From positions 1-37,836 of the IMG/VR virus record IMGVR_UViG_3300027822_000026: a stretch of 37,836 bases of DNA; one strand, given 5' to 3'. Origin of the DNA: a virus. How positions within the stretch are numbered: the first letter of the stretch is position 1; the number at the start of each line of letters is the position of its first letter. The position numbers and the translations under genes are program-made. Under the pieces are notes generated by a model, which did no database searches, had not been told where the DNA came from, and saw only the letters and a list, made by a program, of their open reading frames with translations. This document shows positions 1 through 37,836 of the stretch, in pieces.

Positions 1-81
1 CCTGCGGCTCCTGCACCTGCGGCTCCTGCACCGGGGTACCCTGTACCTGCGGCTCCTGCACCGGGGTACCCTGTACAATAA
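1..81 (+). CDS. 3' end of Pro/Ala-rich protein (continues from window end)
   Basis: Frame 1 is open from the first base and reads proline/alanine repeats, then two copies of a 10-residue unit ending APGYPV, then Gln and a TAA stop at 79-81. The codons (CCT GCG GCT CCT GCA) are the same as those at the right end of the window, in the gene that starts at 37254. I infer this is the C-terminus of that protein in a circular genome. A 30-base unit is repeated exactly at 16-45 and 46-75. Joining the last and first bases directly shifts the frame by one; a one-base overlap or missing repeat units at the break would restore it. Confidence 0.75.
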   Translation, partial: PAAPAPAAPAPGYPVPAAPAPGYPVQ

Positions 82-89
82 CATTTCAG

Positions 90-121
90 ACGGTCCCGGG
101 TGTTTCATGTACCGGGACCGT
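90..121 (+). terminator. Strong hairpin after the Pro/Ala gene
   Basis: A perfect 10-bp inverted repeat (ACGGTCCCGG at 90-99, CCGGGACCGT at 112-121) with a 12-base loop begins 8 bases after the stop at 79-81. No good T-run follows on either strand, so it may be an RNA stability or processing hairpin, or a weak terminator. Confidence 0.5.
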
Positions 122-146
122 TAAACGAGGCTTAAAATAGCAATGA

Positions 147-237
147 GAGGGGCCAGGATGGAAACCCGGTTCGAATCCGGGGGCAGGCATGGACGCGGGT
201 AATTCCCTGTATGGAGGTTCGAGTCCTTCACCCCTCA
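147..237 (+). other. tRNA-like stretch with two T-arm-like hairpins
   Basis: Two near-perfect T-arm signatures lie 48 bases apart. The first has stem CCCGG/CCGGG around loop TTCGAAT (165-181); the second has stem GGAGG/CCTTC around loop TTCGAGT (213-229). After the second comes ACCCCTC (230-236), which pairs at six of seven positions with GAGGGGC at 147-153, like an acceptor stem. The 59 bases between do not give a normal D-arm, so I cannot fold a complete canonical tRNA. It could be a divergent class II tRNA (the first hairpin as anticodon arm with CGA), the remnant of two tRNA genes, or an attachment-like copy of host tRNA 3' ends. It lies directly before the DNA polymerase gene. Confidence 0.3.
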
Positions 238-251
238 ACCAAAGGCGTAAT

Positions 252-2132
252 ATGACTCACCAGAATTTTATATATGACATTGAGGTTTACCCGAACGTTT
301 TTACATGCTCTATAATTCACCATGAGACAGACGCACGTTACATGTTCGAACACTCAGACCGGTACAGTAACATTACGGAATTTTTCTCTTTCTGTGATTA
401 TCTCCGGGCAATGTCTGACGTTCGAATGGTCGGTTTCAATAACGAGGCGTACGACTATCCGGTAATCCATTATATTTTATCGACCGGCATGCACATTGCG
501 CCTTCACAGATTTACGATAAATCATACGGGATTATTAGCACACCTTTTCGGGAACGTTTCAATAATATTATTTGGCCGAGTCAACGTTACATACCTCAAC
601 TTGACCTTTATAAAATTCATCATTTCGACAACCACGCGAAAGCTACGTCGTTGAAAATGCTTGAATTCCAAATGAACCGAAACACTATTGAGGATTTACC
701 GTATAAACCCGGTTCGGTCCTCAACTCACCACAAATCGACGTTCTCAGGCAGTACAACAATAAAGACACGGACGATACTCGGGCATTTTTCATCAAATCC
801 GAGGCTGCTATTACCTTGCGGGATGAACTCAGCGCCAAATACGGCCAGGACATGACCAATTTTAACGACACGAAAATCGGGAAACAGTATTTTATAAACC
901 GTCTCGAGTCTCAGGCGCCGGGTTCCTGTTACATGAAAGGTGCCACCGGTCGAAGATTACCCCGGCAGACACCACGGGCGTCGATAGCACTCAGAGACGT
1001 TATTTTCCCGTATGTTCGGTTCGAACGTGAAGAGTTTAACCGTGTTCTGTCGTGGTTTAATTCACAGGTTATAACCGAGACTAAAGGCGCTATTGATGAT
1101 TTACACACCACGGTTGACGGTTTCCGGTACGACTTCGGTACCGGTGGAATCCACGGCAGTATACCCGGGCGTTGTCTGGCCAGTGACGACACGCATGTAA
1201 TCGTTGATATTGATGTTACCAGTTATTACCCGTCGTTAGCGATCAGCAACCGGGTATATCCGGAACACCTCGGGCCGACTTTCTGTGATATTTACGAGGC
1301 CGTCAAAGCCGAGAGACTCACGCACCCGAAAGGTACTCCTGAAAACGCTATGTTAAAACTCGCCTTGAATGGTGTTTACGGTGACAGTAATAACAAATAT
1401 GGCCCGTTTTATGACCCTCAGTACACAATGACGATTACCATTAACGGTCAATTATTATTGTGCATGCTGGCAGAACAGGTAATCAAGATACCTGAACTCG
1501 AAATGATTCAGATTAACACCGACGGATTGACGGTCCGTTTACCTCGAGTATGGTACAACCACCTTATGACAGTTTGCGCATGGTGGGAACAGGTAACACG
1601 CCTCGACCTCGAGTACGCCGAGTATTCCCGTATGTGGATTCGAGACGTCAATAATTATATTGCGGAGACCGCGAGTACCGGTAAACTCAAATTGAAAGGT
1701 GCTTACATGCACGACGGGCGCGGGTGGCATCAAAATAAATCCGCTCTCGTCGTGCAAAAAGCTGTTGAGGCATATTTGATACGGGGCGTTAATGTAGAGA
1801 CGTTCATACGGAACCACGAGAACCCGTTCGATTTCTGTCTCCGGACAAAGTTAACTCGAGCGAGTCGTCTCGTTTGGGGTGAAGATGACCGGCCGTTACA
1901 GAACACCACGAGATATTACATATCCACAAATGGCGCGCCATTAACAAAGATCATGCCACCCACGCCAGCACAGGTTACAAAGAACCCGAACGCACCCGAT
2001 AGACGCATGTCAATCCAAAAGGGGTGGAAGTGTACGCCCTGTAACAATATGGTCGAATTTGACCGGTTTGTTATTGATTACACGTATTATGTCGAAAAGG
2101 CATGGGAATTAATCGAACCAGTAAAACAATAG
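252..2132 (+). CDS. Family B DNA polymerase
   Basis: Replicative DNA polymerase of about 626 residues, short for family B and typical of phage enzymes. The N-terminal 3'-5' exonuclease has ExoI DIE (residues 9-11), ExoII in FNNEAYD (about 62-68) and ExoIII YNNKD (about 168-172). A GTGGIHG segment (about 296-302) matches the YxGG/A region between exonuclease and polymerase. The polymerase motifs are A, DVTSYYPS (about 321-328); B, KLALNGVYG (about 369-377); and C, INTDG (about 421-425), where the usual DTDS reads NTDG. LKLKGAY fits the late KxKG/KKRY motif. ATG 252 is preferred over the in-frame ATG at 189, whose extra 21 codons fall in the tRNA-like stretch; AAAGGCG lies just before ATG 252. 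It opens the rightward replication run. Confidence 0.92.
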   Translation: MTHQNFIYDIEVYPNVFTCSIIHHETDARYMFEHSDRYSNITEFFSFCDYLRAMSDVRMVGFNNEAYDYPVIHYILSTGMHIAPSQIYDKSYGIISTPFRERFNNIIWPSQRYIPQLDLYKIHHFDNHAKATSLKMLEFQMNRNTIEDLPYKPGSVLNSPQIDVLRQYNNKDTDDTRAFFIKSEAAITLRDELSAKYGQDMTNFNDTKIGKQYFINRLESQAPGSCYMKGATGRRLPRQTPRASIALRDVIFPYVRFEREEFNRVLSWFNSQVITETKGAIDDLHTTVDGFRYDFGTGGIHGSIPGRCLASDDTHVIVDIDVTSYYPSLAISNRVYPEHLGPTFCDIYEAVKAERLTHPKGTPENAMLKLALNGVYGDSNNKYGPFYDPQYTMTITINGQLLLCMLAEQVIKIPELEMIQINTDGLTVRLPRVWYNHLMTVCAWWEQVTRLDLEYAEYSRMWIRDVNNYIAETASTGKLKLKGAYMHDGRGWHQNKSALVVQKAVEAYLIRGVNVETFIRNHENPFDFCLRTKLTRASRLVWGEDDRPLQNTTRYYISTNGAPLTKIMPPTPAQVTKNPNAPDRRMSIQKGWKCTPCNNMVEFDRFVIDYTYYVEKAWELIEPVKQ

Positions 2133-2144
2133 GGGAATAAACAC

Positions 2145-2570
2145 ATGAAAAATAAAAACGGATATTGGACAGACGAAAACGGTAATCGGTGGAACGAAAT
2201 GTATTTCAATGAGAAAGAAGCGGAAAAATTCTCCGGTACGTTGGAAGACTGCACGGACTGCACGGACTGCACGGACTGCACGAACTGCACGGACTGCACG
2301 AACTGCACGAACTGCACGAACTGCACGGACTTTAAAATTAACCCAAATAGATATGGTTTTAAAGGTATCGGTGGTAAATATGACAATACGTGTGCTTATT
2401 GGATACCGGGCGGTGAAATTCAACTCGTTTGCGGTTGTTTCCGTGGGGACCTTGAGTCATTCGAAAAAGCAGTATTAAAAAAATACCCATCCGACCATGA
2501 GTACATGAAAGCTATCACCATTATCCGGACAATTATCGATTTAGAACAAACCGGCGGTAACAATGCGTAG
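2145..2570 (+). CDS. Hypothetical protein with Cys-Thr-Asp/Asn tandem repeats
   Basis: 141 residues starting at ATG 2145, 12 bases after the polymerase stop. The N-terminus is polar (YWTDENGNRWNEMYF). Residues about 35-63 are a three-residue repeat, C-T-D or C-T-N, with a cysteine every third position. The C-terminal half looks globular (GGKYDNTCAYWIPGGEIQL, then a helical end). Regularly spaced cysteines suggest metal binding or disulfide cross-linking, but I do not recognise the family and assign no function. The repeat DNA is a near-perfect 9-base tandem array, so its length may vary between isolates. The gene overlaps the next one by 8 bases, consistent with one transcript. Confidence 0.75.
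   Translation: MKNKNGYWTDENGNRWNEMYFNEKEAEKFSGTLEDCTDCTDCTDCTNCTDCTNCTNCTNCTDFKINPNRYGFKGIGGKYDNTCAYWIPGGEIQLVCGCFRGDLESFEKAVLKKYPSDHEYMKAITIIRTIIDLEQTGGNNA
2248..2328 (+). repeat. 9-bp tandem repeat, nine units, in frame
   Basis: Nine consecutive units of ACTGCACGG or ACTGCACGA fill 2248-2328 and differ only at the ninth base. Each unit encodes three residues (C-T-D or C-T-N with phase), so gain or loss of units keeps the frame and changes only the number of cysteines. Confidence 0.95.
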
Positions 2571-2946
2571 TGAACAGGTAATACAACAATCCATCAGGCT
2601 TGCCGCCCCACGTCAGGGGGTTATTCTCTGGCGTAATAATAACGGCGCCTGTCAAACCGCAGACGGTAGGCAAATACGGTACGGTTTGGCCAATGATTCA
2701 AGTCAGATCAACCGTGAATTTAAATCGTCTGACTTGATAGGTATCACCCGGCGGGTTATAACTCCGAATATGGTCGGACAGGTGGTCGGTATTTTTACCA
2801 GCATAGAAGTTAAACGGGAGGGGTGGCGCTACACAGGCACGGAACGCGAAGAGGCACAACAACGGTGGATTGACCTCGTAACAGCTTGTAACGGAATTGG
2901 TCAATTTTCTACAGGACCGGCGGATATATGGCCGGAAGAGGGGTAA
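2563..2946 (+). CDS. VRR-NUC domain nuclease
   Basis: 127 residues. The sequence carries the layout of the VRR-NUC branch of the PD-(D/E)XK nucleases: an N-terminal helix (EQVIQQSIRL), RNNNGA, then SSDLIGI (about 55-61) with the acidic residue, and SIEVKREG (about 82-89) with the ExK catalytic pair, then an amphipathic helix (EEAQQRWIDLV). Single-domain phage members are thought to act as structure-specific nucleases, perhaps Holliday-junction resolvases, and often sit in replication modules, as here. The start ATG overlaps the preceding gene by 8 bases. Confidence 0.85.
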   Translation: MRSEQVIQQSIRLAAPRQGVILWRNNNGACQTADGRQIRYGLANDSSQINREFKSSDLIGITRRVITPNMVGQVVGIFTSIEVKREGWRYTGTEREEAQQRWIDLVTACNGIGQFSTGPADIWPEEG

Positions 2947-2948
2947 AT

Positions 2949-3299
2949 ATGAATATAGAGGCACGGCTCGAACTGAACAAGATACAGCGCAACGGTCACA
3001 CTTTATTTGGATCGGACGACACTGGTCAACTCGACGTAATGTCAGGGCGGTTTATAACTGACGGTCTCCGCATGTGTAAACTGTGCGGTAAAGCCGAATC
3101 GGAATTAACCACGAGAGAATGTAAACCTCGTACGGCTATCGTTCGTTATCAGGGGTCGGACGGTGCCACCCGTACCGGTCGTCTCGTTAGAGAGAACACT
3201 CACACGACCATTGTAAAACCTTACATATGGATTCATTCGGACGAGATTAAAATTCACAAACGTAAAAACAAAATGCAATTTACAGGGCGGTGGATATGA
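2949..3299 (+). CDS. Hypothetical protein with CxxC motif
   Basis: 116 residues from ATG 2949. That start sits 2 bases after the VRR-NUC stop and behind GAGGGG; a longer in-frame start at 2928 would overlap the nuclease. Residues about 37-50 carry CKLC followed by a further cysteine (TREC), which could be a small metal site. The second half is beta-rich and basic (AIVRYQG, GRLVRENTHTTIVKPY, KIHKRKNK). I do not recognise the family. Its stop overlaps the start of the DUF1643 gene (ATGA). Confidence 0.65.
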   Translation: MNIEARLELNKIQRNGHTLFGSDDTGQLDVMSGRFITDGLRMCKLCGKAESELTTRECKPRTAIVRYQGSDGATRTGRLVRENTHTTIVKPYIWIHSDEIKIHKRKNKMQFTGRWI

Positions 3300-3784
3300 T
3301 GGACAGAAACGCGCATTTTTCAGACGACGGGATTTATAGATATTGGCTCTCTCGTCATTGGGATTACAGTAAAAATAATATTGCCTGGATAATGTTAAAC
3401 CCATCGACGGCAGACGGAAAAAAAGACGACAATACCATACGTAAATGTATCAAATTTTCCGAGTTTTGGGGTTTTGGTGGGATGATAGTCGTTAATTTAT
3501 TTGCGGCCCGTTCCACCGATCCGAAACAGCTTAAAAATTTCCCCGATCCGGTCGGGCCTGATAACAATTATTTTTTACTGAATGCAACAAAATATTGTAA
3601 AACGATAATTGCGGCGTGGGGCAACCATGGTACATATCTTAATCAAAGTGAAAGGGTAAAAGAACAATTTCGGTTACACGGTAAAAAATTAAACTGTCTG
3701 CACGTTAATAATTCTGGTGAACCTAAACACCCGTTATATATCAGTATGAATACTCAGTTTACACCATTCGAGGCGACCGCGTGA
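3296..3784 (+). CDS. DUF1643 family protein
   Basis: About 162 residues. The whole length matches DUF1643: YRYWLSRHWD, then IAWIMLNPSTAD, DDNTIRKCIKFSEFWGFGG, VVNLFAARSTDP and DPVGPDNN. The molecular function of the family is not established; members are common in phages and bacteria near DNA metabolism genes. The start is taken at ATG 3296, inside the ATGA overlap with the preceding stop; GTG 3290 and ATG 3299 are also in frame. The stop TGA overlaps the GTG of the primase gene. Confidence 0.85.
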   Translation: MMDRNAHFSDDGIYRYWLSRHWDYSKNNIAWIMLNPSTADGKKDDNTIRKCIKFSEFWGFGGMIVVNLFAARSTDPKQLKNFPDPVGPDNNYFLLNATKYCKTIIAAWGNHGTYLNQSERVKEQFRLHGKKLNCLHVNNSGEPKHPLYISMNTQFTPFEATA

Positions 3785-6141
3785 CCGCCCTTAACGCATT
3801 GCGGGCGTATCCGCAATGGATTAATTACAAACTGGTACCCAGGACCGACGGGAAAACCGATAAACTCCCGACAAATCCGCGTACCGGTCAAGTGTGCAAC
3901 GCTCACGACTCGTCGGTATGGATGACATACGACGAAGCGGCCGCCAGTGGTCAACCTGTCGCGTTCGTTTTCTCAGCGTCCGACCCGTTCTTTTTCCTCG
4001 ATATTGACGGTTGTCTCGAACCGTCCGGGCAATGGAACGAACAGGCGTTATACCTGTGTTCATTATTCCCCGGGTGCGCTGTCGAAGTGAGTCAATCCGG
4101 GCGCGGTCTTCACATATTCGGCATGGTGCCGGCCGACTTGCTACATGGTTGTAAACGTCCGGACCTCGGACTCGAGTTCTATACAACCGGTCGATTCTGT
4201 GCAATCACCGAAGCCGGTGTAACAGGTGACGCCGCAGTAATGCCGGACCCTGAGTTATACCGACAGTTCGTTGATTATTTTTTCCCACCGACGGCCGGTT
4301 CCGCGGGTCTGCCTACCGACCAACCCGGGGAATGGACGACCGAACCGGCGGCCGATTGGCTCGGACCGGACTCGGACGACGAATTACTCGAGCGTATGTT
4401 ACGGTCCCGGTCGGTTAAATCAATTGTCGGGGCCGGGGTGCGGTTCAAAGATTTATGGAACGCGGACCCCGAAGCACTCGAGCAAACATACCCGGACAAT
4501 GCCGGCATTCAAGGGCGGGCGTTCGATTGGTCCGCGGCCGACGCCGCGTTATGTTCTCACCTTGCTTTTTGGACCGGTAAAAACTGCGAGAGAATGGACC
4601 GTTTATGGGGTAAATCTGCACTCGGTCAACGTAGCAAGTACACCGACCGCCCCGCGTATAGGCAAGATACCATACTCCGGGCGGTTTCGGTGTGCTCTAA
4701 AGTTTACAGGGACCGTAAGTTAATAACTCCCGCGGACCCCGACGCCCCACCGGGTCCGGACGGTATGCGCCAGGGGTTCCAATTCCTCGCGCCTCAAGAT
4801 CAATCGAAACTATTCCAAGGGTGTGTTTATGTACGGGATATTCACAGGGTGTTCGTTCCGGACGGTGGGTTACTGAAACCGGACCAATTCAAAGCACAGT
4901 ATGGTGGTTATGTCTTCGCCCTGGATAATATAAACGATAAGACCACCCGTAACGCATGGGACGCTTTTATAGAATCTCAGGCGTTTACGGCACCGAGAGT
5001 ACACAGTACGTGCTTTAGACCAGAACATGCGGCGGGGGAAGTTATCACGTCCGAGGGGTTAAAGATTGTAAATACCTACATACCTATCGAGACGGACGCA
5101 CTTGCGGGTGATCCTGCGCCGTTTCTCGACCTCGTGGGGCGCCTGTTACCAGATGATAGGGACCGGGCCATACTCATTTCATACATGGCCGCATGTGTCC
5201 AATATCCAGGTATAAAATTCCAATGGGCGCCAGTTCTTCAAGGTACCCCGGGTAACGGTAAGTCATTGTTGAGTGAAATATTAACAAGGTGTGTGGGAGT
5301 TCGATACACGCATAAAGTAAACCCCAAAGATTTGAATAATGTGTTTAATGCGTGGGTTTTAGGTAAATTACTGGTGATAGTGGACGAGGTTAAAGTTAAA
5401 TCCGCAGACGACACAATAGAAACTCTCAAGAGTCTCGTTACTGACAGTCGCTTACCAATGCAAGCCAAAGGTCAGGACCAAACAACAGGTGATAACCGGG
5501 CGAATCTCATGTTCTCAACCAATTACAGGGACGGTATAGTAAAAACCCGGAGCGACCGGCGGTTCTCGGTATTTTTTACCGCTCAACAATGTGTTGATGA
5601 TATCCGTTCGTCCGGAATGGGTGGTCGATATTTTCCGAATCTTGTCGGGTGGCTTAAATCGGGTGGGTATGCTGTTATCAATTATTACTTGAAAACGTAC
5701 CCTATAGCTGACGAACTCAACCCGGCGACCACTTGTGTATGGGCGCCCGAAACAACGTCCAGTGAAGACGCAATAACGGCCAGTTACGGACCGTTCTCAC
5801 AGGAGATTATAGAAGCGGTCGAATCCGGGTCGCCTGGATTCTGCGGCGGGTGGGTTTCAAGCATGGCACTTGACAGACTCGTGGAGAAGACTCGAAACCG
5901 TGTGACACTCAGGGCGCGTAAAGAACTACTCGCGGAACTCGGGTACATGAAACACCCGTCGTTACCAGACGGTCGAGTAACACGAATCATACCGGCAGAA
6001 AACGGCCGCCCTCGACTATACGTGAGAGCCGGCCACCTCAGTATTAACATAACGGACCCGGGCGCGGTCGTGGCTTCATTCTGTGCCGCTCAAAATTACC
6101 CGGCTATTCCGGAAACACCCGCCGTCGAGGCGTCCCGCTAA
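3781..6141 (+). CDS. Primase-polymerase / SF3 helicase fusion
   Basis: 786 residues. The N-terminal part is an AEP primase-polymerase domain: WINYKLVPR, DKLPTNP, then DIDG (D74, D76) as metal-binding residues, SQSGRGLHIFG (104-114) as the SxH-type motif and EFYTTGRFCAIT (about 132-143). The C-terminal part is a superfamily 3 helicase of the phage DUF5906 type, with Walker A GTPGNGKS (488-495), Walker B LLVIVDEV (530-537) and a sensor-like FSTNYRD. Such fusions prime and unwind the replication fork; together with the family B polymerase this is a compact replisome. The GTG start overlaps the upstream stop (GTGA). A hairpin terminator overlaps the 3' end. Confidence 0.9.
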   Translation: MTALNALRAYPQWINYKLVPRTDGKTDKLPTNPRTGQVCNAHDSSVWMTYDEAAASGQPVAFVFSASDPFFFLDIDGCLEPSGQWNEQALYLCSLFPGCAVEVSQSGRGLHIFGMVPADLLHGCKRPDLGLEFYTTGRFCAITEAGVTGDAAVMPDPELYRQFVDYFFPPTAGSAGLPTDQPGEWTTEPAADWLGPDSDDELLERMLRSRSVKSIVGAGVRFKDLWNADPEALEQTYPDNAGIQGRAFDWSAADAALCSHLAFWTGKNCERMDRLWGKSALGQRSKYTDRPAYRQDTILRAVSVCSKVYRDRKLITPADPDAPPGPDGMRQGFQFLAPQDQSKLFQGCVYVRDIHRVFVPDGGLLKPDQFKAQYGGYVFALDNINDKTTRNAWDAFIESQAFTAPRVHSTCFRPEHAAGEVITSEGLKIVNTYIPIETDALAGDPAPFLDLVGRLLPDDRDRAILISYMAACVQYPGIKFQWAPVLQGTPGNGKSLLSEILTRCVGVRYTHKVNPKDLNNVFNAWVLGKLLVIVDEVKVKSADDTIETLKSLVTDSRLPMQAKGQDQTTGDNRANLMFSTNYRDGIVKTRSDRRFSVFFTAQQCVDDIRSSGMGGRYFPNLVGWLKSGGYAVINYYLKTYPIADELNPATTCVWAPETTSSEDAITASYGPFSQEIIEAVESGSPGFCGGWVSSMALDRLVEKTRNRVTLRARKELLAELGYMKHPSLPDGRVTRIIPAENGRPRLYVRAGHLSINITDPGAVVASFCAAQNYPAIPETPAVEASR

Positions 6142-6156
6142 TCCCGGGGCGCCTCG
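6126..6156 (+). terminator. Rho-independent terminator of the rightward replication run
   Basis: CGAGGCGTCCC (6126-6136) pairs with GGGGCGCCTCG (6146-6156) as an 11-bp stem with one G-T wobble and a 9-base loop, followed by CGCGTTATTTTA. It spans the primase stop codon and sits where rightward and leftward genes converge. The T-rich side favours termination of rightward transcripts. Confidence 0.7.
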
Positions 6157-6284
6157 CGCGTTATTTTACGGATTTCCTCTAATTTCTCATCCCGGCAGTT
6201 ATCACAATATCCGTAAGATACGAGACCGTCGTTCTCCACGTCTTCACGGGTGACGGTCTCACATTCGCAACATACCGTTTTCAT
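6138..6284 (-). CDS. Small double-CxxC protein
   Basis: 48 codons, starting at ATG 6284. It begins MKTVCCECETVTRED, has GYCDNC near the middle and ends in a charged helix. Two CxxC pairs about 22 residues apart suggest a single zinc ribbon. Its start overlaps the stop of the next gene upstream (ATGA, 6281-6284), and its stop overlaps the primase stop by 4 bases tail to tail. The tight coupling and clean zinc-ribbon pattern support a real gene; function unknown. Confidence 0.65.
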   Translation of the reverse strand: MKTVCCECETVTREDVENDGLVSYGYCDNCRDEKLEEIRKITREAPRD

Positions 6285-6493
6285 ATTAATTTCAACTTTC
6301 CGTGAGCATCCACGTAAACCTGATTAAAATCGGACGTTGAGACACCGAAACCGGCGTCAAGAACTCGTTCACGGTTCGTTGCATCATACGTGCGTAAACG
6401 CAAGGTACCGCCGTCAATTTCCGCGTGTATGATCGCTTTACCGTCCGAATGGTCAAGTATCTGCGTGTGATTGATTCGTATAGTCTGTGACAT
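6281..6493 (-). CDS. Small hypothetical protein
   Basis: 70 residues from ATG 6493 (MSQTIRINHTQ), which has GGGGGTG eight bases before it; a longer in-frame start at 6532 would overlap the upstream gene and lacks a good site. The protein is beta-rich with no cysteines and no membrane segment (HAEIDGGTLRLRTYDATN). I do not recognise it. It sits 17 bases after the PP-loop gene and is coupled to the double-CxxC gene by an ATGA overlap. Confidence 0.65.
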   Translation of the reverse strand: MSQTIRINHTQILDHSDGKAIIHAEIDGGTLRLRTYDATNRERVLDAGFGVSTSDFNQVYVDAHGKLKLI

Positions 6494-6510
6494 TATTTCA
6501 CCCCCGTTGA

Positions 6511-7215
6511 TTACATTGAACAAAAGCGGCATTTTTTAACACCGCGTGGTTTTGTATTTCGCATTTTTCGACCGGACAATATTTCTTTACGTAACCCGTC
6601 GAGATCGGCCGACCATGTATCACGCCCGGGTGAACGAAAGGTGTATCCGTGTTTCTTTTCGATCTGTACATATTCTTCGTATCTGTCGGGATGATTTTCG
6701 AGAAGTGTTCGCCACTCGGGTAATCTTTGAAAGAAACAACACCCACAATCGGTACGTTCAGGAATTTGGATATCGTTATTCTTCAGGTACCCCATTACCT
6801 CATTGATACCCCATTTCCATTTTTTCATGGGGTATTCAACGTTGATACTCGAATCGATAATACCGAGCCGCCCCTCTTCGTCCGATCTTAAACCGACGTA
6901 CATTATCGATTCGTCACCCATGGACCCCATGTATTTGATAAACGGTTTTATTTTTATTTCCTGCGTACAAAATCTCATTCTAAAATTTGGGAGGGCGTTT
7001 TTTCTTTCTATGACGTCCCACAGTGTTTCGACAGTCAATTTTTTCAAAGGCCCGAGGATCGATTCAAGTTTACGCCAGTGTTCTTCCATTTCTGGTAACT
7101 CGTCGCCTGTCGGAGTTAAAACGTATTCGAATTCACGATCCGGGTGTAACTCTTTTAATCTCAATGCCATTGCTGTTGAATCTTTACCGCCTGATAATGC
7201 GACAACGTGTTTCAT
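6511..7215 (-). CDS. PAPS reductase-family PP-loop protein
   Basis: 234 residues. The N-terminal SGGKDSTAMAL (8-18) is the PP-loop of adenine nucleotide alpha hydrolases. RFCTQEIKIKPF (about 80-91) matches the CTxxxKxxP segment of PAPS reductase/DndC-like proteins. TDCGCCFFQR (about 156-165) and a C-terminal CRFCSM supply extra cysteines that could hold a metal or iron-sulfur cluster. Phage members are widespread, with unproven substrates; sulfur assimilation, nucleotide or tRNA thiolation and DNA modification are all possible. The gene is first in a leftward three-gene unit and has a consensus-like promoter about 70 bases upstream. Confidence 0.85.
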   Translation of the reverse strand: MKHVVALSGGKDSTAMALRLKELHPDREFEYVLTPTGDELPEMEEHWRKLESILGPLKKLTVETLWDVIERKNALPNFRMRFCTQEIKIKPFIKYMGSMGDESIMYVGLRSDEEGRLGIIDSSINVEYPMKKWKWGINEVMGYLKNNDIQIPERTDCGCCFFQRLPEWRTLLENHPDRYEEYVQIEKKHGYTFRSPGRDTWSADLDGLRKEILSGRKMRNTKPRGVKKCRFCSM

Positions 7216-7281
7216 ATCCCTGTACCCTTTCTCGTTATGTTTCCCGCTTCGAACTGTTCGTCGCGGAGTGCCTTATATCCC

Positions 7282-7310
7282 TATATACTGCTATCCTTGT
7301 AACTTGTCAA
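7282..7310 (-). promoter_or_regulatory. Sigma-70-type promoter for the PP-loop operon
   Basis: On the minus strand TTGACA (7310-7305) is separated by 17 bases from TATATA (7287-7282). It points at the PP-loop gene starting at 7215. The -35 box is a perfect match and the spacing is ideal. Confidence 0.7.
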
Positions 7311-7384
7311 GGCTTTTTCTCTATTAAAGAAAATAATTCTCCCTCATTGTCATTTCCTGCTATCTCTGTATCCTTCCTTCCTGC

Positions 7385-7432
7385 TATCTCTGTATCTCTC
7401 TATCTCTCTATCTCTCTATCTCTCTATCTCTG
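7385..7432. repeat. 8-bp tandem repeat, six units
   Basis: Six units of TATCTCTC/TATCTCTG fill 7385-7432, preceded by a partial duplicate (CTGCTATCTCTGTATC occurs at 7357 and 7382). The tract is a pure pyrimidine/TA run between the RHH-repeat gene's terminator and the PP-loop promoter, and does not code. The 290-base gap 7216-7505 holds only this, the promoter and the terminator. Confidence 0.9.
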
Positions 7433-7465
7433 AAAACAGAAAAGGCGTCCCGTTAAGAACGCCTT
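7428..7465 (-). terminator. Rho-independent terminator of the RHH-repeat gene
   Basis: On the minus strand the stem AAGGCGT/ACGCCTT (7465-7459 and 7448-7442) with a 10-base loop is followed by a T-rich run (TTTTCTGTTTTC). It lies about 40 bases past the stop at 7506 and separates this gene from the PP-loop operon. Confidence 0.75.
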
Positions 7466-7505
7466 GTGAAACTGCCCACAATGTGTGTTAATTTTGGTCG
7501 GTATG

Positions 7506-8330
7506 TTACTCGCCGCCTACAATCGGGTCGTCAATCCTTGACATTGGACTGTCGTCCGGTAAAAAATTACCTTTACATGCTTCGGTTAAAAACTCCCTGT
7601 GCTTTTTCAATACGTCTTCACTCACCTGGGCGGCGGGTATTTTCTTGTCGCCGGTCTCGTACTGCCACATGAAAAATGCGTCAAGTGCATCACGGGTGAT
7701 TTCGGACAAATCTAAACCTTTTGACATAACAAAATGGTACACGTCGAGCGGAACATAGAAATTAAAACGCTCGAGGTCGTCTTTTTCGTATGTTTCGGCT
7801 TCAGGTTCTAACAGATAACCGTCAAATGCAGGGTTGTTCTTGTAAAATGCCTCAATATAATAATGTAACGCAATCCTAATCTCAGATGCGCCGTTTTGAA
7901 TTATCGATATCCAGTTTTTTTGAGCTTCGGATAACATGACGCTGATTAAGCATTTAGTGTTGTCTTTGCTCAATTTTAACCGTTTCTTTTTCGGTTCAGA
8001 TTTATTAACCACCGGTTTTATAGGGTCAACGATACCGAGGTACTCACAATTTATTAATACGTCGAGCGCGTGTCTTGCCACGGCTGAACGATTCAAATCG
8101 TTTCTTTTAAACCAGTCTATGTATATGTCTTCCATTCTCAAACTAAAAACTTTTGTTTTACCATTTGTTCCGACGACTGGCGTATTCTGGTACACGTCTT
8201 GATACCCTATACTTTCCGAATCTTTATTCGTGTACATCTCTATAGCTTTTCTCACAACTAAAGACGCGTTATCTCTTTGTTTTAATAACGACACCTGATC
8301 CGTTCTTAAATTTACAAGCGTTAGTTTCAT
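7506..8330 (-). CDS. Protein with four ribbon-helix-helix-like repeats
   Basis: 274 residues, not a family I recognise. Four segments share one pattern: a short hydrophobic strand, a first helix, a turn with S, then a second helix with R-x-A-[hydrophobic]. They lie at about 3-33 (LVNLRTDQ, SLVVRKAIEMY), 60-93 (FSLRMEDI, SAVARHALDVL), 127-161 (ISVMLSEAQ, SEIRIALHYYI) and 188-220 (FNFYVPLDV, SEITRDALDAFF). A basic linker (KKKRLKL) separates repeats two and three. RHH folds are normally homodimers that bind DNA with the paired strands, so four units in one chain could form two pseudo-dimers. The gene is monocistronic and lies next to a cluster of CCGGTCAT motifs. I infer a DNA-binding regulator or origin/packaging-site protein. 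Confidence 0.65.
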   Translation of the reverse strand: MKLTLVNLRTDQVSLLKQRDNASLVVRKAIEMYTNKDSESIGYQDVYQNTPVVGTNGKTKVFSLRMEDIYIDWFKRNDLNRSAVARHALDVLINCEYLGIVDPIKPVVNKSEPKKKRLKLSKDNTKCLISVMLSEAQKNWISIIQNGASEIRIALHYYIEAFYKNNPAFDGYLLEPEAETYEKDDLERFNFYVPLDVYHFVMSKGLDLSEITRDALDAFFMWQYETGDKKIPAAQVSEDVLKKHREFLTEACKGNFLPDDSPMSRIDDPIVGGE

Positions 8331-8363
8331 GTTATATACCTTTCTTTTAAAGTTAGTTTTAGT

Positions 8364-8392
8364 ATATTAGATTATTACATGATCGTTGTCAA
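8364..8392 (-). promoter_or_regulatory. Sigma-70-type promoter of the RHH-repeat gene
   Basis: On the minus strand TTGACA (8392-8387), a 17-base spacer, then TAATAT (8369-8364), about 35 bases before the ATG at 8330. AAAGG lies before the start. The nearest CCGGTCAT copy (8433) is 40 bases upstream of the -35 box. Confidence 0.75.
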
Positions 8393-8432
8393 ACAGAAAT
8401 ATTGTATATAAGTTAGTGTTGCAGGAAATAAT

Positions 8433-8794
8433 CCGGTCATGGTGCTATTTTCAATAATTACACATGGTTATATCATGTTATGACCGGATGACCGGAAAAA
8501 CAGTGTTTTCAGTTCTTTTTATAATTCATTAACACGGCGTATATGTATATAATATATGTTATCCTTCCTCACTTTACTATATACACATACACTGTGTTAC
8601 TGCTTGCCTCACCGTTTGGTATATTACCGGTCATCGGTCATATATTACCATAATATGTTGTATTTACAGCATATATCTTTACACCTCTTACCGGTCATAC
8701 TCCGGTCACGTTCGGTCATACTCTATTATACTACTTAATTACATTAAAATCATTAATAATATAAGTAAATTAGGAGCTATAAGGAAGTGACCGG
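8433..8794. repeat. Cluster of nine CCGGTCAT-type motifs
   Basis: Copies in the CCGGTCAT orientation: 8433-8440, 8627-8634, 8635-8641 (CGGTCAT), 8691-8698, 8702-8709 (last base C) and 8713-8719 (CGGTCAT). In the opposite orientation: 8480-8487, 8488-8495 and 8788-8794 (TGACCGG). Some are direct tandem pairs (8480/8488, 8627/8635) and others are spaced about 11 bases apart (8691/8702/8713), close to one helical turn. They are absent from the immediately flanking genes' starts. Such spacing is typical of binding sites for a cooperatively binding protein. Confidence 0.85.
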
Positions 8795-8817
8795 ATATGT
8801 GTTTAAACGGTTAACGC

Positions 8818-8846
8818 TTGACAAGGTGGGTTACGTAATGTAACCG
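8818..8846 (+). promoter_or_regulatory. Possible late promoter with a dyad in its spacer
   Basis: TTGACA (8818-8823) is followed 17 bases later by a poor -10 (TAACCG, 8841-8846). The spacer holds an exact inverted repeat, GGTTAC-GTAAT-GTAACC (8829-8845). A good -35, a weak -10 and a dyad between them is what one expects of an activator- or repressor-controlled promoter. It lies about 55 bases upstream of the small terminase gene. Confidence 0.4.
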
Positions 8847-8901
8847 TGTGTAATGTATAGGAGTACCAGACGATTTTCATATGATTAAAAAGGTTATATA
8901 A

Positions 8902-9405
8902 ATGCCCGGTTATAAATTCCCTAAAGGTAACGAGTTTTGGAAGGCTCGGTCAGTAAACAAACCTGATAAAATATTTTCAACACCCGAAGCACTTTGGGAG
9001 GCGGCACTCGAGTATTTTACATGGGTCGAAAACAATCCATTGTGGGAGCAACGCCTCGTTACATACCTCGGTGAATGGGAACGTGTAGACATGCCCAAAA
9101 AACGAATGATGACACTCGAGGGATTGTGTTCATTTCTCGGTGTCACCACCCGAACATGGCATAATTATAAGAATTACGAAGGGTACGAGGAAACTTGTCG
9201 TTTGATATTCGACCTGATTACTCAACAGAATGTCGAAGGCGCCGCGTCAAATCAATTAAATCAACTGATAGTTGTCCGTAAGCTCGGACTGAAGGATAAA
9301 AAAGAACTTTCAGGCGATCAGAACGCCCCAATTTCGACCGTACGTATGGATTCGAAGGAATACGCCGCGGTAAGGTCTCAAATGTTAAAAGAGGATGACG
9401 TTTAA
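8902..9405 (+). CDS. Terminase small subunit
   Basis: 167 residues. The N-terminal FSTPEALWEAALEYFTWVENNP and the central MTLEGLCSFLGVTTRTWHNYKNY (helix-turn-helix-like DNA-binding segment, about 75-95) match P22 gp3-like small terminase subunits, which recognise the packaging site. The C-terminal half is helical, then a polar tail. A large terminase gene lies one gene downstream, which supports the call. AAAAAGG precedes the ATG. It is the first gene of the long rightward late block. Confidence 0.8.
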   Translation: MPGYKFPKGNEFWKARSVNKPDKIFSTPEALWEAALEYFTWVENNPLWEQRLVTYLGEWERVDMPKKRMMTLEGLCSFLGVTTRTWHNYKNYEGYEETCRLIFDLITQQNVEGAASNQLNQLIVVRKLGLKDKKELSGDQNAPISTVRMDSKEYAAVRSQMLKEDDV

Positions 9406-10470
9406 ATGACAATAACCGTGCATAATATAACCGGTGACGCCTGGACGCCAATAACAGCGGCGGGAAAATCCGGTACCTGTTGGTTACAGGAGATACCCGG
9501 GAAAGGTCAAGTCGTTATAAATCATTCTGACACCTTGACCGAGTTTAACGTCGACGAGTCCTATTTCTTACTGAACGCAAAACGGAAATTACAGTGGATC
9601 GGTGCCGAGTCGGATAACGATATTTATTACGCAAAGTGCCGCACTCCCGGGACTCAAGCGGTGTTAATTACCGACACGGGTTTCGGTTTCATACATGACC
9701 CGGCCGGTAAATTCACCCTTGATCCGGACGGTTCGTTACGGGTGAGACAGCAAGACCCCACCACACCTATTGTAATCGTCCCTTTGCATCAAAAACAGGG
9801 CGAAACGACGCTTGCGGCCGACGCCATTATAGATACCTATACCGTCGAGTTAACAGACGCCACGGGCTTTATTGACGGAAATCTTGTTGCCCTGTCTGAT
9901 ATTGTAAATAGTCAAGTTTATTTCGGTAAACAAATCGGCGCCCCGGTCGGAAATGTTATAACCGTTGACCGTCCTTTTGATTTTACTTTTGTTGCCGGTC
10001 TGATCATTACCAGAAACCGTACGAACATGAATATCGACGGTTCCGCGGGTACTGAGGTGTTCGGACTTAGACAAGGGCTTGACCCGGGTTTAAACCTCAC
10101 CGCCGATGTGGTCCGTATCTTAATGACTATGTATACCGGCACGACCCCCACACTTGGGGATTTTGGCGATATATCCGGCGGCATTACAACCGGCGTTACT
10201 TTCAGGAAAAGAGACGGTAACAGGGTTAACGTTTTCAATATAAAAGACAATGGCGAGTTAGCGGGCATATGTTACGACCTCCAATTTTTATCAGCCATCG
10301 GCGGCGGTCAAGACGGGTTAACAAGCCGTTTGACTTTTGGCGGTGAGAGTAAAATGGGCGCTGTTATACGTGTAGCGCCCGACGAGGACGTCGAATTATT
10401 GGTAAATGATGATTTAACCAGTTTAGAAAAGTTCGAACTCATTATAGAGGGGAGTATCGTTCTACCATGA
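9406..10470 (+). CDS. Putative virion protein encoded between the terminase genes
   Basis: 354 residues, starting directly after the small terminase stop. It is beta-rich throughout with no signal peptide or membrane segment. The N-terminal part resembles an immunoglobulin-like or beta-sandwich domain (VVINHSDTLTEFNV). The C-terminal part (FNIKDNGELAGICYDL, SRLTFGGESKMGAVIRVAP, VNDDLTSLEKFELIIEG) has the look of a conserved phage structural family seen among virion proteins, which I cannot name with certainty. Its place between the terminase subunits is unusual. It may be a capsid decoration or a tail protein. Confidence 0.55.
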   Translation: MTITVHNITGDAWTPITAAGKSGTCWLQEIPGKGQVVINHSDTLTEFNVDESYFLLNAKRKLQWIGAESDNDIYYAKCRTPGTQAVLITDTGFGFIHDPAGKFTLDPDGSLRVRQQDPTTPIVIVPLHQKQGETTLAADAIIDTYTVELTDATGFIDGNLVALSDIVNSQVYFGKQIGAPVGNVITVDRPFDFTFVAGLIITRNRTNMNIDGSAGTEVFGLRQGLDPGLNLTADVVRILMTMYTGTTPTLGDFGDISGGITTGVTFRKRDGNRVNVFNIKDNGELAGICYDLQFLSAIGGGQDGLTSRLTFGGESKMGAVIRVAPDEDVELLVNDDLTSLEKFELIIEGSIVLP

Positions 10471-11936
10471 CGTATAACGCACCGATGATAACTGAAGCAA
10501 GACGGCTTGAATGTGAGCTTGATGGTATGTATTTTGACCGGTATTTCATGAAACAGCGTACAGGCGCTAAAATGATTATCGGTCGTCATCATTCGGTTAT
10601 GCAAGCGGCACTTGATAGAACAATGTTACCGCCAGAACACCCGGACTTTATACCTCGTTTGATTATCAACGTTCCACCAGGATACACAAAGACAGAAATG
10701 GCCGCAATTCATTATATGGCGCGTGGTCTCGCTCTCGATCCTCGTAACCGGTTTTTGCACCTGTCGTATTCTTCCGACCTTGCTTTACAGAACTCCGCCA
10801 CCACTCGAGAGATTATAAAGTCTGTAGAATTTCAAAAAATGTGGGCTATTCAGACCAAAGACGACATGAACAGTAAAAAAACATGGTGGACGGAACAGAC
10901 CGGCGGTATCCGTGCGGCGTCTGCCCGAGGACAGGTTACAGGATTCCGGGCCGGCCACATGGAAAAGGATAGATTCACCGGCGCCTTGATTATTGACGAC
11001 CCGGTGAAGCCTGAAGACGCCTATTCCGAGGTGAAACGTACGGCAGTAAATGACGGATATAACGAAACGGTGGCCAGTAGGCTTGCGGTCGAGTCGGTAC
11101 CTGTCATTGTCATTATGCAAAGGATACACCACGAAGATTTATCCGGGTACCTGTTGAGGGGCGGTTCCGGTGAGAAATGGCACCATTTGAACATGCCAGT
11201 CATCATTGAGGACGGTTTCGAATATCCGGAAGAAAACACGCACGGTATCGAGATATCCCACGGTCTCCCGTTCGGTTGGTTGTGGTCATATAAACATAAC
11301 AGTGAGCACGAAACAGCGCTCCGAGCACACCGCAGGAAATGGCACGGTCAATATATGCAAGCACCCAAAAAACGCGACGCTGAGTTGATGATATGGCAAG
11401 AGGAAGATATCGACGCCGCCCATGGGTCGCCGTGGCCCGGGGGAATACGTACCGTTGTTGCTGTTGATCCTGCGGCGTCGAATAGTCCGACAAGTGACGA
11501 ACACGGAGTCGGAGCGGCCACATATCACGGACCGAATCAATATACCGTCGAAGCGGACCTCTCACGGAAAGGAACGCCGAAAAATTGGGCCGATACTGCT
11601 ATTTATCTTCACGATACGTTATCGGCCGGCGCCATTGTTATTGAAACAAATCAGGGCGGTGATATGGCAAAGGACACATTGCGTAACGCCGGTTTTAAAG
11701 GTCGTATTATCGGGGTTCACGCCAGTAAAGGCAAGGTTGCCCGGGCGGAACCCATAGCGGCGTTATACGCGCAAGGATTTGTACGGCATAAGCCCGGTTT
11801 AACTAAACTTGAGGACGAAATGCTTGACTTTGATCCTGTAACGGGTAAGTCTAATGGAAAATCACCTAATAGGGTGGATTGGACCGTATGGGCTTTAACT
11901 GAATTATCAAAACACGGAAAATTTATGGTGTCGTGA
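10467..11936 (+). CDS. Terminase large subunit
   Basis: 489 residues; ATPase plus nuclease that drives DNA packaging. Walker A-like VPPGYTKT (69-76), Walker B ALIIDDP (173-179, D177/D178) and a coupling motif near VIVIMQRIHHEDLSG. The RNase H-like nuclease carries acidic residues in VAVDPAAS (D334), IETNQGGD (E393, D399) and RVDWTVWAL (about 475). The start overlaps the preceding stop (ATGA). Confidence 0.93.
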   Translation: MTYNAPMITEARRLECELDGMYFDRYFMKQRTGAKMIIGRHHSVMQAALDRTMLPPEHPDFIPRLIINVPPGYTKTEMAAIHYMARGLALDPRNRFLHLSYSSDLALQNSATTREIIKSVEFQKMWAIQTKDDMNSKKTWWTEQTGGIRAASARGQVTGFRAGHMEKDRFTGALIIDDPVKPEDAYSEVKRTAVNDGYNETVASRLAVESVPVIVIMQRIHHEDLSGYLLRGGSGEKWHHLNMPVIIEDGFEYPEENTHGIEISHGLPFGWLWSYKHNSEHETALRAHRRKWHGQYMQAPKKRDAELMIWQEEDIDAAHGSPWPGGIRTVVAVDPAASNSPTSDEHGVGAATYHGPNQYTVEADLSRKGTPKNWADTAIYLHDTLSAGAIVIETNQGGDMAKDTLRNAGFKGRIIGVHASKGKVARAEPIAALYAQGFVRHKPGLTKLEDEMLDFDPVTGKSNGKSPNRVDWTVWALTELSKHGKFMVS

Positions 11937-11943
11937 GGTATAC

Positions 11944-13221
11944 ATGTGGAACCCATTTAAAAAACAAGTAGAACAGAAGTCCGCCACCCGAAGTATCATT
12001 TTAGATGATCTTACGTCGGATTTTATTTCCTCGTGCCTATTGGAAGAGATTGTAACGCCGCAAAAGGCTTTTAAATTCTACCGGTCGAACAGTAGTGTCG
12101 CCACCGCGGTCGATATGATAGCGGATTCGTTCGAACAGATAGAGCCTATCGTGCAGTTACCGGACGGGTCGATACTGGAACAACACCCTGTACTCGACTT
12201 GCTCAGAAATCCCAATAGCTTTATGACGTGGAGTGACTTCGCGGCCAGGATAAGCCGTAATTACCTCTTGACAAATCAATCCCACTTTTACGCCCTCGGG
12301 GGTCTGACCGTATCACCTTCCGAAATTTACCCGGTCAAGCCGACGAATGTCTCAGTTACTACAGGTGATAGCGAGTACGTCGAGACTTTTTACGTCGGTC
12401 AGGGGGTGGGCGTAGGTGAATACCTTCGGGAACTGGCAAAACAGCGTATTAGTCGGTATTATGACGGCGCATTAAAGGAATTATACAGAATATCCGGATT
12501 CAGTAGCATGTCAACGGACGGGACGGCCGACAGTCCGTTACAGGCGGCCGCTCTCGAGACGAATCAGCAAATAAAAGGTCGTATTCATAACCTGAAGATG
12601 CTCGACAATGGTGGCCGGCTGTCTCTCATGGTTATTTTTAAAGAGGAACAACTCTCCGACGACGAGCACAAGGAACGAACTCAAAGAATAAACGAGTCGT
12701 GGAGCGGCCCGGAAAATGCCGGTAAAATCGGCGTTATGTCCGGCGGTGACATTCAGGACGTAAAAGAAATGGGCGTGAATCAAAAAGACATGGATTACGC
12801 CGAACTCGACCGGATAGCGGCACAGGCGATTTACTTCAGGTACAAAATTCCATTACCTTTGATTACAGTTTCGGCGAGCACGTTCAACAATATGCAAACC
12901 GCAATCGAAATGTTGTACGACTTTGCTGTTCTTCCACTTGCTGACAAGCTTTTCACGGGTCTGAGTCGTTTTCTATTGCCGAGATACGGTATCGACTTAA
13001 ATCAAGCTAAAATAACGTTTAATCCGGAATCATTGCAAGCTTTGAAGTCTCGGCGCCTGGATGAACTCAAAGCACGTAAGGAAATCGGCGTCGAAACCAC
13101 TAACGAATTGAGAGAACAGATACCAAACCGTGAACCGGTAGACGGTGGAGACACTTTATATCAATCCGCAACACTGGTGCCTATTGGGACGGACATAAAC
13201 GAGGGGGCAACGGATGAATAG
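11944..13221 (+). CDS. Portal protein, HK97 family
   Basis: 425 residues. Family features include an N-terminal basic segment (MWNPFKK), SSVATAVDMIADSF, HPVLDLLRNPN, the long stem helix region, and FRYKIPLPLITV with FNNMQTAIEMLYDFAVLPLADKL near 300-330, all typical of HK97-like portals. The protein forms the dodecameric ring at the capsid vertex through which DNA passes. It follows the large terminase by 7 bases and overlaps the next small gene by 8. Confidence 0.9.
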   Translation: MWNPFKKQVEQKSATRSIILDDLTSDFISSCLLEEIVTPQKAFKFYRSNSSVATAVDMIADSFEQIEPIVQLPDGSILEQHPVLDLLRNPNSFMTWSDFAARISRNYLLTNQSHFYALGGLTVSPSEIYPVKPTNVSVTTGDSEYVETFYVGQGVGVGEYLRELAKQRISRYYDGALKELYRISGFSSMSTDGTADSPLQAAALETNQQIKGRIHNLKMLDNGGRLSLMVIFKEEQLSDDEHKERTQRINESWSGPENAGKIGVMSGGDIQDVKEMGVNQKDMDYAELDRIAAQAIYFRYKIPLPLITVSASTFNNMQTAIEMLYDFAVLPLADKLFTGLSRFLLPRYGIDLNQAKITFNPESLQALKSRRLDELKARKEIGVETTNELREQIPNREPVDGGDTLYQSATLVPIGTDINEGATDE

Positions 13222-13444
13222 TTCGAGGTGGAAAACATACCGTAAAACGGCAGTTCAAGAAATGCGCGATTATATTCTCGGCGAGGATTTGACAGGTGTA
13301 TCCGTGGCACCGGGTGAGACCCCGAAAGAAGGCGGAAAGATAGCGAGGGATAATCGAGGGAGTTTTTGGTATGTCTCACCGGAATTCATAAAAGACAATT
13401 ACGAACTGACCGACGCCACAGGTGGAACAAATGACGAGCCTTGA
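13214..13444 (+). CDS. Small conserved phage protein in the head module
   Basis: 76 residues, with GAGGGGG before the ATG. It begins with a basic helix (SSRWKTYRKTAVQEMRDY) followed by GEDLTGVSVAPGETP, a pattern I associate with small proteins found in head or accessory positions of many phages. FWYVSPEFIKDNYEL follows. No function is known to me. Its 3' end overlaps the minor head protein gene, indicating coupled translation. Confidence 0.7.
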   Translation: MNSSRWKTYRKTAVQEMRDYILGEDLTGVSVAPGETPKEGGKIARDNRGSFWYVSPEFIKDNYELTDATGGTNDEP

Positions 13445-14210
13445 TTCTCAGTTACGTTTAAAACTCTCATTTGAAGAGAGATTCCGGAGAGAGGTTCGGG
13501 CGTTATTTAACCGTATCCGGATCGAATACCGAATAGGTGTGTCTACCGGGTCCAGAATCCGCGCGAGTAAATACGAATCCCAATGGGAGGCGTTACTCAC
13601 GGCGCATTACCGTCGCGTTCAAAACGGTTTCCGGGGTGTCGTTCAGGATAACACGAAACAGGATGACCAAGAAATCGAAGACCTTGTACTCGCGGCGCTG
13701 ATAGCATGGGCGGAAAAAAACGCTCCGGAATCCGCCGCACTTATCACAAATACGACTCAGGATAATATGGACGACTCGTTAATTCAGGCCCGACAAGCTT
13801 TTTCCGACGAAGGTAAAACGGATTATACCGACCGAGAATTGTCACTCGTGGCGGCCGCCATATTAGGCCGCAAATTTCGAGGACGGGAAGAGGCCATAAT
13901 ATCAAGTGAAACCCAAGGGTCGGCGGAATCGACAAAATTAATCGAGGCGTATTCGATAGCAGGACTCGCACCGATAGCGGTTGTTACTGGCGAGCAAGTT
14001 CCGGAACATAGATCGATTAAAGAGTGGAATACGGTCGGTGATGAGCGCGTAAGGTCGGCCCACAGACGGGCGAATGGCCAAAGAGTCGGGCTTGACGAGC
14101 CGTACATTGTAAACGGTCAGCAATTAATGTACCCGGGGGATAATTCCCGTGGCGCTACCGTTGATAATACTATACATTGCCGTTGTTCGGCATTTTACAT
14201 TTTTAGGTAG
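13431..14210 (+). CDS. Minor head protein (Mu F / SPP1 gp7-like)
   Basis: About 259 residues from ATG 13431 (AGGTGG in front); an in-frame GTG at 13422 is the alternative. The long helical N-terminal part is followed by the family C-terminus: KEWNTVGDERVRSAHRRANG, then NGQQLMYPGD and NTIHCRCS, with the conserved H and CxC-like end. Homologues are injected or head-associated proteins that bind near the portal, and the position between portal and protease is standard. Confidence 0.87.
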   Translation: MTSLDSQLRLKLSFEERFRREVRALFNRIRIEYRIGVSTGSRIRASKYESQWEALLTAHYRRVQNGFRGVVQDNTKQDDQEIEDLVLAALIAWAEKNAPESAALITNTTQDNMDDSLIQARQAFSDEGKTDYTDRELSLVAAAILGRKFRGREEAIISSETQGSAESTKLIEAYSIAGLAPIAVVTGEQVPEHRSIKEWNTVGDERVRSAHRRANGQRVGLDEPYIVNGQQLMYPGDNSRGATVDNTIHCRCSAFYIFR

Positions 14211-14217
14211 GTGAAAT

Positions 14218-14925
14218 ATGAAAATTAAAACATTATGTCACGGTGGCCATGTATCAGAAGTAAAAACCCGAGATAGAAACGGTGTTCCGGTCGGTGTCGT
14301 TTCCGGGTATATTGCAACGTGGGACGTTGACCGCGGGGATTGGTCCGGAATAAAAGATAAATTTCTCCCTGGCGCTTTCCTCGAAAGTCTCGATAGGCAT
14401 AAAAAAACCGATAGACAAATACGCTTGAAGGATCAACACGGGCGTACTGTCGGAGGTTTCCCCATTGAAACAGTCCGCGAGGACAGTACGGGCCTTTTCG
14501 GTATCGGTGAGATAAACCTCGAAGTTCAACAGGGCGCCGAGGCGTTTTCTCTCGCTAAACAAAAAGTTTTGACGGACTTTTCAATCGGTTGGGAAATGTT
14601 ATCGGAACCGTCTATCGTTGAGGGTGTCCGGCACATATCAAAAGCCGAAGTGTGGGAGGGTTCTATCGTTGACGAACCTATGAACCCACACGCGAACATT
14701 CTCGACGTCAAGACCCTGGACTTTTCGGAGATTGACCCGGAAGACATGAGGGGTCTCGAGGACGCATTAAAAAAAGGCGTGAAGTTTTCCGCGAGGAATG
14801 CTAAGAAGATAATCAAAGCCATGAAGGATATCGGAATGTTACGCGACGAACAAGCCGAACACCGCGACGGTGAACTCCTGAAGACGGCAGATTCAATATT
14901 AACCATATTAAACGGGAGTAAATGA
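14218..14925 (+). CDS. Prohead protease, HK97 family
   Basis: 235 residues, herpesvirus-like serine protease fold (U35). GYIATWDVDRGDW begins the core; LKDQHGRTVGGFPI supplies the catalytic histidine (H74) and LTDFSIGWEM the serine (S122). IVDEPMNPHANI closes the fold. The C-terminal 60 residues are helical and charged and may act as part of the scaffold. The gene immediately precedes the capsid gene, as in HK97. Confidence 0.92.
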   Translation: MKIKTLCHGGHVSEVKTRDRNGVPVGVVSGYIATWDVDRGDWSGIKDKFLPGAFLESLDRHKKTDRQIRLKDQHGRTVGGFPIETVREDSTGLFGIGEINLEVQQGAEAFSLAKQKVLTDFSIGWEMLSEPSIVEGVRHISKAEVWEGSIVDEPMNPHANILDVKTLDFSEIDPEDMRGLEDALKKGVKFSARNAKKIIKAMKDIGMLRDEQAEHRDGELLKTADSILTILNGSK

Positions 14926-14926
14926 C

Positions 14927-16219
14927 ATGGAATTAGAAAAGAAAATGAATGAAATTGCCGACGGTATTGTCGCGGTTCAGGAGAAACAAACCGCGCTCGA
15001 AAAACAATACGACGGCCTCGACCTTGAAGCCATGAACAAAGCCGCTGACGAAGCGAGTAAAGGACTTGTGGCCATTCAGGAACTTGAACAGAAAATCAAA
15101 GCCGACGAGCTTATGGACCGTATTTTTTCCATTGAAAGTGCAGTCGTCGAAGCCACAAAAGGCAAGAAAAGCGAAAAAAGCGACCCTCTTCACAAAGCGT
15201 CGTTTTATTCCTATCTCCGCAAGGGTGTTAATATCCCCGCTGAGACCATTCAGGCATATTGTGAAGATGTGGCCAGTAAGACGCTCTTACATGCTGACCC
15301 TGACAAGGTAAAAGCCTATGTCAAAGACCTTGTGGAAGGTTCGAACCCCGACGGCGGGTTTTTCATTACTCCGGAGCGTTCGACTCAGATTATCCGGAGA
15401 GTTTTCGAAACTTCTCCCCTTCGCCTCGTGGCTAATGTTACCACAACTTCCAGTAATAGTATGGAATTTGTAATCGACGACGACGAAGCCGACGCCGGGT
15501 GGGTGGGTGAGACTCAGAGTCGCCCGGATACAGACACCCCGGAAATCGGTTTGAAAACCATTCCGGTACATGAGCTTTACGCACAACCGAAAGCAACACA
15601 GCGTATGCTTGACGACGCAGGTTTCGACCTTGAGGGATGGTTACAGGGTAAAGTTTCCCGTAAATTCTCCCGCCTGGAAAACAACGCCGGTGTAGTCGGT
15701 GACGGTTCCAAAAAATGGAAAGGTTTTCTTTCTTATCCTGCGTGGTCTGTGGCCGGAACGTATCAACGCGACGCCCTGGAACAGGTTGTAACGACCGGAA
15801 CGTCCGGTAATCTCGACGAAGCCGACGACCTTATTTCCCTGCAATGTTCCTTGATTGATGATTATCAGGCGTCCGCGGTTTGGGGCGGTACCCGTGAAAC
15901 TTTTTGCGATATCATGAAGCTGAAAGACACACAGGGTCAATACCTTTTGAATCCGATGGTTCTCCGTGAAGGCGCAGACCGTATTTTACTCGGAAAACGT
16001 TTTATCATCATGCAGGACATGCCAGAAGTTGCGGCGAACGCCCTGTCCGTTGTTTATGGTGATTTCGGCGAAGGTTACACCATTGTGGACAGATTTGGCG
16101 TCCGGGTTCTCAGAGACCCTTACACCGCTAAACCTTACGTAAAATTTTACAGTACGAAAAGGTCCGGCGGTGACGTAACCAATTTTGAAGCCTTAAAAAT
16201 CCTCAAAATTAAAGCATAA
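14927..16219 (+). CDS. Major capsid protein, HK97 family
   Basis: 430 residues. Residues 1 to about 90 form a helical, coiled-coil delta-like domain expected to be removed by the protease. The mature part starts near residue 130 (DGGFFITPERSTQII) and includes SPLRLVANVTTTSSNSMEF, GWVGETQSRPDT, the HELYAQPKATQRMLDDAGFDL E-loop/spine region and a C-terminal GYTIVDRFGVRVLRDPY. No internal frameshift. Confidence 0.95.
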   Translation: MELEKKMNEIADGIVAVQEKQTALEKQYDGLDLEAMNKAADEASKGLVAIQELEQKIKADELMDRIFSIESAVVEATKGKKSEKSDPLHKASFYSYLRKGVNIPAETIQAYCEDVASKTLLHADPDKVKAYVKDLVEGSNPDGGFFITPERSTQIIRRVFETSPLRLVANVTTTSSNSMEFVIDDDEADAGWVGETQSRPDTDTPEIGLKTIPVHELYAQPKATQRMLDDAGFDLEGWLQGKVSRKFSRLENNAGVVGDGSKKWKGFLSYPAWSVAGTYQRDALEQVVTTGTSGNLDEADDLISLQCSLIDDYQASAVWGGTRETFCDIMKLKDTQGQYLLNPMVLREGADRILLGKRFIIMQDMPEVAANALSVVYGDFGEGYTIVDRFGVRVLRDPYTAKPYVKFYSTKRSGGDVTNFEALKILKIKA

Positions 16220-16234
16220 CCTTACCCGACAACA

Positions 16235-16254
16235 CGCGGGGGTAACGCCCCGCG
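16235..16254 (+). terminator. GC-rich hairpin after the capsid gene
   Basis: CGCGGGG (16235-16241) pairs with CCCCGCG (16248-16254) with a 6-base loop. No T-run follows, so it more likely tunes mRNA ends or stability around the abundant capsid message than fully terminates. Confidence 0.45.
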
Positions 16255-16290
16255 ACAAACAAAAATTAACCTTTATGGAGGAAAAATACC

Positions 16291-16716
16291 ATGGCAATCA
16301 AAGAAAAAGTAACTAAACAGATTGTTATTAACGCCCTCGAACCTCAGGTAATCGGGTCAAATACGACCACAACCGGGGCCATTATCGATATGGCGGATTA
16401 TGATAACGGCATTTATTTTGCTGTTGACGTCGGTCTATTCACTGACGGCGTGTACACTTTGAAAATTGAAGACGGCGACGACTCCGGACTCTCTGACGCC
16501 GCGGATATCCCCGCCGCTCAATTAGTTTACGGGTCATTGCCCGCACCCGCCGCCGCTATTGCGGAAGGTGCGGCACTCCCGAAAGAGGGTATTTTCGGTA
16601 ATAAACGGTATGTTAGAGCGTCCATTGTGTCCACTGGCGTTACAACCGGTGCGACTGTGAGCGTTAAAGCCATTGTCGACCCCGAGATTGCAAAGACACC
16701 CCAGGACTCTTTGTAA
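16291..16716 (+). CDS. Putative capsid decoration protein
   Basis: 141 residues; no membrane segment. ATG 16291 has a strong site (GGAGG at 16278-16282). The protein is beta-rich with an AP-rich loop (LPAPAAAIAEGAALP) and reads like a small cement or decoration protein: GAIIDMADYDNGIYFAVDVG, FGNKRYVRASIVSTG. Its position directly after the capsid gene, isolated between two hairpins with its own strong ribosome site, fits high expression. The family name is not certain. Confidence 0.65.
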   Translation: MAIKEKVTKQIVINALEPQVIGSNTTTTGAIIDMADYDNGIYFAVDVGLFTDGVYTLKIEDGDDSGLSDAADIPAAQLVYGSLPAPAAAIAEGAALPKEGIFGNKRYVRASIVSTGVTTGATVSVKAIVDPEIAKTPQDSL

Positions 16717-16727
16717 TCCCGTGCCTT

Positions 16728-16751
16728 GGGTGCCTCGGAAACGGGGCGCCC
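16728..16751 (+). terminator. Hairpin after the decoration gene
   Basis: GGGTGCC (16728-16734) pairs with GGCGCCC (16745-16751), 7 bp with one wobble. It is followed by TAAACTTTAACCTTTT, a broken T-rich run, so partial termination is possible. Confidence 0.45.
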
Positions 16752-16782
16752 TAAACTTTAACCTTTTAACGGAGCAATAAAT

Positions 16783-17064
16783 ATGAGAATCACCGCTTTA
16801 AAATCCGGCAAGTTTGCACACCCGGAACCGAGTAAACCTATGGTACGGCTCGTCGAAGGCGAGACCGAAGAATACGACGGTAAAATGTCCGTTGCACTTA
16901 TCGAAACCGGTTGGGGTGAACCTGAGGCCGAGGACACGCCGTCTCTGTCGAGAATGACGAAAAAAGAACTCGAGGATTACGCCGACACAATCGGATTAAC
17001 TGACCTCGACCCGAACTTGAAAAAGGCCGAAATGATCGAAGCTATCGAGGCACACCGTGGGTAA
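16783..17064 (+). CDS. Small head-module protein with Rho-N/SAP-like C-terminus
   Basis: 93 residues. The N-terminal half is a short beta segment (MVRLVEGETEEYDGKMSVAL). The C-terminal 37 residues (MTKKELEDYADTIGL, LKKAEMIEAIEAHRG) have the two-helix pattern of Rho-N/HeH/SAP-like motifs, which often bind nucleic acid or mediate assembly. Similar small proteins precede connector genes in other HK97-like phages. It overlaps the connector gene by 8 bases. Confidence 0.65.
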   Translation: MRITALKSGKFAHPEPSKPMVRLVEGETEEYDGKMSVALIETGWGEPEAEDTPSLSRMTKKELEDYADTIGLTDLDPNLKKAEMIEAIEAHRG

Positions 17065-17659
17065 CGATCGATACGACGTTATAATTCCGCCGGCGGAAGA
17101 ACCCGTAACACTTACCGAGGCGAAAGCGTGGTGTAAAATTACGCACTCTTCCGAAGATGCGCTCATAACTGCGTTGATTAAATCCGCCACGTCAAAACTC
17201 GAACTGTATACAAATCGAGTTTTCGTCGAACGGACTTTCACGGGGTTTTTTTCGGGCCTGGAATGCAGTAAGTACGAGCGCGGACTTTATTTCGCACTCA
17301 GACGGGCGCCGTTGTTGTCTGTTTCCACAATCGAAGTGACCGAGGACGACGTACAGGTTACAGTATCTGCCGACGATTATAACGTTAAAGAAACCGCCGC
17401 TTTTTCCCGGGTAATATTCTCGGAATTGAACAATTCACCGGACGTAATACCGTACCCGTGGCAAGTGGATTTTACGGCAGGTTATGGCGCCGCGGCCGAC
17501 GTTCCGGAACCGATTAAGACCATGATAAAACAATACGTCTGTTTCCTGTACACGAATAAAGGTGATTGTGCCGACGCCGGTGGTAAAACTGGCGGAATTC
17601 CGGAGATTGTACGGGCCATAGCGGACGAATACAGAATAGTTAATACTTTCGGGTGCTGA
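17057..17659 (+). CDS. Head-tail connector, HK97 gp6-like
   Basis: 200 residues from GTG 17057, which overlaps the upstream stop and has GAGG 8 bases before. EPVTLTEAKAWCKITHSSEDALITALIKSA is the classic N-terminus of the gp6/phage_connect family; FTAGYGAAADVPEPIKTMIKQYVCFLY is its conserved later helix. It forms the ring below the portal. Confidence 0.88.
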   Translation: MGNDRYDVIIPPAEEPVTLTEAKAWCKITHSSEDALITALIKSATSKLELYTNRVFVERTFTGFFSGLECSKYERGLYFALRRAPLLSVSTIEVTEDDVQVTVSADDYNVKETAAFSRVIFSELNNSPDVIPYPWQVDFTAGYGAAADVPEPIKTMIKQYVCFLYTNKGDCADAGGKTGGIPEIVRAIADEYRIVNTFGC

Positions 17660-17660
17660 T

Positions 17661-18074
17661 ATGGGTAACTGTGACGTAAAACGCATAAAAGCGACAAAAC
17701 TTTGTAGGGGTGATTTAAAACATTTGGTCGATTTGCAAAACCGGAGTCTCGAGGAAAGCGGTTTCGAGTCAAGTCAACCGAATGAACAGTTTTCAACTAT
17801 CCGGCAACAATGGTGCGCAATCGAAACAGTCGGAGGCGTCGGGCGTGGGGTGTCCAGATTTGCAAAAATTCATATCCTCGATGAATCGACGCACCTTTTC
17901 TGGACTACGTGGGATTCTGATTTTCCGGAACTTGAAAACAGGAATTCATGGGTATTGTACGAAGGTAAGCGGTATAAGGTTCTCAGAGTCGACAATATCA
18001 ATGAATTGAACACGACAATCGTGATACAGTTAACAGAACGGGGCGAAGATACAGAAGAGGCGAGCGAGGCGTAA
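17661..18074 (+). CDS. Head-tail adaptor / head closure protein (SPP1 gp16-like)
   Basis: 137 residues. LKHLVDLQNRS near the start, WCAIETVGG, HLFWTTWDSD, SWVLYEGKRYKVLRVDNI and a C-terminal beta strand match the head-tail joining family, which is a small beta barrel. Its order between the gp6-like connector and the gp10-like protein supports the call. The start is 1 base after the previous stop. Confidence 0.82.
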   Translation: MGNCDVKRIKATKLCRGDLKHLVDLQNRSLEESGFESSQPNEQFSTIRQQWCAIETVGGVGRGVSRFAKIHILDESTHLFWTTWDSDFPELENRNSWVLYEGKRYKVLRVDNINELNTTIVIQLTERGEDTEEASEA

Positions 18075-18515
18075 ATGACAGCCGTAATCAAAGCAACAAA
18101 GCGAACCCAGGAAGTGTTAATCGGTGTGCCTAAACACATGATGAAACACCGCGCCGGTCTCGAGTCCGCTTTGTATGACATTGGTTCCGAGGTTGTTCGA
18201 GAAACCGAACGTTTGATAATTAACGGCCCAAAAACAGGCAGGGTTTACAGTTTCCGAGGTGCGAGACACCAAGCGTCGGCACCCGGGGAACCGCCGGCAA
18301 ATCGAACGGGAAGACTCGCAAGGTCCGGCGACTATATTGTCCGGAATTGGCAGGAAATGACGGTCGGTGAGACCGCAGAATACGCGGGTTTTCTCGAAAA
18401 CGGAACACGTAAACGGATCGCACCGAGACCGCATTTAATACGTGCGGTGAACAATCAGGCACAGAATACAGTAAATGCTATCCTTGACAACGTGCAAAGG
18501 GAGATAAACAGTTGA
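18075..18515 (+). CDS. Tail completion protein, HK97 gp10-like
   Basis: 146 residues, starting immediately after the adaptor stop. HQASAPGEPPANRTGRLARS is the hallmark segment of HK97-gp10 family proteins, followed by VGETAEYAGFLENGTRK and APRPHLIRAV. These proteins act at the neck or upper tail during head-tail joining. The stop overlaps a TTG start of the next gene. Confidence 0.88.
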   Translation: MTAVIKATKRTQEVLIGVPKHMMKHRAGLESALYDIGSEVVRETERLIINGPKTGRVYSFRGARHQASAPGEPPANRTGRLARSGDYIVRNWQEMTVGETAEYAGFLENGTRKRIAPRPHLIRAVNNQAQNTVNAILDNVQREINS

Positions 18516-19603
18516 TTACACCTTCCGACATAGTGAAGCACCTCAAAACGTATCTTCCTATTTTTACGGATAAATTTACGCAAACGCTCACGGTATCGGC
18601 CGCAAGCATAACGGCGGGTAACATACTCAACGTTACGAGCACAGCGCACGGAAAAACCCCGGGGCAATCCGTTGTAATATCGAGCGGTACCATACGTAAC
18701 GGTCTCATAGCTTCAGCACTCGGTACAGGTGTGGTAACATTCACCACCGGGACCGACCACGATTTAATTAAACCAAGTCAACCACTTGACGATCAGACTT
18801 TGACACTCGCCGGGTTCGGTAACGTTTGGGAAGGTGAACACGATATTATAGACGTTCCGAATCGACGTAATTTTACGGTGAATCTCCCTTCGGGTGAAGT
18901 AACCGCCCCACCGGTCGACGGTTCTCAGTATCTTATTGAATCTTTGACTTTTGGGGTTCAGGAAATCGGTACGGTTCCGGACGTAGACACTTTCACTATC
19001 GATTTATCCACGGCGCCGGTATTACCTATCGGGCCGGTCGATGACCTTTCGATAATCTCCGGGTTCAGAATAGCGGCGGCCGCAGATTTCAACCGGGCAC
19101 AAGCCGCGTACAGTAAACAAAATACCGGAGAACCGTATCTTTTTGTCATCATGACCGATATGGACGTGAGCAAGGACCGACACACTCTTAACGACGGGGT
19201 GGCCGGTCTGACTCGCCAGGATGAAATGTTATTGAGATTATTACAATCTTTCAGTACGTCGGTTTTCATTCCGACAACGAAGGATTTATCCGGGGCGGAC
19301 GCGCAAGATTTGGCGTATGGGTCGCTTTTTAGTGCATTGATAAGGGCATTATTCGGATATGAGCCGGACGGCTCTCAAATACGGTATTTAAACGTCCCTT
19401 CAGGTCACGGCCCGGGCGAATATAACTCAGCTTATTATGTTCATGTGTACGATTGGCAGTTACCGGACGTAATCAATTATGAAGACAGTTTCCTCGAGCA
19501 ACCGGACGTTGCTTTCAGAGACATTGAGCAAACGTTAAAATTATTTAATGACTCTGAGGCGGAAATGTTGTTAAATATAAATTTAGATGATGAACCATTA
19601 TAA
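18512..19603 (+). CDS. Probable tail terminator (Mu gp37 position) with inserted beta module
   Basis: 363 residues from TTG 18512 (TTGA overlap). The C-terminal 170 residues (FNRAQAAYSKQ, MLLRLLQSFSTSVFIPTT, LFSALIRALFGYEP, FRDIEQTLKLF) fit a tail terminator fold, and the position before the sheath genes is that of Mu gp37. Residues about 27-150 are a beta-rich insertion with two rounds of a module (TSTAHGKTPGQSVVIS; TGTDHDLIKPS, WEGEHDIIDVPNRRNFTV, APPVDGS). A similar module is in the baseplate J protein at 28633. The length is about double that of ordinary tail terminators. Confidence 0.65.
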   Translation: MITPSDIVKHLKTYLPIFTDKFTQTLTVSAASITAGNILNVTSTAHGKTPGQSVVISSGTIRNGLIASALGTGVVTFTTGTDHDLIKPSQPLDDQTLTLAGFGNVWEGEHDIIDVPNRRNFTVNLPSGEVTAPPVDGSQYLIESLTFGVQEIGTVPDVDTFTIDLSTAPVLPIGPVDDLSIISGFRIAAAADFNRAQAAYSKQNTGEPYLFVIMTDMDVSKDRHTLNDGVAGLTRQDEMLLRLLQSFSTSVFIPTTKDLSGADAQDLAYGSLFSALIRALFGYEPDGSQIRYLNVPSGHGPGEYNSAYYVHVYDWQLPDVINYEDSFLEQPDVAFRDIEQTLKLFNDSEAEMLLNINLDDEPL

Positions 19604-19625
19604 ACCGGAGGCGTTATTATGAACA
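19595..19625 (+). repeat. 31-bp direct repeat, copy 1 (leader of the Acb2-like gene)
   Basis: Starts CCATTATAAACC, includes CCGGAGGCG as the ribosome site and ends at the fifth base past ATG 19619 plus two. It matches copy 2 (19808-19838) at 30 of 31 positions, differing only at its fourth base (T here, C there). Confidence 0.95.
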
Positions 19626-19807
19626 GTCCTATCATGAAATATTTTAAATACGACCATCTTCCCGAGAAATTACAGGAAGTGAGTAAACCCCTCGGGGAAC
19701 TTGCCGAAAAGATGGAAAAAGAATTACCGAGTGGTGCCGAAAAATCCGCCGGTCTCAGAAAGTTACTCGAGGCTAAAGATTGTTTTGTACGCGCCAGACT
19801 CGAATAA
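19619..19807 (+). CDS. Acb2/Tad1 hairpin-like small protein (putative anti-CBASS)
   Basis: 62 residues. YFKYDHLPEKLQEVSKP, LAEKMEKELPSGAEKSAG and LRKLLEAKDCFVRARL form two helices joined by a turn. This matches my recollection of a widespread small phage family now placed in the Acb2/Tad1 hairpin domain. Acb2 proteins are helical-hairpin oligomers that bind cyclic oligonucleotide signals and so block CBASS (and in some cases Thoeris) defence. The assignment rests on sequence pattern only. The gene has a strong ribosome site (CCGGAGG). It is out of place in a tail module and is flanked by 31-bp direct repeats, consistent with an acquired accessory cassette. Confidence 0.6.
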   Translation: MNSPIMKYFKYDHLPEKLQEVSKPLGELAEKMEKELPSGAEKSAGLRKLLEAKDCFVRARLE

Positions 19808-19838
19808 CCACTATAAACCGGAGGCGTTATTATGAACA
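19808..19838 (+). repeat. 31-bp direct repeat, copy 2 (leader of the DUF2635-like gene)
   Basis: Same element as 19595-19625, beginning right after the Acb2-like gene's stop (19805-19807) and running through ATG 19832. Recombination between the copies would remove exactly 213 bp, i.e. the Acb2-like gene, and leave the next gene with an intact leader. Confidence 0.95.
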
Positions 19839-20035
19839 AGGCAATTATTGAAAACAAATCAGGTGTGACTATTCACGGCCTGAAGCCCGGGGGTAAAATC
19901 CCGGTTGAGGTTGACCGAGACGGAACGCCTCTTGACAAGAAATGGAGACGAAGGCTCGCGGATTCGAAAATCGACGGCGCTGTCTCCCTGAACAAACCGG
20001 CGAAACCCGCCGCAACAAAGAAAAAGGGGGATTAA
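19832..20035 (+). CDS. DUF2635-like small tail protein (Mu gp38 position)
   Basis: 67 residues. GLKPGGKIPVEVDRDGTPLD followed by KKWRRRLADSKIDGAV fits the DUF2635 pattern of a small beta protein ending in a W-x-RRL segment. Mu carries such a gene (38) directly before its tail sheath gene, the same place as here. The lysine-rich tail (KPAATKKKGD) is extra. It ends 3 bases before the sheath gene. Confidence 0.6.
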   Translation: MNKAIIENKSGVTIHGLKPGGKIPVEVDRDGTPLDKKWRRRLADSKIDGAVSLNKPAKPAATKKKGD

Positions 20036-20038
20036 AAA

Positions 20039-21622
20039 ATGGGTTCTGTAACCAGTAATCCGAAGGTCAATATTCAATTGTTGCCCGCGGCCCTCGTCGA
20101 CGCTTTCGAAGACAGGAGAGACATTATTTTCGGACAGATCGGCGCAAGTGGTACCGCGGTTGATGGTGATTTGAATGTTGATGTTCACACATTGACTACC
20201 GCTGAGATAAAAACGCTTTTCGGCGCTGATACGTTTCTAACGAATCAAATACTTGCGTGGTTGGCTTCAAACGAGGCAAAATCACCACTCGACGTTATCG
20301 GGAAAGACCCCGCGGGCGGCGCTGTAGCGGCAACCGGTGTTATTACTTTTACCGGGGCGGCCACAAGTGACGGCGAGTTCCTTATCACTTTTGTTGACAA
20401 GGAACAATACGAAGTTACTGTCTCTGTTACTTCCGGGGATTCCGCCACCGTTATCGGTGACGCTCTCGTTACTGCCATTGCGGCACTTACCGACCCGGTT
20501 TTTAGTGTGGCCAATGTTGCCGGCGCTGTCACCGCTACCGCCAAAGACGTCGGAACCATTGGTAATGATTACGGTATCAAAGTTGCCGGCGTTATACCGG
20601 GTGTAACTGTTGCACTCACGGCGTGGACCGGTGGCGTAACTGACCCGACATTGACCGGGATACTCGATCCGATTGACGGTATCAGATACACCGGTGCCCT
20701 TTGGTCTGAAGCCTGGAATTCTAACCTCGATATTATTAAAGATGAATTCGAGGATCGTTTCAACGCTTCGAACGCCATTCTTGACGGTACCATTTTCCAC
20801 GGTCTTACGGATACCTTCGCCAATATTAAAACGGCCATTGCGTCCGAGAACAGTCAGACAGTCGTCACCATGGGTGCTCCGAAACTTGCACTCGCGGCAC
20901 ATACCGGACCGGCTATACTCAGGCCGGCGGATTGGGTGGCGGCGGAATTTGCAGGAATCCGGGCGAGGCGTTTAACCACTGACGCACCTATCGCGGACTA
21001 TATTATCACCACGTCGGGCGGTCTTGACGCTTTCGGTGGTCCGAGTCTGGCGAGTTTGCCTTACTTCAATACGCCGCTTGCCGATACACCGGTAACACCG
21101 TCCACGAATTTGTTTTCAGCTACCGAACAAGACGAACTCGAGGACGAAGGTTTCACCGTGTATGGTGTTAACTCCGCTCAGAATTTCATGATAACGGGTC
21201 CGGTGGTTACAAACTGGACTACCGACGCCGGCGGAAATCCGAACGAAAGTTTTAAGTATCTGAATTATGTTGATACCGGATCGGCGGCTCGTGAAATTTT
21301 CTTCCGGGTTCTGAAATCGACATACGCTCAGAGTCGTCTTACCGAGGGTGATTTAATCCCGGGTCGATCCATGGCAAACGCCGAGAGTATCAAGGCCGAA
21401 TTGTTGAGAATTTACCGCGTCCTTGCCGATTTGGCGTTGACTCAGGCCGGAAGAGAGGCGGAGAGCTTTTTCTCTACAAATACCACCGTTACGGTATCTC
21501 TCGCGGAAAGAAAAGCGACAATCAACGGACCGTTACCGATTGTTACCCAATTAGGTGTGATTAATTATTCACTCCAATTGTCTTTTACAATCACTGGTAC
21601 CGGTACTCAAATAACCGTATAA
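20039..21622 (+). CDS. Tail sheath protein, Mu gpL-like
   Basis: 527 residues. The N-terminal PKVNIQLLPAALVDAFEDRRDIIFGQIG and C-terminal RIYRVLADLALTQAGREAESFF, LAERKATINGPLPIVTQLGVI match Mu-type sheath subunits. Residues about 90-200 form a separate beta domain (GVITFTGAATSDGEFLITF, VTVALTAWTGGVTD) typical of the exposed insertion in this family. Contraction of this sheath drives the tube through the outer membrane. Presence of this gene shows a contractile-tail phage. Confidence 0.92.
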   Translation: MGSVTSNPKVNIQLLPAALVDAFEDRRDIIFGQIGASGTAVDGDLNVDVHTLTTAEIKTLFGADTFLTNQILAWLASNEAKSPLDVIGKDPAGGAVAATGVITFTGAATSDGEFLITFVDKEQYEVTVSVTSGDSATVIGDALVTAIAALTDPVFSVANVAGAVTATAKDVGTIGNDYGIKVAGVIPGVTVALTAWTGGVTDPTLTGILDPIDGIRYTGALWSEAWNSNLDIIKDEFEDRFNASNAILDGTIFHGLTDTFANIKTAIASENSQTVVTMGAPKLALAAHTGPAILRPADWVAAEFAGIRARRLTTDAPIADYIITTSGGLDAFGGPSLASLPYFNTPLADTPVTPSTNLFSATEQDELEDEGFTVYGVNSAQNFMITGPVVTNWTTDAGGNPNESFKYLNYVDTGSAAREIFFRVLKSTYAQSRLTEGDLIPGRSMANAESIKAELLRIYRVLADLALTQAGREAESFFSTNTTVTVSLAERKATINGPLPIVTQLGVINYSLQLSFTITGTGTQITV

Positions 21623-21635
21623 AGGAGCGTGAACA

Positions 21636-22040
21636 ATGGGTAATAGAACTCTAAGCGTCCCGACCGTCATAATTAACAATGAAACATATTCTATCGTCCC
21701 TAACAGTTTCATGTATGACGGCGGGGAAGGTGAAGTAACCGTCAGGGCGGCAAGTGCCGGCGGCGGTCAGGTGTCGAGCGTACATTCTCAGAACGCCGAA
21801 ACTCAAATCGGAAAGTGTAAATTTGACGTTTTCCTCGTCCCGGGTCTCGATTCGGATATAGCCACATGGAAAGAAAACGTCGGGTCAAACGCTATTCAAG
21901 CGATACAGCGGAGCGCCGGAGGCGAGGCCGTCACGTTGTCGTGGGATAATATGTCTCTCGTGAATGCGGTCGAGCGTGAAGCAAGCGCGGACGGTGTTAC
22001 GTCGCTCGAGTTTGAAGGCGACAGAATGTCAATTCAGTAA
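21636..22040 (+). CDS. Tail tube protein, Mu gpM-like
   Basis: 134 residues. GNRTLSVPTVIINNETYSIVPNSFMYDGGEGE and SVHSQNAETQIGKCKFDVF are typical of the contractile-tail tube subunit, a beta sandwich forming stacked hexamer rings. Located directly after the sheath gene as in Mu (L then M). GGAG lies before the ATG. A hairpin follows the stop. Confidence 0.9.
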   Translation: MGNRTLSVPTVIINNETYSIVPNSFMYDGGEGEVTVRAASAGGGQVSSVHSQNAETQIGKCKFDVFLVPGLDSDIATWKENVGSNAIQAIQRSAGGEAVTLSWDNMSLVNAVEREASADGVTSLEFEGDRMSIQ

Positions 22041-22058
22041 TATTAATCGATTATAACA

Positions 22059-22080
22059 GGGCGGCCCCTCGGGGTCGTCC
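22059..22080 (+). terminator. GC-rich hairpin after the tail tube gene
   Basis: GGGCGGCCCC (22059-22068) faces GGGGTCGTCC (22071-22080) with wobble pairs. There is no T-run, so it is probably an mRNA-stabilising or attenuating hairpin behind the highly expressed tube gene. Confidence 0.45.
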
Positions 22081-22099
22081 GTCCATAAAAGGGGTGACA

Positions 22100-22657
22100 A
22101 TGGGTATTCAGGAAGGCACACACGAGTTTACACTCAGTCAAGGGGTAAAATATAAATTTCAGGGGTCTACAGTTACGGGCGAGTCGGTCACGTTGAAAGA
22201 ACCGGGTATGGATCATATTAAACTTTACCTGAAACTTAAACAGATGATTACACGTTCTCAAATGGAACTTGCAAAACAGGCCGGTGAAATTAACAAAATG
22301 CGTGATTCGATAGGGGAAATTACAAAACCCCTGGACGAAGACGTGGAACGTTTGGAAAATGAAACCGACGACATTCACGAGGCCATTTCCCTCGCCCTTC
22401 AGGCGTCCGAAACGGTGGATATCGGAAAGTTTATCGAAACGTTCGAAAAAATGGTATGTATGAAAGGTCGTTCATCCGTGTGCATGGTCGACGGTCAGCA
22501 ATCAATGACGGCGGCTATTTGGGCGAATCTGAAACCGGACGACGCTTTCAACATGGCCGTGAGGTGGTGCTCTTTTTTCGGTATGCCCTCGGACGGGGGC
22601 GAGAAGACTATATCCGACCGGCCGTCCGAATTGCCTACGGAACGGACGGAGGTATAG
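22100..22657 (+). CDS. Tail assembly chaperone, unshifted product
   Basis: 185 residues from ATG 22100 (AAAAGGGG in front; GTG 22094 is also in frame). It is highly helical with a long charged middle (MELAKQAGEINKMRDSIGEI), and has WCSFFGMPSDGGE near residue 156. It lies between tube and tape measure, where Mu gp41 and P2 E sit, and carries a -1 slippery site that joins it to the downstream frame. The chaperone coats the tape measure during tail assembly. Confidence 0.82.
   Translation: MGIQEGTHEFTLSQGVKYKFQGSTVTGESVTLKEPGMDHIKLYLKLKQMITRSQMELAKQAGEINKMRDSIGEITKPLDEDVERLENETDDIHEAISLALQASETVDIGKFIETFEKMVCMKGRSSVCMVDGQQSMTAAIWANLKPDDAFNMAVRWCSFFGMPSDGGEKTISDRPSELPTERTEV
22573..22579 (+). promoter_or_regulatory. 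Programmed -1 ribosomal frameshift site
   Basis: The heptamer T TTT TTC is in the correct phase: the zero frame reads TCT TTT TTC. Both tRNAs can re-pair one base back as TTT TTT. P2 and related phages use a closely similar T-rich heptamer in their E gene. The shifted frame stays open to 22749. Confidence 0.75.
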
Positions 22658-22749
22658 ATTATAATACGGCTTTAGGTCTCAGCGTGTGGGACTTAACCAT
22701 AATCGGTGACGAGTTAGAAAAGATACAGCGAGAAGCAAAAAGGAAATAA
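22579..22749 (+). CDS. Tail assembly chaperone, -1 frame extension
   Basis: After slippage the frame reads RYALGRGREDY and continues for 56 codons through GGIDYNTALGLSVWDLTIIG to QREAKRK and a TAA at 22747-22749. The fusion would be about 216 residues. The segment is conserved-looking and in a different frame from the end of the unshifted product, which is the classic G/GT or E/E' arrangement. No good independent start with a ribosome site is visible for it alone. Confidence 0.72.
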   Translation, partial: RYALGRGREDYIRPAVRIAYGTDGGIDYNTALGLSVWDLTIIGDELEKIQREAKRK

Positions 22750-22751
22750 TT

Positions 22752-23351
22752 TTAACCATTATATTTTTTAAGGTATTTTATGGCAGACTGTAAAACATTT
22801 GGGTGTTCATTTGCGTACCCTATGAATGTGTTACACCTAACACACAAAAGACCTCTTACTTTTCCGGTGGAATGGTTGTGGTCTATGGAAAAATGTTTCG
22901 TATTTTCCCTTTGCGGATTGTCAACGCCACATATGGCGCAACGGCCTTTTTGCTCTTCGAGTTTAGAGTCGTACCAATCGAGGGTTACACCATATGTATT
23001 TTTCAACATGCTTTTTCTTTGTATCAGTGCTCTTTTTTCAGGGTTATTTTCCCGGTACTCTCTGAGACGTTTCGCCGCTTTTTTCTTATTCTCAGGTTTT
23101 TGTCTCCATTTTTTCATGTATTCTTTCCGGTGCGGTGTTTGGGATTGTTCCTTCAATTTGGATTTGTTCTTCTTTCGCCATTTTTTTATCATTTCTTTGT
23201 ATTTTTTGGCGTTTTTCTTCCTGTACTCAGCGAGACGAACATTTCCACATTGTTTACAACTATACCTTAACCCGTCGGGCGCATTTTTGTGTTTATGGAA
23301 TTCTGTCAACGGTTTGAACTCTTTACATTTACTGCACTGTTTTGTTTTCAT
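22752..23351 (-). CDS. HNH/endonuclease VII-type homing endonuclease
   Basis: 199 residues on the opposite strand from the whole tail block. The N-terminus has a CxxC...CxxC zinc ribbon (CSKCKEFKPLTEFHKHK, CKQCGN). A lysine/arginine-rich helical linker follows (about 40-110). The C-terminal third is a recombination endonuclease VII domain: YGVTLDWYDSKLEEQKGRC, CAICG, FSIDHNHSTGKVRGLLCVRCN with the HNH-type DHNH. Such genes are usually selfish free-standing homing endonucleases that insert between conserved genes, as here between tail chaperone and tape measure. It starts 2 bases past the chaperone's shifted stop. Confidence 0.9.
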   Translation of the reverse strand: MKTKQCSKCKEFKPLTEFHKHKNAPDGLRYSCKQCGNVRLAEYRKKNAKKYKEMIKKWRKKNKSKLKEQSQTPHRKEYMKKWRQKPENKKKAAKRLREYRENNPEKRALIQRKSMLKNTYGVTLDWYDSKLEEQKGRCAICGVDNPQRENTKHFSIDHNHSTGKVRGLLCVRCNTFIGYANEHPNVLQSAIKYLKKYNG

Positions 23352-23409
23352 GTTGAATCCTTTGGCATTTAATTTTAGTCTAACTTATCAAAAAGGATAC
23401 GAATAGTAA

Positions 23410-25239
23410 ATGAGTTTTTCCGCAGAATACATATATCGTATAATGGACCGTTACTCGGGACCACTCGACAGGATAAGCCGTTCGACTGATAAATTCCGTA
23501 GTAAGGCCGCCGCCGCTTCGAAACGAGTCGGCCGTCTAAGTAAACGTATGGAATCCGCCGGTCAAACCATGGCCAATTTTAGAACAGCTATCGGCGGGGC
23601 GGCCATTACCGCCGGCATGTTTAAATTTGCTCAGTCTGCGTCGACAATCGAGGACGCCATGGCCGATGTTGAGCGTGTCACGGGTTTAACCGGTACAACG
23701 CTTGATAAAATGCAAGAAAATTTACAACGTATGGGGCGGGCAACCGGCAGGAGCGCCGAAGGTCTGGCGGCCATAGCTTTCGAAGGTGGTAAGCTCGGTA
23801 TAGCGAACGACAGTCTCATGGATTTTGTGTTAATGGTCACAAAGACGGCCGCCGCTTTTGATATGGTGGACTCTGAAGCGGGTCGCGCTATAGGTTCAAT
23901 ACGGGCAAAACTCGGTATGACTGTCGGTGACGTAAACACCCTCATGCAACGGGTTAATTTCCTCGCTGACAATACGAGTGCGTCCGGTGCTCAGATGATA
24001 GAAATTATCGAGCGTACTTCCGGAACTTTCAAAACTTTACATATACCGAGCACAGTCACGGCCGGGTGGGCGGCTTTCGCTAATCAGGTGGAAGTATCCC
24101 CGGAACTTGCGGCGTCAGGTCTTAACATGATGATGGGGCGTTTAATGAAAATGCCGGGTATGCTCGACAAAATGTTGAAAGACCCACAGAACGCCGTTAT
24201 AAATTTCTTGAAACGTTTTGAAAAAATGCCCGAAGCCCAAAGAGGCGCCGCTATATTGAAAACGTTCGGTCAAGAGGCGGGGCGTTTTGTACTGAAAGCT
24301 GTCAGTAATACAAAATTACTTGACGACGCAATGAAAACCGCGGCGTCGAATAAAGCTCTCGGGTCCATGGACCGAGAATTTGCCAATATATTGAAGCGTA
24401 GCAGTACCGCAGGTAAACGCATCAAAGAAACTTTTATCGACATTTCTCGTACCATAGGGGCCGTTTTTCTCCGTGTTTTCGACAAATACTCGGCCCGTAT
24501 TCAGAAATCAACAGAATTTGTACTCAGATTTGTTAAAACGCACCCAGGACTTGTAAAAATAACGGCGGCAATGGCGGCATTTCTCGCAATTGTAACCGCA
24601 ATCGTGGTACCTATCGGTATTTTATTCTCTATAATTGCCGGTGGTCTTCCGATACTGTCGGCGTTAATGGCCGCGGTCGGTGCGATATCGGCACCGGTGG
24701 TTATTGCTGTCGCAGGGGTGGCCGCTTTTGTCACATGGATAACGTGGGCGTATGCAAGGTCGGCGGCGTTTAGACAATCACTCGTAAACCTTGCGGACGC
24801 GTTCAGTCCGTTACTAAATGGTTTAAAAATGCTTGTGTCATGGGTCGGTGAACGATTGGGTGTATCCTTCCAGAATTCACAAGTTCAAATGCAAGCATGG
24901 GGTGATTTTTTCGCGGTAATTATTAACGGAATTGCGGCATTGATCAAGGGTTTACTATCACCGATAGAAAGTATCAAGGAATCTATGAACATGATAATGT
25001 CGGTCGATATCGGTAAAAAATTTGAATCCTTAAAGGAGAAAATGAGTTTCGGCGGCGCGTGGGACGCTGTTAAATCCGGTCTCGGGTTCGAAACGGCTAC
25101 CGAAAAAGCCGCGTCAAGGTCTCAAGATAACAAAATGGAAGTATCCGGGCGGATCGGTGTAACAGCTTCAGGCGGTGCAAAGGTCGAAAAAGCGGACATT
25201 AATTTAAACACGGGTTATAATTTAGCGGTGGCGCATTGA
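23410..25239 (+). CDS. Tape measure protein (Mu gp42 / P2 T-like)
   Basis: 609 residues, which is short and predicts a short tail. The N-terminal part (YRIMDRYSGPLDRISRSTDKF, then ASTIEDAMADVERVTGLTG and a helical region) is the PhageMin_Tail type of tape measure. Residues about 370-440 are strongly hydrophobic (several possible membrane segments: FLAIVTAIVVPIGILF, PVVIAVAGVAAFVTWIT), consistent with release into the host membrane at ejection. It is the longest gene of the tail block and follows the chaperone once the homing gene is ignored. Confidence 0.92.
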   Translation: MSFSAEYIYRIMDRYSGPLDRISRSTDKFRSKAAAASKRVGRLSKRMESAGQTMANFRTAIGGAAITAGMFKFAQSASTIEDAMADVERVTGLTGTTLDKMQENLQRMGRATGRSAEGLAAIAFEGGKLGIANDSLMDFVLMVTKTAAAFDMVDSEAGRAIGSIRAKLGMTVGDVNTLMQRVNFLADNTSASGAQMIEIIERTSGTFKTLHIPSTVTAGWAAFANQVEVSPELAASGLNMMMGRLMKMPGMLDKMLKDPQNAVINFLKRFEKMPEAQRGAAILKTFGQEAGRFVLKAVSNTKLLDDAMKTAASNKALGSMDREFANILKRSSTAGKRIKETFIDISRTIGAVFLRVFDKYSARIQKSTEFVLRFVKTHPGLVKITAAMAAFLAIVTAIVVPIGILFSIIAGGLPILSALMAAVGAISAPVVIAVAGVAAFVTWITWAYARSAAFRQSLVNLADAFSPLLNGLKMLVSWVGERLGVSFQNSQVQMQAWGDFFAVIINGIAALIKGLLSPIESIKESMNMIMSVDIGKKFESLKEKMSFGGAWDAVKSGLGFETATEKAASRSQDNKMEVSGRIGVTASGGAKVEKADINLNTGYNLAVAH

Positions 25240-25240
25240 T

Positions 25241-26536
25241 ATGACAAGAATACGAAATTTATTACCGGCATCATGGAAAGGTATTCCGTTTTTTGTCCGT
25301 TCTGAAGTTTTGACAGAAGGCGGCCGGCGGATAGTTTTACACGATTACCCCAATAGTTCCGAAAGATTCGTCGAGGATTTGGGTCAATTACCGCCGAAAT
25401 TTAGTGTTACGGCTTTTGTAACTGGCGAGGATTTTCTCGACCGTGCGGAACAATTGGAACGTGCGTTACAGGAAGAGGGTCAAGGTCGTTTATCAATGCC
25501 GACTTTCGGGGCGCGTAATCTGTTCGCTCTACCGTACAGGAAAGACGCTTCACAAACTGAAGTCGGGGAGATTCGTTTCGAACTTGAATTCGCGGCCGGT
25601 CGAGCTATATCCGGACCGAGTAGGGCGCCGAATACTGTACAAACTGTATTTTCTCTCGGTGACACCGCGCGTATCGAAATCGGGTCCGCCCTGGAAGACC
25701 TTTGGGTACCACCGGTCGAAACCCCAAACGTTTTAACGGCACAATTTGACCTTGAGCAATTCACGCAAGCTATTGACCAATTGAGAACAACAGTCAATAA
25801 CATAAGTGATATCGACACTATTATCGATTTTATCAGTGTTAACGCCCCGTCGATAGTTCGGTCCGCGTCTGCACTTAAAACGGCTTTTATTGATGAATTG
25901 TGGCAGACCGTCAGCGTAGGTTTAACTGGCGGTGCGGGGTTTTCTGTTCTTACGGAATTGACCCGGTTCGGTTCTTCCCTTTCCCTCAGTCTTTCGGACA
26001 TAAGAAATGCGAATATTTCAGGGGTTACGCCCGAGTCTGAAGAGACCGAGATACCATTATGGTCAGAGACAACCGGTGGTCGGGTTATAAGAAATAAAAA
26101 TCGGTTGTCCATAGTAAATGCCGGTCGCGTGTCGGCCTTGGTGACAGCTTACGAACAGGCGGCCGATACTTCATATAGAACAGATACTGACATAGACGAA
26201 GCCCGGTTATCACTTGAAAACGAACATCAAAGATTAATGCGCGTCGATACTGAGGATAGAAATTTAATACAATCTCAAGCAACCGTACGGCGAGCGGTCG
26301 AAAATATACGTTTGGCCGCCCTGGATATATTAGATCAGAAGGAACAGTCAACGTTTACATTGGTCGATATAGAACGGGGCGCCCCGATAAGTTCTTTTGT
26401 ACTGGCGTATGATCTTTACGCGGAAGAATTTACGACGAGCGAGGAAGTCACGGCGAGAGGTGTGGAAATCCGAGGTTTGAACCCCGCGGAACCTTCGGAC
26501 AAATTGGATAATGGTATAACGGTATTACAATCATGA
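25241..26536 (+). CDS. Baseplate protein, Mu gpN-like (DNA circularisation N-terminal family)
   Basis: 431 residues. LLPASWKGIPFFVRSEVLTEGGRRIVLHDYP and VEDLGQLPPKFSVTAFVTGEDF, then LERALQEEGQGRLSMPTFG, match the N-terminal domain shared with Mu gpN. The remainder is mostly helical. In contractile phages this protein joins tape measure, hub and tube. The gene follows the tape measure by 1 base and overlaps the gpP-like gene (ATGA). Confidence 0.88.
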   Translation: MTRIRNLLPASWKGIPFFVRSEVLTEGGRRIVLHDYPNSSERFVEDLGQLPPKFSVTAFVTGEDFLDRAEQLERALQEEGQGRLSMPTFGARNLFALPYRKDASQTEVGEIRFELEFAAGRAISGPSRAPNTVQTVFSLGDTARIEIGSALEDLWVPPVETPNVLTAQFDLEQFTQAIDQLRTTVNNISDIDTIIDFISVNAPSIVRSASALKTAFIDELWQTVSVGLTGGAGFSVLTELTRFGSSLSLSLSDIRNANISGVTPESEETEIPLWSETTGGRVIRNKNRLSIVNAGRVSALVTAYEQAADTSYRTDTDIDEARLSLENEHQRLMRVDTEDRNLIQSQATVRRAVENIRLAALDILDQKEQSTFTLVDIERGAPISSFVLAYDLYAEEFTTSEEVTARGVEIRGLNPAEPSDKLDNGITVLQS

Positions 26537-27666
26537 GTTTTGAAATTCGCATAAACGGGGCGCCTTTTTTCTTATGGAAATCGGCCACGGTTCAAAGGTC
26601 TATCGACAGTAACGCCGGTTCGTTCAGGTTCAGTAATTCGAGCACGGTCCCGTTATCAAATTACCCGGTAAAAACCGGTGATTTTGTAGAGATATTGGTC
26701 TCAGGAATCCGAAAAGTTGCCGGCTTTGTTGATGAAATAACAGGAAGTCAAGACGAAGACAGTCACACTATTGAGGTATCCGGACGAGATAATACCTCGG
26801 ACCTTATCGATTCGAGTATTCCGGACGGTGCCAAAGTAACCGAAGGTCCGGTCCCTCTTGTTGCTTTGTGTGAGAAAATTATATCAGCTATAGGTACAAA
26901 AATAAAAGTCATAAATACCGTTTCAGACTTAGCGGATTTTACGTCACAGGATTTACAGGCGGCAGGTTCAGGCGAGACGTGTATGGCGTATCTTGTTTCA
27001 TTTGCCAGGAAAAGACAAGTTTATCTCGTTCCGGACGGTTCGGGAAATCTTGTAATATTCCGTCCGGATAAATCGAATCAGGCAGTTACACCGCTGTTAC
27101 ATAAAGTCGGGGGCATTTCGAACAACGTGGCCACATATTCCTTTAGGCAATCTCAGCAAAATAGATTTAACCAATACCTTTGTCGTTCACAAGATAATTT
27201 CGGTTTCGATCCGTTCGGGGATTACTCCGGGGAAGGTACCGACCGTAAAAATTCCGTTGAGGATTCTCAGATACGACCGAGCCGATATCTTGAAATTCAA
27301 GCCGAGGAATCCATGAACGACAAAGAATGTTCGGAGAGAGCGGCCGAGGAATCAAATATACGTCGAGCCTTTGGTACCGAGTATACAGCGTCGGTACCCG
27401 GCGTAACTCAATCCGACGGCACGTTATGGGATTTCGGGCAATTTGTCGACGTTGTAGACGATTACGCCGATATTTCCGGTAAATTCTTGATAAAATCCGT
27501 CGAGTATGCAATTGATACAGAAGGTGGAACCAGAACGCAAAATACATGTGTTCCGCCGGACGCGTACCAAGTGACCGCGGAACCTTCGAAAGAAGATAGC
27601 AGAAACGCCAAAACGGGCGAAGGTTTCCAAAGAAGCGAACCCCAGGAACAAGGGTCCATACGATGA
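26533..27666 (+). CDS. Baseplate hub protein, Mu gpP (gp44)-like
   Basis: 377 residues. SFEIRINGAPFFLWKSATVQRSIDSNAGSF, PVKTGDFVEILVSG, GFVDEITGSQDEDSHTIEVSGRDNTSDLIDSS and MAYLVSFARKRQ are typical of the Mu gp44 hub (T4 gp27-like beta domains). The C-terminal 30 residues are polar and probably disordered. Its stop overlaps the next ATG. Confidence 0.9.
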   Translation: MSFEIRINGAPFFLWKSATVQRSIDSNAGSFRFSNSSTVPLSNYPVKTGDFVEILVSGIRKVAGFVDEITGSQDEDSHTIEVSGRDNTSDLIDSSIPDGAKVTEGPVPLVALCEKIISAIGTKIKVINTVSDLADFTSQDLQAAGSGETCMAYLVSFARKRQVYLVPDGSGNLVIFRPDKSNQAVTPLLHKVGGISNNVATYSFRQSQQNRFNQYLCRSQDNFGFDPFGDYSGEGTDRKNSVEDSQIRPSRYLEIQAEESMNDKECSERAAEESNIRRAFGTEYTASVPGVTQSDGTLWDFGQFVDVVDDYADISGKFLIKSVEYAIDTEGGTRTQNTCVPPDAYQVTAEPSKEDSRNAKTGEGFQRSEPQEQGSIR

Positions 27667-28175
27667 AAAGTATATTGAATTGCATAAAAAACATATTTAA
27701 GATAGCGAAACTATTGTTCGTGGATGACTCGGAAAATTTACGTTTCGGTACGATATCCACTCTCGGGAAGACTCAGAAAGTTTTAATGTTTTCCCCTTAC
27801 GGATTAATGCACAAACCGCCGGCCGACAGTATGGTTTTACTGTGGTCACAGCAAGGACAGGAAAGTAACGGCATAGGAATTGCAGACGACCCGCGTAATC
27901 GTACGTTGAAAGATTTGTCCGAGGGTGAAGTTGCTCTCGGTAATTATTCCACCGGTCACTATATTTATTTTGACAAAGACGGGTTATGTAACATTGTTGC
28001 AAAGGATTTGAAAATATCTATTACCGATTCGGTGGAGATTGTCGGAACAGACGTTGAAATAACGAGTACGACGCTTACACACAACGGTACAAATATCGGT
28101 GATAGTCACATACATTCACAAGGGGCAGATTCGGACGGTGATACCGAAGTCGATACCGGAGGGCCGCACTCATGA
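27663..28175 (+). CDS. Baseplate spike, Mu gp45-like
   Basis: 170 residues. The N-terminal OB-like region (RFGTISTLGKTQKVLMFSPYGLMHKPP) is followed by strands that should form a triple beta helix (GLCNIVAKDLKISITDSVEI). The C-terminus SHIHSQGADSDGDT holds an HxH motif; in Mu/P2-type spikes an HxH tip binds iron. It is the membrane-piercing tip of the tube. The first 20 residues are hydrophobic/basic and not obviously a signal. Overlaps its neighbours by ATGA junctions. Confidence 0.9.
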   Translation: MKSILNCIKNIFKIAKLLFVDDSENLRFGTISTLGKTQKVLMFSPYGLMHKPPADSMVLLWSQQGQESNGIGIADDPRNRTLKDLSEGEVALGNYSTGHYIYFDKDGLCNIVAKDLKISITDSVEIVGTDVEITSTTLTHNGTNIGDSHIHSQGADSDGDTEVDTGGPHS

Positions 28176-28636
28176 ACCGACAGGATATTTTAATAAAATC
28201 AGACACCCGGGGTATATACGACGTTCAGATAGACGGGGCGGACTTTGCAAGTTCTGAGGGTTTCGAATCTGCAATAGCCGCAAGTTATTTCACAGATTCG
28301 CGGGCGCCCGCCGTACAGGTACAAGAGGCGCAGAAACGCCGCGGGTGGGTCGGTAATATTTTAACGGCCATACAATCCCGGGAACTCGGCGGTTTGCTTT
28401 GGATTCTCGATCAAGCCCGGGTTACGGACGACACTTTAAATTTTGCCAAATCTTTTGCACAGGATAGTTTACAATGGTTGATCGAGGACGGTCTGGCCCG
28501 TTCGATTCAAGTATCAGTTGCACGGAATGGTATCAGAGGAATAACAATACTGACCGACATAACGACAATCGAAAATACGGTTTTAAGATATGTCACATTG
28601 TGGCGGTCCACTGATTTAACAAGGATTTTACCATGA
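28172..28636 (+). CDS. Baseplate wedge protein, Mu gp46-like
   Basis: 154 residues. DILIKSDTRGIYDVQIDGADF, FESAIAASYFTDSRAPA, RRGWVGNI, and SLQWLIEDGLARSIQVSVARNG match the GP46/gpW-like (T4 gp25) wedge family. ATGA overlaps on both sides keep it coupled to spike and J-like genes, the same order as Mu 45-46-47. Confidence 0.9.
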   Translation: MNRQDILIKSDTRGIYDVQIDGADFASSEGFESAIAASYFTDSRAPAVQVQEAQKRRGWVGNILTAIQSRELGGLLWILDQARVTDDTLNFAKSFAQDSLQWLIEDGLARSIQVSVARNGIRGITILTDITTIENTVLRYVTLWRSTDLTRILP

Positions 28637-29991
28637 CTTTAAATTACCCGACTTTCGATGATTTAGCGGCGCAGATACGGGCGGAATTCAGAAAACAATT
28701 ACCTGAAGTCGACCCGACTGTTTTCGGATCATGGGCGAGGGCTTTGGCGGACGGTAACGCCGTATTAGCTCAGTCTATAAGTTTTTTAATTCGAGACCTC
28801 GAAAAAGAACTTTTCCCTCAAACTGCGTCGGGTGAATTCCTCGATTTATGGGGTGATTACGAAGGTCTCGAACGTAAACCGGAATCACCGTCGACAGGTA
28901 ACATATCGGTAACGGGTACCGCAGGTGTTGTGATTCCGGTTTTAACCGATTTTACGGGGAGTAATGGTATTACATACCGTTCGACAGCGGTGGCCACAAT
29001 AACGGCCGTAAATCAGACCGTAACGACATTAACTCGGTCCGGTTCTTTAGTCACGGTAGAATTACCGAACGACCACGCCCTCGCGACAGGTGTCGAAATT
29101 GTTGTGAGCGGTGCCACCGAACCCGAGTATAACGGAACTTTTATAATTACAGTGACGTCGAGAACGACTTTTCAATATACAATTACCGGAACGCCTTCGA
29201 CTCCCGCTACCGGGTCGCCAGTGTATGACGTTGACATAGCGTCGGTACCTGTCGAGGCACAATCGAACGGGTTATCGACAAATCTTGATTCCGGAGCGCA
29301 ATTATCATTTGTTGCACCGGGTGTCACGAATGCAGACGACCCGGGTTTGGTTCAATTCGACGGATTATCCGGAGGCGCTTCGGAAGAAACGGACGAGGAT
29401 TACAGAACCCGTATCCTACTGTCCCGTTCGATCATCGAAGGTGTGTTCACTCCGGATCAAATAAAACTTGCAGCGCTGTCAGTATCCGGAAATACCCGGG
29501 CATTCGTGAAAAAACCGACTTTATCAGTTTGCGCGGGCGGCTCCGGCTCGGCCACCGACCCCGTACCCGGTCAGACTTCCGTTTTCATACTGAGAGATAA
29601 CGACCCGAGTATTATACCTTCACAATCTGTTCTTGACACGACAAAACAGGCTATAATAGACGACGGGGCGTTACCTGCACACACAAGCGAGGTCGATTTA
29701 TTTGTCGAAGCTCCGGACCTTGTGGAAACTGATTTCGATTTTACTGCACTTAACCCGGATACACCGACCATGCGTACGGCGGTTCAAGAACAATTAGAAG
29801 CCTTTTTCGAGGATACCGTCGATTTTGAAGAGACAGTAACCGAGGCGAGTTATCTCGGGTCTATTCAGGCGACCCAGGATTTACAAACAGGGGAGTTTAT
29901 AATATCTTTTTCATTGTCCACGCCTTCGGGTGATATAGTTGTAACCGACGGTGAAATAGCGTCATTGGGTGACGTAACTTTCAGTATATAA
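28633..29991 (+). CDS. Baseplate J-like protein, Mu gp47-like, with inserted beta module
   Basis: 452 residues. The N-terminus (YPTFDDLAAQIRAEF, SGEFLDLWGDYEGLERKP) and later GASEETDEDYRTRILLSRS with GNTRAFVKKPT define the baseplate J family. Residues about 130-195 add a module (VTVELPNDHALATGVEIVVSG, EYNGTFIITVTSRTTFQYTI, TPATGSP) that resembles the inserted module in the protein encoded at 18512. The protein forms the hexagonal baseplate with the gp46- and gp48-like proteins. Confidence 0.9.
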   Translation: MTLNYPTFDDLAAQIRAEFRKQLPEVDPTVFGSWARALADGNAVLAQSISFLIRDLEKELFPQTASGEFLDLWGDYEGLERKPESPSTGNISVTGTAGVVIPVLTDFTGSNGITYRSTAVATITAVNQTVTTLTRSGSLVTVELPNDHALATGVEIVVSGATEPEYNGTFIITVTSRTTFQYTITGTPSTPATGSPVYDVDIASVPVEAQSNGLSTNLDSGAQLSFVAPGVTNADDPGLVQFDGLSGGASEETDEDYRTRILLSRSIIEGVFTPDQIKLAALSVSGNTRAFVKKPTLSVCAGGSGSATDPVPGQTSVFILRDNDPSIIPSQSVLDTTKQAIIDDGALPAHTSEVDLFVEAPDLVETDFDFTALNPDTPTMRTAVQEQLEAFFEDTVDFEETVTEASYLGSIQATQDLQTGEFIISFSLSTPSGDIVVTDGEIASLGDVTFSI

Positions 29992-30000
29992 CGGGGTAAT

Positions 30001-30612
30001 ATGGGAAATAATATTTTCAAAGCACCGGACGACACAAGTCAGCAAATGGCGGATAGCTTACCTGTCGGTAGAGCGTGGGCGTCCAAAAATATCGACGATA
30101 GTAATCTCCGGCTTTTGATTAATTCCCTTTCCGTAGCTCATAATCTAACGCAACAACAGGTCGAATTACTCGAAGATGAATTCCGTATCCTGCAAACGTT
30201 CGATTTGCTTGAAGATTGGGAAAAATCCGTCGGTATTCCGGACGAATGTCTTGCGGAGTCTGAAACTTTAGAGCAACGTCGACAGGCCGTAATAGACCGT
30301 TTACGTAAAATGCCTATTGTCACACTTGAAGAAACCGAATATTACGTAAACTCGCTATTCCCGGGTTTAAATATAGAATTGGTACCGGGCGTGGAATATT
30401 TTACTTTTGAATATGAATTCGAGGCGCCGTTTCTCGGTGACGTATCCGAAAAATTTATACTTGTGGTTAAAGTGCCGGTGTCGGGTGAGTCTTTCGAATA
30501 TGATTTTGAATTGCCTTTTATCGGCGGTCCTGATACGATACGATTAAGGTGTTTACTTGAAAAAATAGTACCGGCAAATGTATATGTAATTATAGAATTT
30601 ACGGGGGCGTAA
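30001..30612 (+). CDS. Tail tip/baseplate protein, Mu gp48-like (DUF2313)
   Basis: 203 residues. ADSLPVGRAWASKNIDDSNLRLLINSL, DLLEDWEKSVGIPDECLA and LEQRRQAVIDRLRKMP are characteristic of DUF2313/YmfQ. The C-terminal half has two similar beta segments (FTFEYEFEAPFLG and FEYDFELPFIGG). It is the last baseplate component before the fibre gene. Confidence 0.88.
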   Translation: MGNNIFKAPDDTSQQMADSLPVGRAWASKNIDDSNLRLLINSLSVAHNLTQQQVELLEDEFRILQTFDLLEDWEKSVGIPDECLAESETLEQRRQAVIDRLRKMPIVTLEETEYYVNSLFPGLNIELVPGVEYFTFEYEFEAPFLGDVSEKFILVVKVPVSGESFEYDFELPFIGGPDTIRLRCLLEKIVPANVYVIIEFTGA

Positions 30613-31353
30613 ATGAGAGACTATCAGACTAAAGCAAATCAAAGCGGATTACCGGATAGTATAACCGCTGAAAAATTCGGGGCGGGCGAGGCTAATTCCA
30701 CACTCACAGAAAGTAAAACGGCGGTTTCGAGTTCCGGGCAAACACTTGCACCGGCAGACGGTACAGGGGAAATTACTGACCAATTAGCGCGGGCGCTTGC
30801 TATTTACGGTGGCGGTGGGGCTGAATATATGGTGGACACCGGTGCCGCGAATGCTTATGTATTAAACCCTGTGTTTCCTAAAAAAGCTGCGTCGGCGTAT
30901 TTTGACGGTATGACCGTGTCTTTTAAACCGGGAAATTTGAATACCGGGGCATCTACGGTGAATGTCGCATCTATCGGGGTAAAAAGTGTTACGGACATTG
31001 GCGGAAACGCTTTGATTGGGGGTGAAATATCCAGTTTCGTCACTCTTCGATATAATCTCGCATCTGATAGATTCGAATCGATTCATTTGGGAACTTTGAA
31101 TGCGGGGTCGCCGGGGTACGTTATATTTGAAAACGGTTTGATAGCACAGTGGGCGACAGTCGGGTCAGGTAGTACGGCCGCTGTTTTTCCAATAACATTC
31201 CCAAATGCGGTATTTGAGGTTTTTATAGTTGTTGAACAAAATAGCGTCACAAATGTTATCGGAAATACTTTTTTTGTATCTTCGAAAACGACAACCGGAT
31301 TTTCGAGGGCAGCATCCGGAATACAAGCAATTTATTTAGCTATAGGATATTAG
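30613..31353 (+). CDS. Tail fibre / receptor-binding protein
   Basis: 246 residues, short for a fibre. The N-terminal 40 residues would bind the baseplate. The central part has repeats typical of fibre shafts (YVLNPVFPKKAASAYFDG, VSFKPGNLNTGASTVNVASIG). The C-terminal 80 residues (GYVIFENGLIAQWATVG, FPITFPNAVFEVFIV, TTGFSRAASG) match the gp53-like knob found at the end of many fibres. Starts immediately after the gp48-like stop and is followed by an assembly protein gene. Confidence 0.85.
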   Translation: MRDYQTKANQSGLPDSITAEKFGAGEANSTLTESKTAVSSSGQTLAPADGTGEITDQLARALAIYGGGGAEYMVDTGAANAYVLNPVFPKKAASAYFDGMTVSFKPGNLNTGASTVNVASIGVKSVTDIGGNALIGGEISSFVTLRYNLASDRFESIHLGTLNAGSPGYVIFENGLIAQWATVGSGSTAAVFPITFPNAVFEVFIVVEQNSVTNVIGNTFFVSSKTTTGFSRAASGIQAIYLAIGY

Positions 31354-31361
31354 GAGACTAT

Positions 31362-31787
31362 ATGAAAATTTTTTATAGCCCGTCATCTCAAGGGTTTTAT
31401 GTGGATAGTATATCAAAAGATATACCGGAAGATAAAATCGAGATAAGTCAGGAAGAACATACGTTTTTACTTTCTTCAGGGGGGTCTATAGCGTTAGGCC
31501 CGTCCGGTAAACCGGAAATAAAACCGTCAAGATTCCATACTTTAACAAATGATGGCGCGGCATGGGAGGTGACCTCCGAAAATGAAACCGCCAAGATAGC
31601 CGAGGAATCCGAACAGGCGCGACTATCCAAGTACCAACAGGGTAAAGAGTCGAGTGGCTTAAAAGGCGTCACGGTGGAACAGGCGAGGACGTGGGTTGAC
31701 AACAAACTCGATAGTGCGGGTACCACGGCGGAGAAAATCGAGGCGATGCGGGACATTTTCCATAAAATAGTCGTTTTTCTTGTGTAG
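31362..31787 (+). CDS. Tail fibre assembly protein
   Basis: 141 residues. IFYSPSSQGFYVDSISKDIPED, KIEISQEEHTFLLSSGG and a helical C-terminus (GVTVEQARTWVDNKLDSA, AEKIEAMRDIFHKIV) fit fibre assembly chaperones of the Mu/lambda Tfa type. Position behind the fibre gene supports it. Confidence 0.75.
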   Translation: MKIFYSPSSQGFYVDSISKDIPEDKIEISQEEHTFLLSSGGSIALGPSGKPEIKPSRFHTLTNDGAAWEVTSENETAKIAEESEQARLSKYQQGKESSGLKGVTVEQARTWVDNKLDSAGTTAEKIEAMRDIFHKIVVFLV

Positions 31788-31793
31788 GTAATC

Positions 31794-32201
31794 ATGTCTG
31801 ATAAAGAATTTTTCTTGATACTCGCCGTTGTTCTCGCCGTTGTTCAATTCCTTTATCGACTATGGGATAAGAAAGATAACAAGCTTGTTATAACGGCAAT
31901 AACGACCGCTGTCGAATCTTTCACCCCACATATTGAACGAACCCGGAGAACGTACGGTATTGTGAAAGATTTAAAAAAAATGCACGATGTCAGGGACGAC
32001 GACGGGCGCCCCTTGTGGTACATGCCGAAAGAAATTCTCGAGACTCAGCGGGAAATTGTAGCGACTCAACATTTAATGGCCGAGAATCAGCGTAACACAC
32101 TGGTACTCATGGAAAAGGTACTTGATAAGGTCGATAGGCATCACGATAATTGTAAAGATCAATTTACAATTTTGAAGACAGAAAGTAACGGGGAGTCATA
32201 G
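31794..32201 (+). CDS. Membrane-anchored helical protein of the lysis block
   Basis: 135 residues. One membrane helix (about 5-22, EFFLILAVVLAVVQFLYRLW) is followed by a soluble, largely helical, charged region with a likely coiled coil (about 80-120). No lipobox and no second hydrophobic segment. Directly upstream of the endopeptidase gene, it could be a holin, an inner-membrane spanin-like protein or another lysis factor; the sequence does not decide. I see no separate outer-membrane spanin gene. Confidence 0.6.
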   Translation: MSDKEFFLILAVVLAVVQFLYRLWDKKDNKLVITAITTAVESFTPHIERTRRTYGIVKDLKKMHDVRDDDGRPLWYMPKEILETQREIVATQHLMAENQRNTLVLMEKVLDKVDRHHDNCKDQFTILKTESNGES

Positions 32202-32205
32202 GTAT

Positions 32206-32568
32206 ATGTATAATTTCGAAGAAAAAGAACTCGGTTGTCGTTGCGGTAAATGCGCTGTTGATTTTGAGCGTATGAATCCTGAAACCATGCAGAAAATAGA
32301 AGCCGCCAGGATAATTGCGGGAATCCCGTTTACTGTCCGGTCTGCAATGCGCTGTATTACACACAATGCGGCGGAGGGTGGTTCCAATGACTCGTCACAT
32401 TTGGAAGGGTACGCGATTGACGTCGAGGCCAATAACAGTCGTCAAAGATTTATCATAATCGACGCTCTGATACGTGCGGGTTTTACACGAATCGGTATCG
32501 GCCGAACATTCATTCATTTTGACGACGATCCTTTAAAGGACGAAAGGGTGGTATGGTTATATGATTAA
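32206..32568 (+). CDS. M15-family peptidoglycan peptidase (endolysin)
   Basis: 120 residues. FTVRSAMRCITHNAAEGG and SSHLEGYAIDV (H65, D72) with FIHFDDD (H104) give the zinc ligands of the M15A peptidases, and VVWLYD is the usual end. Such enzymes cut peptide cross-links in peptidoglycan. Two cysteine pairs near the N-terminus (CRCGKC) are unusual extras. No signal peptide, so release needs a holin; candidates flank it on both sides. Overlaps the next small gene by 8 bases. Confidence 0.88.
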   Translation: MYNFEEKELGCRCGKCAVDFERMNPETMQKIEAARIIAGIPFTVRSAMRCITHNAAEGGSNDSSHLEGYAIDVEANNSRQRFIIIDALIRAGFTRIGIGRTFIHFDDDPLKDERVVWLYD

Positions 32569-32731
32569 TCCATTTGCATATTTTATGAATTTATCCCCAC
32601 GGGTTAAAATGACTTTAATCATTTGTGGAACAATTACTATGTGTTTATTCATGTATCTTGCAGTTGAAACCGGTATTTTTGACGATATAGTATGTTACTT
32701 TTTAACGGACGGTACGGAAGGTAAAAAATGA
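32561..32731 (+). CDS. Small single-membrane-span protein, candidate holin
   Basis: 56 residues, starting MINPFAYFMNLSPRVKM. A hydrophobic helix at about 18-36 (TLIICGTITMCLFMYLAV) is followed by a short acidic end. Its ATG lies inside the peptidase gene (8-base overlap), and its stop overlaps the lipase start (ATGA at 32728-32731). Coupling on both sides and lysis-block context support a real gene; a holin or pinholin role is inference. Confidence 0.62.
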   Translation: MINPFAYFMNLSPRVKMTLIICGTITMCLFMYLAVETGIFDDIVCYFLTDGTEGKK

Positions 32732-33468
32732 AAGAATTATTAGCGCTCGGGGCGCGCCTTTGTGAATTATCATACAAGGAACCCGCGTGGATCATTGCGG
32801 GCCTGGACGAACTCGATTTAAACTATTTCCAATGGGTGGAAAATAAAGAAACAGATTGTCAAGCGTATATTTGCGCAGATGAAACCCGGGTTTTTATCGT
32901 TATTCGTGGTACCGAGTTTGACAATTGGGAAGATTGGAAAACAAATCTCGATTGTGAATTACTCGGCGGTTATTACGGAAATAGTCACCGTGGTTTTATG
33001 ACCGACGCCGTTTCAATAGTGCATGACATTACGGAAGATTTACTCAAACACACAATTAAAAATAAAAAGATTTATGTACTTGGTCACAGTCAGGGCGCCG
33101 GTGTGGGTAAACAGTTAACATTATTGTTACTCAGATTCGGTTATGATATATCAGCGTCCGTAGGGTACGGGGAACCTCGGTCCGTTGATAAAGAAACGGC
33201 CGGTAAACTCGACGAGCTATTTCCTGAAGTGTTCCACCGGGTCGTTAATAACTGCGATCTTGTTACGAGAATCCCGACTCGGTTCATGGGTTACGGACAT
33301 TTCGGTAAATTGCATTATTACAAAGAGAACGGCGAGTATACGACGGATATTTCAGCGTGGCGCCGTTTCCTTGATCGCATGGCCGGGAGAGTTGCCGACA
33401 TTGGTAAACCGGGCCTTGATACATTGAAAGACCATGACGTACGGGAATACATGCGTGTTATTGGTTAA
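32728..33468 (+). CDS. Class 3 lipase-like hydrolase
   Basis: 246 residues, alpha/beta hydrolase. VFIVIRGTEFDNWEDW is the strand and oxyanion-side motif of Lipase_3, VLGHSQGAGVG carries the nucleophile (GHSQG, S121), NNCDLVTRIP the acid (D177) and DHDVREYM a histidine (H236). No signal peptide. As the last gene of the lysis block it may attack membrane lipids during release, by analogy with the LysB esterase of mycobacteriophages, although that is a different family and envelope. Its stop overlaps a convergent gene by 11 bases. Confidence 0.8.
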   Translation: MKELLALGARLCELSYKEPAWIIAGLDELDLNYFQWVENKETDCQAYICADETRVFIVIRGTEFDNWEDWKTNLDCELLGGYYGNSHRGFMTDAVSIVHDITEDLLKHTIKNKKIYVLGHSQGAGVGKQLTLLLLRFGYDISASVGYGEPRSVDKETAGKLDELFPEVFHRVVNNCDLVTRIPTRFMGYGHFGKLHYYKENGEYTTDISAWRRFLDRMAGRVADIGKPGLDTLKDHDVREYMRVIG

Positions 33469-33769
33469 GTGAATCGTAAAAATATTTGTAATCCTCGTCG
33501 GTCCATGTGTCGTCGAACGGTTCCTCGATATCGTGAGAACCGTCGAGGGTTCGTTTTAATCCGACGTCTGTCGATATGACATTCCATAAATCTTCCGATT
33601 CTGAGAGCCACCCTTCGCCCCTGAGTTCGATTTCGAGCACGTCCCACGGTAAACCCCTATTAGCAAACAGACATTGCGCGGAAACGGGCAATAAACGAAT
33701 TTCACCTCGGTAATGTTTCCACGGTTGTGGGTTTATTTTAACGGGCCGTATGCGTTGTCTCAGGTTCAT
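33458..33769 (-). CDS. Hypothetical protein, end of the leftward operon
   Basis: 103 residues from ATG 33769, chosen because it overlaps the stop of the small gene upstream (TAATG); a longer in-frame ATG at 33826 would run over that gene in another frame. MNLRQRIRPVKINPQPWKHYRGE, AQCLFANRGLPWDVLEIELRGEGWLSESEDLW and an acidic C-terminus (EEPFDDTWTDEDYKYF) are visible. It is soluble, has no known motif, and I do not recognise it. Confidence 0.6.
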   Translation of the reverse strand: MNLRQRIRPVKINPQPWKHYRGEIRLLPVSAQCLFANRGLPWDVLEIELRGEGWLSESEDLWNVISTDVGLKRTLDGSHDIEEPFDDTWTDEDYKYFYDSLNQ

Positions 33770-33885
33770 TAATTCCAGAACGGCCCGAGACCGTGTAAAT
33801 CTGATGTATATTCCCAACATGCCCAAAAACCGAGCACAAACCCGACCGCCACACTTATGATTATATTTTCAATTCGTTTCCTCAC
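33769..33885 (-). CDS. Very small membrane protein
   Basis: 38 residues from GTG 33885, overlapping the helicase stop (GTGA) and preceded by AGGGGGG. It reads MRKRIENIIISVAVGFVLGF then a short polar tail: a basic N-terminus and one membrane helix. Its stop overlaps the next start. The double coupling and strong ribosome site make it credible; function unknown. Confidence 0.55.
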   Translation of the reverse strand: MRKRIENIIISVAVGFVLGFWACWEYTSDLHGLGPFWN

Positions 33886-36557
33886 TGAATAACCCCCCTG
33901 AGTCTTTCTGTTAATTCCTCGGCCTGTCGGCGTCCCAATGCTTGAGCGCTTAGAATATCCATTCCAAAACTGTGATAAAACCTCTTGAGCACTGTCCCGT
34001 TATGTTGGCCGGCCGCATTCTGATAACCCGCCCATTCGGCTATTACCGAACGTAATGTACACTGTGCCTCTTGACGTTCTCTGTGTCTGGCGGCCGCACC
34101 GTTTACAGCTTGCGGTGGCATGCCCGCCTTACGTAATCTGTCAATCATCATGTAATCAGGTTCGTCGATTCGATCCACTTCACCACGCATTACCGCCAGT
34201 AAAGACGGGTCAAGTTCGGTTATGTCACCTTCGACTTGTTCAATGGTACCCATGGGCGCCGCTTCATAAACCCACCCGCAGTACGGACAATCTTTTTGCC
34301 AGGATTCATAAACAGCGGTACACCTTCGACATGTCCTTATCGGTACGAGGTCCGGGTCACGTTTCGACGACTTGCGTTCTCGATTATCGAGGGACCATTC
34401 TCGGTGACTGTCCGGTAATCCGTGACGTGTCACATTTCGAACATGATCGATGATTATAGCGTCGGTTTTACCCTCGAGTATGCGTAACCCTCGGCCGAAT
34501 TGTTGGACGTATAAAGGGTAACTCTCGGTAGGTCTGGCCATACTTATCGTCTCGATTGCCGGCAGGTCGTAACCTTCCCCGAAAATATCCACATTGACAA
34601 GTTGTTTAAGCTCACCCCGTGCGAGCATTTCCGTCGATTCCTGTCGTTGCCGGTCGGGTGTTTTTGCATGTACTATACGTGCCGGCACACCGGCCGCCGT
34701 GTAAGCTGTCGCGAGTTCTTCAGCGGTTTTTACGTCCGGAACAAAAGTTACACCTATTTTACCCGGGGCAATCTCACAATATGATCGGACAACGTCACCG
34801 ACTATACGGGATTTACGCACGGCCGCCACAAGTTTCGGTTTACTGTAATCGCCCGTCGAACCGATTGTAACACCACTGAGGTCTATATCCGAGTAAGGTC
34901 CGAAAATACGGTAATCGGTGAGGTATCCGGATTGAATTAAACACCTCATACCGGGACCGACGACCATGGTATCAGCAAAGCCGCTGGCGTGTCTCCCTAT
35001 ACCTTTTCCGTCGGCTCGTTCAGGTGTGGCAGTTACACCGAGACCCCGACAGGACTCAGGGAATAATTTAACCGCTTTACCCCATACATTATCTTTCAAA
35101 CAATGGTGAAATTCATCGATAACCCACAAGGACGAACGACGTATCTCAGACGACAGGCTATTCGCCCGGTTCAGTAACGTTATTACCCCGGCCACATGGC
35201 AGGACGCCCCAGGACCGTTAACAAAATGCCGGCCGAAAGTTCGGGTTTGAAGTGACACGATCCACTGAACGACTTTTTTCGGGGCGTGGAGCACATGGGG
35301 TATACCGTATTTTGCGAGCGCCATGGATATCTGACCGATTAACTCTTGACGGTGAGCTATGGCGAACGTTGTACCGTATTCGCCGGCAAGTTTGTTACCG
35401 AATACAATAGTATTATGAGTGACAGTGAAATCACCGAGGAGAAATAAACCGTCTTTGTCAATTTCAAAACCGTAATATTTCCCATGTCCGATTTTCTCAA
35501 CGGTTATTCCTGTGACCAAAACAGATTTTTTCTGTTTTCTTTCAGGTGCTTTTTTACGAGATATTTTTACCGGTATTTTGTCACAATTGCCTGTTATCGA
35601 TATTCTGTAATAGTCACCTGTAACACCATTGTTTGTACATGTTTTTTTGCATTTTTTTACGTACGCGGCAAAACCAAGTGAACGAGATATAAAAGCGGTG
35701 TCATTCGCAAGTCGTTTGTTTTTAAAAATAATATCGTATCCACCTCTCGACAAAGCTCCGTCGGTGTCAATGATACCCGCCAGTAATTCGAGACGGTCGT
35801 TTTCCGAAGACGTTTTATATTTTAAAGGTATGTGTTTGTTCAAGATCAGGTCATTTTCACGCAAAGAACTATTCACGGAATCGGATTGTCTGCCATTAGA
35901 TAAAATATGGTAATTTTTAGATTTGTTATTTTCCCCGTTACGTTCTATTCTCAAAGGTAAATCTCTTGACCATGTGAAATCAATTATATAATTTTCTATT
36001 TCAGGGTCCATAGTCGTTATTGCGGCGTGTCTCGACGATCCGTCACCCAACCAAACACCGAGAAGGTACGCCGGCAAATACTCGTCAATTATTTCACCCG
36101 ACCATTTGATACCTGAACGCCAACCTTTATGGGTATGTTTGAAATTATTTGATTTTTTCAAATAGTCGTGTACGGAAATATTTTTAATATCACCTTTCCC
36201 ATATTGACAAGGGTATTTCGGTTTTGATTTTAATCCGGTTTGTTTCAGGCTCAGTATATGACTTTCATTTACTATATATGAATCACCTTTTATCGGGGTT
36301 ATCTTGTATAAATTTTCAGAACCGGAACACGTTGACAAAACAACTCTCGGTTTACTGTCCGGTCCTATTAATAATTCCCCTGCTTTAATATCCTGTACTT
36401 TTTTTATTTGACCGTCAAACATCAAAACAGGGGTGTTTTCACCAAGACATTTGCCCGCACCGGTTGGTAAAACTGCGCAGACATTTTGAGCACCGCCCGA
36501 CCATGCTTGAGTAATACGGTCCGATATGTCTGTTTGATATGGTCTGAGTGATATCAC
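33882..36557 (-). CDS. SF2 DEAD/DEAH-type helicase with intein
   Basis: 891-residue precursor; the spliced protein would be 545 residues. The helicase starts SLRPYQTDISDRITQA (Q-motif region), then Walker A PTGAGK (31-36) with its threonine after the intein. FAIAHRQELIGQ (Ia), VIDEFHHC (II, DEFH), GVTATPERADG (III), VNVDIFGEGYDLPAIET and QFGRGLRI (V-VI) follow. A C-terminal four-cysteine ribbon (CRRCTAVYE, CPYCGW) precedes a helical tail. Phage members of this type act in replication restart, recombination or origin melting. The GTG start overlaps the stop of the upstream gene. Confidence 0.9.
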   Translation of the reverse strand: MISLRPYQTDISDRITQAWSGGAQNVCAVLPTGAGKCLGENTPVLMFDGQIKKVQDIKAGELLIGPDSKPRVVLSTCSGSENLYKITPIKGDSYIVNESHILSLKQTGLKSKPKYPCQYGKGDIKNISVHDYLKKSNNFKHTHKGWRSGIKWSGEIIDEYLPAYLLGVWLGDGSSRHAAITTMDPEIENYIIDFTWSRDLPLRIERNGENNKSKNYHILSNGRQSDSVNSSLRENDLILNKHIPLKYKTSSENDRLELLAGIIDTDGALSRGGYDIIFKNKRLANDTAFISRSLGFAAYVKKCKKTCTNNGVTGDYYRISITGNCDKIPVKISRKKAPERKQKKSVLVTGITVEKIGHGKYYGFEIDKDGLFLLGDFTVTHNTIVFGNKLAGEYGTTFAIAHRQELIGQISMALAKYGIPHVLHAPKKVVQWIVSLQTRTFGRHFVNGPGASCHVAGVITLLNRANSLSSEIRRSSLWVIDEFHHCLKDNVWGKAVKLFPESCRGLGVTATPERADGKGIGRHASGFADTMVVGPGMRCLIQSGYLTDYRIFGPYSDIDLSGVTIGSTGDYSKPKLVAAVRKSRIVGDVVRSYCEIAPGKIGVTFVPDVKTAEELATAYTAAGVPARIVHAKTPDRQRQESTEMLARGELKQLVNVDIFGEGYDLPAIETISMARPTESYPLYVQQFGRGLRILEGKTDAIIIDHVRNVTRHGLPDSHREWSLDNRERKSSKRDPDLVPIRTCRRCTAVYESWQKDCPYCGWVYEAAPMGTIEQVEGDITELDPSLLAVMRGEVDRIDEPDYMMIDRLRKAGMPPQAVNGAAARHRERQEAQCTLRSVIAEWAGYQNAAGQHNGTVLKRFYHSFGMDILSAQALGRRQAEELTERLRGVIQ
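35412..36449 (-). mobile_element. Intein with LAGLIDADG homing endonuclease in the helicase P-loop
   Basis: 346 residues inserted between K and T of GAGKT. It begins CLGENTPVLM (block A, catalytic Cys1), has NESHILSL (block B His), two dodecapeptide motifs LLGVWLGDG and LAGIIDTDG with the catalytic acidic residues, and ends KYYGFEIDKDGLFLLGDFTV then THN (blocks F/G, terminal Asn) before Thr+1. All splicing residues are present and the frame is open, so it should be active for splicing; both LAGLIDADG acidic residues are present too. Removing it restores an exact Walker A. Confidence 0.93.
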
Positions 36558-36823
36558 GAGCGTACCGGTTCCGGCTCATGCGGTGTGAAATCTTCCTCAT
36601 TTCCACATGGTTGACATTGTTCGGGTTCCGATTCGTACCATTCCCCGCAGATATCACAAGTTACGTGCGGTCTCGCAGGTTGGGTTGACTCAGTGTGTTT
36701 GTCTATAACGTATTGAATCTGAGCCACATATACATTTTTTGTTACACTGTAGTCTGGACAGTGTTCGTCATCTTTCTTTATGAAATCCTGAACGGCTTTA
36801 AGATCCCTTATTATATCTTCCAT
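36554..36823 (-). CDS. Small CxxC zinc-ribbon protein
   Basis: 89 residues. A helical first half (IIRDLKAVQDFIKKDDEHC) is followed by CDICGEWYESEPEQCQPCG, a four-cysteine ribbon at about 56-74, and an acidic tail. ATG 36823; the stop overlaps the GTG of the helicase gene. It could bind the helicase or nucleic acid, but nothing shows this directly. Confidence 0.7.
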   Translation of the reverse strand: MEDIIRDLKAVQDFIKKDDEHCPDYSVTKNVYVAQIQYVIDKHTESTQPARPHVTCDICGEWYESEPEQCQPCGNEEDFTPHEPEPVRS

Positions 36824-36954
36824 GTTTTAATACCTCGGTTTGCTATGTAAAAAATTAAAAGACCGGTCAAGTTAAGGTACGGAAATAACGGACCGTCCGA
36901 ACCCGTGAGTAAAAGACCGGCGACCCATGCCGCGGCGAGTATTGAACGTTTCAT
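36811..36954 (-). CDS. Small two-span membrane protein, first gene of leftward operon
   Basis: 47 residues, starting MKRSILAAAWVAGLLLTG and then a second hydrophobic stretch (YLNLTGLLIFYIANRG). GGAGGG lies 6 bases before ATG 36954, a near-perfect ribosome site. It overlaps the next gene's start by 13 bases. It is the first product of the leftward promoter at 36988-37016; no family recognised. Confidence 0.62.
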   Translation of the reverse strand: MKRSILAAAWVAGLLLTGSDGPLFPYLNLTGLLIFYIANRGIKTWKI

Positions 36955-36987
36955 TTTTAACCCTCCATGTTCGTTATTGTTTCCTTA

Positions 36988-37016
36988 TAAATACAAGTCA
37001 CCCGACCCTGTGTCAA
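36988..37016 (-). promoter_or_regulatory. Leftward sigma-70-type promoter
   Basis: On the minus strand TTGACA (37016-37011), a 17-base spacer, then TATTTA (36993-36988). It drives the helicase operon. It is back to back with the rightward promoter at 37047, with 30 bases between the two -35 boxes. Confidence 0.75.
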
Positions 37017-37046
37017 GAATAAAATAACAAAAACAACAAAAAGTTA

Positions 37047-37075
37047 TTGACAACTATAAAAACGGTCTGTATACC
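37047..37075 (+). promoter_or_regulatory. Rightward sigma-70-type promoter
   Basis: TTGACA (37047-37052), a 17-base spacer, then TATACC (37070-37075), followed by GGAGG and the ATG at 37097. It drives the HTH gene and, across the window ends, probably the replication genes. Confidence 0.75.
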
Positions 37076-37096
37076 TGTCTTAAAGGAGGAAAGACT

Positions 37097-37253
37097 ATGG
37101 ACTTTCTAAAGGCCAGAAAGAAAAAACAGTTAACACAGGAAGAGGTGGCGCGTAAAGCGGGCATAAGCTTGTACACCTACCAATTAATTGAGCGCGGATC
37201 GACAGCAAAACCGCGTGAAAAAACTTTAACCAAATTAAAGGAGATTTTGAACA

Positions 37254-37261
<8 letters not shown>
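37097..37261 (+). CDS. Small HTH (Cro/C1-type) regulator
   Basis: 54 residues, starting MDFLKARKKKQLTQEEVARK. QLTQEEVARKAGISLYTYQL (11-30) is a textbook XRE-family helix-turn-helix, followed by IERGSTAKPREKTLTKLKEIL as the closing helices. Preceded by AAGGAGG. It is first in the rightward early run and faces the leftward operon across two divergent promoters, so control of both promoters is likely. Without a second repressor gene or integrase, it need not be a lysogeny switch. Confidence 0.82.

Positions 37262-37836
<575 letters not shown>

Follow-up and report, generated by a model that had tools for sequence, protein, structure and literature searches.

A single-chain phage protein with four predicted ribbon-helix-helix units and a box-rich divergent region before the terminase genes

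Results

The gene at 7506-8330 (minus strand, ATG to TAA) of the window, i.e., the whole 37,836-nucleotide stretch of viral DNA analyzed here, encodes a 274-aa protein, P0001, in which four ribbon-helix-helix (RHH) units can be recognized. A preliminary description had proposed four RHH-like segments (at about residues 3-33, 60-93, 127-161 and 188-220), which could make two built-in dimers. The segments are real, the first two by a structural model and the last two by homology. Given the model of the first half, its fold matches and a two-gene relative, the best-supported reading of P0001 is two consecutive single-chain RHH pseudo-dimers, the second of them assigned by homology.

The open reading frame is regarded as a real gene because a related IMG/VR contig of 37,440 bp (L002) encodes an orthologue (about 60-64% identity) with a low dN of 0.28 and saturated synonymous sites; L001 carries the gene at 100% identity. 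Half 1 (aa 1-104, 8019-8330, minus strand) contains units 1 and 2 and is the predicted intramolecular pseudo-dimer, and half 2 (aa 121-231, 7638-7970, minus strand), homologous to half 1, contains units 3 and 4. The alignment places between them a proline/lysine-rich, poorly conserved linker (aa 105-120, 7971-8018, minus strand). Half 2 is the more conserved, with 77% identity to L002 vs. 52% for half 1, and the stretch around the linker (aa 100-121) has 45%. The L002 orthologue carries an extra C-terminal domain of ~180 aa (L002:6787-7335) without a confident family match.

The repeat was sought within P0001 itself and then with its relatives. Self-comparison, proposed earlier as a check, was divided in its outcome: the best ungapped pair of 30-mers scored 21, the median for shuffles being 20, which is not above chance, but the top registers did pair unit 2 with unit 4 (offset 127) and unit 1 with unit 3 (offset 125). 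The offsets of 125-127 suggest that the repeat is a duplicated two-unit half. Adding relatives makes the repeat significant, as a half-1 profile found half 2 at E 3e-4 and ranked both half-2 sequences, together with the second protein of the two-gene relative L007, above all 9,000 shuffles. The two halves aligned by hhalign with 94% probability. Profiles of single units gave a significant match between units 2 and 4 and a marginal one between units 1 and 2. The claim for unit 3 rests on half-level homology, because unit 3 alone was not detected by the unit-level profiles. From the homology of half 2 to half 1 we infer that units 3 and 4 form an RHH pair as units 1 and 2 do.

AlphaFold2 predicted aa 1-104, from an alignment of six homologous halves, as a single chain that holds two RHH units in the order strand-helix-helix-(helix)-strand-helix-helix (pLDDT 90.7, pTM 0.84). 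The elements of the model (E2-9, H10-17, H22-34 and E59-66, H68-76, H81-98) coincide with the first two segments originally proposed. Units 1 and 2 pair in the model through an antiparallel ribbon, as is the rule in the RHH superfamily, which places half 1 by model, and half 2 by homology, in the single-chain two-RHH type of TraY and AvtR. The full-length model, built on a two-sequence alignment, was uninformative (pLDDT 34). In a Foldseek search with half 1 the top ten matches were all F TraY, followed by VirC2, with a modest best E-value of 6e-3. Structural alignment by VIA-align gave Z scores of 8.4 for F TraY (91 residues, rmsd 3.1, 15% identity), 5.7 for single-chain Arc, 5.2 for AvtR, 5.0 for VirC2 and 4.9 for RspWYL1; Z values of 5 are common, yet the list consists specifically of single-chain RHH pairs.

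A terminase-anchored search located the contig L007, where the divergent position of the single four-RHH gene is taken by two genes of ~104 aa with an ATGA overlap (L007:2305-2927). Each gene encodes two RHH units, which supports the presence of two built-in dimers in P0001. In single comparisons, the product of the first gene (L007A, 104 aa) matches half 1 with 34% identity over 97 aa (E 9e-15) and half 2 with E 2e-7. The product of the second gene (L007B) is closer to half 1, its hhalign probability against half 2 being 0.4%, and it is not clearly, by sequence, the orthologue of half 2. A frameshift artefact behind the two genes is unlikely, considering that the ATGA overlap is clean and that the second start is directly followed by a new strand segment. 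The two-gene layout is known from this single contig. A PAPS-reductase-like gene (6511-7215 in the window) adjoins the RHH gene, and one lies beside the RHH gene in L007 too.

Between the RHH gene and the divergent small terminase gene lies a putative control region of 571 bp (8331-8901; GC 0.32) with nine CGGTCA boxes, vs. 37 in the other 37.3 kb, a 16-fold higher density (Poisson P 1e-8). All five genome copies of the 8-mer TCCGGTCA fall inside it. Searches for tRNAs and Rfam families gave no match. Box 1 (CCGGTCA, 8433-8439, plus strand) is followed by the tandem boxes 2 and 3 (ATGACCGGATGACCGG, 8480-8495, minus strand), 8 bp apart in an arrangement identical in L002, and by boxes 4 and 5 (CCGGTCATCGGTCAT, 8627-8641, plus strand), 7 bp apart, with counterparts at this place in L007 (also 7 bp) and in L002 (8 bp). 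Boxes 6 to 8 (8691-8719, plus strand) have CGGTCA at 8692, 8703 and 8713, i.e., 10-11 bp apart, and box 9 (TGACCGG, 8788-8794, minus strand) starts 30 bp upstream of the late -35 element. The tandem spacings near the P0001 gene are 7-8 bp and ~11 bp. RHH dimers of the MetJ, Arc, CopG and omega kind bind tandem boxes about 7-11 bp apart, spacings that match those observed here, although these proteins are homodimers of single-unit chains and read other box sequences. With tandem boxes at 7-8 and ~11 bp, it is plausible that one P0001 protein holds two sites.

The boxes accompany the gene in the related phages. The control regions of L002 and L007 contain nine and five boxes, respectively, in a similar layout with tandem pairs 7-8 bp apart; in the whole L002 record (G001, 37,440 bp) all five copies of CCGGTCAT are confined to 290 bp of its control region, and in L007 the five CGGTCA of the contig all fall inside its own. 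Four relatives of the small terminase subunit (TerS), beside which no such RHH gene was seen, have 0-1 boxes upstream of TerS, one of the four having just 354 bp of upstream sequence. As the system is present in just three phages, this co-occurrence of boxes and gene is a small sample. A search of viral contigs with TGACCGGATGACCGGA recovered the known relatives; the other TGACCGGATGACCGGA loci, where the half profile has no match, were taken as chance. Elsewhere in the window, a lone CCGGTCA box (36863-36869) lies in non-coding DNA that precedes the leftward helicase operon. The helicase gene at 33882-36557 has an apparent intein bearing Hint and LAGLIDADG homing endonuclease domains. A simple repeat of the CTATCTCT type (7385-7432) is located downstream of the RHH gene, and the control region of L002 has TCCTTCTA repeats that resemble it.

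Candidate promoters face both ways, in a control region where the number of promoter-like matches is not above that in shuffles. The candidate RHH-gene promoter (TTGACA-17-TAATAT, 8364-8392, minus strand) is overlapped by a one-mismatch box (CGATCA). The candidate late promoter (TTGACA-17-TAACCG, 8818-8846, plus strand) has a poor -10 element and is kept upstream of the terminase gene as TTGACA-17-TAACSG in all three phages. Upstream of this conserved -35 element, the nearest box begins at a distance of 30 bp here and of 40 and 41 bp in the other two phages, a difference of one helical turn. The poor -10 element and the phasing of the box are a hint that the late promoter may be activated. Shortly after the RHH gene comes a terminator-like hairpin (7442-7465, minus strand), which is weak on its own, because two such hairpins were found vs. 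1.3 expected. The small terminase gene (gp3-type, 8902-9405, plus strand; PF16677 at E 2e-21, phrog_606) is the first in the rightward packaging/head operon. A 354-aa open reading frame of unknown family (9406-10470), absent in L002, lies between the small and large terminase genes.

Discussion

P0001 is best compared with known proteins half by half. F TraY (PDB 9f10; PMC12117103), the best fold match, holds a whole RHH dimer in one monomer as half 1 is predicted to do, and several copies of it line up on adjacent sites (PMC12117103). It differs in having one pseudo-dimer per chain, against two in P0001, and in serving the conjugation relaxosome. AvtR of Acidianus filamentous virus 6 (PDB 4hv0) resembles half 1 as a viral protein with two tandem RHH units (fold match Z 5.2), and would by analogy be the closest functional model for P0001: this two-RHH monomer acts on the DNA that separates two viral genes, where it represses its own gene and can activate as well as repress the neighbor gene, with concentration-dependent effects (PMC5569661). 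AvtR has two units rather than four, comes from an archaeal virus and reads a different operator. Sequence homology between AvtR and P0001 was undetected, and a profile search of PDB sequences returned no RHH match. VirC2 (PDB 2rh3) and the N-terminal domain of RspWYL1 (PDB 6oaw) also fuse two RHH units in one chain like half 1; VirC2, however, is a knotted T-DNA factor, WYL1 binds RNA, and each has two units only, vs. four in P0001.

The preliminary description knew of no named family with four such units in one chain. This holds for Pfam and PHROGs. With whole P0001 and with its single units, Pfam gave no RHH family match at E up to 10, the RHH_1 cut-off not being reached, and PHROGs offered no regulator family for P0001 and nothing above noise for the protein or its units. 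By tblastn in 50,697 phages P0001 had no match and L007A a best E of 8, and scans of species genomes for RHH and TerL found none. A match of the half profile to AcrIF25 (E 0.39) was dismissed as noise. In the set of papers searched by text, none speaks of four-RHH or tandem ribbon-helix-helix proteins.

As a layout, four units in one chain are not unique, since an archaeal-virus counterpart exists, judged by sequence, in STSV1 ORF23. Two-, four- and six-RHH proteins annotated as hypothetical form a family in STSV1 (L024, NC_006268, 20795-27334; ORF20-24 and 26), with paralogues in STSV2 (L026, JQ287645, 16057-24615): ORF23 has four units by sequence, ORF26 probably four, ORF21 and ORF22 six and ORF20 two. 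These leads came from structure matches, and UniProt matches were assigned to ORFs by length. The four units of ORF23 were unremarked in the literature found. The STSV1/STSV2 proteins (phrog_9615) are, like P0001, viral single-chain multi-RHH proteins, and the longer ones adjoin the two-RHH paralogue ORF20. They belong to archaeal spindle-shaped viruses, however, and are recognized by Pfam RHH_1. P0001 aligned with their PHA02938/phrog_9615 family at a non-significant hhalign probability of 9.8%, and had no match to phrog_9615 in PHROGs.

We consider it likely that P0001, with two DNA-reading heads per chain, regulates its own gene and the late operon through the CGGTCA boxes. Each half would fold on itself like F TraY or AvtR and use its two-stranded ribbon to read a single asymmetric box of 7-8 bp (consensus yCGGTCAt). 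One chain would sit with its halves on two neighboring boxes, and several chains would coat the divergent region of 571 bp or bridge it. Once occupied, the boxes would shut off the leftward promoter of P0001 and determine when the rightward late promoter for the terminase and head genes is active, both directions probably running from one switch as in AvtR. In this scheme the binding of P0001 to the boxes, its autoregulation and the sign of its effect on the late promoter are inferences.

That the boxes of all three phages immediately precede the small terminase gene could also be explained by a role in packaging, in which they would be a pac/cos-like site that P0001 bridges or marks for the terminase, rather than a transcriptional target. 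The TraY-like fold of half 1 fits such a role, TraY being an architectural DNA-processing protein. We find it improbable nonetheless: the terminase is gp3/P22-like, and the annotated pac sites of that type lie inside the small-subunit gene, relatives with a homologous TerS do without the boxes (0-1 upstream), and the boxes lie on either side of promoter-like elements that belong to the two divergent genes. Still less probable is a replication or partition factor bound to iteron-like origin repeats. The control region is indeed AT-rich with direct repeats, and RHH proteins such as ParG and omega work in partition, but no GC-skew switch marks it apart from what gene direction explains, none of the scanned genes encodes a ParA-like partner, and the phage's own polymerase and primase genes lie outside this unit.

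The boxes could instead belong to another factor, of phage or host, and the four-RHH protein could have its role elsewhere. The window does encode a possible second phage regulator, a small HTH_3 (Cro/C1-type) protein of 54 aa at 37097-37261. We give this explanation about as little weight as packaging, given that in three phages the boxes adjoin and co-occur with the RHH gene, and not with the terminase alone. Regulation of its own gene and the late operon by P0001 is the preferred reading.

We lean slightly toward regarding P0001 as a member of an undescribed class of phage regulators, in which pseudo-dimers are fused head to tail and one chain would read two adjacent asymmetric boxes. Two coupled two-RHH genes, one four-RHH gene, and a four-RHH gene with an extra domain would then form a natural series at the same late-gene switch. 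RHH regulators usually assemble as homodimers and then cooperate on tandem operator boxes. In P0001 both levels of assembly, dimer and cooperation, seem to be built into one chain, of which L007 is the natural split version. The fused and split versions allow one to ask what fusion buys, be it recognition of asymmetric boxes, fixed cooperativity or DNA bridging, and the analysis identifies, for a group of uncultured phages, a late-gene control region that is compact and open to testing.
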